NCBI GenBank assembly: GCA_001899445.1
Contig: MPOA01000006.1
Span: forward strand, 434,001 to 498,000
Direction of reading: 5' to 3'
Source: Candidatus Desulfopertinax cowenii
GTDB lineage: Bacteria > Bacillota > Desulfotomaculia > Desulfotomaculales > Desulforudaceae
Length of the DNA stretch: 64,000 nucleotides
Position numbers and translations under genes: made by a program. Below the pieces are notes generated by a model that was not told where the DNA came from, searched no databases, and saw only the letters and a list, made by a program, of their open reading frames with translations. Shown here piece by piece: positions 1-64,000 of the stretch (its first letter is position 1; each line of letters opens with the position of its first letter).

Positions 1-1549
1 GCTCCTCTAGTTCGCGAAGGTCCTCCAGTGTGCCCTCGCCCCTGGTGATCCGGTCCAGGATGTCCACCACGTGAACCGTGCCGACCCGGCACGGGGTGCA
101 GGCCCCGCAGGACTCGTCCGCCGCGAACTGCATGTAGAACTTGGCGATGTCCACCATGCAGTCGGTGTTGTCCAGGACGATCAAACCCCCGGACCCCATA
201 ATCGTACCCAACTCCTGGAGAGATTCGTAATCCACCGGCACGTCTAGGAGGTGGGCGGGCACCGCCCCGCCGGATGGGCCGCCGGTCTGCACCGCCTTAA
301 CCTTGCGTCCCGGCGGGAGCCCGCCCCCGATGTCAAAGACGATCGTGGACAGACTGATCCCCATGGGCACCTCGATCAGCCCGGTATCATTGATCTGGCC
401 GGCCAGTGAAAAGATCTTGGTACCCTTACTGCCTGCGGTGCCCAGGGACGCGAACCATTCCGGGCCGTGGCGCACGATGAGGGGCACGTTGGCCAGGGTC
501 TCGACGTTGTTAATCACGGTCGGCTTGTCGTAGAGCCCCTTCTCCACCGGGTAAGGCGGACGCACCCGGGGTTCGCCCCGGAAGCCCATGGCGGAACGTA
601 ACAGCGCCGTCTCCTCGCCGCAGACGAAGGCACCCGCGCCTAGAGCGAGGTCGATGTCAAAGTCGAAGCCCGAGCCCAGGATATCCTTCCCCAGCAGGCC
701 CAGCTTTTGTGCCTGGCGGATAGCCAGTTCGAGCCGCTTCACGGCCAGGGGGTACTCGGCCCGGACATAAACGTACCCTTCCTGGGCCCCGATGGCGTAG
801 CCGGCGATGATCATTCCCTCGAGGACCGCGTGCGGGTTGCCCTCCAGGATGCTGCGGTCCATGAACGCCCCCGGGTCGCCCTCGTCGGCGTTGCAGATGA
901 TGTATTTCTCCGGCTCCTCCTGGGCGGCGGCGAAGGACCACTTCTTGCCGGTCGGAAACCCGGCGCCCCCGCGGCCGCGCAGCCCGGACCGGTGCACCGT
1001 GTCCACGATCGCCTCGGGCCGGCCCTCCGCCAGCACCCTGGCCAGCGCGAAATAACCGTCCCGCGCGATGTATTCGTTGATGTCCTCCGGATTGATCAGG
1101 CCGGAGTTTTCCAGGACAACCCGCTGTTGTTTTTCAAAAAAGGGGATTTCGTGGAGAAAGTTCTTTCGCCCCTCCCCGTCCATTCCCTGGTAAAGCAGGT
1201 TCTGGACCAGACGGCCGTCACGCAGGTGGGTCCGGGCAATGTTGCCCGCAGCGTCCTCGTCAACGCGGCAGTACAGGACCGCCCCCGGATGCACCACGGC
1301 TACCGGCCCGAGGCCGCAAAAGCCGTAACACCCGGTTTTCACCACCTGGACGTCAAGACCCTGTTCCCTCACCTCGCGGCGCAGGAACTTATAGGCCTGT
1401 TCCCCCCCGGTGGACAGGCAGGCGGTACTAGCGCAGACCAGCACCTGGGTGGGCCGGGTGGCCCGTCCCTCCTGGAGCCGTTCGCTAACCAGGGGGAGGT
1501 GCCGGTCTTTGATCGCCTGCAGGTCGCGGAAGCTCCTGATCAACTTCAT
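1..1549 (-). CDS. hndC: NuoF/HndC-like NADH-binding flavoprotein subunit (3' end beyond window)
   Basis: This is the NAD(P)H-oxidising subunit of a soluble hydrogenase or formate dehydrogenase complex; it carries FMN and passes electrons to Fe-S clusters. About 516 residues are visible. A thioredoxin-like [2Fe-2S] domain comes first, with Cys groups CASTACLS near residue 39 and CYGFCG near 75. The NuoF core follows, with glycine-rich RGRGGAGFPTGKKW near 190, EGDPGAFMDR, and the 4Fe-4S ligands CGACTPC near 480. The reading continues past base 1, so the C-terminal ferredoxin-like part is missing. The ATG at 1549 sits only 3 bases from GGAGG; a TTG six bases further in would be better spaced. 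It overlaps hndA by about 65 bases. The partner catalytic subunit is outside the window, so hydrogenase versus formate dehydrogenase is undecided. Confidence 0.9.
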   Translation of the reverse strand, partial: MKLIRSFRDLQAIKDRHLPLVSERLQEGRATRPTQVLVCASTACLSTGGEQAYKFLRREVREQGLDVQVVKTGCYGFCGLGPVAVVHPGAVLYCRVDEDAAGNIARTHLRDGRLVQNLLYQGMDGEGRKNFLHEIPFFEKQQRVVLENSGLINPEDINEYIARDGYFALARVLAEGRPEAIVDTVHRSGLRGRGGAGFPTGKKWSFAAAQEEPEKYIICNADEGDPGAFMDRSILEGNPHAVLEGMIIAGYAIGAQEGYVYVRAEYPLAVKRLELAIRQAQKLGLLGKDILGSGFDFDIDLALGAGAFVCGEETALLRSAMGFRGEPRVRPPYPVEKGLYDKPTVINNVETLANVPLIVRHGPEWFASLGTAGSKGTKIFSLAGQINDTGLIEVPMGISLSTIVFDIGGGLPPGRKVKAVQTGGPSGGAVPAHLLDVPVDYESLQELGTIMGSGGLIVLDNTDCMVDIAKFYMQFAADESCGACTPCRVGTVHVVDILDRITRGEGTLEDLRELEE

Positions 1550-2036
1550 CCACCTCCTCGCCCGCTTTTCCGCCGTAACGGGACAAAATCCGCGGTACGT
1601 CTTCCGGCTCAAGGTGACCGTGCACGGCCTGATTCACCGTCAGGAGTGGCGCCATGCTGCAGGCCCCGACGCAGCGGGTGGTCCGCAGGGTAAACAGTCC
1701 GTCCTCGGTCGTCTCGTCCGGTTCAACCTGCAGGACTTCCCGAAATCGGTTCAAGATGTCCGGTGCGTTCTTCACGTAGCAGGCCGTGCCCATACAGACA
1801 CTGATGACGTACTTGCCCTGGGGCGCCGTCACGAACTGCGAGTAGAAAGTGGCCACCCCGTGAACGTGACCGACCGGCAGGCACATTTTCTCGGCCACGT
1901 AAGTCTGTACTTCCGGTGACAGATAGCCGAACAGCTCCTGGGCCTTCTGCAGCACCCGCATCAAGCCGCCCGGCTTTTTCCCGTAGCGCTCGATGAACTT
2001 TTCCAGCACCAGATAGTTCCGTTCTTCCACATTCAT
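1485..2036 (-). CDS. hndA: NuoE/HndA-like [2Fe-2S] subunit
   Basis: This 24-kDa-type thioredoxin-fold [2Fe-2S] protein (183 aa) is the electron-carrying partner of the NuoF-like subunit next to it. Ligand motifs are visible as CMGTAC (C-x4-C) and CVGAC (C-x3-C), and the family N-terminal helix region is intact. I chose the ATG at 2036 because GGAG lies about 11 bases upstream and the family homology begins there. The same frame stays open upstream to 2198 and encodes a fragment of an unrelated MscS channel. The gene order hndA-hndC has no separate hndB, whose thioredoxin-like domain is instead seen as the N-terminal domain of HndC. Confidence 0.9.
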   Translation of the reverse strand: MNVEERNYLVLEKFIERYGKKPGGLMRVLQKAQELFGYLSPEVQTYVAEKMCLPVGHVHGVATFYSQFVTAPQGKYVISVCMGTACYVKNAPDILNRFREVLQVEPDETTEDGLFTLRTTRCVGACSMAPLLTVNQAVHGHLEPEDVPRILSRYGGKAGEEVDEVDQELPRPAGDQRPAPPPG

Positions 2037-2069
2037 AGTGCTATGTTCTCCATTCTCCCACTCCGCAAT

Positions 2070-2198
2070 TCCACTGACGCGGACGGTGATCACGTCTTTG
2101 ATCAGGTTTTGCGCCCCGAAGCCGACAGCCAACCCGATCGCGCCGGCGCCGGCCAGGATAGGAGTGATGTTGAAGGTTGGATCGAAAGTCTGGTCCAT
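2070..2198 (-). pseudogene. MscS mechanosensitive-channel remnant
   Basis: The frame immediately upstream of hndA encodes about 28 residues typical of the pore helix of MscS channels: NITPILAGAGAIG followed by LAVGFGAQNLIKDVI. In intact MscS this is followed by the beta domain, but here the similarity stops abruptly and the frame runs in-frame into hndA. No other part of the channel is seen. This is a decayed or deleted mscS gene. It could in principle be translated as an N-terminal extension of HndA, but a good ribosome-binding site at the normal hndA start argues against that. Confidence 0.75.
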
Positions 2199-2419
2199 AT
2201 GGCTGGAACCCCAGGGAGATATTACTAGGGTTGGTGGCGTAATTTTTATAAATATTATCGCTATCTGGATCGTAAGTATCTACTACAAAGGTTGAGTGCG
2301 GTGCCGATCTTCCCCTTCCCCTGCTTAGTTTTACAATCCCAAAACCGTTGGATCACACCAATAAGCAACCGGGAGGTGAAAACCAGGTAAAAACGCGCCG
2401 ACAATCCTGTTCTGCTGGG

Positions 2420-2530
2420 CGGGGGCCAGAAAACCCCCGATGGGTCCGGAAAACCGGACTCCTAAATTAAAGTGGCAAGCGGAGGGGCCACAGTCAGGCC
2501 CCTCCCTGGCATTTTCCGAAACGCCGCTTG
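2420..2530. other. Structured intergenic segment with tandem hairpins (2199-2689 gap)
   Basis: The roughly 490-base gap between the MscS remnant and kamA holds no convincing gene. It contains three perfect hairpins in a row: CGGGGG/CCCCCG at 2420-2439, GTCCGG/CCGGAC with an AAAA loop at 2444-2459, and GGAGGGGCC/GGCCCCTCC at 2481-2505. The last is enclosed by CAAGCGG near 2476 pairing with CCGCTTG near 2524. No T-run follows, so simple termination is unlikely. It does not match the lysine, glycine, cobalamin or TPP riboswitch cores I know. It could be a leader RNA of kamA or a small RNA. Confidence 0.35.
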
Positions 2531-2689
2531 AACGGATCTTTATGAAACAATTTGGATGGTGGGGGTAGTGGACTGTGTCTCCAGCTGAAGTGCAGTCAGG
2601 CGCGTAAGCTCCATCTGATCCGTTTTGAGTGCTTGTTCCAAATTGTGTTACTCTAAGGGGCAGGCAAGCTCAAAAACGGGAGGATGAGA

Positions 2690-3982
2690 ATGATTAGAGA
2701 AAAGGGAAAACAGCCCGAGCGACTGAAGGATACTCCCCCCTGGGACACAGTTTCCCCCGGGGAATGGCGTGACTGGCGCTGGCAGATGCGCAACCGGGTC
2801 ACCAGCGTGGCCCAACTGCGGAGTCTGATCAACCTAACTCCGGACGAAACCGCGGGTCTCGAGGAATGCCTGCGCAAGTTCCGGATGGCTATAACCCCCT
2901 ACTACGCCTCCCTGATAGACCCGGGAAACCGGCACTGTCCGATCCGCAAGCAAGCCGTACCCGACGTTTTGGAGTTACAGGAAACCGAAGGCGATATGCA
3001 GGACCCCTTGCACGAGGACGTTGATTCGCCCGTGTCGGGCGTGACCCACCGTTATCCGGACCGGGTCCTGTTCCTGGTCACCGACCAGTGTGCCATGTAC
3101 TGCCGGCACTGTACCCGCCGCCGCACCGCCGGAACCCACGATCGGCCCCTGCCCCGCGCCCAAATTGAACGCGCCCTGGGCTACATCGCGGGCAACAAGC
3201 GGGCCCGCGACGTTGTGGTTTCCGGGGGTGACCCGTTCACCCTGGCTGACGACCGCCTGGAGTTCATTCTCGCGCGTCTGCGGATGATCAAGCACGTCGA
3301 GATCATCCGCCTCGGCACGCGAACACCGGTCGTGTTGCCGCAGCGGATTACCGAGGACCTGTGTCGCATGCTGAAAAAGTACCATCCCCTTTACCTGAAC
3401 ACCCACTTCAACCACCCCCGGGAAATCACCCCGGAGGCCCAGGAAGCCTGCGGGCGGCTGGCCGACGCCGGCATCGTGCTGGGCAACCAGTCCGTGCTGC
3501 TGCGGGGCGTGAACGACTGCCCCCACATCATGCACGACCTGGTTCGAAAGCTCTTGCAGATCCGGGTCCGGCCCTACTACCTCTACCAGTGCGACATGTC
3601 CCGGGGTATCGGACATTTCCGCACTGGCGTAGGCCGAGGTATCGAAATCCTCGAGTCCCTGCGGGGACACACCTCCGGGCTCGGCATCCCGACCTTCGTT
3701 ATTGACGCCCCCGGCGGCGGAGGGAAAATCCCGGTCAACCCGCAGTACGTGGTGAGCCGTTCTGACTATAAGTTGATCCTGCGCAACTTCGAGGGCCGGC
3801 TTTTTACCTATACGGAACCCGAACACCCCCGGAGCGGGTGCCACCAGTGCGCCACCTGCGCCAGGTCCGCCAGGGAAGAAACACGGGCAGGCGTGGCCGG
3901 AATGTTTGCGGGCCGGAGCCCTGACCGCCAAGCACCAATCGAAAAGAAAACGGATTCTTCCCGCAAGTTGTCCAGCAGCTAA
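2690..3982 (+). CDS. kamA: Lysine 2,3-aminomutase (radical SAM)
   Basis: This PLP- and SAM-dependent radical enzyme interconverts L-lysine and beta-lysine, for fermentation or osmolyte synthesis. The radical-SAM triad CAMYCRHC lies near residues 134-141, followed by RRRTAG as in clostridial KamA. The two Asp residues that hold the lysine side chain in the family are present, in YQCDMSRG and VIDAPGGGGK, which argues against the glutamate 2,3-aminomutase subfamily. The C-terminal Cys motif CHQCATC is also present. GGGAGG directly abuts an ATG at 2684, so the ATG at 2690 with 6-base spacing is preferred. No beta-lysine acetyltransferase or other lysine-fermentation gene adjoins, so the pathway role is open. 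Confidence 0.9.
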   Translation: MIREKGKQPERLKDTPPWDTVSPGEWRDWRWQMRNRVTSVAQLRSLINLTPDETAGLEECLRKFRMAITPYYASLIDPGNRHCPIRKQAVPDVLELQETEGDMQDPLHEDVDSPVSGVTHRYPDRVLFLVTDQCAMYCRHCTRRRTAGTHDRPLPRAQIERALGYIAGNKRARDVVVSGGDPFTLADDRLEFILARLRMIKHVEIIRLGTRTPVVLPQRITEDLCRMLKKYHPLYLNTHFNHPREITPEAQEACGRLADAGIVLGNQSVLLRGVNDCPHIMHDLVRKLLQIRVRPYYLYQCDMSRGIGHFRTGVGRGIEILESLRGHTSGLGIPTFVIDAPGGGGKIPVNPQYVVSRSDYKLILRNFEGRLFTYTEPEHPRSGCHQCATCARSAREETRAGVAGMFAGRSPDRQAPIEKKTDSSRKLSSS

Positions 3983-4018
3983 AATCGCCCGGAAGATAAC
4001 GAAAGAATAAAAGAATAT

Positions 4019-4058
4019 AGGGAGAAGAGGTGTTCCAGTAATAGCTCTTCTCCCTTTC
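4019..4058. terminator. Intrinsic terminator between kamA and htpX
   Basis: An 11-bp perfect stem, AGGGAGAAGAG / CTCTTCTCCCT, with a 15-base loop is followed by a short T stretch on the plus strand. It sits between the convergent ends of kamA and htpX and probably serves both. Confidence 0.8.
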
Positions 4059-4095
4059 CAGCTTGCAATCCGGTGCACTTCTGGCCTTTGACCGC

Positions 4096-4941
4096 TTACA
4101 CCCGCAAGCTCCGCAGCTTCTGCACCCGGTCGGCGATCGGGGGGTGAGTACTGAACAGGTTCACTACGGCGCCTCCCGAAAGCGGGTTAACAATAAACAG
4201 GTGCGAAGCCGCGGGGTTGACTTGCATGGGTACCGCCCGTGCCCCGCGCTCCAGCTTGAGCAGGGCGTTGGCCAGGCCCTCGCTGTTCCCGGCCATGCGG
4301 GCCCCGGCGGCATCGGCCATGTACTCCCGGCTCCGGGATACCGCCATCTGGATCAGCATGGCCGCAATGGGGGCTACGATCGCCAGCGCGATTGCGCCCA
4401 CCATGCTTCCGAGACCATCCTCCTCGTCCCGGTTCAGCCCCAGGATGGCCCCCCACTGAATGACGGAAGCGATCATCGTGATTGCGCCGGCCAGGGTCGC
4501 CGCAATCGTGCCCACCAGTACGTCTCGGTTCTTGATGTGGGCCAGCTCGTGCGCCAGTACCCCTTCCAGCTCGGTCCGGTTGAGTAGCTTCATCAGGCCT
4601 TCGGTTACCGCCACCGCCGAGTTCTGCGGGTTCCGCCCGGTTGCAAAAGCATTGGGCTGAAGCGAAGGCGTGATGTACAGTTTGGGCATCGGCAGCCGGG
4701 CGCTCTGGCACAACCGGCGCACCATGGCGTAGAGTTCAGGCGCCTCGGATTCCGAAACGGGCCGCGACCTGGTCATCTTGATCGCGATCTTATCGCTGTA
4801 GTAGTAACCAAAGAAGTTCATCCCCAGGGCAATGAGCAGAAAAATCAAGGCGCCGCTCTCCCCGCCGATGGCTCTACCGAGCAGCACCAGCAACCCGGTC
4901 AGCACCGCCATGAGCATCCACACCTTGAGCACGTTCACCAC
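4096..4941 (-). CDS. htpX: HtpX-like M48 membrane zinc metalloprotease
   Basis: This membrane-bound protease takes part in quality control of membrane proteins. The protein is 281 aa, the normal family length. Two N-terminal membrane helices (about residues 5-45) precede the zinc motif HELAH at 131-135, and two more helices (about 145-200) precede the third-ligand region SREYMADAAG. The C-terminal STHPP motif, usual in HtpX, is present. The ATG is preceded by a GAGG-type ribosome-binding site. It is a single gene, convergent with kamA and separated from it by a shared terminator. Confidence 0.93.
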   Translation of the reverse strand: MVNVLKVWMLMAVLTGLLVLLGRAIGGESGALIFLLIALGMNFFGYYYSDKIAIKMTRSRPVSESEAPELYAMVRRLCQSARLPMPKLYITPSLQPNAFATGRNPQNSAVAVTEGLMKLLNRTELEGVLAHELAHIKNRDVLVGTIAATLAGAITMIASVIQWGAILGLNRDEEDGLGSMVGAIALAIVAPIAAMLIQMAVSRSREYMADAAGARMAGNSEGLANALLKLERGARAVPMQVNPAASHLFIVNPLSGGAVVNLFSTHPPIADRVQKLRSLRV

Positions 4942-5072
4942 TCCTCACCTCCCTATGCGCAAAGTTTTTATAAAGGTGCTTCGCCAGATATTATAACATG
5001 GCTGCGGGTGGTAACAGCAAGGATTTTCAGTGCCTTTCAGTGGCTTTGGACGCGCCTTCCCGAAACCAATTA

Positions 5073-5309
5073 GATTCCGCTGAAAAAGTCAGTCTGCGGT
5101 GCTGAGGATTATCGGAGGTCACATTGGGAGCTTGTTCAAAGAACGAGCGAGGCCGAGGAAAAGCGGCGACCGACTGTTTGAGACCGCGAAGCGGGCGAGT
5201 TTCGGCGCCGCCCGAGGCGAGCGAGTTCATTCCTTAGCGCGGACACAGTGACCGGAGATAATACCTCAGCACCGCAAACGGTGTGGAAATAAACTTTTTC
5301 AGCGGAATC
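5073..5309. mobile_element. MITE-like inverted-repeat element (about 237 bp)
   Basis: The ends are perfect 17-base inverted repeats, GATTCCGCTGAAAAAGT at 5073-5089 and its complement at 5293-5309. Homology continues inward with small indels: left TGCGGTGCTGAGG, ATTATC and GGTCAC are mirrored on the right by CCTCAGCACCGCA, GATAAT and GTGACC. No transposase is encoded. The element lies in the 525-base gap between htpX and ppdK, where no gene is supported. An open frame on the minus strand across it is better seen as a by-product. No clear target duplication was recognised. Confidence 0.75.
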
Positions 5310-5466
5310 CGATTATTACCGCTTTTCCTGCAGATATGCTGTATTACTTATGTTGAAAACGGCATATTTGACATACTGATTTGCTTACTTTGGCAGGAAT
5401 CAGGGTTTTAACGCCGAATTTCTTATATTGTTAGGTTTTTACATTACAGCGGAGGGGAGTCAGCAA

Positions 5467-8139
5467 GTGGCAAAAAAATACGTTTACCGCTTTGAAGAAG
5501 GTCACGCCGGAATGAAGAATCTCCTGGGGGGCAAAGGCGCCAACCTGGCCGAAATGACCAACATCGGTCTTCCGGTCCCCCCGGGCTTCATCATCACCAC
5601 CGAGGCCTGCAAGGAGTTCTACGCCCAGGGCCGCCGGTTTCCGGACGGGCTGATGGACGAGATCCGAGAGCACATCCGCTCCCTGGAGCAGAAGCTGGAC
5701 AAGGTTTTCGGGGATCCCGCCAATCCCCTCCTGGTTTCAGTCCGTTCCGGCGCCCCGGTTTCCATGCCCGGTATGATGGATACCGTGCTGAACCTGGGTC
5801 TAAACGACGAAACGGTCGAAGCCCTGGCCCACGCCACCGACGACGCGCGTTTCGCGCTCGACTGCTACCGGCGGTTCATCAACATGTTCGGCGACGTGGT
5901 CATGCAGGTGGAACATTACCATTTCGAGAGCATCCTCCAGATCCAGAAGGACCGCCGCGGCGTACCTCACGACCACCAGCTCACGGCGGACGACTGGCGG
6001 GAGGTCATTTCCCGTTACAAGGCGCTCATCGAGGTCGAGGCCGGGAGATCCTTCCCCCAGGACCCCATGGAACAGCTAACCATGGCGGTGCAGGCCGTGT
6101 TCAACTCCTGGTACAACGACCGGGCAATCGTGTACCGAAAGATCAACCGGATCCCGGACGACTTAGGTACGGCGGTAAACATCCAGACCATGGTTTTCGG
6201 CAACATGGGTGATGATTCCGGCTCAGGCGTGGCCTTTACCCGCAACCCGTCCACGGGCGAACGCCGGATTTACGGCGAGTATCTGACTAACGCCCAGGGC
6301 GAGGACGTGGTGGCCGGCATCCGCACGCCGAAGCCTATCGAGGAACTGGCCCACCACCTCCCCGACGTATACAGGCAGTTCCGGGACATCTGTGAACTCC
6401 TGGACCGGCACTACCGGAACATGCAGGATATCGAGTTTACCATCGAGCGGGGCCGCCTGTTCATTCTTCAAACCCGCAACGGCAAGCGCACCGCCCAGGC
6501 CGCCATCCGGATCGCCGTGGATATGGTCAACGAAGGTCTGATCTCCCGGGAGGAAGCCGTGCTGCGGGTGGAACCCGAACAGTTGGACCACCTCCTGCAC
6601 CGGCGCATCGATCCGGAAGCGGAGCTGGAGGTCATCGCCACCGGCCTGCCGGCCTCCCCAGGTTCGGCCGCCGGTATAGCCGTGTTTGACGCCGATACCG
6701 CCGAAAAACTAGGCCAGGACGGGAAAAAAGTGATTCTGGTGCGTAGCGAAACCACCCCGGACGACATCCACGGCATCGTCGCCGCCCAGGGCATCTTGAC
6801 CTCGCGGGGCGGGATGACCAGCCACGCGGCTGTGGTGGCCCGCGGCATGGGCAAACCCTGCGTCTGCGGCTGCGAAGCCGTCCGGATCAACGCCCGGGAG
6901 CGGCTGTTCACGGTGAACGGGATAACCGTCCGGGATGGCGACCTGATTTCGGTGGACGGCAGCACCGGACGGGTAATCCTGGGCGAAGCGCCCATGCTAG
7001 ATCCCGAGTTATCGGACGAGTTCCGGCAGTTACTTGAATGGGCGGATGAGATCCGCACCCTGGGCGTGCGGGCCAACGCCGATACCCCGGAGGACGCAGC
7101 TAAGGCCCGGGAATTCGGCGCCGAGGGCATCGGACTTTGCCGCACCGAGCACATGTTCATGGGCGCGGACCGGCTTCCCCTGGTCCAGGAGATGATCCTG
7201 GCCGAAACCGAAGAAACCAGGCGCGAAGCCCTGGAGAAGCTCCTGCCCCTGCAGGAGGGCGACTTTTACGAGATCCTGAAGGCCATGGAAGGTCTGCCGG
7301 TCACTATCCGGCTCCTGGACCCCCCGCTCCACGAGTTTCTGCCCAACACCGAGGAGTTGGCCACGGAAATCGCCCAGTTGCAGCTCACCGAACCGGACAG
7401 TCCCCAACTGCGGGAAAAAGAGGAACTGCTGCGCAAAGTCCGCGCCCTCTCGGAATTCAACCCCATGCTGGGACATCGCGGTTGCCGGCTGGGAATCACC
7501 CACCCCGAGGTGTATACAATGCAGGCGCGCGCCGTTTTCAACGCCACCGCCCGCCTAGTCGGCGAAGGCCGCCGCGTGATCCCGGAAGTAGAGATCCCGC
7601 TGGTTATCGACGCCGGGGAATTCCTGTTCCTGAAAAACATGATCGACCAGGTGGCTGCCGAAGTACAGACCGCTACGGGAGTGGAGTTCGCGTACAGTGT
7701 GGGCACCATGATCGAACTGCCCCGAGCCGCCCTGCTGGCCGGGGAAATCGCCCAGGAGGCCGAGTTCTTCTCCTTCGGCACCAACGACCTCACCCAGACC
7801 ACCCTGGGTTTTTCCCGGGACGACGCCGAGGGCAAGTTCCTACACCGCTACCTGGAGCAGAAGATCCTTACCGACAACCCCTTCGCCGTACTGGACCGCA
7901 AGGGAGTCGGCAGGCTGATCAAGATGTGCATCCGGGAGGGACGCGCCGTCCGCCCCGACCTCCTGGTCGGGATCTGCGGCGAGCACGGGGGCGAGCCCAA
8001 CTCCATCGAGTTCTGCCACCAGGTGGGAATGGACTACGTCAGCTGCTCCCCCTACCGGGTGCCGATCGCCCGCCTAGCCGCCGCCCAGGCCCGGGTGATA
8101 AACGACGGCCTGGCAAAAAAAGACTACGGCACCAAGTAA
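5467..8139 (+). CDS. ppdK: Pyruvate, phosphate dikinase
   Basis: This enzyme interconverts pyruvate, ATP and phosphate with PEP, AMP and pyrophosphate. It links glycolysis, gluconeogenesis and pyrophosphate energy use. The protein has 890 aa when started at GTG 5467, which has GGAGGGG 8 bases upstream; 13 further in-frame codons upstream lack a ribosome-binding site. The N-terminal ATP-grasp region begins at KYVYRFEEG and contains GGKGANLAEM. The phosphohistidine domain has GGMTSHAAVVARG, with the catalytic His near residue 453. The C-terminal PEP/pyruvate barrel has GICGEHGG with the catalytic Cys near 837. No PpdK regulatory kinase gene is nearby. A terminator follows. Confidence 0.96.
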   Translation: MAKKYVYRFEEGHAGMKNLLGGKGANLAEMTNIGLPVPPGFIITTEACKEFYAQGRRFPDGLMDEIREHIRSLEQKLDKVFGDPANPLLVSVRSGAPVSMPGMMDTVLNLGLNDETVEALAHATDDARFALDCYRRFINMFGDVVMQVEHYHFESILQIQKDRRGVPHDHQLTADDWREVISRYKALIEVEAGRSFPQDPMEQLTMAVQAVFNSWYNDRAIVYRKINRIPDDLGTAVNIQTMVFGNMGDDSGSGVAFTRNPSTGERRIYGEYLTNAQGEDVVAGIRTPKPIEELAHHLPDVYRQFRDICELLDRHYRNMQDIEFTIERGRLFILQTRNGKRTAQAAIRIAVDMVNEGLISREEAVLRVEPEQLDHLLHRRIDPEAELEVIATGLPASPGSAAGIAVFDADTAEKLGQDGKKVILVRSETTPDDIHGIVAAQGILTSRGGMTSHAAVVARGMGKPCVCGCEAVRINARERLFTVNGITVRDGDLISVDGSTGRVILGEAPMLDPELSDEFRQLLEWADEIRTLGVRANADTPEDAAKAREFGAEGIGLCRTEHMFMGADRLPLVQEMILAETEETRREALEKLLPLQEGDFYEILKAMEGLPVTIRLLDPPLHEFLPNTEELATEIAQLQLTEPDSPQLREKEELLRKVRALSEFNPMLGHRGCRLGITHPEVYTMQARAVFNATARLVGEGRRVIPEVEIPLVIDAGEFLFLKNMIDQVAAEVQTATGVEFAYSVGTMIELPRAALLAGEIAQEAEFFSFGTNDLTQTTLGFSRDDAEGKFLHRYLEQKILTDNPFAVLDRKGVGRLIKMCIREGRAVRPDLLVGICGEHGGEPNSIEFCHQVGMDYVSCSPYRVPIARLAAAQARVINDGLAKKDYGTK

Positions 8140-8161
8140 GGCCAATACTATTCGCCCCGCC

Positions 8162-8186
8162 AACCCCACTCTCAAGTGGGGTTTTC
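8162..8186 (+). terminator. Terminator of ppdK
   Basis: The stem CCCCACT / AGTGGGG with loop CTCA is followed by TTTTCTCTTT. It lies 22 bases after the ppdK stop. Confidence 0.85.
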
Positions 8187-8287
8187 TCTTTGGGCTCCGG
8201 TTGAAAAAGGGGCAACGGTGTATATTTCGGGAATCACTATAAAGACTAAAAGACAAATCACTACGGTTAATAAGGGAGGCTTGTCTG

Positions 8288-9130
8288 GTGCGCTCTGTAG
8301 ACGTGGCGACGATTACCAAGGTTGTGGCCAGGCTCTGCGAAGAGGCCAACTTTTACCTGGAGCAGAGCGTACACTCCGCCTTTCAACGAGCGTACGAGGA
8401 GGAAATTTCACCCCTTGGCCGGGACGTGCTGACCCAGATACTGGCCAACGCCGCCGTCGCCGCAGAAAAGAGACTACCCATCTGCCAGGATACGGGCATC
8501 GTACTGGTTCTGGTCGAACTGGGACAGGAGGTGCACGTGAGCGGAGGCAGTTTGTACGCGGCCATCAATCAGGGGGTGCGAGACGCTTACCAAAAATGTT
8601 ACCTGCGCAAATCAGTAGTCAACGATCCCATTGAACGGACCAATACAAAGGATAACACTCCGGCCGTGATTCACTGCCGGATCGTAGACGGGGATAAAAT
8701 GAGAATCTCGCTCATGCCCAAGAGCGCTGGGAGCGAAAATGTGAGCACGGTCAAGGTGCTCAACCCGGCCGACGGGTGGGAGGGAATTAAAAAATTCGTC
8801 CTGGAAACGATCGATCAGGCCGGCCCCAACCCCTGCCCCCCGCTGATCGTCGGCATCGGCATGGGCGGAACAATGGAAAAGGCGGCGTTATTGGCCAAAG
8901 AAGCTCTGTTTCGCCCGGTCGGGCAGAAAAATCCCACGGAAACAATAGCGCACCTGGAAGACGAATTGCTGGACGCCATCAACAAGCTGGGCATCGGGCC
9001 AATGGGCCGCGGGGGCAGGATCACGGCTCTAGCCGTACACATTGAAGTATTTCCGACGCACATGTCCTCTCTGCTGGTAGCGGTAAACCTGCTGTGCTGT
9101 GCCGCGCGCTACAAGACCGCAGAGATTTAG
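8288..9130 (+). CDS. fumA: Fumarate hydratase class I, alpha subunit
   Basis: This is the 4Fe-4S subunit of the two-gene fumarase, catalysing fumarate + water to malate. The family motifs CQDTG (near residue 60, a cluster Cys), KDNTPAVIH and GIGMGGTMEKAALLAK are present. The start is GTG 8288, with GGGAGG 8 bases upstream. It begins a five-gene run (fumarase alpha and beta, then frdC, frdA, frdB) with short gaps and overlaps, suggesting one transcription unit for malate-fumarate-succinate conversion. The TtdA tartrate dehydratase is a close relative, but the context with fumarate reductase supports fumarase. Confidence 0.93.
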   Translation: MRSVDVATITKVVARLCEEANFYLEQSVHSAFQRAYEEEISPLGRDVLTQILANAAVAAEKRLPICQDTGIVLVLVELGQEVHVSGGSLYAAINQGVRDAYQKCYLRKSVVNDPIERTNTKDNTPAVIHCRIVDGDKMRISLMPKSAGSENVSTVKVLNPADGWEGIKKFVLETIDQAGPNPCPPLIVGIGMGGTMEKAALLAKEALFRPVGQKNPTETIAHLEDELLDAINKLGIGPMGRGGRITALAVHIEVFPTHMSSLLVAVNLLCCAARYKTAEI

Positions 9131-9172
9131 CCTATTCTCGCCCGTGTTCATGCCAGCATTTGGAGGTGTGCC

Positions 9173-9733
9173 ATGCACGTAAAACAGGTTAACATTCCTC
9201 TGACTGACGAGGCAATCGCCGATCTGCGTATGGGCGATCACGTAGCTCTCAGCGGAAAACTGTTCACGGCCGGGGACGCGGCCCACAAGAAACTGGTGCA
9301 GTATATCGGCCAGGGAAGGCAGCTGCCCTTTAGCCTGGTGAACCAGGTTTTCTACTACGCGGTGGGAACACCCCCGCCCCCGGAACGCATTATTGGTTCG
9401 GCCGGCCCGACGACGGCGACCCGCTTGGATTGTTACACCCCGGCCCTGCTTGCCCAGGGGCTGAAGGGTGTAGTCGGGAAGGGCTACCGTTCCGCGGAGG
9501 TGGCCCAGGCCATGCGGGACCACCGGGCCGTCTATTTCGGCGCAGTTGGCGGCGTGGCGGCCATCCTCAGCCAATACGTAAAGCACGTACGCCTGGCGGC
9601 CTTTCCCGAATTGGGAGCTGAAGCCGTATACGAGTACACCGTCGTCGATTTCCCCGTGGTGGTAATCAACGACATCCACGGCGGAGATCTGCACCTGGAG
9701 GGCCGTAAAGTCTACGCGGTGACCCAGGACTGA
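9173..9733 (+). CDS. fumB: Fumarate hydratase class I, beta subunit
   Basis: This is the second subunit (186 aa) of the class I fumarase and forms part of the active site. The beta-family start pattern IPLTDEAIADLRMGDHVALSG and the core GSAGPTTATRLD are clear, as is the VINDIHGGDL region near the C-terminus. GGAGGTG lies just upstream of the ATG. It follows the alpha subunit by 42 bases and its stop touches the start of the next reading frame. The symbol is positional only; in two-subunit fumarases alpha and beta correspond to the halves of E. coli FumA. Confidence 0.92.
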   Translation: MHVKQVNIPLTDEAIADLRMGDHVALSGKLFTAGDAAHKKLVQYIGQGRQLPFSLVNQVFYYAVGTPPPPERIIGSAGPTTATRLDCYTPALLAQGLKGVVGKGYRSAEVAQAMRDHRAVYFGAVGGVAAILSQYVKHVRLAAFPELGAEAVYEYTVVDFPVVVINDIHGGDLHLEGRKVYAVTQD

Positions 9734-9795
9734 TGAGAATTGTTTTGGTAGCATGGACGTCTACCAGGTTTGCGGAAAGACTGGAGGTAAGACGG

Positions 9796-10437
9796 GTGCC
9801 GGATAAGCCGGAAGCTCTAGGCCCAAACCCCAGGGTGGATCTGTACTTGGAACTCGCCGGGCTGGTCAGCGGTCTCCTGCTGGTGACCTTCCTTTGGGTC
9901 CATGCCTTCCTGAACGCTACGGTCATTCTGGGCGCCCCCGTATTCGACGGTATGGCCCGGTTCCTCGAAAGGTATTACCTGTCACCAGTGGGCATTGGAC
10001 TGGGACTGCTGGTCGGCCTGATCCACGTGCTCAGCGTCGCCCGTAGAATTCCGACCGGTTACCGGGAACAGCGGTCGCTCTGGCGCGTCGCCCGCAAGCT
10101 GCGGCACGCCGACACGTACGCCTGGATCCTCCAGGTAATTACCGGCCTGATCATCCTGGTGCTGGCTTCCACCCATATCTGGGTCGTGCTCGCCGACTGG
10201 CCCCTCCAAGCCGCAAAGAGCGCCTTCCGCGTTCAGACAAACTACCTTTCGTTTTACATCATTCTGTTACTGGTCGCGGAGTACCACGCCGGTGCCGGTA
10301 TTTACCGCCAGTTCGTCAAATGGGGCTGGTTCCGGCGCCGTTCCGTGGCTCTCGCCGTAGGCACGGCCGTCGCCCTCATCCTGACCGTCAACCTGGGCGG
10401 CCTGTGGGCGTTTCACCAATTGGGGGTAGCCAGGTGA
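9796..10437 (+). CDS. frdC: Fumarate reductase / succinate dehydrogenase cytochrome b subunit
   Basis: This integral membrane anchor binds haem and exchanges electrons between menaquinone and FrdAB. About five hydrophobic helices are seen over 213 aa. Histidines are positioned as in diheme Wolinella-type FrdC: LWVHAF, GLIHVLS, RHADTYAW, STHIWVV and EYHAG. The GTG at 9796, with GGAGG 8 bases upstream, is preferred over the ATG at 9733, which has no ribosome-binding site and would add 21 residues with no counterpart. It overlaps the frdA start by 4 bases (GTGA). The order C-A-B matches epsilonproteobacterial and Firmicute fumarate reductase operons. Confidence 0.9.
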   Translation: MPDKPEALGPNPRVDLYLELAGLVSGLLLVTFLWVHAFLNATVILGAPVFDGMARFLERYYLSPVGIGLGLLVGLIHVLSVARRIPTGYREQRSLWRVARKLRHADTYAWILQVITGLIILVLASTHIWVVLADWPLQAAKSAFRVQTNYLSFYIILLLVAEYHAGAGIYRQFVKWGWFRRRSVALAVGTAVALILTVNLGGLWAFHQLGVAR

Positions 10438-12221
10438 GTTCCTATCGGATCCACGTTACCGACGCCCTGATCATCGGGGCCGGGTTGGCCGGGGAACGTA
10501 CGGCGATCGAATTGGCCGCCCGGGGGTTGGAGGCGGTCATCCTCAGCCTAGTTCCTCCCCGGCGCTCCCACAGCACCGCGGCGCAGGGCGGCCTGCAGGC
10601 CGCCCTGGGGAATTGCGCCCAGGGTCGGGGAGACAGCCCGGACGTCCACTTCAAAGATACGGTGAAAGGCGCGGATTGGGGCTGTGACCAGAACGTGGTC
10701 CGCCTGTTCGTCAATACAGCGCCCGCGGCCGTGCGCCAGACGGCGCGCTGGGGCGTGCCCTGGAGCCGCATCACGGCCGGTAAGCGCCGGATGCCCGACC
10801 TTAGCGTGGTGGAGGAATCAGAAGCCAGCGCCGGACTGATCACCGCCAAGAAGTTCGCCGGCACCACCAAGTGGCGGACCTGTTACGCCGCCGAGGGCAC
10901 CGGGCACGCCTTGCAGTACGCCCTTGACGGCATGGTGCTCAGCCTAGGCGTCACCGTTCACGACCGCATCGAAGCCATCGCGCTCATCCACGACGGCCGG
11001 AGGTGCCTAGGCGCCGTGGCCCGCTGCTTGCGCACCGGCGACCTGAGGGCCTACCTGGCCAGGGCCACCGTCATCGCCACCGGTGGCTGCGGGCGCATCT
11101 ACGGCCTGTCCACCAACTCCGTGATCAACGAGGGCACGGGGCTGTTCCTGGCCCTGGACACCGGCCTGGCCTGCCTGGGTAACATGGAGGCCGTGCAATT
11201 CCACCCCAAGACTATGCCCCCCACGTGGATACCGGTCAGCGAGGGAGGCGGTGGCTACATTTTGGACCGCAACCTGGACTACTTCATGCCTTACTATCAG
11301 CCGAAAAACAAGAAAGTGCCCTACCGGGATGTTATCGCCCGTCACATGCAGGAACGCATCCGCGCGGGCTTGGGTGTGGACGGCCCGCACGGACCCCACC
11401 TCTGGCTGGACATCCGCCACCTGGGAGCGACGCACATCGAGCGGCATCTGCAGAACCTGGCGGTGTTCTGCCGGGATTTCGGGGGGATCGACCCGGTAAG
11501 AGAACTGATTCCGGTGCGTCCCGCCCAACACTACGTCATGGGCGGGGTGAGAACCAATATCGATGGCGCGGTGTATGGCCTGGAGGGGCTGTTCGCCGTG
11601 GGCGAGGCCGCGTGCTGGGATCTGCACGGGTTCAACCGCCTCGGCGGAAATTCCCTGGCCGAAACCATCGTGGCCGGCATGGTAGTCGGCAGGAAAGTGG
11701 CCGAGTTCGCCCTGGGGCATTCCCTGCAATACTCGTCCAGACTGGTCGGGGAACACCTGGCCGCCCAGGAATACCGACTCCGCAGCCTTATTGCCGGGAA
11801 AAACGGGTGCGAAAACTGTTACGAGTTGAAGAAACGTATGCAGAGGATCATGATGGAATACGTAGGCATCTTCCGGACCGGCACCGGGCTGCGGAAGGCC
11901 ATGGCCGAACTCCAGGAGTTGCATCAACGGGCGCAACAGGTGAGGCTTGTTTCTAACAGTCGCGGGGCTAACCCGGAACTGGAGGCCGCTCTGCGTCTCC
12001 CGGGTATGGTTCGCTTAGCCCTGTGCATCACCTGCGGAGCGCTGGCCCGGACCGAAAGCCGGGGCAGCCACTACCGGGAAGACTTTCCAAATCGCGACGA
12101 CATCAACTGGCTGAACCGTACCCTGGCCTACTGGCCACCCGGGGCCGAACTCCCGGTCCTGAAATACGAACCCGTAACCATTACGGAACTGCCGCCCGGG
12201 GAACGCACCGCTTCCGCCTGA
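10434..12221 (+). CDS. frdA: Fumarate reductase / succinate dehydrogenase flavoprotein subunit
   Basis: This catalytic subunit carries covalent FAD and interconverts fumarate and succinate on the cytoplasmic face. The protein has 595 aa. The N-terminal dinucleotide fold reads ALIIGAGLAGERTAIE. HSTAAQGG near residue 45 holds the His that binds FAD. GCGRIYGLSTNS and the substrate-binding RPAQHYVMGG region are present, as is the C-terminal Arg-rich helical domain. The start GTG 10434 overlaps the frdC stop as GTGA, indicating translational coupling. Direction of reaction cannot be told from sequence; the neighbouring hydrogenase and low-potential modules make fumarate reduction plausible. Confidence 0.94.
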   Translation: MSSYRIHVTDALIIGAGLAGERTAIELAARGLEAVILSLVPPRRSHSTAAQGGLQAALGNCAQGRGDSPDVHFKDTVKGADWGCDQNVVRLFVNTAPAAVRQTARWGVPWSRITAGKRRMPDLSVVEESEASAGLITAKKFAGTTKWRTCYAAEGTGHALQYALDGMVLSLGVTVHDRIEAIALIHDGRRCLGAVARCLRTGDLRAYLARATVIATGGCGRIYGLSTNSVINEGTGLFLALDTGLACLGNMEAVQFHPKTMPPTWIPVSEGGGGYILDRNLDYFMPYYQPKNKKVPYRDVIARHMQERIRAGLGVDGPHGPHLWLDIRHLGATHIERHLQNLAVFCRDFGGIDPVRELIPVRPAQHYVMGGVRTNIDGAVYGLEGLFAVGEAACWDLHGFNRLGGNSLAETIVAGMVVGRKVAEFALGHSLQYSSRLVGEHLAAQEYRLRSLIAGKNGCENCYELKKRMQRIMMEYVGIFRTGTGLRKAMAELQELHQRAQQVRLVSNSRGANPELEAALRLPGMVRLALCITCGALARTESRGSHYREDFPNRDDINWLNRTLAYWPPGAELPVLKYEPVTITELPPGERTASA

Positions 12222-12287
12222 ACGTCGAATTACTGTCCCCGGGAAAACGCACCGGCGAGTTTGGTGAGCAGGATGCTAAGGAGTGAA

Positions 12288-13040
12288 ATGATGGGCCGCC
12301 GCCTTACTTTCGATATTTTCCGCTACAATCCATCGGTACCCGGGTCCACCCCGCGGATACAAACCTTCCAGCTCGAAGAAACGCCGGGGATGAACCTCTT
12401 TGTGGCCCTGACCAGGCTTCGCGAAGAACAAGACCCGTCCCTCAAGTTTGACTTTGTCTGCCGGATGGCCCTTTGCGGTTCCTGCGGCATGCTCATCAAC
12501 GGGCGGCCCAGACTGGCCTGCAAGACCTTCACCAGGGATCTTCCCGCTCAAATCAATCTGTTTCCACTGCCCGTCTTCAAGCTCCTCGGGGACCTCTCGG
12601 TGGATACCGGAACGTGGTTCCGGAATCTTGCCCTGAAAACCGGGGCCTGGCTGCATACCTCCCGGGCCTTTGAACATGACGCCCGGGAGGAACGCATGGA
12701 TAACGAAACGGCACTGAGGATCTACGAGGCTGAACGGTGTATCGAGTGCGGCTGCTGCCTTGCAGCCTGCGCCAAGGTACACCTCCAGAAAGAGTTCATA
12801 GGAGCGGCGGGCATCAACCGTCTGGTCCGCTTCATGCTGGACCCGCGGGACGAGCGCGGCGTAGCGCAGTATTTTGAAGTGCTGGGTTCGGAAAACGGGA
12901 TTTATGGCTGTATGGGCCTGATGGGCTGCGAGGACAACTGTCCCAAGGACCTGCCCCTGCAACTTCAGCTGGCCTACATCCGTCGGCGTTTGGCCGCGAC
13001 CGGTGTTTCCCGCTCCCAGACTCGCCAGGGAAAAGGATGA
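12288..13040 (+). CDS. frdB: Fumarate reductase / succinate dehydrogenase iron-sulfur subunit
   Basis: This subunit wires the flavin to the haem subunit through three Fe-S clusters. The [2Fe-2S] ligands are in CRMALCGSCG with a later LAC. The [4Fe-4S] ligands are in CIECGCCLAAC. The third set is in CMGLMGCEDNCPKDL. AAGGAG lies 4 bases before ATG 12288, which is followed by a second ATG. Its last 67 bases overlap the 3' end of the convergent cdaA gene, so no terminator is seen between them. It closes the fum-frd transcription unit. Confidence 0.93.
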   Translation: MMGRRLTFDIFRYNPSVPGSTPRIQTFQLEETPGMNLFVALTRLREEQDPSLKFDFVCRMALCGSCGMLINGRPRLACKTFTRDLPAQINLFPLPVFKLLGDLSVDTGTWFRNLALKTGAWLHTSRAFEHDAREERMDNETALRIYEAERCIECGCCLAACAKVHLQKEFIGAAGINRLVRFMLDPRDERGVAQYFEVLGSENGIYGCMGLMGCEDNCPKDLPLQLQLAYIRRRLAATGVSRSQTRQGKG

Positions 13041-13801
13041 AAGGGAGGCTCATTGGCCAGCCGCGCCTCCAAAAGCGCCGTCAGCGCGCCGGCGTCCAGG
13101 TAGTGGGTGAGGGCACCTTCCTCGGCCACCGAAATGGTCCCGGTCTCCTCGGAAACAATCAGCACCACCGCGTCGGACTGTTCGCTCAGCCCCACCCCGG
13201 CCCGGTGACGGGTCCCCAGCTCCCGGGAGAGTTCTTTGTTCCGGCTCAACGGCAGGTAGCAGCCCGCGGCCAACACCCGGTGTCCCTTGATGATCACCGC
13301 CCCGTCGTGCAGGGGCGTGTTTTTCTGAAATACCTGCAGCAACAAGGCCCGGGACACCAGGGCATCCAGCTTGGTACCGGTATCTACGTATTCTCTCAGT
13401 CCAACTTCCCGTTCAATGACGATCAGCGCACCCAGACGGTCCCGGGAAAGAGTTTCCACGGCCCCGGTTATCTCGCCCACCAGCGCCTTAAGCTGCACGT
13501 TCCCCTGCACCAGCCGGCCGAACGGACGGCCCCGGCCCAGCTTTTCCAGCATCGAGCGCAGTTCAGGCCAAAAAATCACCGGCAGGGCCACAAAAGCCAT
13601 GGTCCAGACCTTGTCCAGCATCCACTCCAGGATGGGCAATTCCAGCAACTCAACCACCGCCGTAAGCGCGGCCAGGACCGCCAGGCCCTTGAGCAGCGCC
13701 ACGGCCCGGGTGCCGCGCAAGGTGGTAAAAATCTTGTAGACAATCAGGAGAATCAAAATCCCGTCCAGCGTGTGGATCGCCAGCGGGGGCAGGTTAAGCA
13801 G
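12974..13801 (-). CDS. cdaA: Diadenylate cyclase CdaA (c-di-AMP synthase)
   Basis: This membrane-bound enzyme makes cyclic di-AMP from two ATP. Three N-terminal membrane helices precede the DAC domain, with the signature motifs DGA (in TPLHDGAVII) and RHR (in GTRHRAGVG). An ordinary start exists only at TTG 13756, which truncates the first helix. Family homology extends upstream (LDGILILLIVYKI preceded by LPPLAIHT), where the only start-like codon with a good ribosome-binding site (AAGGGGTG) is CTG 13801, just after an in-frame TGA. I therefore favour CTG. The usual partners cdaR and glmM do not adjoin. The 3' end overlaps frdB on the other strand. Confidence 0.9.
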   Translation of the reverse strand: MLNLPPLAIHTLDGILILLIVYKIFTTLRGTRAVALLKGLAVLAALTAVVELLELPILEWMLDKVWTMAFVALPVIFWPELRSMLEKLGRGRPFGRLVQGNVQLKALVGEITGAVETLSRDRLGALIVIEREVGLREYVDTGTKLDALVSRALLLQVFQKNTPLHDGAVIIKGHRVLAAGCYLPLSRNKELSRELGTRHRAGVGLSEQSDAVVLIVSEETGTISVAEEGALTHYLDAGALTALLEARLANEPPFHPFPWRVWERETPVAAKRRRM

Positions 13802-13926
13802 AGCGGTTCACCCCTTCCGTCCGCATTCCTGGAGCAATTCGACGAGCGGCTCGGCATTTCCTCCGTAACCCAAAGGGGCAACCCCTTCCGCTGACGTAGA
13901 AATATCTGCAAAACAAGCACCAGGGG

Positions 13927-13956
13927 TTGACTTATACTCCAGATATTTGGTAGGGT
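13927..13956 (+). promoter_or_regulatory. Sigma-A-type promoter for the small membrane protein gene
   Basis: TTGACT, an 18-base spacer and TAGGGT lie about 60 bases upstream of the start at 14016. The -35 match is good and the -10 is weak. Confidence 0.4.
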
Positions 13957-14015
13957 AACTAAAGAGACTGTGGTTGTACGGGTAATCATAATATCCACGA
14001 GGAGAGGTGAAAAGC

Positions 14016-14270
14016 TTGTCGCACCATCACGAGGATTCCACGGTGCCGCGGTTCGGCAAGGCCGACATTCAGTTCCGGGAAATGGTCTATGTCTGGCTGT
14101 TCGGGCTTATTGCGGCTGGCTCGGTCATGTTTTCATACCTCTATTTTAATTCGCTCGAAGATTTCGCGGCGCCTCCATTTATGCTCGCCATGCTGGTGGG
14201 CATCGGTGTTCTTTTAGTCCTGTCCGCGGGTAATCTGATCATCAGGTGGCTGTTTTCCCTGGATGATTAG
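14016..14270 (+). CDS. Small two-helix membrane protein, unknown function
   Basis: This 84-residue protein begins with a polar His/Glu-rich segment (SHHHEDS), then two hydrophobic helices at about residues 26-44 and 55-75, and ends LFSLDD. I do not recognise a family. TTG 14016 is preferred because AGAGG lies 8 bases upstream; GTG 14007 is too close to its Shine-Dalgarno. It stands alone with its own promoter and a strong terminator. Confidence 0.7.
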   Translation: MSHHHEDSTVPRFGKADIQFREMVYVWLFGLIAAGSVMFSYLYFNSLEDFAAPPFMLAMLVGIGVLLVLSAGNLIIRWLFSLDD

Positions 14271-14294
14271 AAACTGCCCTTGGTTTGGGCGGAC

Positions 14295-14319
14295 AAAAAC
14301 CCCGAATTCGGGGTTTTTT
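14295..14319. terminator. Bidirectional terminator
   Basis: The perfect palindrome AAAAACCCCGAATTCGGGG is followed by a T-run. The A-run on one side and T-run on the other suit both the plus-strand small gene and the minus-strand germination operon. Confidence 0.85.
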
Positions 14320-14349
14320 CCTTATTGGGATGACGTTTTTCAACGGCCT

Positions 14350-14520
14350 CTATGGTGCGGTGGCCCAGACCACGATTGGCGCCAGCACGACCGCGCCGGC
14401 CAGAACGAAGGTCCCCACCGCGCCCCGCCGGTTCCCCTGCCGCAGCGCCCACAAGCCGTAGCTGGCCGTATGCATGGCAATCATAACCACAATCAACAGG
14501 ATCAGTCCCCTAAAAAACAA
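14350..14520 (-). CDS. Small membrane protein at the end of the germination operon
   Basis: A 56-residue frame starts at TTG 14520, with GGAGG 10 bases upstream. It encodes two hydrophobic helices (about residues 3-18 and 35-52) joined by a basic turn, RQGNRRGA. It lies 37 bases after gerC on the same strand and before the terminator. Small two-helix proteins next to ger operons occur in related Firmicutes, but I cannot name the family. The frame stays open upstream into gerC, so the start rests on the ribosome-binding site. Confidence 0.6.
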   Translation of the reverse strand: MFFRGLILLIVVMIAMHTASYGLWALRQGNRRGAVGTFVLAGAVVLAPIVVWATAP

Positions 14521-14557
14521 AGCAAGACCGCCTCCGCTTCTGGTATTTATTTGACGC

Positions 14558-15790
14558 CTAACGCCCAGGAACCGTTTCCCGTAGCAAGCCGATCTGGCGG
14601 ACCTGGAAATCGAAGTCGATGCTGACCGCGGCTTCCGGAAACTTCTCGTCCCAGGCGAAATCCTCCCATGCCTGCCAGGTCGGGAACAGCCGCTTGGCGT
14701 GGTACCCCAGCGCGAAGAAATCGGCACCGAATTCGTTCTGCGCCTTGTCCAGGGCGGCCCGGGCGTCCTTCCGGAGGTTCTCCTCCACCGCCCGTTCCAC
14801 CTGTCGCAACCGCTCCGGCCGCTCGTAGTGCTCGCCGCTCTGGATGAAGATGATGTTCCCCTCCAGCAGAACCCGGGCCGTCACCCGGGGCAGTCCGTCC
14901 TCCCCGATCCGGACGTCCACCTCCGGCTGCTGGCGCGGGAAGATCTGCACGATGATAAATTGACCGGGATGCAGCGGATCCGGCACCACCTTGATGGTCT
15001 CTCGGAAGGTGCCCCGGACCATTTTCATGATGGCGGTCTCGTCGCCGTTCAGGACCCCGACCATTCGTCCGTTCCTGATCACGGCGGCGCCCATGATGTC
15101 CACCTGCGGTCCGCCCCGCCGGGGAATGGTCCCGGCCTTGTAACTCCCCTGGGACTTGGGGGTAGGGTCAGGCGGACCCCCTTCATCCCGCCTTACTCCG
15201 ACCAGGATAACGCCGGCCGCGGCCCCGGGCGACTTATTGTCGATATTAACGTTCAGAAATCCGTTCCGGGGAATGAACCCGGTGGTGTCCCAAGCCCCGG
15301 TATGCAACTCCCAATATTTTCCGGGGTTTGTTTCCAGCACTGGCTCGGCCGCCCGCAGCACTTCCTCGGCCCGGCCGTTGGCCACCAGCACCTGGGTGGT
15401 CGGCCGAAACTCCCGGAAACGAACCAGGGGCGCCAGGTGTCTGCTGAAATCGGTCTCGGCCAGTTCCCGGCCGAAGATCACCACCTTGGTGTGGGACAGG
15501 TCAATGCGGCGGTTCACCCAGGCATGCGTCAGTTCGGTCGCCGCCAGGAGGCTGGGCACGTCCATGGAGACCGTGAGCGCCGTCCGTTCCGTCCCGCCGG
15601 CACCCCCGCCCCCGGCCCCGGCGATGTTGGCGGCCACGGCGATCTGCAGAGTTACCGTGAGGAGGTTTTCCCGCCCCCGGTCCAGGCCGAGCGCGACCAC
15701 CCAGGCCACTTCGTCCGGTTCCTGGTAGTCCCAACAGCCGGCCAGGAAAAGCGCGGTCAGCAGCAGAAAGCCCAGCTTCAGCAGACGCAT
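14558..15790 (-). CDS. gerC: Spore germination receptor lipoprotein, Ger(x)C family
   Basis: This is the lipoprotein subunit of a nutrient germinant receptor in the spore inner membrane. The start is ATG 15790 with GGGAGG upstream. A signal peptide ends in lipobox LAGC with the lipidated Cys at residue 19, followed by CWDYQEPDEVAWVVALGLD, the family's N-terminal signature. The length of 410 aa is typical. A glycine-rich insert (AGAGGGGAGG) lies near residue 65. It is the third gene of a minus-strand gerB-gerA-gerC run; the more common order is A-B-C or A-C-B. Confidence 0.9.
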   Translation of the reverse strand: MRLLKLGFLLLTALFLAGCWDYQEPDEVAWVVALGLDRGRENLLTVTLQIAVAANIAGAGGGGAGGTERTALTVSMDVPSLLAATELTHAWVNRRIDLSHTKVVIFGRELAETDFSRHLAPLVRFREFRPTTQVLVANGRAEEVLRAAEPVLETNPGKYWELHTGAWDTTGFIPRNGFLNVNIDNKSPGAAAGVILVGVRRDEGGPPDPTPKSQGSYKAGTIPRRGGPQVDIMGAAVIRNGRMVGVLNGDETAIMKMVRGTFRETIKVVPDPLHPGQFIIVQIFPRQQPEVDVRIGEDGLPRVTARVLLEGNIIFIQSGEHYERPERLRQVERAVEENLRKDARAALDKAQNEFGADFFALGYHAKRLFPTWQAWEDFAWDEKFPEAAVSIDFDFQVRQIGLLRETVPGR

Positions 15791-15887
15791 CACCGCACCT
15801 CCCTCATCTCTTGCTCCCACCGGATTCTTGGAGCGTCAGGCATGGAATCTGCCTCTTGGGGTGCCTTCCTCCCTTGGCGCCACCGAA

Positions 15888-17681
15888 TTATCGACCACCG
15901 GGCCGCTCATCGTCCTTCTTACGCACCCGCACCCAGCCCCGGCTAATGCGGGGCTGGCGGCGCCGGCGGAGCGGGTCGATGTAGTCCGGGCGCTGTTCCT
16001 GCTCCCAGGCCGGCCCCCGCCAGAGAAAGTCGGGTCCGCTCCGGGTGACCGGGGCGACCGGTGCCAGGTACGGCACCCCGAAGGAGGTCAGCCTCGCCAG
16101 CAGGGCCAGATGGACGAACAGCCCCACCAGGATCCCAAACAGGCCGAGCAGGCTGCCCAGGGCGATGTAAGCGAACCGCAACATCCGGATGGAAAGTGAA
16201 AACGGGTAGTTGGGAATGGCAAAGGAGCCCAGGGCGGTCAGGGCGACGATGACGATCAGAATCGGGCTGACGATTTTCGCCTCCACCGCCGCCTGGCCCA
16301 GGATCAGCGCCCCTACAATCCCCAGGGTGGTCCCCACCGTGCCTGGGATCCGAATGCCCGCCTCCCGGATCAGCTCGAAGGAAAACTCCATCAAAAGTAC
16401 CTCGACCACCGTCGGGAAGGGTACCTGCTCCCGCGCGCCGGTAAAGGCCAGCAGGAGGTCGGTGGGGACGAACTCCTGGTGGTAGGTGATGATGGCCACG
16501 TAAACCCCGGGCAGCAGTAGCGCCATGCCCAGCCCGAGGTACCGGATGAACCGGGCGAAAGTGCCGAAAGGCCAGCGGACGTACGCGTCCTCGGCGGCGT
16601 GCAGCATGGAGAAAAAGGTGGTTGGCACCACCAGCGCCCAGGGGTTGCCGTCCAGCAGGATGGCCACCCGGCCTTCCGCCAGGCTGGCGGCTACCCGGTC
16701 GGGGCGCTCCGTGGCTTTGACCTGGGGCGCCAAGCCGGCCGGTGCATCCTCGATAAACTGTTCCAGCATTCCGCTCTCGCTGACGTAGTCCACCTGGATC
16801 GACCGCAGGCGCCGCTTGACCTCGGCCACCAGGTCAGGATTGGCGATGTCGTCCAGGTACAACACGGCACACTGGTGCGCCCCCATTCGTCCCACCTTAA
16901 TGAACTCGGTCACCAGGCTGGAACGGCGCAGGATTTTGCGCACCAGGGTGATGTTGATCCGGATCTGTTCGGTAAAAGCATCCTGGGGGCCGCGGATGAC
17001 CGCTTCCACCTGGGGCGTGCCCACCCCCCGGGAGGCCCAGCCCCTGGTTTCAATGACCAGCGCGGTGTCCAGCCCGTCCACGAAGAGGACGGAATTGCCG
17101 CTCAGGATATCCGAGATCACGTCTTTGAAAGTGCCCGCCGGGGTAACCTTGCTCCCGGGCAGCAGGGTCTCCCGGATCCGCCGCAGCAGTTCCTGGCGGG
17201 TAGAAGCGCCGTTCGCCCCTGGCGTGTTTTCCTCGCCCGCCAGGCGCTGGTCCAGGCGTAGACCAGCCAGCAGCATCAGGGGCTGCAGGATGGCCAAGTT
17301 CTGCACGTTCCGGTCGGTTGGTCCGTCCAACGAGACGAGCAACGCCCGGAGCGGCGGGTCGGTGGCGATGGAGAAGGGCCGCAGCACGACGTCCTTGTTT
17401 TCCGGCAGGCGGAAGATCTCCCGCAGGAGACGTTCGTTCTCGTCCAGACTGGTGGAAAGCGGCGGGTCCTGCTCCAGGAGTGCGTTTAACCGGTACGTCT
17501 CGCGGAACTTGTCCTGGTACCCGGAACCGGCCGGCACTCCCCCCGCCCGCCGGCGGTCCTCCCGGCCGGAATCAAACGCGGATACGGGTTCCTGGGGTTC
17601 CCGGAAGACGAGCAACCGGGACAGAGTCCGTAACAGCGACACCTCGTGCGGCCCCCTCCTGCTCTGAAAATGGTCGTTCAT
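15888..17681 (-). CDS. gerA: Spore germination receptor subunit, GerA/SpoVAF family
   Basis: This membrane subunit of the germinant receptor has 597 aa. The N-terminal soluble half contains LFVDGLDTALVIETRGW and RGPQDAFTEQIRIN, both typical of GerA-family proteins. The C-terminal half has about five to six hydrophobic segments, including the conserved LLMEFSFELIREAGIRIP. A charged Arg-rich tail follows. A 216-base gap separates it from gerB upstream, and 97 bases separate it from gerC downstream. SpoVAF belongs to the same superfamily, but the flanking gerB and gerC indicate a GerA-type receptor. Confidence 0.92.
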   Translation of the reverse strand: MNDHFQSRRGPHEVSLLRTLSRLLVFREPQEPVSAFDSGREDRRRAGGVPAGSGYQDKFRETYRLNALLEQDPPLSTSLDENERLLREIFRLPENKDVVLRPFSIATDPPLRALLVSLDGPTDRNVQNLAILQPLMLLAGLRLDQRLAGEENTPGANGASTRQELLRRIRETLLPGSKVTPAGTFKDVISDILSGNSVLFVDGLDTALVIETRGWASRGVGTPQVEAVIRGPQDAFTEQIRINITLVRKILRRSSLVTEFIKVGRMGAHQCAVLYLDDIANPDLVAEVKRRLRSIQVDYVSESGMLEQFIEDAPAGLAPQVKATERPDRVAASLAEGRVAILLDGNPWALVVPTTFFSMLHAAEDAYVRWPFGTFARFIRYLGLGMALLLPGVYVAIITYHQEFVPTDLLLAFTGAREQVPFPTVVEVLLMEFSFELIREAGIRIPGTVGTTLGIVGALILGQAAVEAKIVSPILIVIVALTALGSFAIPNYPFSLSIRMLRFAYIALGSLLGLFGILVGLFVHLALLARLTSFGVPYLAPVAPVTRSGPDFLWRGPAWEQEQRPDYIDPLRRRRQPRISRGWVRVRKKDDERPGGR

Positions 17682-17687
17682 CGTCGT

Positions 17688-17757
17688 GTTTCCTTCGCGG
17701 CCGGAAACACTGCAACGAACGATTTTCGTCCTTCGTTGGTGCCGCGCATGCGCGGCA
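17688..17757. repeat. Inverted repeats in the gerB-gerA gap
   Basis: The gap 17682-17897 has no supported gene. It holds a GTTTCC/GGAAAC hairpin at 17688-17708 and an 18-base perfect palindrome, TGCCGCGCATGCGCGGCA, at 17740-17757. A wider pair, GGTCTGCC near 17762 and GGCAGACC near 17858, encloses the rest. These could attenuate or process the transcript between gerB and gerA; that is inference. Confidence 0.45.
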
Positions 17758-17897
17758 TGGAGGTCTGCCCTAACGCTCTGAAAAGTAACATTCCCCGGGC
17801 CGCCCGGAGTATGTGCAGAGCCTGCCGAAATGCACCTTTTGGGTCAAACGCTCTGGCAGACCCAGGTGCCGGGATGGATTGCGGTCGTCCCCGTCTT

Positions 17898-18998
17898 TTA
17901 CCTTTTCTTTTTCTTTTGCCGGCGCCGCCGCTGCACCAGGGTGGCCACCACCAGGACGGTCATGATCATTCCCAGGGGGACGAACGACCACTGGGCCAGA
18001 AACACAAATCCCCATTCGATGGTCGTGGAGAAGTTGGGCGGGTAAAAGGCCCCGGCCAGGATCAGCACCACCGTGGGCAGAATGAACGGCCGGTGGTAGG
18101 GCAGTTTGAGCGCCCGGGCGGCGACGGCGGTAGCAGAGTACAGGGCGGCCGAAAGCGCCACCAGGGCGGCAAAGATCCACAGGGGCAGGAACAGGGTCTC
18201 AATCCGCACGAAAAACCGCCCCAGGTTGATCGCCCGGGTCAGTTCGAACATAGGTAAGGTGAATTCCCGGACAACCGGGTAGGTGAAAACCAGCAGGGGA
18301 ACCAGGATCAGCACCGTGACGACCACGGCCGCCGACACCAGGGAAACAACACCGATCTTCAACAACCGCCCCCGGGGCAGAAAAGGCGTCACCAGGGCCA
18401 GCACAAAAACCTCGCTGCCCACGCCCAGAGTGCAAAAGGCGGCCCACAACAGGTCGGGCACCCCGGGGCCCCAAAGCGGTAGAATCCCGTGTAGTCGCCA
18501 CAGGTTCATGGTCATTAGCAGGAGGAGTAACAGTCCGAATCCCAGGAAGAAAAACAGGATCCGGGCCACCCGCGCCAGGGCTTCGAGACCCAGGTAAACC
18601 ATGAGGGCCGCTCCGCCCATGAAGACCAGGATCTGGACACTGATGGGGGTCTCGGGGAAAAAGCCGATGAGCATGAACTCGCTGAACTGGCGCACGGTCA
18701 GGGAAGAGCCGAAGGTAAAGAACACAAAGTAGACCAGGGCGAAGATGCTGTTGACCACCGGTCCCACCACTTTTTCCCCGATCTCCACGATGGTCCGGCC
18801 CGGAAACTGGTTTAGGAGCCAGGCCAGGATCGCGAAGCCGATCAGGCCCACCGGCAGGTGCAGCAGGGGCAGCATCCAGGAGGCGGTCAGCCCGAGCGGA
18901 AACACCAGGGCCAGGTGGGAAATCAGGATCTTCACGCTGAGAAAAATAGTGGTGATCGCCACGGCCTCGTTGAAGCCCACCCGGGGTCCGCTAGCCAT
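17898..18998 (-). CDS. gerB: Spore germination permease, GerB family
   Basis: This APC-superfamily transporter-like subunit of the germinant receptor probably carries the germinant-binding site. Ten or so hydrophobic helices span its 366 aa. The family N-terminus (VGFNEAVAITTIFLSVKIL) starts shortly after ATG 18998, which is chosen over an upstream start at 19073 because the extra 25 residues are polar and unlike the family. A lysine-rich tail ends the protein. It is first in the minus-strand receptor cluster and is divergent from the hydrogenase operon. Confidence 0.9.
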   Translation of the reverse strand: MASGPRVGFNEAVAITTIFLSVKILISHLALVFPLGLTASWMLPLLHLPVGLIGFAILAWLLNQFPGRTIVEIGEKVVGPVVNSIFALVYFVFFTFGSSLTVRQFSEFMLIGFFPETPISVQILVFMGGAALMVYLGLEALARVARILFFFLGFGLLLLLLMTMNLWRLHGILPLWGPGVPDLLWAAFCTLGVGSEVFVLALVTPFLPRGRLLKIGVVSLVSAAVVVTVLILVPLLVFTYPVVREFTLPMFELTRAINLGRFFVRIETLFLPLWIFAALVALSAALYSATAVAARALKLPYHRPFILPTVVLILAGAFYPPNFSTTIEWGFVFLAQWSFVPLGMIMTVLVVATLVQRRRRQKKKKR

Positions 18999-19178
18999 TA
19001 TCGATCCCGTCCCGGTACAGTTTGCCCAAGCCACATTTCTCCTCCCAACCCCGATCCTGGATACCGGTAACATGCCCCGGGTTCAGGCCAACAATGCACC
19101 CGGTTGGGTCCGTATAGCCGGGCTGATTACAGCAATACTAGGTAGATACAAACAGTTTTAGCGAAAGGACGGAGGTTA

Positions 19179-19637
19179 ATGCGAGATACGGTCGTCGTCG
19201 GCGCGGTGGCCGGCTTCATTGGGGGAGTAGTGATGCTGGCCATTAACCTGATTCTCTTCGTGGGCGGGGTAATCGCTCTTTCCCAGCTTCACCAGGGGGC
19301 CCGGGCGGTGCTGCCCCCGGGAGCCGCCCTGGGTACCGCCCCGGCGCTGGCCCTGGGGCTGGTGGTCACCCTGCTGCTGGCGATCATTTTGGGCGTGGTG
19401 GGCGTCTACCTCTTGCGGGCCACCGGCCGGGACTACGCCTGGTTCAAGGGGCTCCTCTTCGGCGGCGCCGTCTGGGTACTGGTGTACGGTTTACTGGGGC
19501 CGCTTTTGATTCCGATGCCGATCCTGCGGCCGGACCTGTTGACCAGCGCGAGTTTCCTGGTGAGCCACCTGGCCTACGGACTGGTTACCTTCCTGGTCGC
19601 CGCCCAGTACCGGCCGGTAACGCGGGAACCGGCGTGA
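19179..19637 (+). CDS. Four-helix membrane protein coupled to the hydrogenase genes
   Basis: This 152-residue protein is mostly hydrophobic, with four predicted helices at about residues 5-32, 55-76, 88-108 and 122-142. I do not recognise a family. It has no Cys or obvious haem-binding His pair. GGAGG precedes the ATG by 5 bases. Its stop overlaps the start of the hydrogenase small subunit as GTGA, so the two are translationally coupled. This suggests a membrane anchor or assembly role for the hydrogenase; that function is inference from position only. Confidence 0.8.
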   Translation: MRDTVVVGAVAGFIGGVVMLAINLILFVGGVIALSQLHQGARAVLPPGAALGTAPALALGLVVTLLLAIILGVVGVYLLRATGRDYAWFKGLLFGGAVWVLVYGLLGPLLIPMPILRPDLLTSASFLVSHLAYGLVTFLVAAQYRPVTREPA

Positions 19638-20686
19638 GAACAAAAACCCGGCGGCGCGGCCTGGCCCGGACGGGACGTGCGCCGCAGACCCAGGAAACCG
19701 GCAACGGACGCCCGGAAAAACACCCCCTGGTCTGGCTGGAAACCAATACCTGTCACGGTGACATTCTTTCCCTATTGAACAGCTACCACCCGGATTTCGG
19801 CACGCTGACGCAGGAGTTGCTGGAAATTTATTTCACGAATACCCTGATGGCGGCCCATGGTTCCCAGGCCATCGAAGTCCTGGAGAAAATCAGGCTTGAG
19901 CGATCCGGGGAATACATCCTGGTCGTGGAGGGCACGGTACCCACCGCCGCCGGCGGCCGCTACGCCTTTATCGGCCTCCGGGATGGGAAACCCTGGACGG
20001 CGTTAGACGCGGTGGTGGAACTGGCCGCCGGGGCAAAGCACGTGGTGGCCGTCGGTTCCTGCGCCACCTGGGGTCTGCCTTACGGCGCCCATCCCAACCC
20101 CACCGGTAGTAAGCCGGTATCGGCGGTGGTAGACCGACCGGTGATCAACGTCCCCGGCTGCCCCGCGCATCCCGACTGGATCACCGGCACGCTGGCCCAT
20201 CTGGTCTGGTACGGGGTGCCCGAGCTGGACGCCGAAAACCGCCCGGTGGTGTTCTACGGCGAGACCATCCACAACCTGTGCCAGCGGCGGCACTACTTCG
20301 AGAGCGGCCTCTTTGCCCGTAAGATCGGCGAACCTTGGTGCCTGTACAAAATCGGCTGCAAAGGACCAGTGACCTACGCCGACTGCCCCAGCCGGCAGTG
20401 GTGCGGAGAACACCTGAATTGGCCGGTGGGCGCCAACACCCCCTGTACCGGGTGCGCCAGTCCCGAATTCCTGGAGCGGACGGCCCCCTTTTTTGAACAC
20501 CTCCCGGACGTGCACCTGCCCGGGGTACGGGTGACCGCCAACCGCGTCGGTCTGGCTGGCGGACTGATCACCGCCCTGGGGATCGGCCTGCACCTGGCCG
20601 GCAACTTGTTCACCGGCCGGCTGCAGAAGGAGTGGAAAAAGGGACTGGGTAAAACCGGGAAAACGTTTCGCCTAAAAAGAAAGTGA
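19634..20686 (+). CDS. NiFe hydrogenase small subunit
   Basis: This is the electron-transfer subunit of an uptake-type NiFe hydrogenase (350 aa, from GTG 19634). The expected proximal-cluster positions are Cys40, Asp43 (TCHGD, where most enzymes have Cys), Cys143 (VGSCATWG) and Cys176 (VPGCPAHP). The distal and medial cluster region from TIHNLCQRR through CLYKIGCKGP to CTGCASPEF is intact. The N-terminus is basic (RTKTRRRGL) but has no hydrophobic stretch, so no Tat signal is visible. A hydrophobic helix lies near the C-terminus (residues about 305-325). It is followed by the large subunit and cytochrome b. Confidence 0.93.
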   Translation: MRTKTRRRGLARTGRAPQTQETGNGRPEKHPLVWLETNTCHGDILSLLNSYHPDFGTLTQELLEIYFTNTLMAAHGSQAIEVLEKIRLERSGEYILVVEGTVPTAAGGRYAFIGLRDGKPWTALDAVVELAAGAKHVVAVGSCATWGLPYGAHPNPTGSKPVSAVVDRPVINVPGCPAHPDWITGTLAHLVWYGVPELDAENRPVVFYGETIHNLCQRRHYFESGLFARKIGEPWCLYKIGCKGPVTYADCPSRQWCGEHLNWPVGANTPCTGCASPEFLERTAPFFEHLPDVHLPGVRVTANRVGLAGGLITALGIGLHLAGNLFTGRLQKEWKKGLGKTGKTFRLKRK

Positions 20687-20695
20687 GGAGCGTAG

Positions 20696-22123
20696 ATGGC
20701 AACGGGGAAAGAAGCCGGCATGAAAATCGTAATCAACCCCATCACCCGGGTCCTGGGGGCCAGCCAGGTCGAGGTGCAGGTCGCCGCCGGCCGAGTGGTC
20801 TACGCCCGTTGTGCCGCCACGGTGTTCCGGGGCTTTGAAATGATTCTGCGGGACCGGGATCCGCGGGACACGGCCTACATCACCCAGCGCATCTGCGGCA
20901 TCTGCCCGACGGCGCACGCTATGGCCGCTTCCTTCGCGGTCGAAGAACTGGCCGGGATACGTCCCCCGCACAATGGTAACCTGCTGCGAAACCTGATTTT
21001 CGCGGGTGACCTGCTCCAGAACCATATCCGGCACTTTTACCTGTTTGCCGTCCCGGACTACGTCCGGGGGCCGGAAATCCGGCCGTTAATTCCCCCGTCG
21101 ACCACCGATTATCGCCTGCCCCGGGCCGAGAACAAGCGCCTGATCGACAGTTATTTTCAAGCCCTCGACGTGAGCCGGAAGGCATACGAGATAAACGCCC
21201 TGTTGGGCGGTAAGGCCCCCCACCCGCACAGCATTATCCCCGGGGGGTCAAGCGTCCCGGTCACCGCCATCACCGTTTTGAACCTGATCTCGATCGTGAA
21301 AAAAATTCAAAAGTTTATTGAGGAGCGGATGCTGCCCGACGTGTACATCTTGGCTGAACACTATCCCGAGTACTTCAAGATCGGCGGGCGGGGAGCTGAT
21401 TTTCTGAACTTCGGGCTGTTTCCCGTAGACCCGGAAGTTTCCAGCTACCATTTCCCCGGGGCGGCCGTGCTTAACGGGCGCATGGAAGCCGTTGACCTTG
21501 GGGAGATCACCGAACACCTGCGCTACACCCACTTCGAAGGCGAACCGGTCGAGCATCCGGCCCGGGGAAAAACCCGGCCCAATCCCGACAAACCGGGAGG
21601 CTATTCCTGGGCCAAGGCCCCCCGCTACCGCGGCCGGGCCCTGGAAGGCGGGCCGCTGGCCCAGCTCTGGATCCGGGGGGATTACCGGCGGGGCGTTTCG
21701 GTGATGGACCGGCTTATCGCCCGGGCTATTATTTCCCGCGAGGTAGCCGGACTAATGCGGAAATGGCTTACCGCGCTAAAGCCCGACCAGCCGGTCTTCA
21801 GCCACTTCCGGGTCCCGGACTCCGGGGTCGGCGTCGGGCTGACCGGGGCCATGCGCGGTGCCCTGGGACACTGGCTCGAAGTAGCCGGAGGCCGGATCAA
21901 AAACTACCAGATCATCACCCCCACCGCCTGGAACTTCTCCCCCCACGACGACCAGAGAGGGCTGGGTCCCGTGGAGGAAGCGCTGTTGGACACCCCGGTG
22001 GCCGACGCGAAGAAACCCGTGGAAATCAAACGCGTGCTCCATTCCTTTGATCCCTGCATGTCCTGTGTCGCCCACGTCATCGTCCTGGACCAGCCCGGGC
22101 CCAACCGGGTCATCGTTTTCTAA
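20696..22123 (+). CDS. NiFe hydrogenase large subunit
   Basis: This is the catalytic subunit, binding the Ni-Fe(CN)2CO site and oxidising H2 or reducing protons (475 aa). The N-terminal ligand motif RICGICPTAH lies near residue 65. The C-terminal DPCMSCVAH ends at about residue 460 and is followed by 15 residues that the maturation endopeptidase normally removes. GAGGAG stands 5 bases before the ATG. No endopeptidase or hyp maturation gene is in the window, so these must be elsewhere. It lies between the small subunit and a b-type cytochrome, as in membrane-linked group 1 enzymes. Confidence 0.95.
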   Translation: MATGKEAGMKIVINPITRVLGASQVEVQVAAGRVVYARCAATVFRGFEMILRDRDPRDTAYITQRICGICPTAHAMAASFAVEELAGIRPPHNGNLLRNLIFAGDLLQNHIRHFYLFAVPDYVRGPEIRPLIPPSTTDYRLPRAENKRLIDSYFQALDVSRKAYEINALLGGKAPHPHSIIPGGSSVPVTAITVLNLISIVKKIQKFIEERMLPDVYILAEHYPEYFKIGGRGADFLNFGLFPVDPEVSSYHFPGAAVLNGRMEAVDLGEITEHLRYTHFEGEPVEHPARGKTRPNPDKPGGYSWAKAPRYRGRALEGGPLAQLWIRGDYRRGVSVMDRLIARAIISREVAGLMRKWLTALKPDQPVFSHFRVPDSGVGVGLTGAMRGALGHWLEVAGGRIKNYQIITPTAWNFSPHDDQRGLGPVEEALLDTPVADAKKPVEIKRVLHSFDPCMSCVAHVIVLDQPGPNRVIVF

Positions 22124-22164
22124 ACGAGGGCCAAGGATCAGAACTCCAAAGGAGGTGGACTGAA

Positions 22165-22725
22165 GTGCGTAAACTGCGCCATCCCCTGCCCGTGCGGCTC
22201 TTTCACTGGCTGCTGACGCCCACCATGCTGATCGAGTTAGCCACGGGATTTTATCTCACCAATCCATCCCGGCGTCTGGGCCTGCCAAACGTGCGTTCGG
22301 CTCGAAAGATACATTTCGTCACCGGTTCCCTGCTTACGGCGCTCTTTGCCGCCTATCTTTACGGTCGAAATAAGACCGAAATCGTGCCCGAACGCCGGGA
22401 CCTCGGCTCCCACCTGTGGAGTTTTTTGGCCTACGAGCTGTTCCTGACCCCCAAAAAACCCGAGTTTCCCAAGTACAACCCGGGTCAGAAGCTTCTTTTC
22501 ACCCTCTGGCTGTTCCTGATTCCCTTTGTCCTGCTCCTGGGCTGGCTTTTGTACTTTCCCCAATTTTTCCAGAAGTGGATCCGCCTGTTCGGAGGCCTGA
22601 ATAACGTGCGCCGGCTGGTTTACCTGGCTTCAGTCCTGATGACCGCCTCCATTGCCGGTCATGTTTATTTCGCGCTCACCAGCAGCGTGGCGCACCTCAG
22701 ATCCATCTTCACCGGGAGGACTTGA
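22165..22725 (+). CDS. NiFe hydrogenase b-type cytochrome subunit
   Basis: This membrane diheme cytochrome b (186 aa) links the hydrogenase to the quinone pool. It begins RHPLPVRLFHW, the usual motif of HyaC/HupC and formate dehydrogenase gamma. Helices are visible at about residues 12-30, 46-62, 105-130 and 150-175, with His in FHW, KIHFVTG and GHVYFA as likely haem ligands. The start is GTG 22165, with GGAGGTGG upstream. It is last in the operon. Confidence 0.88.
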   Translation: MRKLRHPLPVRLFHWLLTPTMLIELATGFYLTNPSRRLGLPNVRSARKIHFVTGSLLTALFAAYLYGRNKTEIVPERRDLGSHLWSFLAYELFLTPKKPEFPKYNPGQKLLFTLWLFLIPFVLLLGWLLYFPQFFQKWIRLFGGLNNVRRLVYLASVLMTASIAGHVYFALTSSVAHLRSIFTGRT

Positions 22726-22881
22726 GATATTGCTACAAAATTCGCTATGAGCGGGTAACCACTAACCCAAAAGACAACAAGGTAATCGCCCGGCAGGAAC
22801 GGTTTCCGGTGGTAACGCATGCGGCCCGGGGATGCCGCGACCGGCCTCCGGCGTTATAATACGGAGGTAGGGGGAACAAAC

Positions 22882-23568
22882 TTGGAAACCAAAGTAGAGA
22901 TCGCGGTGCGGAAAATCAAAGGTCTCGGCTACGACGTTATTGTGCGGGACCCGGGGGCTTCGGTGGAGGATTACCTGACGGCACTCGACCGGGCGATCGC
23001 GGAGGCTGGCCTGTATCGGGCCCGCGCGCCCGGACGGACCGGCTGTCACGGTTGCGATCGCTGTTGCGCCGAACGACTACCCCTGACCTGGATCGACTAC
23101 CTGAACCTCCGGGCTGCCGCGGCCCCGGACGCCGGCCTGGAGGCCTTTCTGTCCGTTTACGGACACGTGCTGGTGGACGGGCCGGCCGTGGATATCACGC
23201 TGGCTGCCGATCCCGCGGGGCGATGCTGCTTCCTGGACCCGGACCGCAAGATCTGCCGGGTGTACCCGGCCCGGCCGCTGACCTGCCGAACCTACGTCTG
23301 CTGCCCTTCGACCACCCGCGCCCGTCGCTTGCGGGCCGTCCTGGTCAACCGCGGCGAAGACGAACTGGTGCGGCAGTGGCTGCTGGCGGCCCACCGGCGG
23401 AGCAAGCCCCCCCTCATCCACGAAGGGTTCCGGCCCCGGCCCCGGCTGGCGGACTGGCCGCCCACCCCGTTCAGCGGCCATACCACCTACCGCGAGGTGC
23501 CCCTGCAGGCGGTTTGCCCCCCGAATCTCTGGCGCCGGTTGTCCAGCGGCAATTTCCTCAAGGCGTAG
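22882..23568 (+). CDS. YkgJ-type cysteine-cluster protein
   Basis: This protein probably binds zinc or an Fe-S cluster through a CxxCxxCC-type motif (CHGCDRCC near residue 55). A second Cys set, [22 protein letters not shown], is interrupted only by the usual family spacing. The function is unknown in the family; some relatives act in flagellin methylation or amino-acid metabolism. TTG 22882 is favoured because GGGGG lies 7 bases upstream and the residues before it look non-coding. A TATAAT sequence lies about 28 bases upstream. The last 11 bases overlap the convergent dCMP deaminase gene. Confidence 0.8.
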
Positions 23569-24007
23569 CCGCTTCCACGATTTCCACCCCGGCCTCGTCC
23601 AGCAGGTCCATGGAAAAATGGTCGGGATAGCCAAACGCGTAGATGATTCTTCGGACCCCCAATTGCACCAGCAGCTTGGCGCAGGTAAAACACGGGAAAT
23701 GGGTAACGTACAAGGTGGTTCCTTTTCCGCTCAAGCCCGTAATGGCCAACTGCAGGATCACGTTCTGTTCGGCGTGCAGGGCGCGGCAGATTTCCTGGCG
23801 GTGTCCGCTCGGCACCCCGAGCTGCTCGCGCAAGCAGCCGCCCCGCTCATCGCAGTGCGGCAGCCCAGAAGGCGGCCCGTTGTAACCACTGGCAATGGCC
23901 CGGTGATCCCGGACCAACACCGCCCCCACCTGCCGGCGCAAGCAAGTCGAGCGGCGGGCCATCAGCTGCGCCTGTTCCATGAAAATCTCGTCCCAGGTTG
24001 GTCGCAC
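23558..24007 (-). CDS. comEB: Deoxycytidylate deaminase (ComEB-like)
   Basis: This zinc enzyme converts dCMP to dUMP for dTMP synthesis. The protein has 149 aa when started at GTG 24007, giving [21 protein letters not shown], the typical family start. Zinc motifs are HAEQN (with the catalytic Glu) and PCFTCAK. An additional Cys-rich insert, CDERGGC, is common in Firmicute members. The frame stays open upstream but with no family similarity. It is a single gene whose 3' end overlaps the Cys-cluster gene by 11 bases. Confidence 0.9.
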
Positions 24008-24183
24008 GGTTATGCTTAACTCCCCATCTACTACTACTCTGACACCAACATAATAGCACAAAACGGGCCATAAAACGCCACGGCCAGCAGGAAATCGGGA
24101 CGGCAGGGCGGAAGCAATTACGGTAACGACCCGCAATTAGCCGGCATCCGCAGCGAAGTCAAAGGTAAGGAGGCCTGACGGAA

Positions 24184-24753
24184 ATGCTCTTGGACCTGGT
24201 GAAGCAAACCCGCAGTTACCGGCGCTTCGACCAGCGGTTCGAAATCAGCCGAGACACCCTGCGGGAACTGGTCAACCTGGCCCGGCTGGGCGCCTCGGCC
24301 GCCAATCTCCAGCCGCTGCGGTACCTGCTTTCCTACACCCCGGAAAGGAACGCGGCTATTTTCCCCCATCTGGCCTGGGCGGCTTACCTCAAGGACTGGC
24401 CCGGCCCGGCCGAGGGCGAAAGGCCCAGCGCCTACATCGTCATCCTGGGCGACACCGGCCTGACCAGGAACTTCTGGTGCGATCACGGCATCGCCGCCCA
24501 GAACGTCCTGCTCGGAGCGACGGAGCGGGGACTCGGCGGCTGCATCATCGGCGCTATAAACAAGGGCGGCCTCCGGGAGGCGCTGAACATCCCGCCGCGC
24601 TACGAGATTTTGCTGGTGATCGCCCTGGGCAAACCGGCCGAAAAGGTGGTCCTGGAAACGGTGGGTCCCGACGGGGACGTCAAGTACTGGCGCGACAGTG
24701 ACGGGGTGCACCACGTTCCCAAGCGGTCCCTGGACGAGATCATCCTGGAATAA
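24184..24753 (+). CDS. Nitroreductase-family FMN protein
   Basis: This small FMN-dependent oxidoreductase (189 aa) has the N-terminal motif TRSYRRFDQ, which binds FMN phosphate. ARLGASAANLQPLRY and the GLGGCIIGAI segment are also typical of the family. The substrate is unknown; the family includes nitro- and enone reductases and flavin-destroying enzymes. AAGGAGG lies about 12 bases before the ATG. It is a single-gene unit; no terminator was recognised. Confidence 0.85.
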   Translation: MLLDLVKQTRSYRRFDQRFEISRDTLRELVNLARLGASAANLQPLRYLLSYTPERNAAIFPHLAWAAYLKDWPGPAEGERPSAYIVILGDTGLTRNFWCDHGIAAQNVLLGATERGLGGCIIGAINKGGLREALNIPPRYEILLVIALGKPAEKVVLETVGPDGDVKYWRDSDGVHHVPKRSLDEIILE

Positions 24754-24866
24754 ACCGGTACGCAGCCGGAGCAGCGGTGGGTGTAGGGCGGGTGAAAAAG
24801 ATCCCGAGGCAGGCGGCGCAACAATCCGGGGTAAGCATAATAACACCCGCCAGTCGGTTAACTAGA

Positions 24867-24896
24867 TTGACAAGCTAACGGATAAGATAATATGAT
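24867..24896 (+). promoter_or_regulatory. Promoter of the uspA-like gene
   Basis: TTGACA, an 18-base spacer and TATGAT lie 44 bases upstream of the start codon, in an AT-rich stretch that stands out from the GC-rich surroundings. Confidence 0.65.
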
Positions 24897-24940
24897 ATAT
24901 TTTTAACAAGCAAAACGTATTCCGGGAGGGAAATCGAAAG

Positions 24941-25369
24941 ATGTTTAACAAGGTCCTGGTGGCCACTGACGGTTCAGATAACGCCCTCGCAGCAACCAAG
25001 TACGCACTAAACCTGAAGCGGCATCGCCCGGAAGCCAAGATTATCCTTATAAACGTGTATAGAATTCCGAACTTGCGCGAATATGACGTGAACGTTAGCG
25101 TCGAGGGCGCCTTCCGTAAACGGGGCGAGGAAGTGGTAAACGAGGCGGCCGCACTATTCGAGAAAGAAAATTTTTCGGTTGAAAAGGTCTGCGTGCCCGG
25201 CGACCCCGCGGAAGTGATCTGCCGGTACGCCCGCGAGCAGGAATGTGACCATATCATCATCGGGGCGACTGGTCAAAACCGGCTTGGTGCTCTTCTGTTC
25301 GGAAGCGTGGCCCGCAAGGTAACCCTGATGGCCGACCGTCCGGTGATTCTTATCTGTAGTTCGTGCTAG
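24941..25369 (+). CDS. Universal stress protein UspA family
   Basis: This cytoplasmic stress protein (142 aa) has the nucleotide-binding Rossmann-like fold. The ATP-binding signature G-x2-G-x9-GS is present in GATGQNRLGALLFGS, and the N-terminal VLVATDGSDNA strand-loop is typical. GGGAGGG precedes the ATG by 9 bases, and a good promoter lies upstream. It is monocistronic and convergent with treT. Confidence 0.9.
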   Translation: MFNKVLVATDGSDNALAATKYALNLKRHRPEAKIILINVYRIPNLREYDVNVSVEGAFRKRGEEVVNEAAALFEKENFSVEKVCVPGDPAEVICRYAREQECDHIIIGATGQNRLGALLFGSVARKVTLMADRPVILICSSC

Positions 25370-25397
25370 TGAAACTAACCGAGCGACCGCACCCGTT

Positions 25398-26645
25398 TCA
25401 GCCCACACTGAGCTGGATGCGGTCCTCGTTTTGCCGATCCAGCACCAGCATCAGGGCCAGGTTCTCACGCAACTGCCGGGTAACGAGGAAGTTTTCCCGG
25501 ACGAACTCTCTGGCCTTCTGCCCCATCTCCTGGAGCTTGTCGCGGTGCTGGAGCAGATAACGGGTGCGCAGGGCCGCGCCCTCCGGGGTGTTGACCAGGA
25601 AACCGGTATGGTGGTTAATCACCTGCAGCCGGATGCCTCCGGTGTCGCCCCCGATCACCGGTTTGCCCTTCCACATCCCCTCGGTGACCGTTAGGCCGAA
25701 TCCTTCCTTAATGGACTTTTGGAGCACGATATCAGCAGCCCGCTGTAGCGCGTTGATGGTCCGGTGGGCGTCGGCGGGCAGCGCGAGGATGTGGATGTCC
25801 GGATCGTCCGCTCTCGCGGCCCGGACTTCCTCCAGCACGGTCTCCCCCTCCGGATCGTCCGTGGCGCCGCCCCCGGCAAGCACTAGCTGCAGCGTGGGCA
25901 CGAACGTTTTCGCCAACCGGTAGGACTGAATTACCCCCAGTGGATCTTTAAAGCGGTCGAAACGGGACACCTGCAGCATGATCGGACGGTCGGTATCCAG
26001 GCCGAAACGGTCACACACCGCTTTGATCTCTGCGGCCGGGAGTTCAATGTTTTTCTCGCTCAAGGGGTCGATGCTAGGTGCGATCAGGTACTGCGGGTGC
26101 GGCAGGGACTGCGAGAAGGCCGCCAGCGAAAACACACTGGCGTCATAAGCCGAAACAAAGTTCCGCAGGCGCTTCCAAACCGGCCGGTAGGGATGACTGA
26201 TGTCAATATGGCAACGCCAGACCCACTTTCCTTTCCGGTTCGGGCACAGCTTCAGAAGCGGTACCGGTTGCGGATCATGGATGAACACCACGTCGGCTTC
26301 CTCCAGAATAGGACGGAGCCTTTCCGCGTTCCGGGCGTTGGTCTCCTCGAAAACCCTGAACAATGCGTTGCTCACGTTCACCGGGCTGCCCTGCAACGCA
26401 TTGTGGAAGCTTTTGGTGCACCTGTAAAAGTCCGCTTCGCCGGTGATCACCTCCCAGCGGGCGTCAATCCCTAACTCCCGCTTAAGGGGCACCAGCTTGG
26501 TGAGGATTTCCGCAACGCCCCCGCCAATCCGGGTTGAATTAACGTGCACCACCTGCATTCCTTTCAGCGGGGCCGACAACCGGCACAGGTGGTTCACCAC
26601 GCCCTCGCCAGCCACTGCGGCGTAAGATTCTAACAGGGTGGTCAT
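25398..26645 (-). CDS. treT: Trehalose glycosyltransferring synthase (TreT-like, GT4)
   Basis: TreT makes trehalose from an NDP-glucose and glucose. This 415-aa protein has the TreT-type N-terminus HVNSTRIGGGVAEILTKLVP and HDPQPVPLL. The GT4 donor-site pattern is KEGFGLTVTEGMWKGKPVIG. Other glycosyltransferases share the GT4 part, but the N-terminal motifs are specific for TreT. The ATG at 26645 overlaps the stop of the upstream gene as ATGA, so the two are co-translated. Trehalose would serve as compatible solute or reserve; that is inference. Confidence 0.88.
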   Translation of the reverse strand: MTTLLESYAAVAGEGVVNHLCRLSAPLKGMQVVHVNSTRIGGGVAEILTKLVPLKRELGIDARWEVITGEADFYRCTKSFHNALQGSPVNVSNALFRVFEETNARNAERLRPILEEADVVFIHDPQPVPLLKLCPNRKGKWVWRCHIDISHPYRPVWKRLRNFVSAYDASVFSLAAFSQSLPHPQYLIAPSIDPLSEKNIELPAAEIKAVCDRFGLDTDRPIMLQVSRFDRFKDPLGVIQSYRLAKTFVPTLQLVLAGGGATDDPEGETVLEEVRAARADDPDIHILALPADAHRTINALQRAADIVLQKSIKEGFGLTVTEGMWKGKPVIGGDTGGIRLQVINHHTGFLVNTPEGAALRTRYLLQHRDKLQEMGQKAREFVRENFLVTRQLRENLALMLVLDRQNEDRIQLSVG

Positions 26646-27319
26646 GTATATCCTCTCCCGAAATATTCGCTGAACAGTGAAGCCAGTTGCTGCCGCAGTT
26701 CGGTCAGCACGACAAAGTAAGGGTCCACCGACGCCAGTCGGTCACACAGGTCCGCGTACTCGGGGCTGAATCCCGCCAGCCAGGCGCGGAAATCGTCGCT
26801 ACCGTCAGAAGTGCAGCGGCGAGCGTCGATGAAGTGGTAAAAGATGCTGCCCACCGGCATCCTGGGTACGATGGCGGCCAGTTCTTCCGGATCCCTGATC
26901 CGCCACGGGGTATCGAACAGGATGATCTGGGCACGGATGAACTGAAACTGTTGATCGGTCTTGGACCAAGGCACGAATTCGGTCTCGTCCAGCCGCTCCT
27001 CGATCACCTCGATCAGTTCCCGGCGCAACAACTCCAGGTCGCAGTAGTCCGTGGGGTTGATCACGCCGAGCCGCTCGGCCAGCCGCTTGTCGTGCAGCCC
27101 GTGGTTCGCCCAGGCTGCGAAGTCGTTGTTGTACTCCGGGTCATCGAAACGCGAGCGCAAAAGCCCCCCCCAGAAGTGGTAGTAAATGCTACCGGGATGA
27201 ACGGTCTGTAAATTATCCCGGAGTTCCCGCAGGTTTTGCGCCCGCCTGCCGGTGGCAATGGCGATCAGGGTACAGTCTTTGATAACCAGGGGCTTTGGTC
27301 CCTTACGCTTAGAGAACAT
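26642..27319 (-). CDS. DUF5752-type protein co-translated with treT
   Basis: This soluble protein of 225 aa appears to hold two related halves: SIYYHFWGGLLRSRFDDPEYNNDF and, later, SIFYHFIDARRC with SDDFRAWL. That suggests an internal duplication. It resembles DUF5752-type proteins that occur beside TreT; the assignment is from memory of the motif and not from a search. The ATG at 27319 has GGGGAGAG 5 bases upstream. The ATGA overlap with treT makes a regulatory or structural role with TreT likely. Confidence 0.75.
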   Translation of the reverse strand: MFSKRKGPKPLVIKDCTLIAIATGRRAQNLRELRDNLQTVHPGSIYYHFWGGLLRSRFDDPEYNNDFAAWANHGLHDKRLAERLGVINPTDYCDLELLRRELIEVIEERLDETEFVPWSKTDQQFQFIRAQIILFDTPWRIRDPEELAAIVPRMPVGSIFYHFIDARRCTSDGSDDFRAWLAGFSPEYADLCDRLASVDPYFVVLTELRQQLASLFSEYFGRGYT

Positions 27320-27729
27320 TTTCTCTCCCCATAAAACAAACCAGAATATTAGCGGTTTGCGTTTTAGTTTCGCCACAATTTGTCCCCGAGATACCAGGAC
27401 CCGCCGCGAGTCCATCAACTCCCTAAACCTGGGTAGACCCCCCATGCCGCCCTTGGGCGGCACCACGAAGGACGAAAATTCAAGCGCTATTTTCAGGATA
27501 TAGTCAATGGCGGCAAACTGTTCGCCAAAAACGTGGCGTTACAAATGGGCGCTTAAAAAATGGGAGAACAATGCGCTACTTCTTGAAATCTTACCCAAGG
27601 GGATCCGGCAAATCTTCCGAGGGGATGTGTTTTGCGAATGTCGTTTCTCAAATTTTTCTCAAATCGGGCCGGCGAAAACGAAACGGCAGGAGTTTCCAGC
27701 CCGGAAACCCTTGCCGTTGCTTGTTTTCC
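27320..27729. other. Gene-poor leader region of the treT unit
   Basis: This 410-base stretch has no supported gene. It holds an 18-base perfect hairpin, TGCCGCCC-TT-GGGCGGCA, at 27445-27462 and AT-rich segments. It may include the promoter of the DUF5752-treT unit. No known riboswitch core was recognised. Confidence 0.4.
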
Positions 27730-27805
27730 TGGAGGCGGCGGGCGGAATTGAACCGCCGAATAACGGTTTTGCAGACCGTCGCCTTAGCCACTTGGCTACG
27801 CCGCC
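27730..27805 (-). tRNA. tRNA-Cys (GCA)
   Basis: The cloverleaf has acceptor stem GGCGGCG/CGCCGCC, U73 as expected for tRNA-Cys, and an encoded CCA. The anticodon GCA lies in loop CTGCAAA. The T-arm is GGCGG-TTCAATT-CCGCC. Confidence 0.95.
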
Positions 27806-27886
27806 CGGGTAGAGTTAATTATACCGCAACAGTCGGTAAGTTTCAAGTAGAATCCCCCGCCGGCAACAGGACAAGCCGCGACGGGC

Positions 27887-27913
27887 AAAAGAAAAGCCTG
27901 CCGGGCGGCAGGC
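27887..27913 (-). terminator. Terminator of pstS
   Basis: On the minus strand GCCTGCC-GCCC-GGCAGGC is followed by TTTTCTTTT. It lies 46 bases downstream of the pstS stop. Confidence 0.85.
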
Positions 27914-27958
27914 GCGGGATAAGGAGGGTCCGAGTTATTTCGTAACGTAACCGGTGCC

Positions 27959-28816
27959 CTACTTTACCGGAACGTAATCGGCGGCTACGATTTCCTGGCC
28001 TTCTGGGCTCAAGACAAAGTCGATGTATTCCTTTACCAAGCCAGCCGGCTCATCCTTGGTCACGTAGAGAAACGGACGAGAAATCTTGTACTCGCCGCTT
28101 ACAATATTAGCCGCGGTCGGCTCCACGCCGTCAACTGCCACCACTTTGACGGTTTCGTCCAGGTGCCCCACGGAAACATAACCGATCCCGCTCGGGTTGC
28201 GGGCCACGGCCGCCCTCACGCCGCCGGTAGACGGCTGGACGATCGCCCGTTTCGAAATCTTGGCCTCCTTGCCCATCACGATTTTCGCGAAGGCGCCACG
28301 GGTACCGGAGCCTTCTTCGCGGGTGATCACGGCGATCGCTTGGTCGCTGCCGCCGACCTCCTTCCAGTTGGTGATTTCACCGGCGTAGATCTTGCGCACC
28401 TGTTCCAGAGTCAGGTCGGTAATTTCGTTCTGCGGGTGCACCACGATCGCGATGCCGTCACTGGCGATCTGGATTCTTTTCACCTGCGCCGCCTCCTCAT
28501 CCTTGAGTTCGCGGGAAGAAGCGCCGATGTCGGCGATCCCGTCAATGGCCGCCTTGATCCCTTGGCTGGAACCACCGCCCTGCACGTTGACGGTGACCTT
28601 GGGGTGTTGCGCCATGAACGCCTCGGCTAACAGCTCGGAGAGCGGCTGCACCGAAGTGGAACCGGCGATGGTAATATTACCCTGCAATTCACCGTTTTTC
28701 GCGCCGTCCCCGTCCCCGGCCGGGGGCCCGTCCGTCGCCTGGCCGCCGCAGCCGGTGACCGTCACCAGGGCAAACAGCGTGAGCACTACCAGCATCAATA
28801 CTTTCGACCTAAACAT
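27959..28816 (-). CDS. pstS: Phosphate ABC transporter substrate-binding lipoprotein
   Basis: PstS captures phosphate outside the membrane and feeds PstCA. The protein has 285 aa. Its signal peptide ends in VTGC (lipobox), followed by a Gly/Asp-rich linker. Phosphate-binding segments are ITIAGSTSVQPL, GGGSSQGIKA, IGASSREL and EEGSGTRGAF. It is separated from pstC-pstA by a phosphoesterase gene and has its own upstream Pho-box-like repeat and downstream terminator, so it can be transcribed alone in larger amounts. Confidence 0.95.
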   Translation of the reverse strand: MFRSKVLMLVVLTLFALVTVTGCGGQATDGPPAGDGDGAKNGELQGNITIAGSTSVQPLSELLAEAFMAQHPKVTVNVQGGGSSQGIKAAIDGIADIGASSRELKDEEAAQVKRIQIASDGIAIVVHPQNEITDLTLEQVRKIYAGEITNWKEVGGSDQAIAVITREEGSGTRGAFAKIVMGKEAKISKRAIVQPSTGGVRAAVARNPSGIGYVSVGHLDETVKVVAVDGVEPTAANIVSGEYKISRPFLYVTKDEPAGLVKEYIDFVLSPEGQEIVAADYVPVK

Positions 28817-28877
28817 CTCTTGACAAATACCTCCTTAATTGTAAACTTGCTTCCGCCAATTACCATACCTTCCGGGT

Positions 28878-28916
28878 GTTAAAAAAAGGTTATCGTTAGA
28901 TTAAAGCTCCATTAAA
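28878..28916 (-). promoter_or_regulatory. Pho-box-like operator of pstS
   Basis: Read on the plus strand, four hexamers start exactly 11 bases apart: GTTAAA (28878), GTTATC (28889), ATTAAA (28900) and ATTAAA (28911). This is the helical spacing bound by PhoP/PhoB-type response regulators. It is 62 bases upstream of the pstS start. A matching array stands upstream of pstC. Confidence 0.7.
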
Positions 28917-28961
28917 AAACCGTGTCCCGTTGGGCGCGGTGCTGATCGCCGGTTACCCAAC

Positions 28962-29687
28962 TTAACTTATATGACTTCCCGTCCGTAGCACTTCGGCCAG
29001 CACCGCGGGCAACCCCGACCGGACCAGTTCCACGGCGGCGGCCTCCACGTCGTAGTTTACCCGGACGATCTCCACCCGCAACTGGTCGCCGGTAAACTCC
29101 ACCTGCACGTAGGCGGCCCGCGGGTCCCCATCCCGGGGCTGGCCAACGCTCCCGGCGTTGATCAAGTGCCGGCCCTCAATCTGCCGGTGGTAGGGCCGGT
29201 GGGTATGTCCCACGATCAGCACACCGGCCTCCGCTTGCTGCAAAACTTCCCGCAGCTGCTCCGCGGGCATAGCCTCGTAAAGATATTCGTCCAGCCGCCG
29301 CGGGCTGCCGTGGGTCAGGAGGATCTCAAAGCCCCCGGCCCGCAGCCGGAGCGTGGGCGGCAGTTGCTGCAGAAATGCCTGGTTGTCCAGGTCCAGGTGG
29401 GCACTGGTCCAGGCTAGGGAGGCGGTACCCACCGCCATACTCCGTTCGTCGGGGTAGTCGCATCCGCAAACCAGCCGGGCGTTGGCCACCGCGTCGTCGT
29501 AATTCCCCTGCACGCACCGGATTCCCAGTGCCCGGATCTGCTTCGTCACTTCGTTCGGATGCGGTCCGTACCCGACTAGGTCCCCGGCACAGACGATCTC
29601 GTCAGCGCCCCGTTTCTGGATGTCCGCCAGTACGGACTCCAGGGCGTAAAGGTTGGCGTGGAGGTCGGAAATCACCGCGATTTTCAT
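28962..29687 (-). CDS. Calcineurin-like metallophosphoesterase (YfcE/MJ0936 type)
   Basis: This dinuclear-metal phosphodiesterase or phosphatase has 241 aa. All ligand motifs are visible: DLHAN, GDLVGYG, GNYDD, THGSP and GHTHRP. The substrate is unknown. It lies 12 bases after pstA and before pstS, within the Pst locus, where pstB is usually found. A role in phosphate scavenging under Pho control is likely but inferred. Confidence 0.9.
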   Translation of the reverse strand: MKIAVISDLHANLYALESVLADIQKRGADEIVCAGDLVGYGPHPNEVTKQIRALGIRCVQGNYDDAVANARLVCGCDYPDERSMAVGTASLAWTSAHLDLDNQAFLQQLPPTLRLRAGGFEILLTHGSPRRLDEYLYEAMPAEQLREVLQQAEAGVLIVGHTHRPYHRQIEGRHLINAGSVGQPRDGDPRAAYVQVEFTGDQLRVEIVRVNYDVEAAAVELVRSGLPAVLAEVLRTGSHIS

Positions 29688-29699
29688 TCTTCACCTACT

Positions 29700-30557
29700 C
29701 TAACTTTTGCCCTGTCGCTTGGCGATCATCACGTTCATCAGGTACATAGCCGCGGTATTCACCAGCAGGATCAGAATGATCAACACACAGGCGGTGGCGT
29801 ACGCTTTTTCCATGGATATCCCCTCGGCCACCAGGATGTACAGGTGCAGGGGCAGGCTGCGCACCGGATCCATAATCGAGGTGGGCAACGCCAGCGAACT
29901 GCCGGCGGTGAACATAATCGCGGCCGTTTCCCCCGCCGCCTTGCCCAGGGCCAGAATGATCCCGGTAAAAATGCCGGGTGCGGCCGCGGGTAAAACAACC
30001 CTGGCCACGGTTTGCCACCTGGTGGCTCCCAGAGATAGACTGGCCTCCCGGTACTGCCGGGGCACACTTTTGATGGCCTCTTCGGTGGCCTTGATGGTGT
30101 ACGGCAGGATCATAAAGGCCAAAGTCAGGCCACCGGAGAGAATGGACCACCGGAAGCCGCAGAAAATGACGAGAAAGGCGAACCCGAACAGACCGAAGAT
30201 GATCGAGGGAACGCCGGCCAACGTGTCTACCCCAAACCGGATGATCCGGACGAAAGGGCCGGAACGGGTATATTCAGTTAGGTAAGTCGCCGCCAGGATG
30301 CCGGCCGGGGCAGCCACCGCCAGCGCCAGCCCCACCAAGCACGCGGTACCTACGATGGCCGGAAAGATCCCGCCGGCGCGCCCCATGTCTTTGGGATAAG
30401 ATAGCAAAAACTCCAGATTCACGTGTCCAATGCCATAATAGAGGATGTGCGCGAAGATGCCAAAGAGGCTGCCAAACACCACCAACACCGAAAAGTAAAT
30501 AAAAACCCTGGCCACCGTTTCCTCGATCCGCAAACCCAGGCGCGCACTCGTACGCAT
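29700..30557 (-). CDS. pstA: Phosphate ABC transporter permease PstA
   Basis: This is an inner-membrane permease subunit (285 aa) with about six helices. It carries the permease EAA loop (EASLSLGATRWQTVARVVLPAAAPGI) and the family segment TLAGVPSIIFGLFGFA. The ATG follows the pstC stop directly, with no gap. The ABC ATPase pstB and regulator phoU are not in this cluster. Confidence 0.94.
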   Translation of the reverse strand: MRTSARLGLRIEETVARVFIYFSVLVVFGSLFGIFAHILYYGIGHVNLEFLLSYPKDMGRAGGIFPAIVGTACLVGLALAVAAPAGILAATYLTEYTRSGPFVRIIRFGVDTLAGVPSIIFGLFGFAFLVIFCGFRWSILSGGLTLAFMILPYTIKATEEAIKSVPRQYREASLSLGATRWQTVARVVLPAAAPGIFTGIILALGKAAGETAAIMFTAGSSLALPTSIMDPVRSLPLHLYILVAEGISMEKAYATACVLIILILLVNTAAMYLMNVMIAKRQGKS

Positions 30558-31412
30558 TTAAGTCTCCATCCTTTTCGGCAACATGTACAGCAGCGCGTTC
30601 AGAAACATGATTACCAGGAACAGAATGATCCCCGTGGCAAACAGCGCCCGGGTGTGATCACCATAAGCGTAGCCCATCTCCAGCGCGATGTTGGCGGTGA
30701 GCGTACGGAGCGGGTCTAGAATGGAAGTCGGAATGGCCGCCACGTTGCCGGCCACCATCAGGATGGCCATGGTCTCTCCAATCGCCCGCCCCAAACTCAG
30801 GACCACCGCGGCCAGAATACCCGAGCGAGCCGCCGGCAGCAGCACCTTCTTGATGGTCTGCCAGTGGGTCGCCCCGAGCGCCAACGAACCTTCCTTGTAG
30901 GCGCGAGGCACCGCCCGGATGGCATCTTCCGAAATGCCGATGAGCGTGGGCAGGATCATCAGGGCCAGGACCAGTGCCCCGGCCAGTAGACTGAAGCCCC
31001 AGCCGCCGAAATGATTCATGATGAAAGGTACCATCACGACCACGCCAAAGAATCCGTAAACCACCGAAGGAATACCTTCCAGAAGCAATACCGCCGATCG
31101 GACCAGGTTGGCGAACCAGACCGGGGCGTACTCGGCCAGGTAGATGGCGCAGGCCAGGCCTACGGGTACGCCCAAAAGCAATGCCCCCATCGTTACGTAC
31201 AGGGAACCGACGATCATGGGGAAAATACCGAACTCCCCGTCTAGCGGCGCCCACGTTCCCCCAAACAAAAAAGAGAGCCCGTGGCCGGTGATGATTGGCA
31301 GACCCTCGACCGCCACAAAAGCCCCGATCAGAAACACAATCAGGATTGCGGTGGTCGTACTGAAGAACAGGCTCTTCTCGATTACCTTTTCACACCATCG
31401 CCGGTTAACCAA
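30558..31412 (-). CDS. pstC: Phosphate ABC transporter permease PstC
   Basis: This is the second permease subunit (284 aa) with six helices. Typical segments are LLLEGIPSVVYGFFGVVV and the EAA loop EGSLALGATHWQTIKKVLLPAA. It is first in the pstC-pstA-phosphoesterase unit, 49 bases downstream of a Pho-box-like array. The start codon is a GTG- or TTG-type codon near 31412; no strong ribosome-binding site was seen. Confidence 0.93.
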   Translation of the reverse strand: MVNRRWCEKVIEKSLFFSTTTAILIVFLIGAFVAVEGLPIITGHGLSFLFGGTWAPLDGEFGIFPMIVGSLYVTMGALLLGVPVGLACAIYLAEYAPVWFANLVRSAVLLLEGIPSVVYGFFGVVVMVPFIMNHFGGWGFSLLAGALVLALMILPTLIGISEDAIRAVPRAYKEGSLALGATHWQTIKKVLLPAARSGILAAVVLSLGRAIGETMAILMVAGNVAAIPTSILDPLRTLTANIALEMGYAYGDHTRALFATGIILFLVIMFLNALLYMLPKRMET

Positions 31413-31460
31413 TGTATTCGCCCCCAGGCTTGGTTCCCAGGACGATTCTATTAGCGCAAC

Positions 31461-31499
31461 GTTAAGGGATAGTTAAGAATGATTTAAATCATGGTTAAG
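31461..31499 (-). promoter_or_regulatory. Pho-box-like operator of pstC
   Basis: Read on the plus strand, four hexamers begin exactly 11 bases apart: GTTAAG (31461), GTTAAG (31472), TTTAAA (31483) and GTTAAG (31494). The same period and sequence occur upstream of pstS. This is good internal evidence for a PhoP-type regulator controlling both units. Confidence 0.75.
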
Positions 31500-31509
31500 A
31501 AACACCAAA

Positions 31510-31527
31510 GAGGCTGTCTCAAGCCTC
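31510..31527 (-). terminator. Possible weak terminator hairpin
   Basis: GAGGCT/AGCCTC with a six-base loop is followed on the minus strand by TTTGGTGTTTCTT. It would insulate the pst unit from the upstream tRNA transcript. Confidence 0.4.
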
Positions 31528-31637
31528 CTCAAATGGGGTACGTCCGCTAGTTGTTCTTGGGGCTGGGTTGCTCCGGGGTGGGCGCCCGTCCGAAAACGTG
31601 GTCTTATCAAGTAAACGCCTATGCCGGGCATACAAAA

Positions 31638-31667
31638 CAAACCCCCGGGACCACCCCGGAGGGTTTA
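31638..31667 (-). terminator. Terminator of the tRNA-Asp-Phe-Gly cluster
   Basis: On the minus strand AAACCCTCCGGG pairs with CCCGGGGGTTT around a short loop. TTTGTTTTG follows. It is 6 bases past the tRNA-Gly end. Confidence 0.8.
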
Positions 31668-31672
31668 TTTCC

Positions 31673-31747
31673 TGGAGCGGAAGACGGGATTCGAACCCGC
31701 GACCCTCGCCTTGGCAAGGCGATGCTCTACCGCTGAGCCACTTCCGC
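31673..31747 (-). tRNA. tRNA-Gly (GCC)
   Basis: Acceptor stem GCGGAAG/CTTCCGC with encoded CCA; anticodon loop TTGCCAA gives GCC. T-arm CGGGTTCGAATCCCG. It is third in a three-tRNA transcript. Confidence 0.96.
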
Positions 31748-31761
31748 ACTTCTAAACTTTC

Positions 31762-31837
31762 TGGTGCCAAGGGACGGAATCGAACCGCCGACACGGGGAT
31801 TTTCAGTCCCCTGCTCTACCAACTGAGCTACCTTGGC
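31762..31837 (-). tRNA. tRNA-Phe (GAA)
   Basis: Acceptor stem GCCAAGG/CCTTGGC, A73 and encoded CCA. The anticodon loop CTGAAAA gives GAA. It is second in the cluster. Confidence 0.96.
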
Positions 31838-31846
31838 AAAATTGAA

Positions 31847-31924
31847 TGGCGGAGCTGACGGGATTTGAACCCGCGGTCTCCTGCGTGACAGGCAGGTATG
31901 TTCACCTGGCTACACCACAGCTCC
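31847..31924 (-). tRNA. tRNA-Asp (GTC)
   Basis: Acceptor stem GGAGCTG/CAGCTCC, G73 (an Asp identity base) and encoded CCA. The anticodon loop CTGTCAC gives GTC. It is first in the cluster. Confidence 0.95.
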
Positions 31925-31989
31925 ACCGCGACTTCTATTGTACACAAACCGGTACCAAAAGTCAACGTGCCGCAAAGAAATTATGTTTA

Positions 31990-32526
31990 TTAGCGGCCGC
32001 ACTTGCCGTAAAAAGGCATCTTGTACTTGCGAATGGCAAAGGATATCTGGAGGGCGGCGGCAGCAATAAGCAGAATCAGGGTCACGGTCAGCGGGCGGCC
32101 CGCGGCGTTCTGGAGCAGCAGCGAAACGGTCAGCATGGCCAGGACGGGCATCAGGTACCAACCTTCCTGGAAGCGAAAACAATAGGCTTCTTTGCCGCCC
32201 AGCCCGCAGGAACCGACAAAAACAAAGCCCAGGCCAAGTGGCACCAGGTAATCGGGACCGTTTGTCGCTCCAACCGCCTGCAAAACACAGCCGGTCACCG
32301 CCGAAACCAGGATGATCAGTCGAATTTCCGCCATGTAAACCTGGAGAAGCCAGCCGGAGACGAGCACGCCGGCGCTGATCAGCAAGCAGCCGGCCAGCGA
32401 CCAGGCGGAGTCCAGCCGGGCAGCGTCGGGAGAGAGGACGAGCGCCGAGAGCCCCAGGGCCTGCAGGGTGAAGCCACTGCGATAGATTAATTCTACGGGC
32501 TTGCTGTGGGGTTTGATCTGGGCCAT
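31990..32526 (-). CDS. Integral membrane protein, DUF2301-like
   Basis: This 178-residue protein has about six hydrophobic segments. The region FVGSCGLGGKEAYCFRF, with two Cys and a charged KEAYC motif, recalls DUF2301-type membrane proteins known mainly from cyanobacteria; this match is from memory. The function is unknown. It lies between tRNA-Ala and the tRNA-Asp cluster on the same strand. The ATG at 32526 has a GGAGG-like site (GGAGGTTAAA) just upstream. Confidence 0.75.
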   Translation of the reverse strand: MAQIKPHSKPVELIYRSGFTLQALGLSALVLSPDAARLDSAWSLAGCLLISAGVLVSGWLLQVYMAEIRLIILVSAVTGCVLQAVGATNGPDYLVPLGLGFVFVGSCGLGGKEAYCFRFQEGWYLMPVLAMLTVSLLLQNAAGRPLTVTLILLIAAAALQISFAIRKYKMPFYGKCGR

Positions 32527-32695
32527 TTTAACCTCCAGCCAGTTAGTTTAGATAGTTTATTCTTCACAGCCCGTTGTTTTCCTCCCCGGGCTATTCCACC
32601 AGGTGGCTGGCAAGCGGGAGCAGCAGTTTGCCCCGTGTGCCCGGAAGATACATTTCTTTCAACCCACCGGCGCAACAAACCTGTCGGACATGCAA

Positions 32696-32723
32696 TTAAA
32701 ATCGCCGGGAAACAGTCCCGGCG
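32696..32723 (-). terminator. Terminator after tRNA-Ala
   Basis: On the minus strand CGCCGGGA-CTGTT-TCCCGGCG is followed by ATTTTAATT. It lies 12 bases past the tRNA end. Confidence 0.8.
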
Positions 32724-32734
32724 GGGCTTTTCGC

Positions 32735-32810
32735 TGGTGGACCCGAGGGGAATCGAACCCCTGACCTCTTGAATGCGAGTCAAGCGCTCTCCCATCTGAG
32801 CTACGGGCCC
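32735..32810 (-). tRNA. tRNA-Ala (CGC)
   Basis: Acceptor stem GGGCCCG/CGGGTCC contains the G3-U70 pair that defines alanine tRNA, and CCA is encoded. The anticodon loop CTCGCAT gives CGC. Confidence 0.95.
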
Positions 32811-32952
32811 GGATTGGGGCGGAGGAAATCCGCCGCAACTGATTGTAACACATCTAGCTATCCAAGGCAAGGAATTTACCGGCGAAGCAGAGCTGGCGCA
32901 TGCCCTGAGGTTGAACCCATCATCACCAGGAGATAAAACCGGGCATCATTTG

Positions 32953-33504
32953 TCAGTGGCCGAACATATGGTTACCGATGGTGACTAACGGCGTTCTGGT
33001 CCAGATCCAGCTGTTCGTCCGCTTGTTCGGGTTCCAGAAGTACAACGCGCCACCGGTTGGGTCGTGACCGTTAGCCGCCGCCCGGGCGGCCCGGATGGAT
33101 TCCTCGGACGGCGTGCGGTTGATCAGCCCGTTCGCCACTACGCAAAAAGCGCGTGGCTGGAAAACGACTTCGTGAACAGAGTCCGGGAAATCCTCGTGCT
33201 TCACCCGGTTCATAATGACCGCTCCGACGGCTACCCGGCCCCTGTACGGTTCGGTGGCGGCCTCGCCCTCGATCACCCGGGCGATCAGGTACAACTCGTC
33301 CGGGCTTAATTGGGACGCCGGCTCAAAGTCTGGTTCGGTCACCGGGGATAATGCCCGCGGCGGTTCGCTGTCCGTCTTACCGCCCGTGGCGGCGGCCGCT
33401 CCGACCGCCACGGCCATCATAATCAACACCGTTAACGTCGCCAGGGCCAGCAACCTGTTTTGCCTGAACCGCTCAAAGAACCTTTGAAAAGGAACAGGTG
33501 CCAC
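32953..33504 (-). CDS. SleB-type cell-wall hydrolase (spore cortex-lytic family)
   Basis: This lytic enzyme (183 aa) has an N-terminal membrane helix at about residues 20-40 and a Pro-rich linker. The C-terminal Hydrolase_2/SleB domain starts at LSPDELYLIARVIEGEA, whose Glu is the likely catalytic acid, and continues through GRVAVGAVIMNRV, FQPRAF and GALYFWNP. No peptidoglycan-binding repeats precede it, so it resembles CwlJ or SleB catalytic cores on a membrane anchor. The GTG at 33504 has AAGGAG 7 bases upstream and is preferred to a longer frame. Confidence 0.85.
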   Translation of the reverse strand: MAPVPFQRFFERFRQNRLLALATLTVLIMMAVAVGAAAATGGKTDSEPPRALSPVTEPDFEPASQLSPDELYLIARVIEGEAATEPYRGRVAVGAVIMNRVKHEDFPDSVHEVVFQPRAFCVVANGLINRTPSEESIRAARAAANGHDPTGGALYFWNPNKRTNSWIWTRTPLVTIGNHMFGH

Positions 33505-33689
33505 GTTTTCACTCCTTTCGTCGTTCAACGGGCACCGTGTATTATACAGATTGTTACATAAGAAGGTCAATGGGAGCAAGTGGTAGGATTCAGGCCCAAA
33601 TTGTCTCCGGACGCGACAACCCCGAAGATTTCGGAAATGGTGGCCTGGATGGTTTTACAAGTCCGGGATTCGGTAACTTATTCCGTGGG

Positions 33690-33932
33690 TTAAGAAGTTT
33701 GAATCTCTTGGCTTTGGTTTTTTCGGTTTTTAATGGTCAGGTCTTCGGCGTAGTCACAGGATACCAAGTAAAGGTTTACCCAGAGAATGTGTTCGTTCGG
33801 CTTCCCGGCCAGTTCCCTGGATAGGTCCCGGAAGCGTTTTCCCACCCGGTCCTTAAAGGCCGAGAAATCCGAAAGCATGTCCATCACTTCCCGGTAGTTG
33901 TAAGAGATGCCTTCGCGCAAAATTTTGGCCAC
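33690..33932 (-). CDS. Conserved small protein of unknown function
   Basis: An 80-residue soluble protein starts at GTG 33932, which has GGAGG 8 bases upstream. It begins AKILREGISYNYREVMDML. It shows no Cys motif or membrane helix; aromatic and acidic residues alternate through the middle (NLYLVSCDYAEDL). I do not recognise a family. A strong hairpin at 33998-34024 insulates it from the upstream repeat-protein gene. Confidence 0.65.
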   Translation of the reverse strand: MAKILREGISYNYREVMDMLSDFSAFKDRVGKRFRDLSRELAGKPNEHILWVNLYLVSCDYAEDLTIKNRKNQSQEIQTS

Positions 33933-33997
33933 GGCGTTCACCTCCAAGCCATATTATAACAGCGAATACAAGTTTTGTTAATAGGCAAAACGTCAAA

Positions 33998-34024
33998 AAT
34001 AATAGGCCAAAAAGGCCTATTATT
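33998..34024. terminator. Strong hairpin after the Q/Y-rich gene
   Basis: A perfect 11-bp stem, AATAATAGGCC/GGCCTATTATT, has an A5 loop. It lacks a long T-run, so termination is probable but not certain. Confidence 0.6.
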
Positions 34025-34098
34025 GTAAGTGGGTGGTCCCGGAGTTTATTGGATTCTTCTTGGCGTTAGCTGCTTACCTGCGGCCTGGATACGGGGAT

Positions 34099-34737
34099 TC
34101 AGACCTGCTCGCTGATGGTCGGGTTGAGATACTGCGGTTGAACGGCCCAGTAGCCGCTGAGGTTAATGGGGTTTTGCATCATGGCCGCGCTCTTGTACTG
34201 GGGCTGTACCGCCGTATACTGGCCGAAATTCTGGCCCATCAGCGGACTGGTGCTGAAAGCCTGCGCACCGAACTGCGGGTGCACGCCGAATTGGCCAAGG
34301 TTCTGGGACATGGCCGCGGTTTTGTATTCGGGCTGTACCGCACTGTACTGCCCCAAATTCTGCGCATAGGCGCCGGTGCCATAGGTGGGCGCGCTGTAGG
34401 CGCCGAAATGGGCGGTGCCCGTCTGCGCGGTGTAAGGCTGCGTGAACTGGTACTGGGTAGTATATGGGCTGGTAAACTGGGCACCGGCGGTGTACCCAGC
34501 TCCGATCTGCTGGGTTATCCCGGAAAGCTGGTTCAGGCTGTTACTCAGGCTGCTGCAGATTTGCTGAATCCGCTGTAACTGCTGGGTGGCGCTGCTTTCC
34601 AACTGGCGCAGTCTCTGCAGCTCCATGGCGTTGTTCTGTTCCTGCTGGGAAAGCTGGCTGGCCATCTGCATGATGTTGTTCAGGTCCTGCCTGAGGTGGT
34701 TAAGCTGCATTTGGAAATTCTGCATTTGTTGAACCAT
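34099..34737 (-). CDS. Q/Y-rich repeat protein with N-terminal coiled coil
   Basis: This 212-residue protein is not one I recognise. Residues 1-75 are Gln/Leu-rich with heptad spacing (LRQDLNNIMQMASQLSQ), a likely coiled coil. Residues 80-125 are Tyr/Gln/Thr-rich (TSPYTTQYQFTQ). From residue 126 there are four imperfect repeats of 19-24 residues beginning QNLGQY (126), QNLGQF (145), QNFGQY (169) and QNPINL (188), with AVQPxYKxAAM inside the clearest copies. There is only one Cys and no signal peptide. GGAGGAG precedes the ATG. The composition suggests a self-assembling structural protein such as a spore-coat or matrix component; that is inference. Confidence 0.8.
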   Translation of the reverse strand: MVQQMQNFQMQLNHLRQDLNNIMQMASQLSQQEQNNAMELQRLRQLESSATQQLQRIQQICSSLSNSLNQLSGITQQIGAGYTAGAQFTSPYTTQYQFTQPYTAQTGTAHFGAYSAPTYGTGAYAQNLGQYSAVQPEYKTAAMSQNLGQFGVHPQFGAQAFSTSPLMGQNFGQYTAVQPQYKSAAMMQNPINLSGYWAVQPQYLNPTISEQV

Positions 34738-34761
34738 AGGTTCTCCTCCTTCTGTATAAAG

Positions 34762-37551
34762 TCAGTTTTTCTTATTGTGTACTTTATTACCAGTCTTATT
34801 AGTGGAATTTATTGGCCCGTTGGGGATAAGTGCAGATTTGGCCTGTAGGCGGCGGCGCACCAGCTTTTCCAACTCGATGGCCAGAAAGCCGGGCGTGGCC
34901 GCCGCCGCGATGTACGCCCACCATTCCACCGGAAACGGCGCAGTGCGAAACGGGCTCACCCCGAACAGGGGCTCAGCATATACGATTGCAAGCTGCAGCC
35001 CGAGCGTCGTTCCGGCCCCCAGGAGCAGCCACCGGTTGGAGAACGGGCTAAACGTAAAGGCCGAAGCAATTGTCCGGCGGGCCGTAAACAGGTAGGCCAG
35101 CTGGACGCAGATGATCGTCGTGAAGGCCACCGTCTGAGCCTCGACCAGCACCCGTTCCGTGACCGGGCCGGCGGTGTCGACATACAACAGGAACATGGTG
35201 AACACAGCGGCGGCCGATACCACAGACACGATCGTCACCTTCCAGATGAACATCGGGTTCACCAGCTTCTCCGCCGGGTTCCGTGGCTGCCGGTCAAGGA
35301 GGCCCGGTTCCCTTGGTTCCCGAGTCAGCGGGATGGCACAGCCTACACTGATGATCAGATTCACCCACAGGATCTGGACCGGTTCCACTGGCAGTCGCTC
35401 GGCAAACACCGACACCAGCGGTGCCAGCATTACCGCACCTAGCATCACCAGACCCTGTCCGCCGTTGGTGGGCAGCAAGAACAGGATTACCTTCCAAATA
35501 TTGTTAAAAATATGCCGGCCTTCTTCGACCGCTTTGACGATGCTGGCGAAATTGTCGTCCGCCAGGATCATGTCCGCGGCCTCCTTGGTCACCTGGGTGC
35601 CGGTGATCCCCATGGCGATGCCGATGTCCGCGATAGACAGGGCGGGGGCGTCGTTGACGCCGTCACCGGTGACAGCCACTACGTGGCCGTGGCGCCGGAG
35701 CTGCCGGACAATCCGGTACTTGTGTTCGGGAGTGGTACGCGCATAGACCGAGACGGAATCCACTGCCGCGTACAGTTCGTCATCGGTCATAGCTTCCAGT
35801 TCACGCCCCGTGAGCACGCGCTCCTCACCTAAGCCAATGTGCGTCTGGTTGGCGATCGCCTTGGCCGTGCGGGCATGATCGCCGGTGATCATTACCACCC
35901 GGATACCGGCCCGGGCGCAGTGCCTGACTGCCTCAACGGCTTCTTCTCGGGGCGGGTCGAGCATACCCTGCAGGCCGAGAAAGGTCATGTCCGCCAGGTC
36001 GTTCCCGGTGAGCGCGGCTTGTTCCACGGGCACCTTTTTTTGGGCAAAGCCCAGTACCCGCATCGCCCCGGCGGCCATGTCGTCGGCCACCGCCATAATC
36101 TCCTCCCGGTCCAGGGCTGTTTGCTGTCCGCCCACCAGCTGGTCGGTACACATGCCCAATACCTTTTCCGGCGCGCCCTTCACGTAGATCAGGTTATGGT
36201 CCGACCCCCGGTGCAGGGTGGCCATGTACTGGACCTGGGAATCGAACGGAATCTCGTCCAGCCGCTCCTCGCCGCCGTCAAGGCCCGCCTTCCGGGCGGC
36301 GACCAGCAGGGCGCCCTCGGTGGGATCGCCATTGATCTCGTAGCGGCCGTCCTGGTTTCGGACCAGGCTGGCGTTGTTGCACAGCAAACCGGCCCGGAGC
36401 ACCTGGTGCAAGTCCGGGCAGCCGTCCGCCACCGCTTCCAACACCCGGTCTTCCGCCTGGTCCACAAATTTGCCCCGGGGATCGTACCCGGCCCCCGTGA
36501 CCTGGTAATGCCGGCCCCCACAGTACACCTGTCGCACGGTCATCTGGTTCTTGGTTAGGGTACCCGTCTTGTCCGAGCAGATCACCGTGGCGCAACCCAA
36601 GGTTTCCACCGCGGGCAACCGGCGGATCAGGGCGTTGCGCCGGGCCATGGTCGTAACGCCCAGGGAAAAGGCGCCGATCAGGGCCGCTGGGAGCCCTTCG
36701 GGCACCATAGCCACGATCATGCTCACCGAGGCCAGAAAGGTGAAGCCGGCTTCGTAGCCCAGGCTCCAACCAAGCACGAAGTTGACCGCGCTCAGGATCA
36801 GGATGCCGATCATGATCAGCTTGGTGAACTCGCCGATCTTGCGCAGAATGGGCGGGGCGCTTTTCGGCATTTCGGTGATGATCCTCGATATTTTCCCTAT
36901 CTCCGTGCGCGGGCCGGTTTCGACCACGATGCCCCGGGCAACGCCGGTGGCAACGAAGGTGCCGCTGAAGGCCATGTTCTTTTGCTCGGCGGGCGTCAGC
37001 CCGGGGTCCGCCAACGGCTCGTACTGCTTGGACACCGGAACCGATTCCCCGGTGAGCACGGCCTCGTCCACCGCAAAGTTCTTACCCTGGTAAAGACGCA
37101 GGTCCGCAGGTACCCGGTCCCCGGCCTCCAGCAGCACCACGTCCCCCGGCACCAGGTTACGGGTGGCAACGGTCCGGCGTTCGCCCGCCCGTACCACGTC
37201 GCACTGCGGCACCAGCATGCGGCGCAGGGCGCCGATCGCGCCCTCCGCCTTGCCTTCCTGAACGAAGCCGATGATCGCGGTGGCCAGCACTACCGCCAGG
37301 ATCACCCACGCGTCCAGCGTTTTCCCCAGCAGGAACGCGATCCCGGCCGCGATCATCAGCACGTAAAGCAGGGGATTGTGAAACTGCAGCAAAAACCGGA
37401 CCAAGGGGCCGCGGGTTTTTAGCTTTAGTTCGTTTGGGCCGTAACGGGCCAGTAGCTCTCGGGCCCTTGCTTCAGTGAGCCCGTCGCCGGTCGTTCCCAG
37501 GATCGCCATTACCTCGCCGACCGACAGCTGGTACCATTTCCTGTCATCCAT
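34762..37551 (-). CDS. P2-type cation-transporting ATPase
   Basis: This is a 929-aa ion-pumping ATPase of the Ca2+/Na+ family. In order it has the N-terminal cation-ATPase domain, two helices, the actuator loop with LTGES, M4 with VPEGLPA, the phosphorylation motif DKTGTLTKNQMT, an ATP-binding domain, the hinge TGDGVNDAPAL and six C-terminal helices. M4 keeps the Glu of Ca2+ pumps. M6 reads LWVNLIIS, whereas Ca2+ pumps have NLxTD, so a key Asp is replaced by Ser and the ion is uncertain. It lies 24 bases upstream of the Q/Y-rich gene, so the two may share a transcript. Confidence 0.9.
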   Translation of the reverse strand: MDDRKWYQLSVGEVMAILGTTGDGLTEARARELLARYGPNELKLKTRGPLVRFLLQFHNPLLYVLMIAAGIAFLLGKTLDAWVILAVVLATAIIGFVQEGKAEGAIGALRRMLVPQCDVVRAGERRTVATRNLVPGDVVLLEAGDRVPADLRLYQGKNFAVDEAVLTGESVPVSKQYEPLADPGLTPAEQKNMAFSGTFVATGVARGIVVETGPRTEIGKISRIITEMPKSAPPILRKIGEFTKLIMIGILILSAVNFVLGWSLGYEAGFTFLASVSMIVAMVPEGLPAALIGAFSLGVTTMARRNALIRRLPAVETLGCATVICSDKTGTLTKNQMTVRQVYCGGRHYQVTGAGYDPRGKFVDQAEDRVLEAVADGCPDLHQVLRAGLLCNNASLVRNQDGRYEINGDPTEGALLVAARKAGLDGGEERLDEIPFDSQVQYMATLHRGSDHNLIYVKGAPEKVLGMCTDQLVGGQQTALDREEIMAVADDMAAGAMRVLGFAQKKVPVEQAALTGNDLADMTFLGLQGMLDPPREEAVEAVRHCARAGIRVVMITGDHARTAKAIANQTHIGLGEERVLTGRELEAMTDDELYAAVDSVSVYARTTPEHKYRIVRQLRRHGHVVAVTGDGVNDAPALSIADIGIAMGITGTQVTKEAADMILADDNFASIVKAVEEGRHIFNNIWKVILFLLPTNGGQGLVMLGAVMLAPLVSVFAERLPVEPVQILWVNLIISVGCAIPLTREPREPGLLDRQPRNPAEKLVNPMFIWKVTIVSVVSAAAVFTMFLLYVDTAGPVTERVLVEAQTVAFTTIICVQLAYLFTARRTIASAFTFSPFSNRWLLLGAGTTLGLQLAIVYAEPLFGVSPFRTAPFPVEWWAYIAAAATPGFLAIELEKLVRRRLQAKSALIPNGPINSTNKTGNKVHNKKN

Positions 37552-37691
37552 TGTCGATTTTCCTTCGCCTTAAGCTGGCGTATTTAATGACGCATTAATA
37601 GATCTAAAAAACGGTTTTAGCGAGCATTAGCCCGTATATAATATTACCTTAACGTCGAATCAATTTAATTATAGTAATTACCAATTTACAA

Positions 37692-37716
37692 CAAAATACC
37701 GGCGAAAATGCCGGCG
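37692..37716 (-). terminator. Terminator of the solute-binding protein gene
   Basis: On the minus strand GCCGGC-ATTTTC-GCCGGT is followed by ATTTTGTT. It lies about 75 bases after the gene. Confidence 0.65.
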
Positions 37717-37791
37717 ATAGGGGATAAATGACCGGGGCTCCAAAGGCATGGAGAGCGATCCGGAAGGTAAGCAGAGGGCTTGCGGCAGCGG

Positions 37792-39315
37792 TTAAGGCTG
37801 CCCCTCCTTATAAACCTGGGCCAGGTAGGCGCCCCCGGTCGGTTGCAACGTCAGGTTCTTGACCGCTGGGTGGAAGGCGGCCGTTTCCAGGCGGTGGTTC
37901 AGGAACACCCAGGGAGCGTCGGCGACGATCAACTCCTGGGCTTGACGGTACAGGCGTTCCCGCATGGCCTCGTCGGTCACCTGTTGGGCGCGGCCGAGCA
38001 GCATATCCACGTGCAGGTTGGAATAGCGGGCCGCGTTCAGTCCGGTTTCGATCTGGGCAGTAGCCAGAAGATTGAACAGGAAATTGTCCGGGTCCCCATT
38101 GTCCCCGACCCAGCCGTAGACGAAGGCGTGACCCTCCTGGCGGTGAATGGCCTTTTTGCAGGCTTCCCAGGGATAGGCTTCTATGCGCACCCGGATGCCG
38201 GCCTGGGCCAGCTGTTCCTGGAGCAGCCGGGCGAGTTTCTCGCCGCCCGCGGGGTTGTAGGGCCGGGTGTCCTTGTAGGTGATGATGATGATTTCCTCTT
38301 CGGCGTAGCCGGCTTCGTCCAGGAGCTTTCGGGCCTGCTCCAGGTCATAGGCGTCTCCGCCCAGTTCGGGGTGGTAGCCTAGGGTGCCAGGAGGCAGGGG
38401 GCCAGCAGCCGGCAGCGCCCGCTCGGGGAACAGGTAGTTTACAAGCGCCTGCTGGTCAATCGCTAGGCTTACCGCCCGGCGCATGGCGGGATTGTCAAAA
38501 GGTTTTTTGTTGGTATAAAATGCTAGATAACCAAGGTCTAGTCCAGGGGTCTGGGTGACCAGGAACCCGTCGTGCCCAGCGGGTAGTGTGGCCCCGCTGT
38601 TCTCCGCTACATCCACCCGGCCCTCTGCCAGGGCCTGCAGGCGTGCGCCCGCGTCCGGGATAACCAGGAACGTGATTTCCTTCAGCCGGGGTGGGCCGTT
38701 CCAGTATTCCGGGTTGGCCTTCAGGGTGAACCGGCCAGATTCGATAGCGGCGGGCACGAAGGGGCCGGTGCCGATGGGCAGACCCTGGTCCGGGGTCCCC
38801 TTGATGACGGCTGCGGGAAGCATGGCCAGATTCCTGATGAACGGCGCGTACGGGTACCGCAGGTGAAAAACCACGGTGCTGCGGTTCGGGGTCTCCACCC
38901 TGGTCACCGGCCCGTATATAAATGAAGCATAAGGACCGGCGGTCTCCGGGTCGAGCTGCCGTTTCACGCTGGCCTTTACCGCCGCGGCGTCCAGCGGGGT
39001 GCCGTCGGCGAAGGTGACGCCTTCCCGCAGGTAGAAGGTCCAAGTCCGGGCGTCGCCGGATACTTCCCAGTCCCGGGCCAGGCAGGGTTCGACACCGGTG
39101 CCTCCGGGTTCGAAACGTACCAGTCCCTCAAAAAGGTTGAGCAGGATGACGGCACCCCTTTCGTCGGTCACCGCCGTGGGGTCCAGGGTGTCCGGGTAAT
39201 CGGCCAGGGCGTAGATAAGCCGATCACCATTATCGTCCTCCAACTGGGTGGCCAGGATGAACATAGCGATCAGGATCAGCCCCAACCCGATCAGGGTTAT
39301 CAGGTACCGGCGCAT
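37792..39315 (-). CDS. ABC transporter solute-binding protein, family 5 (peptide/nickel type)
   Basis: This extracytoplasmic binding protein (507 aa) belongs to the OppA/DppA class. The N-terminus is a single hydrophobic helix without a lipobox Cys, so it is likely anchored by an uncleaved helix or secreted. Family motifs include YPDTLDPTAVTDERG, YLREGVTFADGTPLDA and GTGPFVPA. No permease or ATPase gene adjoins; it is an orphan, divergent from the AP endonuclease gene. The substrate is unknown. Confidence 0.88.
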   Translation of the reverse strand: MRRYLITLIGLGLILIAMFILATQLEDDNGDRLIYALADYPDTLDPTAVTDERGAVILLNLFEGLVRFEPGGTGVEPCLARDWEVSGDARTWTFYLREGVTFADGTPLDAAAVKASVKRQLDPETAGPYASFIYGPVTRVETPNRSTVVFHLRYPYAPFIRNLAMLPAAVIKGTPDQGLPIGTGPFVPAAIESGRFTLKANPEYWNGPPRLKEITFLVIPDAGARLQALAEGRVDVAENSGATLPAGHDGFLVTQTPGLDLGYLAFYTNKKPFDNPAMRRAVSLAIDQQALVNYLFPERALPAAGPLPPGTLGYHPELGGDAYDLEQARKLLDEAGYAEEEIIIITYKDTRPYNPAGGEKLARLLQEQLAQAGIRVRIEAYPWEACKKAIHRQEGHAFVYGWVGDNGDPDNFLFNLLATAQIETGLNAARYSNLHVDMLLGRAQQVTDEAMRERLYRQAQELIVADAPWVFLNHRLETAAFHPAVKNLTLQPTGGAYLAQVYKEGQP

Positions 39316-39434
39316 GCCACATACCCCCGGAGAAGTTCGTGGTGGGATATATTTCGCCGGGTTTATAGGAAAATCCTTCCATAAATATATAATTTAAACC
39401 CTGGTCATTGCTAACACTTAGGAGGCTCAACGCT

Positions 39435-40289
39435 TTGGGAGCACGGTTTGGACCCGCCGGCAACGCGGAAAGTTTTTACACCGAAGGCCACAAGTCGTCG
39501 TTAGACGCCCCGGAGTGGCTGCACAGGTTGGGCTTGGGAGCCTACGAGTACCAGTGCGTACGCGGGGTGAACATCGGGGAGAAGACCGCCCGCCAGCTCG
39601 GTGAAAAGGCAGCCGGGCACGATATCGCCCTGAGTATCCATGCGCCCTATTACATAAACCTGACCAGCGAAGACCCCAACCAGGTCGCCAGGAGCAGGGT
39701 CCACCTAATGAAATCGCTCTGGGCGGCGCGCTGGATGGGCGCTACCCGGGTGGTGTTTCACCCTGGGAGCGTCCGGGGCGACCGGAAACAGGCCCTGGCC
39801 CGGGCCCGGGCCGCACTGGCGGAGACGCTGGCCGAAGCCGCGCGCGAAGGGCTGGATGACATCCTCCTGGCGCCCGAGACGCTGGGACGCTCCAGCTACC
39901 TGGGGCTGCTGGACGAGGTCCTGGAACTCTGCCGGTTGGGCCCGAACCTGATTCCGTGCGTGGACTTCGGACACATTCATGCCATCACTAACGGTTTGCT
40001 GGTGGACCGGGCGGCCTACGCGGCCGTGCTGGACCGGGTGGGCGAGGCGCTGGGGGACGAGGTGCTGCGCACCCTGCACATCCATTTCAGCCCGGTGGAA
40101 TTCACCGCCAAGGGTGAGCGGCGGCACCGCACCCTAGCCGAGACCGGGTACGGTCCGGAGTTCGCGCCGCTGGCCGAGCTGATCGTGGAAAGGGGCCTCG
40201 CCCCCACGGTGATCTGCGAATCCAACGGCACCCAGGCGGAGGACGCGTGCGCCTATCGGGACATCTATTTGAAAGTTAAGAATTCCTAA
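39435..40289 (+). CDS. nfo: AP endonuclease family 2 (endonuclease IV-like)
   Basis: This is a TIM-barrel metal-dependent enzyme of the endonuclease IV/xylose isomerase fold (284 aa). Ligand motifs include LSIHAPYYINL, VFHPGS, LAPETLG, CVDFGHIHA and HIHFSP. Endonuclease IV cuts DNA at abasic sites. TTG 39435 is preferred because AGGAGG lies 9 bases upstream. Some members of this fold are sugar isomerases, but the HAPYYINLTS and ETLG pattern fits Nfo-like proteins of Firmicutes and archaea. Confidence 0.82.
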   Translation: MGARFGPAGNAESFYTEGHKSSLDAPEWLHRLGLGAYEYQCVRGVNIGEKTARQLGEKAAGHDIALSIHAPYYINLTSEDPNQVARSRVHLMKSLWAARWMGATRVVFHPGSVRGDRKQALARARAALAETLAEAAREGLDDILLAPETLGRSSYLGLLDEVLELCRLGPNLIPCVDFGHIHAITNGLLVDRAAYAAVLDRVGEALGDEVLRTLHIHFSPVEFTAKGERRHRTLAETGYGPEFAPLAELIVERGLAPTVICESNGTQAEDACAYRDIYLKVKNS

Positions 40290-40370
40290 GAAAAAATGGT
40301 TTTCTTTTCTGGTTGGATTCTGTATAATTGATTCCGTTGCCATCATCATCAACCGGGAGAGGAGATCCAC

Positions 40371-40829
40371 ATGCTGCCAACGCCGACCAGATACTTCGTC
40401 GTCGCCGCTGCTGCCGAGGGTGCCACCCGGCTGAACGCCTTCGACAACGCGCTCCTGTCCGCCCGGATTGGGAATGTGAATCTGGTGCGTCTTTCCAGTA
40501 TTCTGCCGCCGGGTGCCGTGTACGATTCCGATCTGCAGCTGCCGCCGGGTGCGCTGGTGCCGACCGCCTACGGATCGATCATCAGCGAGGTGGAAGGGGA
40601 ACTGATCGCCGCCGCGGTGGGGGTGATTATTTCCGACGACAGTGTCGGCGTAATCATGGAGTACGGTGGAAAGTGCAGCCGGGAGGAGGCCTACGAGGCC
40701 GTCAGCAAAATGCTGGATGAGGCCTTTGCCCGGCGAGGCCTAACCGCTAAGGAGAAGAAGATCGCGGCCGTGGAACACCGCGTAGAACGAGTCGGGTGCT
40801 GCCTGGCGGCCGTACCCTTGTGGTATTAA
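40371..40829 (+). CDS. pdaD: Pyruvoyl-dependent arginine decarboxylase
   Basis: This enzyme removes CO2 from arginine to give agmatine. It is made as a proenzyme (152 aa) that cleaves itself at a Ser to form the pyruvoyl cofactor; the site is in VRLSSILPPG near residue 42. VPTAYGSIISEVEGE and GVIMEYGG are family landmarks. GGAGAGGAG precedes the ATG. It starts a polyamine operon with speE (26 bases on) and speB. This type is typical of archaea and some Firmicutes and replaces PLP-dependent SpeA. Confidence 0.92.
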   Translation: MLPTPTRYFVVAAAAEGATRLNAFDNALLSARIGNVNLVRLSSILPPGAVYDSDLQLPPGALVPTAYGSIISEVEGELIAAAVGVIISDDSVGVIMEYGGKCSREEAYEAVSKMLDEAFARRGLTAKEKKIAAVEHRVERVGCCLAAVPLWY

Positions 40830-40855
40830 AATCTGGCGTCTAGGAGGGGACGAAC

Positions 40856-41683
40856 TTGGAATTGTGGTTCACTGAGAAACAGAATGATGACTTTGGGGTC
40901 AGCTACCGCGTGCGCGAAACGCTCCACGTGGAGAAAACGCCGTTCCAGCACCTGGCCGTGCTGGATACCGTACCATTTGGGCGGACGCTGGTCCTAGACG
41001 GAATTGTCCAGACCTCGGTGGTGGACGAGTACATCTACCACGAGATGATCACCCACGTTCCGTTGAACACCCACCCGAACCCCAAACGGGTGCTGATCAT
41101 CGGCGGTGGAGACGGGGGCACTCTGCGCGAGGTGACCAAGCACCCGAAGGTGGAAAAGGCCACCCTGGTGGAGATCGATGAGCGGGTGATCGCCGCCTCC
41201 CGCAAGTTTCTCCCGGAACTCGCCTGTGGGTTCGACGCGCCCAACGCCGAGGTAGTCATTGGGGACGGGATCAAGTACGTGGCCGAGAACAAGAACACCT
41301 TCGACCTGATCATCGCTGATTCTACCGACCCCGTCGGGCCGGCGGTGGGTCTCTTCAGTCTCGAGTTTTACCGGTCGGTCAGTAAGGCCCTGAAGGAGGA
41401 CGGGATTTTCGTGGCCCAGACCGAATCACCTTACTTTATGGCCGACCTGATCGCCAGGATTTACAAGGACCTTTCCGGGATCTTTCCGGTAACCCGAACT
41501 TACTGGGCCTGTATCCCCACCTACCCGGGCAGTATGTGGAGCTTCACCATGGGCTCCAAGAAATACGACCCGCTGGCGATAGGGCCGGAGGACAACCCCG
41601 ATTACCCGACCAGGTATTACACCCCCGCCATTCACCGCGCCTGTTTCGCCTTGCCGCGTTTCCTGGAGGACCGTTTCAAGTAG
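40856..41683 (+). CDS. speE: Spermidine synthase
   Basis: This aminopropyltransferase makes spermidine from putrescine and decarboxylated SAM. The length is 275 aa. It has LVLDGIVQTS with the gate-keeping region, the SAM-binding GGGDGGTLREV, and the catalytic Asp in IIADSTDPVGPA. The start is TTG 40856, with AGGAGGGG 7 bases upstream. No S-adenosylmethionine decarboxylase is in the window, so that step must come from elsewhere. Confidence 0.94.
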   Translation: MELWFTEKQNDDFGVSYRVRETLHVEKTPFQHLAVLDTVPFGRTLVLDGIVQTSVVDEYIYHEMITHVPLNTHPNPKRVLIIGGGDGGTLREVTKHPKVEKATLVEIDERVIAASRKFLPELACGFDAPNAEVVIGDGIKYVAENKNTFDLIIADSTDPVGPAVGLFSLEFYRSVSKALKEDGIFVAQTESPYFMADLIARIYKDLSGIFPVTRTYWACIPTYPGSMWSFTMGSKKYDPLAIGPEDNPDYPTRYYTPAIHRACFALPRFLEDRFK

Positions 41684-41697
41684 GAGGTACGCCAGGC

Positions 41698-42561
41698 ATG
41701 CCAGATTATGTGGCCAAGGAACAGGACTTTATCGCCGCCCGCCCTGGTTACCACGAGGCGCGGGCGGTGATTTTCGGTGCCCCGCTGGACGCCACGGTTT
41801 GTTTCCGGCCCGGCACACGCGGGGGCCCGGCGGCCGTGCGCGCTATGTCCTACTGCCTGGAGGAGTTCAGCCTTGACCTGGAGCGCGATTTACGGTCCCT
41901 CGCCTTTCACGACCTGGGGAATGTTCTCCTGCCGCCGGGCGATATCCAGGCGGGTCTTTCCCGCATTGAAGCGGTGGCGGAGCGAATTTGCCGCGACGGC
42001 AAGGTCCCCTTTGTTTTGGGGGGCGAACACCTGGTCACCTGGCCGGTGATCCGGGCCGTGGCCGCCCGTTACCCGGGGCTGGCCGTGGTTCACCTGGACG
42101 CGCACGCCGACCTGCGGGCGGAGTACCTGGGACTGGCTCTTTCCCATGCCACCGTGATGCACCACGTGGGCGAGTTTCTGGGGCGGGCGAACCTGTTTCA
42201 CTTCGGTATCCGTTCGGCCGACGGCGCAGAATTGGTCGCGGCGCGGGAAAGCGGAGCTTTTCACCCGCACCGGGTGCTGCCGGGACTGGTGGAGACCGTC
42301 CCCGCCCTGCGCAATCGGCCGGTTTACGTTTCCCTAGACATTGACGTGGTGGATCCAGCTTTTGCGCCTGGCGTGGGCACTCCCGAGCCAGCGGGGGTGA
42401 CCCCGCAGGAAATCCTCGATGTGGTTCGTCTCCTAAACGACCTGCGCGTCGTCGGTTGGGACGTGGTGGAAGTGAACCCGGCCTGTGATCCGGCTGGTAT
42501 CACCGCCCTGCTGGCGGCCAAAATAGTCCGGGAAGCCCTGCTCGGCCTCGTACAGAAGTAA
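41698..42561 (+). CDS. speB: Agmatinase
   Basis: This ureohydrolase converts agmatine to putrescine and urea (287 aa). Binuclear manganese motifs are LGGEH, HLDAHADLR and SLDIDVVDPAFAPG. TAGGAGG lies about 8 bases before the ATG at 41698, overlapping the end of speE. The agmatine supplied by PdaD supports agmatinase rather than arginase or formiminoglutamase. Confidence 0.93.
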   Translation: MPDYVAKEQDFIAARPGYHEARAVIFGAPLDATVCFRPGTRGGPAAVRAMSYCLEEFSLDLERDLRSLAFHDLGNVLLPPGDIQAGLSRIEAVAERICRDGKVPFVLGGEHLVTWPVIRAVAARYPGLAVVHLDAHADLRAEYLGLALSHATVMHHVGEFLGRANLFHFGIRSADGAELVAARESGAFHPHRVLPGLVETVPALRNRPVYVSLDIDVVDPAFAPGVGTPEPAGVTPQEILDVVRLLNDLRVVGWDVVEVNPACDPAGITALLAAKIVREALLGLVQK

Positions 42562-42691
42562 GATCACGCTTCTTCCTGTACCACTTCCTTGATCCTCCTT
42601 ATGTCTTTTTCCTCGGGAGCCGGAGTATAGCGGTCGGCGGTTTGGGACCTTAAAACCCGGTGGCGAATAGTGTTATACTAAACCAACGGGG

Positions 42692-43666
42692 ATGAAAGGA
42701 TTGGTGCGCTTGCACCTAAACCGGGAAACCGCCAACCATAGGAAAATAAACGCCGTCCGGCTATCGGTGGCTTCCAACATCCTGCTGATGTTCGGCAAGC
42801 TGCTGGCCGGTTTTTTCATGGGTTCGATCAGTGTGCTCTCGGACGGAATCCATTCCGGCATGGACCTCCTGGCCGCCCTGATTGCGTACACCGCCGTGCG
42901 CCAGTCCGCCAAGCCGGCGGACGAGCGGCACCGGTTCGGGCACGGGAAGTTCGAAAACCTGGCCGGGATCATCGAAGCCGGGCTGATCGTATTCGCCGCC
43001 GGGGCGATCATCTGGCATGCCGTGCCCCGGTTGTTCGCACCCACCCTGGTGGAGGCGCTCGGACTGGGTGCGGTGGTCCTGGTCACCGCCATCGTTGTCA
43101 ACACCGGGGTTTCCCAACACCTCATGCGGGTAGCCCGGGAAACCGATTCACCCGCCCTGGAGGCCAGCGCCTGGCACCTGCGCACTGACGTTTACACCTC
43201 GGTGGGCGTCCTGGTGGGCCTGGGCCTGATCAAGTTGACCGGGCTCTTGATCCTCGACCCGCTGATTGCCATCTCGGTATCCCTGTTCATCCTGCAGGCG
43301 GCTTACCGGCTGCTCCGCGATTCCCTTCGGAGCATTCTGGACGTGCGCCTGCCCGAAGAGGATGAGCAGCGGATCCGCTCCGTTCTGGAGAAATACCAGG
43401 GCGAATACGTGGCGTTTCACGGTCTACGCACCCGCAAGGCCGGACCGGACCGGCACGTAGATCTGCACCTGGTGACGCCGGCCCGCGGTTCGGTGGCCGA
43501 AGCGCACGCCCTGTGCAACCGGATCGAGAAGGACATCGAGACCTTGTTCCCCAACAACGTGCACGTCCTGATCCATATCGAACCCTGCAATGACGCGTGC
43601 GGGAGTTGCCCCAAGCCAGCAAAATCCAACTGCCCGAACGCCTGCAATTCTTGTGAAGAGCGGTGA
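42692..43666 (+). CDS. Cation diffusion facilitator (CDF) metal exporter with Cys-rich tail
   Basis: This proton-driven divalent-metal exporter has 324 aa and six helices. The metal-site helices carry SDGIHSGMDLLA and, later, HLRTDVYTSVGV. HRFGHGKFENLAG is typical of CDF proteins. The cytoplasmic domain ends with HIEPC and then a tail of six Cys (CNDACGSCPKPAKSNC and CNSC), probably a metal sensor or trap. ATG 42692 has a poor ribosome-binding site; TTG 42710, with AAAGGA upstream, is an alternative. It ends 6 bases before cysK. Confidence 0.9.
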   Translation: MKGLVRLHLNRETANHRKINAVRLSVASNILLMFGKLLAGFFMGSISVLSDGIHSGMDLLAALIAYTAVRQSAKPADERHRFGHGKFENLAGIIEAGLIVFAAGAIIWHAVPRLFAPTLVEALGLGAVVLVTAIVVNTGVSQHLMRVARETDSPALEASAWHLRTDVYTSVGVLVGLGLIKLTGLLILDPLIAISVSLFILQAAYRLLRDSLRSILDVRLPEEDEQRIRSVLEKYQGEYVAFHGLRTRKAGPDRHVDLHLVTPARGSVAEAHALCNRIEKDIETLFPNNVHVLIHIEPCNDACGSCPKPAKSNCPNACNSCEER

Positions 43667-43672
43667 TCAAGG

Positions 43673-44611
43673 ATGCCTGTTTTTGATTCGCCCACGGAAC
43701 TGGTCGGACGCACCCCCCTGGTACGCCTGACCCGGGTGGGGGCGGGGCTGCCGGCCGCCGTGGCCGCAAAACTGGAGTACCTTAATCCCGGAGGTAGTGT
43801 CAAGGACCGGGCGGCGCTGGCCATGCTGGAGGCGGCCGAGGCCGAGGGCCGCTTGGCCCCGGGATCGGTGATCATCGAACCGACCAGTGGGAACACCGGG
43901 ATCAGCCTGGCCTGGATCTGTGCCCGGAAAGGCTACCGGCTGATCCTGACCATGCCAGAGACCATGAGTCTGGAACGCCGGAGGCTGCTCCGGGCCTTCG
44001 GTGCCGAGATCGTGCTGACCCCGGGCGCCGAGGGCATGACCGGGGCGGTACGCCGGGCGGACGAACTGGCCGCCCGTACGCCGGGGGCTTTCGTGCCCCG
44101 GCAGTTCGCCAATCCGGCCAACCCGGAGACCCACCGGCGGGGCACCGCCGTTGAAATCTGGGAAGATACGGCGGGCGCGGTGGACATCCTGGTAGCCGGC
44201 GTGGGCACCGGGGGAACGCTCACCGGCACTGCCGGGGAACTGAAACAACGCAAGTCGGCGGTGCGGGCCGTGGCCGTGGAACCCGCCGAGTCGCCCGTAC
44301 TGGCCGGCGGGCCGCCGGGATCGCATCCCATCCAGGGAATCGGTGCCGGGTTCGTGCCGGAAATCCTGGATACCGCCGTGATTGACGAGGTCATCGGTGT
44401 CTCGGGAAGCGAGGCCATGCGAATGGTACGGCGCCTGGCCCGGGAAGAGGGGTTTCTGGTGGGGTTATCGGCAGGTGCGGCGGCTCACGCCGCCCTGCAA
44501 GTGGCCGCTCGGCCGGAGAACGACGGCCGCCTGGTGGTCGTGGTCTTTCCGGACAGCGGGGAACGTTACCTATCCACCGGGGTGTTCGACACGAAAAACC
44601 AGTGCCGGTAG
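43673..44611 (+). CDS. cysK: Cysteine synthase (O-acetylserine sulfhydrylase)
   Basis: This PLP enzyme makes cysteine from O-acetylserine and sulfide (312 aa). The PLP Lys is in [11 protein letters not shown], the substrate loop is [12 protein letters not shown], and the phosphate-binding loop is [10 protein letters not shown]. It lies 6 bases after the Cys-rich CDF exporter and probably shares its transcript, which may link metal load to cysteine supply. Cystathionine beta-synthase-like relatives are possible but the length fits CysK. Confidence 0.92.
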
Positions 44612-44625
44612 CGCCGGTTGTACAA

Positions 44626-45033
44626 TCAGCGGGAGGCGCGCTCCTCCTCCAGGCGCTGCCAGCGGAACAGGATGTCGTCCCTGATCAACACCCGGAGCCG
44701 CTCCCCCTGCTTTAGTTCCCCGGTCAGCAACCCGTTGTAGAGTTGCGCATTTTGAAAGGTGTTTACCGAACCGTCAGGGAACATCACGTCCACGTTCTGG
44801 CCCTTCCGAGTGGCCAGCAGGGTAACCTCCGCCGCGATCACCGGGGAAGAAAGTATCTTGAGGGTAACCAGGATGCCCGGCAGGATGACCAGCGCAAACA
44901 GGAAGACGACGATAAAATAAACCCTGGGGAGCTGGGGATTGAGTATCCCCGCCACTGTGATCACCAAGGCCAGGATTATCGGGATAAACAGGGTCATCGC
45001 CCAACTCACGCGCTGCATAAACCGGAATCTCAT
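44626..45033 (-). CDS. Membrane protein with C-terminal OB-like soluble domain, unknown
   Basis: This protein of 135 aa has two hydrophobic helices at about residues 12-30 and 38-58, then a soluble segment rich in beta strands (AAEVTLLATRKGQNVDVMFPDG). I do not recognise a family. It lies 15 bases from the convergent cysK and 28 bases downstream of another unknown gene on its own strand, so those two may be co-transcribed. The start is tentative. Confidence 0.65.
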   Translation of the reverse strand: MRFRFMQRVSWAMTLFIPIILALVITVAGILNPQLPRVYFIVVFLFALVILPGILVTLKILSSPVIAAEVTLLATRKGQNVDVMFPDGSVNTFQNAQLYNGLLTGELKQGERLRVLIRDDILFRWQRLEEERASR

Positions 45034-45061
45034 TCTAGCTCTTCCCCCCGTACACCGGCAA

Positions 45062-45499
45062 CTAGAGATAAATCACAGTATCCGGGTCCACCTCGGGATT
45101 GGCCGCTACGTCCAGTGGAACCCGGTCCAGCCAGTCTTCGCCGTATTCCATCTCCACCTGACGTACCCGGGCCAGACCATGTTCCGTAATGGTGCGCCGG
45201 CCTCCCTCCACGGACTTCATGCTGGGCTTGGACCCGGTGAAATAACCGGCAGCGCCCTTGGGATGCTTGCCGTACTTACGGCAGAACCAGCTCAACTCCA
45301 GGGGGGTCACGGTGCCACCCGCCCGTACCACTTCGGCCAGGGGAGCCACCGCCCGAATGGTCTGTACCAGGATCTCTTTTCCGCCCTCGGCGGCGTACAG
45401 GTTGCGGAGTTGGATCTTGACCGCCTTCAGGTCCTGTTCAATGAGGGAAAGCTGGTCGGTCAGACTCTTCAGAGTTTCCCGCAAAACGCTTACCTTCAC
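45062..45499 (-). CDS. Conserved hypothetical protein with N-terminal coiled coil
   Basis: This 145-aa soluble protein starts with a heptad-rich segment (VLRETLKSLTDQLSLIEQDLK) of about 40 residues, followed by a globular part with GAAGYFTGSKPSMKSVEGG. It has no known catalytic motif that I can see. It probably forms a unit with the membrane-protein gene that follows it. Codon use resembles its neighbours, so it appears to be a resident gene. Confidence 0.65.
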   Translation of the reverse strand: MKVSVLRETLKSLTDQLSLIEQDLKAVKIQLRNLYAAEGGKEILVQTIRAVAPLAEVVRAGGTVTPLELSWFCRKYGKHPKGAAGYFTGSKPSMKSVEGGRRTITEHGLARVRQVEMEYGEDWLDRVPLDVAANPEVDPDTVIYL

Positions 45500-45540
45500 C
45501 GTTCCAAAATGCTCCTCTCCGTTACTACCTCATATTCTAG

Positions 45541-45635
45541 CATGTCAGGCACAGGCACGAAAATATCTAACGTGGCGGCCAAGCTCATCATAAATCCAGC
45601 GTGCTTGCCAGGCATAGGCCCGGAAATGTCTACTA
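45541..45635. repeat. Imperfect direct repeat of about 30 bases
   Basis: The segments at 45541-45570 and 45606-45635 share GxCAGGCAxAGGCxCG followed by AAATxTCTA. They lie in the intergenic gap upstream of the 45062-45499 gene. They may be the trace of a small duplication. Confidence 0.45.
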
Positions 45636-45663
45636 AACAAAAGATTCAAGCGCCCTAAAAACC

Positions 45664-45697
45664 GAAAACCCCGCTTTTAGAGTTAAAGCGGGGTTTT
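45664..45697 (-). terminator. Terminator of groESL
   Basis: The stem AAAACCCCGCTTT/AAAGCGGGGTTTT has a 6-7-base loop. It lies 19 bases after the groEL stop, with T-runs on both strands. Confidence 0.88.
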
Positions 45698-45715
45698 CAC
45701 TAGGCCCAAAGCCGC

Positions 45716-47344
<1,629 letters not shown>

Positions 47345-47392
47345 CTATTAACCCCCTTAATACCCTTGATTAATCAATCTGCCTTAAGCGGC

Positions 47393-47677
47393 CTATTCCA
47401 GCACACCGAGCACGTCGTTTTCCCGCAGAATCAGGTATTCCTCGCCGTCAATCTTGATTTCGTTGCCGGCGTACTTGGAGTACAGTACTTTGTCACCGAC
47501 CTTAAGATCGATGGCCACCCGCTGCCCATTGTCCAGCAGGCGCCCGGGACCAACGGCCACTACCTCGCCCTTTTGCGGCTTTTCCTTGGCCGTGTCCGGC
47601 AGTACAATCCCTCCTTTGGTCTTCTCCTCCATTGGCAGAGGCTTGACAACTACCCTCTCGCCTAACGGCCTGATCAT
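47393..47677 (-). CDS. groES: Co-chaperonin GroES
   Basis: This is the heptameric lid of GroEL (94 aa, full length). It has [14 protein letters not shown] at the N-terminus, the mobile loop [18 protein letters not shown], and [22 protein letters not shown] near the end. AGGAGGGG precedes the ATG. It is first in the operon and follows the CIRCE operator. Confidence 0.98.
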
Positions 47678-47724
47678 TGAAACCCCTCCTTAATTGAGTG
47701 ATATTTGTATCCATTGTCCCGCTG

Positions 47725-47751
47725 TTAGCACTCACCTTAAATGAGTGCTAA
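47725..47751 (-). promoter_or_regulatory. CIRCE operator (HrcA site) of groESL
   Basis: TTAGCACTC-N9-GAGTGCTAA is a perfect CIRCE inverted repeat, 47 bases upstream of groES. The HrcA repressor would bind it; hrcA is not in the window. The remaining 343-base gap to fcl holds a promoter and a terminator. Confidence 0.97.
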
Positions 47752-47768
47752 CATTCACACCGCTTATT

Positions 47769-47798
47769 ATGATAAAAAGAGCCTGCAAATAAACGCAA
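47769..47798 (-). promoter_or_regulatory. Promoter of groESL
   Basis: TTGCGT, an 18-base spacer and TATCAT on the minus strand place the start site next to the CIRCE element, as in HrcA-repressed operons. Confidence 0.5.
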
Positions 47799-47944
47799 AT
47801 CCGCACAATTAAGGAAAATGAACCTCTCTGAACCAGCTGGGCCGGATCATATAAATTATCGCTTCAATTCTAGATTTTCCGTTGAATTTGGAAATGGGTT
47901 TTTCTAATTAAGTATTTTTTCCGTTCAAAGAAATTTTATACAAC

Positions 47945-47974
47945 AAAAGTGGACCCGTGGAGGGGTCCACTTTT
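47945..47974 (-). terminator. Terminator of tsaD-fcl
   Basis: The 12-bp perfect stem AAAAGTGGACCC/GGGTCCACTTTT has a 6-base loop. It has A/T runs on both sides and lies about 46 bases after the fcl stop. Confidence 0.9.
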
Positions 47975-48020
47975 CGGATCGCGGCAACCTTTATTAATCC
48001 GAAAACCGCTCCAACGGAAT

Positions 48021-48641
48021 TCAGCCCATTTTACCACCCCGCCTCCAACCTCCTTTCCAACCGGGAGCCCCGGTCGCCAAGCAGAGTATCCTCCGCTCGG
48101 TGACCACGAAGTGCACCGGTTGATCGTGCGGTTCCGGGTAAACGGTGCGGCACACCTGGAAGTCGTAGGCCAGGCCGATCAAGACGGCGTGGTGCCGTAC
48201 CCGGGGGAGAAAACGGTCGTAGTAACCCCCGCCGAACCCGAGGCGGTAACCCTGGTAATCATAAGCCACTCCGGGGATCAAGATGCAGTCCAGCTCTCCG
48301 AGGGGAATCTCCTCGTAGTTCCGCGGTTCCGGGATACCATAGGCCCCCGGCGTCAACCCTTCCGGATAAATGCCGATCAGGGCCGGCGTCAACTCCCGCC
48401 GCTCCCGGTCGGTAACCGGCACCGCCACCCGCTTGCCGCCGGCCAGCGCCGCCCGGATCAGGGCGCCGGTCCGCACCTCGTTGCGCACGTCCACGTAAGC
48501 TAGGAGCGCCCGCGACTCCCGGAAGGCCGGAAGGTCCAGCACCCTGCGGGTGACCGCCGCGCTGGCGCGCGCCACCTCGGCGGGGCCCAGAGCGCTTCTG
48601 GTTTTCAGGATTTCCGTGCGCAGTTCCCGCTTTCGGTCCAT
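48021..48641 (-). CDS. fcl: 5-formyltetrahydrofolate cyclo-ligase
   Basis: This enzyme turns 5-formyl-THF into 5,10-methenyl-THF with ATP, rescuing folate in one-carbon metabolism (206 aa). The ATP loop GFGGGYYDRFL and the substrate strand LIPGVAYDYQGYRLG are clear. The ATG sits one base after the tsaD stop, so the genes are coupled. In Bacillus the homologue is called yqgN; it is also known as mthfs. Confidence 0.92.
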   Translation of the reverse strand: MDRKRELRTEILKTRSALGPAEVARASAAVTRRVLDLPAFRESRALLAYVDVRNEVRTGALIRAALAGGKRVAVPVTDRERRELTPALIGIYPEGLTPGAYGIPEPRNYEEIPLGELDCILIPGVAYDYQGYRLGFGGGYYDRFLPRVRHHAVLIGLAYDFQVCRTVYPEPHDQPVHFVVTERRILCLATGAPGWKGGWRRGGKMG

Positions 48642-48642
48642 C

Positions 48643-49659
48643 TTAGCTACAACCCAACCCCAGGCCGGCGGCGGCGTTGAGGGTGAGGGGCGAAAACTCC
48701 CCCCTCAGGTACCGGTAATAGCCCGCGCAGGCCACCATGGCGGCGTTGTCGGTGCAGTAGACGGGTGGCGGCACCGTCACCCCGAAACCGTCTGCAGCGG
48801 CGCGGCGTTTCAATTCCCGGGCCAGCGCCCGGTTGGCGGCCACCCCGCCCGCCAGCAGGATGCGCGCCGGCCGGTAGACGCGCGCCGCGGCCAGCACCTT
48901 GTCCACCAGCACATCCACCACCGCCTGCTGGAATCCGGCGGCCACGTCGGCGGAGCTCACCTCCCGGCCGGCCCACCGGGCCTTTTCCAAGTAATTAATC
49001 ACGGCCGTCTTCAGACCGCTAAAGCTGAAGTCGTAAGTGTCTTCTTCCAGGTAGGCGCGGGGGAAGGACACGGCCTCCGGATCCCCGTCCCGGGCCAGCC
49101 GTTCCACCTGCGGCCCGCCCGGGTAATCCATTCCTAGCACCCGCGCCACCTTGTCGAAAGCCTCGCCGGCCGCGTCGTCGCGGGTGCGGCCCAAGAGGTG
49201 GTAGTCACCAAGCCGGGGAATATGGATCAGATCGGTATGGCCGCCCGAAACCACCAGGCAAAGCAGGGGAAAGGGCAGGTCGGGTTCGACCAGGAAGTTG
49301 GCGTAGATATGGGCTTCCAGGTGGTTGACGCCGATCAGGGGGAGGTCCAGGGCAAAAGCAACCGCCTTGGCCGCCATCAGCCCCACCAACAGCGAGCCGG
49401 CCAGGCCCGGTCCGTAAGTCACCGCGACGCCGTGCAGGTCGCGAAAGGTGATCCCCGCCTCCGCCAGCGCTTCCTGGATGACCGGATTAATCACCTCGAG
49501 GTGGCGCCGGGAGGCCACCTCGGGGACCACTCCGCCAAACTTTCGGTGCAGGTCGGCTTGCGAAGCAATGATATTGCTACGCACCACGGCGCCATCCTCG
49601 ACCACGGCAACCGAGGTCTCGTCGCAGGAGGTTTCTACGCCCAACAAAATCACGCTCAT
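48643..49659 (-). CDS. tsaD: tRNA N6-threonylcarbamoyladenosine transferase TsaD
   Basis: This ASKHA-fold metalloprotein transfers threonylcarbamoyl to A37 of ANN-decoding tRNAs (338 aa). Iron ligands are in HLEAH (NHLEAHIYAN), and VETSCDETSVAV and VSGGHTDL are present. Its partners TsaB and TsaE are encoded about 3 kb away in the thiL-tsaE-tsaB-rimI operon. It is translated upstream of fcl. Confidence 0.97.
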   Translation of the reverse strand: MSVILLGVETSCDETSVAVVEDGAVVRSNIIASQADLHRKFGGVVPEVASRRHLEVINPVIQEALAEAGITFRDLHGVAVTYGPGLAGSLLVGLMAAKAVAFALDLPLIGVNHLEAHIYANFLVEPDLPFPLLCLVVSGGHTDLIHIPRLGDYHLLGRTRDDAAGEAFDKVARVLGMDYPGGPQVERLARDGDPEAVSFPRAYLEEDTYDFSFSGLKTAVINYLEKARWAGREVSSADVAAGFQQAVVDVLVDKVLAAARVYRPARILLAGGVAANRALARELKRRAAADGFGVTVPPPVYCTDNAAMVACAGYYRYLRGEFSPLTLNAAAGLGLGCS

Positions 49660-49692
49660 GGGATTTATTTTAACAAAAAACTACTCCCATGG

Positions 49693-49992
49693 CTATTTCT
49701 CCTGTTTATCGGTGCCGGCCTCCGGCCCCTTGCGGCCGGTATCGTGATCGGCCAGGCGGGCGAACAGCGCGGCCAAGGTCCGCTTCTCGCTTTCGTTGCC
49801 CTGCTCCCATAATTCCTTCAGCAAGCGCTGTTCCCGGTTACCGGGATCGAAATGGTCAGCGATCACCCCGCCCACCCGGTAAGCCAGGCCCTCGATGTTC
49901 TTGTCCGAAACACCGAGGGTTTCGGCGGCGTGGATCGCTTTGCCGATCAGGCCTTTCCAGCGGTGCCATTCTATTTCGGTTTCCATTTTCAC
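49693..49992 (-). CDS. DUF3243-like protein
   Basis: This small cytoplasmic protein (99 aa) has the pattern KAIHAAETLGVSDKNIEGLAYRVG and DPGNREQRLLKELWEQGNE, which matches the DUF3243 (YmfJ) family of spore-forming Firmicutes. Its function is unknown. The start is GTG 49992, with AGGAGGTG upstream. It stands just upstream of tsaD on the same strand (33 bases), so they may be co-transcribed. Confidence 0.8.
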   Translation of the reverse strand: MKMETEIEWHRWKGLIGKAIHAAETLGVSDKNIEGLAYRVGGVIADHFDPGNREQRLLKELWEQGNESEKRTLAALFARLADHDTGRKGPEAGTDKQEK

Positions 49993-50104
49993 CGGGCATC
50001 ACCTCCTCATGGTTTGTAATTTGCAACCGCCACCGCCTGATTATGCGACCGGAAACGGTCTTTAGAGAACAACTTAATTTTTTTAATTTTTAATATTTAG
50101 GAAG

Positions 50105-50133
50105 TTGCATTTTACTGTTGACTGGGGTATACT
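50105..50133 (+). promoter_or_regulatory. Promoter of the zinc-ribbon gene
   Basis: TTGCAT, a 17-base spacer and TATACT lie about 130 bases upstream of the start codon, in an AT-rich stretch. A TTGACT inside the spacer is mis-spaced and was not used. Confidence 0.55.
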
Positions 50134-50261
50134 GATACTGCCTCTAAAGGTTTCAACTCGTGGATCACCGAGAAGGCTATCTCGTCTTGAGGGGAAGCTG
50201 AACTGGGTGGAGCCCATGGTGGACTTTGGAGAGACTCACAAATCAAGGGGAGATAGCTTTG

Positions 50262-50558
50262 GTGTTCCAGGACAAAACATTGCACTGCAGGGACTGCGGG
50301 GCCGACTTCGTATTTACCGCTGGTGAGCAGGAGTTTTACGCCGAAAAAGGCTTTGAAAACCTGCCGGCCAGGTGCCCCGAATGCCGGGCGGCCAAAAGGG
50401 CGAACCGCCGGGGTTTCGGCGGGCAGACCCGGCAAATGTACCCGGTGATCTGCGCCAGCTGCGGCGTGGAAACCGAGGTTCCGTTCGAACCCAGCGGCGT
50501 CAAGCCGGTCTACTGCCGGGACTGCTTCCAGGCCCAGCGCCAGTACCACACCCGGTAA
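50262..50558 (+). CDS. Double zinc-ribbon protein
   Basis: This 98-residue protein has two zinc-ribbon-like units. The first is CRDCGADFVFTAGEQEFYAEKG with CPEC, and the second is CASCGVE with YCRDCF. The first unit matches the probable zinc-binding ribbon found alone in many Firmicutes and Chloroflexi. The function is unknown; nucleic-acid or protein binding is possible. GTG 50262 has GGGGAG 9 bases upstream. It has its own promoter and terminator. Confidence 0.8.
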   Translation: MFQDKTLHCRDCGADFVFTAGEQEFYAEKGFENLPARCPECRAAKRANRRGFGGQTRQMYPVICASCGVETEVPFEPSGVKPVYCRDCFQAQRQYHTR

Positions 50559-50700
50559 ACTGACGAGAATTGAGGATCATCGGCCGGCTCTGGAACCAGG
50601 GCTTTCGGGCAGAGTCCGGCCTGATCCGCAACTATCCGCCTGTAAACTCTTGTTATTGATAAGTTATCACTTCCGTAATTTCACGATTTTACGGCTTGCT

Positions 50701-50724
50701 AACCGCCTGCTAGCAGGCGGTTTT
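50701..50724 (+). terminator. Terminator after the zinc-ribbon gene
   Basis: AACCGCCTGC-TA-GCAGGCGG is followed by TTTTCG. The rest of the 263-base gap 50559-50821 holds nothing recognised. Confidence 0.8.
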
Positions 50725-50821
50725 CGAATCCTTCGTTTACTGGGTTCCATTCTGGACTGTTCTGGATTTCCAAAGGTTGGTTATCCCCGCCCGGCCTTGG
50801 TATTACTGGTTTTTCGGGTGC

Positions 50822-51298
50822 TTATCCCCGTAAATTGTCCTTCCACATAATAATGGCGTCCTCGTTGTTGTCCTGGTAGTACTTGGGACGGACGCCGCGC
50901 TCCACGAATCCGAGGTCCTTGTAAAGGTGGCGGGCCGCGTGGTTAGAAGGCCGGACCTCAAGGGTCATCCGGCGCCCTCCTCTAAGCACCGCCCGGCGCA
51001 TCAGCTCGAGCATCAGGCGCCGCCCGATGCCCCGGTCCCGGTAAGCCGGATGCACGGCAACATTGGTGATGTGGGCGTCGTCTAGCACCATCCACATCCC
51101 CCCGTAGCCCAACACCTTGGTGCCCACCACGGCCACCACGTACTCCGCCAGCTCATTGTAAAAAATCTCAAATTCAAAGGTCTGTCGGGGCCAGGGAGTG
51201 GGGAAAGAGCAAGCCTCGATCGCCATCACCTGGTCCAGGTGCTGCGGACCCATTTTTTCAAACCCGATTTCGGGAGATTCCAGGCTTCTCACCGCCAA
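50822..51298 (-). CDS. rimI: Ribosomal protein S18-alanine N-acetyltransferase
   Basis: This GNAT-fold acetyltransferase (158 aa) has the acetyl-CoA loop RDRGIGRRLM and the RimI-specific strand ITNVAVHPAYR, and ends VRPKYYQDNNEDAIIMWKD, typical of RimI. It follows tsaB by 5 bases, the standard tsaE-tsaB-rimI order. Confidence 0.93.
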   Translation of the reverse strand: MAVRSLESPEIGFEKMGPQHLDQVMAIEACSFPTPWPRQTFEFEIFYNELAEYVVAVVGTKVLGYGGMWMVLDDAHITNVAVHPAYRDRGIGRRLMLELMRRAVLRGGRRMTLEVRPSNHAARHLYKDLGFVERGVRPKYYQDNNEDAIIMWKDNLRG

Positions 51299-51303
51299 GC
51301 CGC

Positions 51304-52008
51304 CTACCCCCTATTCTGCTGTCGCCAGACCAGCTCGGCCGCCGGGGGGCGGAGGTACTCTGGAGCCAGGGCAAAGGTATCGCCACCCCGGCCGCCTTGC
51401 AGGCGCTTCCGGCCCATCCCGGCGACCACCGCGCCCCGCGGGTAATTGAGTTCCGGAGGGCAAAGGCAGGCCCGCCCGCCCAGTCCCCGGCGGAGCAGCG
51501 CGTCGTAGATCTCAACCGCTTCCCCCACGAAGAACAGGAGTGGTCCGCCGCCGCTGCCGGCGACTTCGAGCAGCCGTTCGATCTCCAGGGATGCGGGCGG
51601 GAAAACCTCCTGCGGGTGACCACCGCCGCAATCGTACAGCGCGGCGTAAACCTCGCCCCGGCGGGCCGGCACCAGCACCCAGACCCGCCCGGCACCCCGC
51701 AACGGATAGGCCAGCGCTTCCAGCGCAGGTACGCCCACCACCGGAATATCCAGCACCTGGGCCAGGGTCTTGGCCACGGTCAGGCCGATACGCAGGCCGG
51801 TAAAAGAACCGGGACCGGACGTCACGGCAACACCCGCCAGGTCCTGCAACGGTAAACCGGCCTCGTTCAGCAGTTCTTCGATCAGCGGCAACAGCCGTAC
51901 CGAGTGGATTTTCCGCCCCCGGACCGTCCGCTCGGCCAAAACGCCGTCCCGGCCCACCAGCCCGGCACTGCAAAGCGGCCCCGCGGTCTCGATCCCCAGG
52001 ACGTTCAT
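51304..52008 (-). CDS. tsaB: tRNA threonylcarbamoyladenosine biosynthesis protein TsaB
   Basis: This ASKHA-fold partner of TsaD lacks a catalytic role of its own but scaffolds the t6A complex (234 aa). It has LGIETAGPLCSAGLV at the N-terminus and VAVTSGPGSFTGLRIG, the family signature. The ATG at 52008 overlaps the tsaE stop as ATGA. Confidence 0.95.
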   Translation of the reverse strand: MNVLGIETAGPLCSAGLVGRDGVLAERTVRGRKIHSVRLLPLIEELLNEAGLPLQDLAGVAVTSGPGSFTGLRIGLTVAKTLAQVLDIPVVGVPALEALAYPLRGAGRVWVLVPARRGEVYAALYDCGGGHPQEVFPPASLEIERLLEVAGSGGGPLLFFVGEAVEIYDALLRRGLGGRACLCPPELNYPRGAVVAGMGRKRLQGGRGGDTFALAPEYLRPPAAELVWRQQNRG

Positions 52009-52463
52009 GGTTTCTTCAACTCCTCCACCAGCGCGCGATAGCGATCTCCCCGGGGTTTGAAGGCCAGCAGGCGCCCGTTCTCGCCATCGTATTCCAGGTA
52101 AATGTCCAGGCGCTCGTCCGGAAGGAACCTCTTTACCCGGTCGGCCCACTCGACGAAGACCACACCCGCGCCGTCAAAGTACTCCTCGTACCCCAGAAGA
52201 GCAAAGTCTTCGGTCCCTTCTAGGCGATAGGCGTCGAAATGGTAAAACGGCGGCCGCCCCTGGTACTCCTGGATCAGAATAAAGGTCGGGCTGGTCACCT
52301 TTTCGGTCACCCCGAGCCCCCGGGCTACCCCCTGGGCTAGGGCCGTCTTCCCGGTGCCAAGATCGCCGTAAGCGCAGAGGACATCGCCCGGGCCTACGAG
52401 CCGGCCCAGCCGTTCGCCAAGTTGCCTGGTTTGTTCCGCCGATTTCGTTTTGAACAACAGCAT
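52005..52463 (-). CDS. tsaE: tRNA t6A biosynthesis ATPase TsaE
   Basis: This P-loop ATPase resets the TsaBD complex (152 aa). The Walker A reads [13 protein letters not shown], followed by [12 protein letters not shown] and HFDAYRL, all family hallmarks. It starts 44 bases downstream of thiL and overlaps tsaB by 4 bases. Confidence 0.96.
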
Positions 52464-52507
52464 CGCTTCATTAACTTAAACTTACTATCGTTGAAGATAT
52501 GCGAATC

Positions 52508-53524
52508 CTACACGCCGTTCACGCGAAAAGCGTCGTAACCCGCGGGCACCAACGGACGCCGGGTGCCGTCCGCGTGCTCGATCCACAGGCCCGCGCCGGG
52601 TTCAAGCGCCTCCCCGATCCAGGTCACGGTCTCACCGGCCGCCACCAGCCGTCCTTCCACCTCGCCCGCCGCGGCCGGGCGCACCGCATAGAGCAACTCA
52701 TAGTCTTCCCCTCCGGAAAGCACCCACTCTAGGGGATCCTTTCCGGTCAATCGTCCCAGCGCTAAAACCTCGGCGCAGATGGGAAGTAGTTCCGCCCGCA
52801 GCCGGCAGCCCACACCGCTGGCCGCGCAAACGTGAGCCAGGCTGGCCGCCAGGCCGTCACTGACGTCCTCGGCAGCGGTGACCGCATCGGAGGCGGCCAG
52901 GATATGGCCGGCCGCCACCCGGGGTTTCGGGCGCCGGTGGGCCGCTTTCAGCCGGCGCTCCACTTCGGGGGGACAACCCAAGCCGGGGTTTTGAAACAGG
53001 AACAGCCCGGCGGCGCTGGCCCCCAGGTCCCCGGTGACGCAAAACAGGTCCCCCGGTGCGGCACCCCCCCGGTACAGTACCCGCCCACGCTCCGCCAGGC
53101 CCAGCAGGGCTACGGTGATTACGATGCCGTATGGATGGCGTACCGTGTCGCCCCCGACCAGGGATACGCCGTGGCCGCCCGCGGCTTCGTCAAGACCGGC
53201 GTACAACTCCTCAATGTCCGCCACTGCAATGCCCGCCGGGACCGCCAGGCTCACCACGGCGTGGGTAGGCCGCCCACCCATGGCCGCGATGTCGCTTAAG
53301 CTTACGGCTAGGGACTTGTAACCTAGGTCACGGAAGGAAATATAGGCGCGGGAGAAGTGCACCTCCTCTACCAGCGTATCGGTGGTGAAAAGCACCGCCT
53401 CCGGCCCCCCGAGGTCCAAAACCGCTGCGTCGTCCCCCGGGCCGCAGATCACCCCGGAACCACCCGGCAGGGCCCTGGTGAGCCGCGCCAGCAGGCCCGC
53501 TTCCCCAAGCTCCGCCAGGCGCAT
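52508..53524 (-). CDS. thiL: Thiamine-monophosphate kinase
   Basis: ThiL phosphorylates thiamine monophosphate to the active cofactor TPP (338 aa). GDDAAVLD, TTDTLVEEVHF, SLSDIAAMGG and the later SGGEDYELLY are family motifs. ATG 53524 has GGAGG 8 bases upstream; an upstream start at 53560 adds residues unlike the family. It heads thiL-tsaE-tsaB-rimI and is separated from thiC by a terminator and a remnant gene. Confidence 0.95.
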   Translation of the reverse strand: MRLAELGEAGLLARLTRALPGGSGVICGPGDDAAVLDLGGPEAVLFTTDTLVEEVHFSRAYISFRDLGYKSLAVSLSDIAAMGGRPTHAVVSLAVPAGIAVADIEELYAGLDEAAGGHGVSLVGGDTVRHPYGIVITVALLGLAERGRVLYRGGAAPGDLFCVTGDLGASAAGLFLFQNPGLGCPPEVERRLKAAHRRPKPRVAAGHILAASDAVTAAEDVSDGLAASLAHVCAASGVGCRLRAELLPICAEVLALGRLTGKDPLEWVLSGGEDYELLYAVRPAAAGEVEGRLVAAGETVTWIGEALEPGAGLWIEHADGTRRPLVPAGYDAFRVNGV

Positions 53525-53721
53525 TTTCGGAACCTCCCTCCACCGCAGTCGGTCGGACACCCGCTTCTACTCCTTGAAAGACATTCTAGAAAAGGAGGCC
53601 AAAATCCTCTGGCGGTCTTCCTGAACCGGCGAAAACCCCCCGGTCTCCAGCATGCCCCGGACAAGGGACCCCCAACCGCAAAAAAGCGCGGCCCTGAAGG
53701 CAGACAGGCTGCCCCGCCCAG

Positions 53722-53760
53722 GCAAAAATAAAAAAACGACCCGCTGGGAAAGCCCAGCGG
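53722..53760 (-). terminator. Intrinsic terminator upstream of thiL
   Basis: On the minus strand the 8-bp perfect stem CCGCTGGG-CTTT-CCCAGCGG is followed by GTCGTTTTTTTATTTTT. It lies inside an open frame (53567-53974), which argues that the frame is not an intact gene. Confidence 0.9.
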
Positions 53761-53849
53761 TATTGATCGCCTCTTGTTTGCAGGCGGCCTGACTGCACCG
53801 CTGCCAGGTGGCCCTTCGGAAGGGCGTCTCTATCGCGTCGACCAATCCC

Positions 53850-53974
53850 TTGTGATCATCATCCAGCTCATCCTCTAGTTTGGCCAAATCTTCCGGGAGT
53901 TCAAGCACCTCGGGCGGTAATAGCTGATCCAGGAATGATATTTGTCGGCTTTCTTCCTGCCGGAGGCGCAACAT
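53850..53974 (-). pseudogene. Possible truncated transposase N-terminus
   Basis: The frame from 53974 encodes QISFLDQLLPPEVLELP and EDLAKLEDELDDD. This resembles the start of some IS transposases, from memory only. After about 45 residues the composition changes and a strong terminator intervenes. The 569-base gap 53525-54093 holds nothing else convincing. Confidence 0.4.
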
Positions 53975-54093
53975 TATTCTTCACCCGCAGGAAGCCTGAG
54001 TTTACACGTCGAACCATGATCAGCATCGGGATTCCCTCCTGGCATTGTGTTTGCTTGGTTGCTTACATGATTCGCCATGGAGACCGGAATCCC

Positions 54094-55401
54094 TCAGCAG
54101 GAGCGGCGGTCTACCCCACCAAGGTACTCGCCCACCAGCTTCATGGCGCAGTACTCGCCGCACATGGTACAGCCCGCCACCTTTTGGCCCGGGTTCCGTT
54201 CTTCATAATAACGGCGCGCCTTTTCAGGATCGATCGCCAGTTCCAGTTGCCGTTCCCAGTCCAGGGACTTGCGGGCGCGCGACATTTCCGCATCCCAGTC
54301 CCGGGCGCCCGGCACGTTTTTCACCAGGTCGGCGGCGTGCCCGGCGACCCGGGTGGCCATGACCCCCTCGCGGACGTCCTCCACGGTAGGCAGCCCCAGG
54401 TGTTCCGCCGGGGTGACGTAACAGAGAAAGTCGGCCCCGGCCATGGCGGCCACTGCCCCGCCGATAGCGGCCGTAATATGGTCATAGCCGGGCGCCACGT
54501 CGGTCACCAGCGGCCCCAGGACGTAAAAGGGCGCGCCCCGGCAGACCCGCTTCTGCAACTGCACGTTCATGATCACCTGGTCCAGGGGCACGTGCCCGGG
54601 TCCCTCGACGAAAACCTGGACTCCCGTTTCCCGGCAGCGGTCCACTAGTTCACCCAAGATCAACAGTTCCTCCACCTGCGTCCGGTCGGTGGCGTCGGCC
54701 GTGCAGCCCGGCCGCATCCCGTCCCCGAGGCTTAAGGTCACGTCGTGCGCCAGGCAGATCTCCAGCAGCCGGTCAAAGTGTTCGTAAAAAGGATTCTCCT
54801 GCCCGTTATGCAACATCCAACCGGTGAGGAAGGAACCGCCCCGGCTGATGATGTCCGTGACGCGGCCCTGTTTCCGGAGCCGGGCCAGACTGGCCAGAGT
54901 CACCCCGGCGTGGATGGTGAAAAAGTCCACCCCGTCCCGGGCCTGGCGCTCAACCACCGCAAACATTTCGTCCACGGTCATCTTGACGATGGTTCCGTGC
55001 CGTTCCCGGGCTTCAACGGCCGCCTGGTAAATGGGCACCGTGCCCACCGGCACCGGGCACCCGGCCAGGACTTCTCGTCGGTACCGGTCCAGATCGCCGC
55101 CCGTGCTCAGGTCCATCACCGCATCGGCGCCGGCGTCCAAGGCCGCCCGGAGCTTCGCCAAATGATCATCCAGCGCGGTCTGGTGCGGGGAGGTGCCGAT
55201 ATTGGCGTTCACCTTGGTCCGCAGGCCCGCCCCGATCCCAACGGCCTTTCGGTTTTCCCGCCGCCGCAAGTTCACCGGGATGACGATGCTGCCCGCCGCC
55301 ACCCCCTGCAGAATCTGTTCCACGGGGCGGCCCTCTTCCCGGGCCACCTGCTCCATTTCAGGCGTTACTGTGCCCTGCCAGGCCGCTAACAGTTGGTTCA
55401 T
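54094..55401 (-). CDS. thiC: Phosphomethylpyrimidine synthase ThiC
   Basis: This radical-SAM enzyme converts aminoimidazole ribotide to the thiamine pyrimidine HMP-P (435 aa). It has VNANIGTS, MDLSTGGDL, SRGGSFL, EGPGHVPLDQV and the C-terminal cluster motif CTMCGEYCAMK. The start overlaps the thiD2-thiE stop (TAATG), so the two are translationally coupled and share the TPP riboswitch upstream. Confidence 0.97.
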   Translation of the reverse strand: MNQLLAAWQGTVTPEMEQVAREEGRPVEQILQGVAAGSIVIPVNLRRRENRKAVGIGAGLRTKVNANIGTSPHQTALDDHLAKLRAALDAGADAVMDLSTGGDLDRYRREVLAGCPVPVGTVPIYQAAVEARERHGTIVKMTVDEMFAVVERQARDGVDFFTIHAGVTLASLARLRKQGRVTDIISRGGSFLTGWMLHNGQENPFYEHFDRLLEICLAHDVTLSLGDGMRPGCTADATDRTQVEELLILGELVDRCRETGVQVFVEGPGHVPLDQVIMNVQLQKRVCRGAPFYVLGPLVTDVAPGYDHITAAIGGAVAAMAGADFLCYVTPAEHLGLPTVEDVREGVMATRVAGHAADLVKNVPGARDWDAEMSRARKSLDWERQLELAIDPEKARRYYEERNPGQKVAGCTMCGEYCAMKLVGEYLGGVDRRSC

Positions 55402-56459
55402 TAATTATCCCCCCAAAATTCGTTGATTGCTTCCCGAAGCACGGCGGCCGCCCGCGTCACGTCAGGCGCGCTGGCCACCGCCCGCACCACCGCCACCCGG
55501 CGGGCCCCCGCCCGGAGCACCTCCCGGATGTTGGACGGGTTAATACCGCCGATGGCCACGAACGGAACTCCAACCCCGCCGGCCGCCTGCGCTACCAGGG
55601 AGAGCCCCATGGCCTCGGCCTCCGGCTTGGTGGTCGTCGGAAACACCGGGCCGACGCCGAGGTAGTCGGCACCCCGTTCCCAGGCTTCTTGGGCCTGGGC
55701 CAGGCTATGGGTTGACACCCCGATCAGTTTCGACGGTCCTAACAGGCGCCGGGCGGCCTCCACCGGCAGGTCGTCCTGGCCCAGGTGCACCCCGTCGGCA
55801 TCCACCGCGGCGGCCACGTCGGCCCGGTCGTTGACCAGAAAAAGCACCCCGGCCTCCCGGGTGACCTCCCGGAGTTCGGCGGCCAGCGCTACCAGTTCGC
55901 GGGCTTCCAGGTTTTTCTCGCGCAGCTGGAAGGCCCCGATCCCCCCACGCACGGCCGCCCGCACCACCTCGACCAGGGAACGTCCCCCGGTGTCCTGGTG
56001 CCCGGCCACCAGGTAGAGCCGCACCGCCTTGAAAGCGGCCGCCCGGCGGTGCGGGGCGACCCGCACCGCATACTCTCGTTCCGCGGCGTAGATCTCGAAG
56101 CGCAGTTCCTTGAACCGCTGGGCCAAGCCGGGGTCCAGTTTGCGACCCAACTCCTCCAATACCCGGACCGCTTCCTGCGCTCGCTTCCACCCCGCCCCCG
56201 CCAAGTCGAACACGTCGCCGCGGGCGCAGGGCTCGGGGGCCAGGGCACCCACGTCTCCCGGAACGTCGCGGGCCACCAAAAGCCCAATCCGGCCACCGGG
56301 GAAATCTTCCTCCAGGGCCGAGAGCTGGTGCCGCAACGCCTTCAGTTTTGCCGTGCAGGCGGCGTCCCCCAGGATAAAACGCTGGACTTCCTCCACCACC
56401 CGGAGGCCCTCCCGGGCGCGGTTGAAGTTGACGTCGGCGATTCGTTGCAATTCCCGCAC
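55401..56459 (-). CDS. thiE: ThiD2-ThiE fusion: HMP-P kinase-like domain plus thiamine-phosphate synthase
   Basis: The protein has 352 aa. Residues about 1-140 match the ThiD2-type domain ([19 protein letters not shown]), proposed as an alternative HMP-P kinase. Residues about 150-350 are ThiE, joining HMP-PP and thiazole phosphate: [39 protein letters not shown] and [14 protein letters not shown] 56459, with GGGGGGA 6 bases upstream, is preferred; a TTG at 56474 is possible. It directly follows the TPP riboswitch and is first of the thiE-thiC unit. No thiD of the usual type is in the window. Confidence 0.92.
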
Positions 56460-56471
56460 GCACTTTCCCCC

Positions 56472-56499
56472 CAAACAGAAAAGACCCCGCGAAGGGGCT
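56472..56499 (-). terminator. Riboswitch expression-platform terminator
   Basis: On the minus strand AGCCCC-TTCG-CGGGGT is followed by CTTTTCTGTTT, between the TPP aptamer and the thiE start. TPP binding should favour this stem. Confidence 0.85.
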
Positions 56500-56521
56500 C
56501 AAACGGGTAGAAGTTCCGCCC

Positions 56522-56613
56522 AAACCCATTCCCTCCGCTGGTATTACCCAGATCAGGTTCCAAGGGTAAAGCGTGACGCTTTTCTCAGCCCGTTTCCGGG
56601 CACCCCTATGGGT
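56522..56613 (-). promoter_or_regulatory. TPP riboswitch (THI box)
   Basis: On the minus strand, closing stem ACCCAT pairs with ATGGGT at the ends. Between them are GGGGTGCCC, GGGCTGAGA, ACCCTTGGAACCTGAT and CTGGGTAATACCAGCG with GGAGGGAA: the complete THI-box core. It lies upstream of thiE-thiC with a terminator in between, so it works by transcription termination. Confidence 0.97.
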
Positions 56614-56704
56614 AATAAAACCTGTTCATCCAAAGATAATTTAAATTTTTCTAACCATCCGGGTCGTTTCGAACTGGTTACGGTCTATGATATCGTATTT
56701 ACAT

Positions 56705-57871
56705 TTAAAAGTCACCAGGTCCGTAAACCTGGCGGCCCCGGATGAAGACCCGCTCCACCCGGGTACGCACGTCGAAAAAGTCCCCGTCTAAAATGATCAC
56801 ATCGGCCTCCTTGCCCGGCTCCAGGGTGCCCAATCGATCCTCGAGCTCCAGCACGGCGGCGGCGTCCGCAGTCACCGCCCGCAAGGCGCGCTCTTCGCTC
56901 AACCCCCCGCGCATCGTCAGCGCCGCCGAAAGACCCAGGAACTGAATTGGAACCACTGGGTGATCGGTCATCACCGCGAATTGCACCCCGGCCGCCGCCA
57001 GCCGGGCCGCCGTTTCCAGCGACCTGTAGCGCAACTCCACCTTCGCCCGGTTGATAAGGAGCGGCCCCAGGACCACGGGAACGTTTTCCCGGGCCAGGAC
57101 GTCGGCCACCCGGTCAGCCTCGGTGGCGTGCTCAATCACCAGCCGGACGTCGAACTCCCGGGCGATCCGCAACGCGGTAAGGATGTCGTCGGCGCGGTGG
57201 GCATGGACCCGCAAGGGAACCTCTCGCCGCAGCACCCGGGCCAGCGCCTCCAGTTTCAGGTCCCGGTCCGGCGGGTCGCCCTCGCCCGCCGCCGCTCGTT
57301 CCAGTTTCCGGAGGTACTCGGCGCCCTGCACCAGGGCGGTACGCAAAAGGCCCGCGCTGGCCATCCTGGTCACCGGCGCCTTGCGCTCCTTGCCGTAGGC
57401 CCGCTTGGGGTTCTCCCCGAGCGCCGCCTTCAGGCCAGCCGGGAAACGGACCACCATCTCATCCACCGTCTTCCCGGCCGTTTTCAACACCACCATTTCC
57501 CCGCCAATGACGTTGGCACTGCCCGGGGTGGTGCAGACAGTGGTGACACCGCCGGAAAGGGCGTCTGCAAATCCCAGATCATCCGGGTAAACGGCGTCGA
57601 TCGCTCTCAGGTGTGGCGTGACCGGGTCCGAATACTCGTTCGCGTCGTTGCCTTCCTCCCGGAAGATTTCCTCTATGATCCCAACGTGGCAGTGGGGGTC
57701 GATCAGTCCGGGCAGCACCAGCTTCCCCGTAGCATCGATCTCCTCGGCCCCGGCGGGAACCCGGACTTCTTCCCCCACTTCCCCGATCAGCCCGTCCGTA
57801 ATGAGCACGGTTCCTTTGGGTAACTCCGTCCCGGCCATGGTCAGCACCCGGCCGTTCCTGATGGCCAGCAT
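56705..57871 (-). CDS. Amidohydrolase family protein
   Basis: This metal-dependent hydrolase of the imidazolonepropionase-like type has 388 aa. Motifs are PGLIDPHCHVG (first metal pair), RVHAHRADD, VIEHATEAD and MTDHPVVP (catalytic Asp). It is likely a cytosolic amidase of unknown substrate; a dihydropyrimidinase is less likely given the order of motifs. It is a single gene between the thi unit and a glutamine amidotransferase. Confidence 0.85.
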   Translation of the reverse strand: MLAIRNGRVLTMAGTELPKGTVLITDGLIGEVGEEVRVPAGAEEIDATGKLVLPGLIDPHCHVGIIEEIFREEGNDANEYSDPVTPHLRAIDAVYPDDLGFADALSGGVTTVCTTPGSANVIGGEMVVLKTAGKTVDEMVVRFPAGLKAALGENPKRAYGKERKAPVTRMASAGLLRTALVQGAEYLRKLERAAAGEGDPPDRDLKLEALARVLRREVPLRVHAHRADDILTALRIAREFDVRLVIEHATEADRVADVLARENVPVVLGPLLINRAKVELRYRSLETAARLAAAGVQFAVMTDHPVVPIQFLGLSAALTMRGGLSEERALRAVTADAAAVLELEDRLGTLEPGKEADVIILDGDFFDVRTRVERVFIRGRQVYGPGDF

Positions 57872-57926
57872 GGCTGATTCCTCCCGTCAGACCTATACGG
57901 TGTTTTCTCCCAATTACCCAATTATT

Positions 57927-58670
57927 CTACCCCGGCGCGGGCATCTCCTGTCGTGTTCCGACCCGCATCCGGTGCCGGCGGGCGGCTTCTACCAACGCGG
58001 CGAACAATTCGAGGAAAACCGGGTAGCGCTCCCACATGCTCTCGGGGTGAAACTGGACGCCGAGCACAAAAGACGTCCCCATACCCTCCAGAGCTTCCAC
58101 GATCCCGTCTTCCGCCAGGGCCGCGACGCGCAGGCCGGACGCCAGGCGCCGCACGGACTGGTGGTGGAAACTGTTCACTCTCAAGACCCGGTCCCCGACA
58201 ATCCGCGCCAGCAGGGTATCGGAACATACGTGCAGTCCATGGGTCGGGTACCAGCGGGGTGCGTCCTGGAAGTGTTTGATCCGGGCCCCCGCCAGGAAGA
58301 TGTCCTGGTAGATGTCTCCCCCGGCGGCCACGTTCAGCACCTGCATCCCCCGGCAGATCCCAAAGACGGGCCGGCCGGCGGCCAGCACCTTCCTGACCAG
58401 GGCAATTTCGAACCGGTCCCGATCGGGACTAATCACACCCGTAGCCGGCAGTGGTTCTTCGCCGAAGTGTACCGGATCGATATCCCCGCCTCCAGCCAGG
58501 AGCAGCCCGTCCACCAGCCCGACCAAACGCGCGACGGCGGTCCCCGGCGGAAGCGGTGGCAGCAATACCGGAACCCCTCCGACCCGTTCGACCGCGCGAA
58601 AGTAGCTGTCGGGCAGCCACGTCCGGCCTTCACCGTGCTCGTGGAGACAGGTGATGCCGATTAAGGCCAC
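57927..58670 (-). CDS. Class I glutamine amidotransferase-like (PuuD type gamma-glutamyl hydrolase)
   Basis: This cysteine hydrolase has 247 aa. The nucleophile is in GICRGMQVLN, and the His-Glu pair is in VQFHPES. LLAGGGDIDPVHFGEEP is typical of the PuuD subfamily, which cleaves gamma-glutamyl-GABA. Its position beside glutamine synthetase fits a role in gamma-glutamyl compounds, but the substrate is not shown by sequence. Confidence 0.88.
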   Translation of the reverse strand: MALIGITCLHEHGEGRTWLPDSYFRAVERVGGVPVLLPPLPPGTAVARLVGLVDGLLLAGGGDIDPVHFGEEPLPATGVISPDRDRFEIALVRKVLAAGRPVFGICRGMQVLNVAAGGDIYQDIFLAGARIKHFQDAPRWYPTHGLHVCSDTLLARIVGDRVLRVNSFHHQSVRRLASGLRVAALAEDGIVEALEGMGTSFVLGVQFHPESMWERYPVFLELFAALVEAARRHRMRVGTRQEMPAPG

Positions 58671-58823
58671 GGCGTTTCATCCTCCTGGGGCTTACCTTTT
58701 CTTCATTTATGCCAGAACCGCCGGGGTCAGAATCACCGAACGCAGCAAACACCGCCGCGGAACGCATACCTTCCCCTGCTTCTTGCCTTGAAAATAGACA
58801 CGAAGGATCGGCATGGGCGGCTG

Positions 58824-58858
58824 ACTTCCAACTTCCGAGTCCTGACTCCTGAATCCTG
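58824..58858. repeat. Five tandem degenerate heptamers
   Basis: ACTTCCA, ACTTCCG, AGTCCTG, ACTCCTG and AATCCTG follow without gaps in the space between glnA and the amidotransferase gene. Such 7-mer arrays are known short tandem repeats in bacterial genomes. Confidence 0.7.
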
Positions 58859-58862
58859 TATT

Positions 58863-60194
58863 CTAGAACTTGGTGAGGTATTCGTCTAGCTCCCAGGCAT
58901 GCACCTGGGCCCGGTACCGCTCCCATTCGATCCCTTTGGCTTCCAGGTAGCGGTGATAAACGTGTTCGCCGAGCGCCTGGCGCATCAGCGCGCTTTCCTT
59001 AAGTTCTAGAAGGGCTTCCCGCAGGTTTTCGGGCAGCAATTCGATATGCAAATCCAGCCGCTCCGCCTCGCTCATGGTGTAGATGTTCCGGTCGCAGGGC
59101 GGGGGTGGCGCAATGCTGTTTTTGATGCCGTCCAACCCGGCCTGGAGGCAGACGGCCAGCGCCAGGTAAGGGTTGCAGGAGGGGTCCGGGCTTCTGAGTT
59201 CGATCCGGGTGGACATGCCCCGTTTCGCGGGAATGCGGATTAGGGGACTACGGTTGCGGCTCGACCAGGCGATGTAAGCCGGGGCCTCGTAACCGGCGAC
59301 CAGGCGCTTGTACGAATTGACGGTCGGGTTCAGAATCGCGGCCATAGCCCGCGCGTGCCGGATCAGACCCCCGATGTAGTGCAAGCACTCGGCACTCAAC
59401 TGGTTTTCGGCGGCCGGATCGAAAAAAGCGTTTTGCCCGTCACGCATCAGGGACTGGTTCAGGTGCATACCGGAGCCGGCCACCCCGAAGAGGGGCTTGG
59501 GCATAAAGGTGGCGTGCAGTCCGTGCCGCTGGGCGACCGTGCGTACCACCGACTTGAAGGTGACGATCTTGTCGGCCACGTCGAGGGCGTCGTCGTACTT
59601 GAAGTCGATTTCGTGCTGCCCAGGCGCGACTTCGTGGTGCGAAGCCTCGATTTCAAAGCCGAGCTGCTCCAGGGTGAGGATCATATCCCGTCGGGCCTGC
59701 TCGCCCAGGTCTACCGGGGCCAGGTCGAAATAGCCGGCTCGGTCGTGAGTGTGCGTGGTCGGCCGGCCGTCCTCGTCCACGTGAAACAAGAAAAACTCAG
59801 CTTCGGGCCCCACGTACATGGTGTAACCCAACTCCGCTGCTTCCCGGATGGCTCGGCGCAGAACGTACCGCGGGTCGCCCTCGAACGGGGTGCCGTCCGG
59901 GTTGTAGATGTCGCAGATCAGGCGGGCAACCGCCCCGTCCTGTCTCTCCCACGGGAAAATCACGAAGGTGTTCGGGTCCGGGTAAAGATACATGTCGGAT
60001 TCCTCAATGCGCACGAATCCTTCGATCGAAGAACCGTCGAACATCAACTCGTTTTTCAGGGCCTTGTCCAGTTGTTCCACAGTGATGGCCACGTTTTTCA
60101 GCACCCCGAAAATGTCGGTGAACTGCAGGCGGATGAACTTTACCTTGTGTTCCCTGGCCAGCCGGCGCACATCGTCGGTCGAGTAGTTATTCAA
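58863..60194 (-). CDS. glnA: Glutamine synthetase type I
   Basis: This enzyme makes glutamine from glutamate, ammonia and ATP (443 aa from TTG 60194, which has GGGGAGAGG 8 bases upstream; a GTG at 60218 is less well placed). Motifs are [40 protein letters not shown] and the ATP-site RIPAKRG. The length and the lack of the roughly 25-residue insert point to the GSI-alpha type, normally controlled by feedback rather than adenylylation. A second glnA copy lies 3 kb away. Confidence 0.95.
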
Positions 60195-60606
60195 CTGGTA
60201 ATCCTCTCCCCTCACCAAGGTAAACGGTGATCACGTAGGTAATATATCACACATCACGCAGCAAACAAAGGGTTCGGGGGGAAACAGTCCGTGTTAACAC
60301 TTAGTTAGGTGATCTCCCAGCCGATTTGGTTTTGTACTAGACCTGTATTAAACCATGGATCACCTCGGGGAACGAATTTCCCTGGCGATGTGCTCGACCC
60401 AGTATCTTCCGGCGTGCAGCGCCCCGGACTTGACCACGACGGCATCCTGACTTTTCGGTCCAAACCGGGTCACACCAGGCTTACCGTTCAAGCCCCCCCT
60501 GGAGAACAGGGCTTTTTACTGAAACCCCGAAACAAAGAAGCTTTGCCCGCGTTCGAGCAAAGCAACCGGTCGTTTTCCCCGCCCCGCGGAAGAACCGGGG
60601 GCAAAA
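60195..60606. other. Intergenic region with hairpins between gltB3 and glnA
   Basis: No gene is supported. A hairpin GCTTTGC/GCAAAGC at 60540-60563 is followed on the minus strand by TTCTTTGTTTC and could be a second, weaker terminator of gltB3. The promoter of glnA presumably lies near 60230-60300. No GlnR site was recognised with confidence. Confidence 0.4.
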
Positions 60607-60632
60607 AACAACCGCGGTGCACCGCGGTTGTT
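60603..60632 (-). terminator. Terminator of gltB3
   Basis: A 26-base perfect palindrome, AACAACCGCGGTG/CACCGCGGTTGTT, is followed on the minus strand by TTTTGCC. It is about 29 bases after the gltB3 stop. Confidence 0.85.
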
Positions 60633-60660
60633 GAGTGTATGGGGGCCTGGTGCTCGAAGG

Positions 60661-61401
60661 TCAAGGCGTATAAAGACGCCCGTAGGGGCGGTGCGATACG
60701 GGAAGCAGCTTGCAGAACTCGGCGGCCCGGACCCGGGCGGAATCCAACCCGTAGTGGCAGCAGAATTCCTTCAACAGGGGCTCCAGAAAAGCCCAGTCGG
60801 AATCGTCCAGGTCAAAAAGTTTCACTTCTCTTCCGAGGGTGTATTCTTCCGGCCGACTCCGGAGGTAGATGACACCGCCGTGCATGCCGGTGCCCAGGTA
60901 GTCTCCGGCCAGCGGAGCGCCATCCGGCCGCCCCAATCCCAGGAGCACCAGCCGCCCTCCGGCCATGTACTCGCCGAAGAAGGCCCCGGCCACGCCCCCG
61001 ACCACAAGCACGGGCACCAAGTCCCGGTATTCCTTCATGTGGATCCCGACCCGGTAGCCCACGTCCCCTCGGACGAACAGTTTACCCCCACGCATTCCGT
61101 ACCCCAGAACGTCCCCGGCGCCGCCGTGCACCACTACCGTTCCCGCGTTCATGGTATTGCCCACGCCGTCCTGGGCGTTGCCCCATACCGTGATCTCTGG
61201 GCCGTTCATGAAAGCGGCCAGGTCGTTTCCGGGCACCCCCCTGATGGTGATCCGGACCTCGCTGGCTTCCAAACCGGTGCCGATGTACCGCTGGCCGTTG
61301 ACGTTGTCGAGCACGAAGTTTGTCTCCCCGGCTCGGACGGCATCCCGGATTCGCTGATTCAGTTCCCGGTAAGGCATTCCCTGCGCGTCGATCCGCAACA
61401 T
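60661..61401 (-). CDS. Glutamate synthase GXGXG-domain subunit
   Basis: This is the stand-alone C-terminal beta-helix domain of glutamate synthase (246 aa), as in archaeal-type split GltB. Repeated G-x-G-x-G motifs are visible (GNAQDGVGNTMNAGTVVVHG, GDVGYRVG, GTGMHGG). It lies 38 bases downstream of the FMN subunit gene. In the full enzyme it helps bring the domains together. Confidence 0.9.
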   Translation of the reverse strand: MLRIDAQGMPYRELNQRIRDAVRAGETNFVLDNVNGQRYIGTGLEASEVRITIRGVPGNDLAAFMNGPEITVWGNAQDGVGNTMNAGTVVVHGGAGDVLGYGMRGGKLFVRGDVGYRVGIHMKEYRDLVPVLVVGGVAGAFFGEYMAGGRLVLLGLGRPDGAPLAGDYLGTGMHGGVIYLRSRPEEYTLGREVKLFDLDDSDWAFLEPLLKEFCCHYGLDSARVRAAEFCKLLPVSHRPYGRLYTP

Positions 61402-61439
61402 CTTCGTCCCCTCCTATTACATCCAACCACCGCCGACCG

Positions 61440-62909
<1,470 letters not shown>

Positions 62910-62919
62910 GGCCTGCTGC

Positions 62920-63117
62920 CAGCGCGTAAAGGTCCCGGTACGCGGGATAAATCCCGTAACCGACAAATCCGCCCCCCAAACCGTTGGAACGTTCGTGCAT
63001 GCAGGCGATAGACCTGCTGATGGCTTCACCGTTGAACCGGATCCCCTTCGTGCTAATGATCCCGGAGATCGCGCATCCCGAAGGGATCCTCACCATTCCT
63101 TCACGCACTGTCTTCAC
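62920..63117 (-). pseudogene. Truncated GATase (glutaminase) domain of glutamate synthase
   Basis: The frame from 63117 encodes IPSGCAISGIISTKGIRFNG, HERSNGLGGGF and YGIYPAYRDLYAL: the first 60 or so residues of the class II amidotransferase domain of archaeal-type GltB, including the candidate nucleophile Cys. The similarity then stops, and the next frame continues as the FMN subunit. The rest of the domain (about 300 residues in relatives) is absent. Confidence 0.75.
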
Positions 63118-63253
63118 CTACTTTCCATGATTTCTTTCTGCTTACTTTTGCTTTGCAGTGACAGGTGTGCTTCCCGGTGCAACCCGGCCAAACTCATCCG
63201 GCCCGCCGTAACCGGGGAGGGGCACCCGCCTCGGAAGCAGCCCTGGTCGAAAC

Positions 63254-64000
63254 CTAGTAGTTGACCAGGTACCGGTCAACCTCCCAGGGCGTGATCTGGA
63301 TGCGGTACTCGTCCCACTCCTTCATCTTGGCCTCGATAAACTTCTGGAAGATGTGCTCCCCCAGGGCCTGACGCATCACTTGGTTGGCACGCAGCTCCTG
63401 GATTGCTTCCTCCAGGCTGGCGGGCAGGCTGGCGATGCCCCGCTCCAGCCGGTCACCCTCGGTGATGTCGTAGATATTGATTCTGGCCCGCGTCGGCGGG
63501 TCGATCTTGTTCTTGATCCCGTCCAGTCCGGCGGCCAGGTTCACCGCCAGGGCCAGATAAGGGTTGCAGGCCGGATCGGGGTTGCGCAGTTCCACGCGGG
63601 TGGAAAGACCGCGCTTGGCCGGGATCCGGATAAGCGCACTGCGGTTCCCTTCCGCCCAGGCCACGTACACCGGAGCCTCGTAACCCGGCACCAGCCGCTT
63701 GTAGGAATTGACCGTGGAGTTGGTGATGGCCGCCATAGCCCGGGCGTGTTTCAGGAGCCCGCCGATGTAGTACAGGGCGGTCTGACTCAGGCCCTCGGGC
63801 TGGTTGGGATCGTAAAAGGCATTCTCCGCGCCCCGGAACAAAGACTGGTTCACGTGCATTCCCGAACCGTTGATCCCGAAAACCGGCTTCGGCATGAAGG
63901 TAGCGTGCAAACCGTGGCGCTGCGCTAGCGTCCGGACCACGAATTTGAAGGTGACGATCTTGTCGGCGATGTCCAGGGCGTCCGAGTGCTTGAAGTCGAT
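63254..64000 (-). CDS. glnA: Second glutamine synthetase type I (5' end beyond window)
   Basis: The C-terminal 248 residues or so of a second GSI are visible, and the frame runs off the right edge. It has the catalytic [20 protein letters not shown] and RIPAKRG, and it ends in EVDRYLVNY. It is clearly similar to the copy at 58863-60194 but not identical, so the two are paralogues and not a recent duplication. It is upstream of the glutamate synthase genes on the same strand. Confidence 0.94.

Follow-up and report, generated by a model that had tools for sequence, protein, structure and literature searches.

Tandem four-unit Pho-box arrays at the pst promoters of Candidatus Desulfopertinax cowenii and its relatives

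The four-unit direct-repeat array that precedes pstC in Candidatus Desulfopertinax cowenii is well supported as a Pho box of known kind. We consider it very probable that this array drives pstC-pstA, probably together with the adjoining yfcE gene, that a twin array drives pstS, and that both are activated by a PhoB/PhoP-type regulator. Protein binding, activation and low phosphate as the signal are what we infer from the DNA sequence. Both arrays lie in the window, the whole 64,000-nucleotide stretch that was analysed (Table 1). Among the papers searched, none pairs 'Pho box' with Desulfotomaculum, and no description was found for this lineage. With the arrays, an uncultured or little-studied deep-branching family of Bacillota, whose relatives include Desulforudis MAGs, gains a phosphate regulon that can be tested and whose promoters are laid out precisely.

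Table 1. Features of the pst region, in window coordinates.
Feature	Position	Strand	Details
pstC Pho-box array	31461..31499	-	four units at 11 bp, read as two tandem dimer sites
predicted -10 of pstC, TAGAAT	31445..31450	-	10 bp past the last unit; same spacing in 22/22 family sites
terminator-like hairpin	31505..31532	-	directly upstream of the array; stem of 11 pairs
pstC, phosphate ABC transporter permease	30558..31412	-	TIGR02138 287.9 bits, cut-off 196.45 (NCBIfam)
pstA, phosphate ABC transporter permease	29700..30557	-	TIGR00974 280.9 bits
YfcE-type phosphodiesterase	28962..29687	-	TIGR00040 75.7 bits, cut-off 56.25
pstS, phosphate-binding lipoprotein	27959..28816	-	TIGR02136 266.8 bits
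pstS Pho-box array	28878..28916	-	TTTAAT-ggagc-TTTAAT-ctaac-GATAAC-ctttt-TTTAAC; second-best four-unit match in the genome
predicted -10 of pstS, TATGGT	28862..28867	-	10 bp past the array, spacer acccggaagg

Architecture of the pstC and pstS promoters

Read on the pstC strand, the array is CTTAAC-catga-TTTAAA-tcatt-CTTAAC-tatcc-CTTAAC, followed by gttgcgctaa and the predicted -10 element TAGAAT. On the forward strand the units appear as GTTAAG at 31461, GTTAAG at 31472, TTTAAA at 31483 and GTTAAG at 31494, with an exact 11-bp period, and 49 bases separate position 31461 from the TTG start of pstC at 31412. The first-pass annotation had reported four hexamers at this period and this distance from pstC and had mentioned a further array at pstS; all its positions are confirmed by the sequence, and the pstS array is present. 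A Pho box is expected to contain at least two direct-repeat units at an 11-bp period, and four are found here. Dinucleotide shuffles of the pstC intergenic region never equalled the array (0/2000), the best shuffle having 3 mismatches in 16 positions against 0 observed, and the outcome was the same when any period from 6 to 16 was allowed (0/300). Shuffles of the pstS intergenic region likewise never equalled the pstS array (0/2000). The predicted -10 elements of pstC and pstS are not preceded by a good -35 hexamer at the usual distance, and promoter prediction lists none. In relatives L005, L014 and L015, a YfcE-type phosphodiesterase gene occupies the same place between pstA and pstS.

The hairpin adjoining the pstC array (GAGGCTT...AGCCTCTTT) is conserved in the family alignment. 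It follows phoB2 or another gene in relatives, and here it forms a remnant between tRNA genes and the array. That it is retained downstream of different genes, and has a T-rich tail in two relatives (G006 and G007), suggests that it is a terminator, and on the same grounds we rejected it as part of the operator.

Recurrence of the array in the genome and among relatives

Only the pstC array matched (TTAA-N7)x4 without mismatch in a scan of the entire genome (1.78 Mb). One mismatch added the pstS array and a register shift of the pstC site, and nothing else, while the 6 matches at three mismatches were about as many as the reversed control gave (5 matches in all). When the pattern was extended to the full promoter (four units, 10 bp and a loose -10, TAnnnT), up to two mismatches returned only the pstS (0) and pstC (1) promoters in the whole genome; a third mismatch added one further place besides a register-shifted match at pstC, and the control had 0 matches. 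Within the window, a matrix trained without this genome ranked pstS first (42.0 bits) and pstC second (36.9 bits), the next separate place scoring 25.5 bits. Because three-mismatch places occur at control-level frequency and have low matrix scores, those at C4:8405, C6:65679, C6:352511 and 37584-37663 of the window were not counted as boxes. The stretch at 37584-37664 is AT-rich and lies upstream of a P-type ATPase gene, with a weak array in the opposite orientation; the 25.5-bit place (37626-37664) reads away from that gene and was rejected as its operator.

In the family set (eight genomes from three genera, about 17 Mb; at most one mismatch), the same pattern gave 25 register matches, corresponding to 20 distinct sites, against none for the reversed control. 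All 20 precede pstC, pstS or a phoB paralogue (phoB2), or fall in the gap between phoR and pstB/pstS, and no strong array was found at cell-wall genes in the eight genomes. A Pho box should recur upstream of other phosphate genes, as is the case for pstC and pstS here and for all 20 family sites. The two checks proposed in the first-pass annotation are borne out: the genome scan restricts the motif to the pst promoters rather than to random positions, and relatives have the repeats in front of pstC, pstS or further pho genes.

Adding two sites that have two mismatches gives an alignment of 22. Its most frequent letters in unit 4 spell TTAACA (15, 22, 21, 22, 20 and 16 of 22), in which the conservation of TTAA is partly by construction, since sites were chosen by TTAA, and in which sites from related genomes are non-independent. 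The -10 element at fixed spacing is unforced because site selection used TTAA alone: TAnnnT stands exactly 10 bp past the last unit in all 22 sites, and the average match to TATAAT has a sharp maximum at this spacing (4.2/6; 2.9 at the next best). This fixed 10-bp spacing, absent from the earlier annotation, is the strongest functional clue. Within one genome, all spacer letters differ among the pstC, pstS, phoB2 and pstB promoters.

The array could in principle be a chance AT-rich intergenic repeat, since A+T reaches 0.58 at 31430-31530 compared with 0.39 for the window, but the shuffles never reproduced it and its exact match is unique in the genome. The pstC array is kept across three genera with altered spacer letters, which already refutes a chance origin, and we regard the probability of such an origin as negligible.

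Similar arrays precede pstS or pstC in loci of the more distant Desulforamulus, Desulfotomaculum and Desulfocucumis, and an order-level search of 80 genomes found the exact pattern in 40, the control giving three matches in all. Where neighbours of exact arrays outside the family were checked, they include pstS, pstC, alkaline phosphatase, Na/Pi cotransporter and DUF47 genes; for several exact matches in AT-rich genomes of the order, a phosphate gene is absent nearby. The common format offers a clean motif for genome-wide prediction. One genome of the same order (G020; L189-L196) has 13 register matches of the exact four-unit array, preceding genes for an ABC permease (PstC-like), alkaline phosphatase and a PstS-like protein as well as genes without a Pfam match, and by its sequence may have an expanded Pho regulon that includes new members. 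In three genomes of one genus (L181, L182 and L183), the exact array is flanked by a small SASP-like gene and a 75-aa open frame, and no known phosphate gene is present in each 3-kb stretch.

Comparison with known Pho boxes and proposed mode of action

Regulators of the OmpR/PhoB family bind direct repeats as tandem dimers, and the PhoP boxes of Bacillus have a consensus of TTAACA-like repeats. The first-pass annotation took the hexamer to be a candidate lineage-specific form that differs from Bacillus TTAACA, a claim that fails because it was based on the non-coding strand: GTTAAG is the reverse complement of CTTAAC, and the coding-strand unit, (C/T)TTAAC, is close to TTAACA. On the pstC strand, the units TTAAC(C), TTAAA(T), TTAAC(T) and TTAAC(G) match the Bacillus consensus at 5, 4, 5 and 5 of 6 positions. 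Of the original Pho-box interpretation, the 11-bp direct-repeat array at pst genes stands and the lineage-specific letters do not. The likeness to Bacillus subtilis PhoP boxes, as judged by the consensus, extends to the TTAAC core on the coding strand, the 11-bp period and the pst targets, whereas units 1-3 here are variable at the hexamer's sixth letter.

The pstS promoter of E. coli K-12 consists of CTGTCAT, CTGTCAT, CTTACAT and CTGTCAC, then 10 bp, then TATTTT. It shares with the arrays described here the four 11-bp units, the end of the last unit 10 bp before the -10 (CTGTCAC-CTGTTTGTCC-TATTTT) and a pst target, but its repeat letters are CTGTCAT in place of (C/T)TTAAC. The E. coli geometry of PhoB promoters thus holds despite different repeat letters. 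Pho boxes have been defined as 11-nucleotide direct-repeat units (PMC4415409). The PhoP sites of Mycobacterium tuberculosis (PMC4832192) and the Streptomyces PhoP boxes, GTTCACC (PMC4415409), are alike in having 7-bp direct repeats, a 4-bp spacer and tandem dimers, and M. tuberculosis PhoP bound rows of three and four motifs more tightly than pairs (PMC4832192). The unit sequence differs, and M. tuberculosis PhoP is not known to regulate pst in the same way. The Riemerella anatipestifer PhoP motif, TTTAACA, differs little in its letters from the unit of the family, but it is a DAP-seq motif from an unrelated lineage with other targets (PMC9603813).

We propose that, under low phosphate, a PhoR/PnpS-type sensor kinase would phosphorylate a PhoB/PhoP-type response regulator, four molecules of which would line up head to tail along the four 11-bp units, forming two tandem dimers. 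With 10 bp between the last unit and the -10, the bound regulator would occupy the place of the -35 and could recruit RNA polymerase there, as in E. coli PhoB promoters. Tandem-dimer binding and the E. coli pstS geometry are the basis for reading the array as an activator site that replaces the -35; a Pho box is expected about 10 bp upstream of the -10 in this place, which is where the array lies at 22/22 sites and, identically, at E. coli pstS. A bound protein in the -35 region can also block, so that the array, which overlaps this region, might be a repression site at which the regulator, for example, excludes polymerase. This is very unlikely, as the -10 elements have no good -35 hexamer at the usual distance and the pstS promoter of E. 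coli, which PhoB activates, has the same geometry.

Such an activator would need a cognate PhoB/PhoP-PhoR pair, and the genome encodes one in a phoB-phoR-pstB-phoU cluster on contig C1, apart from the window's contig. PstB and PhoU score above NCBIfam cut-offs, and the kinase exceeds the cut-off of the PnpS model (418 vs 400), PnpRS being the pneumococcal Pho regulator (PMC11034029). The response regulator falls below both the PhoB cut-off (252.7 of 296.2) and the YycF cut-off (256.4 of 340). A profile search found only two regulators with a Trans_reg_C domain in the genome. The best reading is that the C1 PhoB-PhoR pair reads the pst arrays, a role assigned on the grounds that pstB-phoU are its neighbours and that the boxes are confined to phosphate genes.

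Another OmpR-family regulator with an 11-bp box, of the WalR/YycF type or the second PhoB-like regulator of the genome (C6:413997), might instead read the array in response to another stress, and the near-equal scores of the C1 regulator with the YycF and PhoB models are compatible with this. We consider this improbable, since the strong arrays of the eight genomes are all at phosphate genes, with none at cell-wall genes, the phoB-phoR cluster also contains pstB-phoU, and C6:413997 follows a gene for an LTXXQ-like protein, with no box nearby.

History of the pho operon

The operon phoB-phoR-[box]-pstS-pstC-pstA-pstB-phoU is whole in three relatives (G002, G006 and G007). Here, the phoR-pstB gap on C1 (L095:9603-9905, about 300 bp) contains a pstA fragment of 94 bases with 82% identity to that of G002 (E 2e-21). 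Units 1 and 2 of the ancestral box also remain (TTTAAC-cctga-ATTAAC), with pstA sequence directly after them. From these two surviving units and the pstA sequence that follows, a deletion seems to have removed box units 3 and 4, the -10, pstS, pstC and the start of pstA, with its junction inside the box. The pstB-phoU genes on C1 are without a complete array. The pstCA-yfcE-pstS cluster of the window is the only Pst permease found in the genome, and each of its two parts has its own box.

Upstream of pstC, G001 and G006 carry a tRNA Asp-Phe-Gly group, then [box]-phoB2, then pstC, whereas here the tRNA group adjoins the pstC box. No phoB2 was found at 31505-31672 of the window or among the Trans_reg_C regulators of the genome, and what is kept there is the hairpin with some of the intergenic sequence. 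The regulator C6:413997 was rejected as the missing phoB2, its 49% identity to phoB2 of G001 being below the 56% of PhoB.

It is possible, and we put it forward tentatively, that the Pho regulon of this lineage is very small and rigid in promoter format (four 11-bp units, 10 bp and a -10), and that it has shrunk here to two promoters, a single deletion having taken pstS and pstC of the operon along with half of the pstB-phoU box. Through the loss of that half box, PstB/PhoU would no longer be co-controlled with PstCA/PstS. The phoR-pstB deletions show a Pho operon being dismantled while the box stays at the replacement cluster. What is new here is the pstA fragment with half of an ancestral box in the phoR-pstB gap, and the absence of the second phoB that precedes pstC in relatives. 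G001, G003 and G005 are also without a whole pstSCA at the phoR-pstB place; in G001 and G003, which have their own deletions of pst genes, the box and fragments of these genes are kept.
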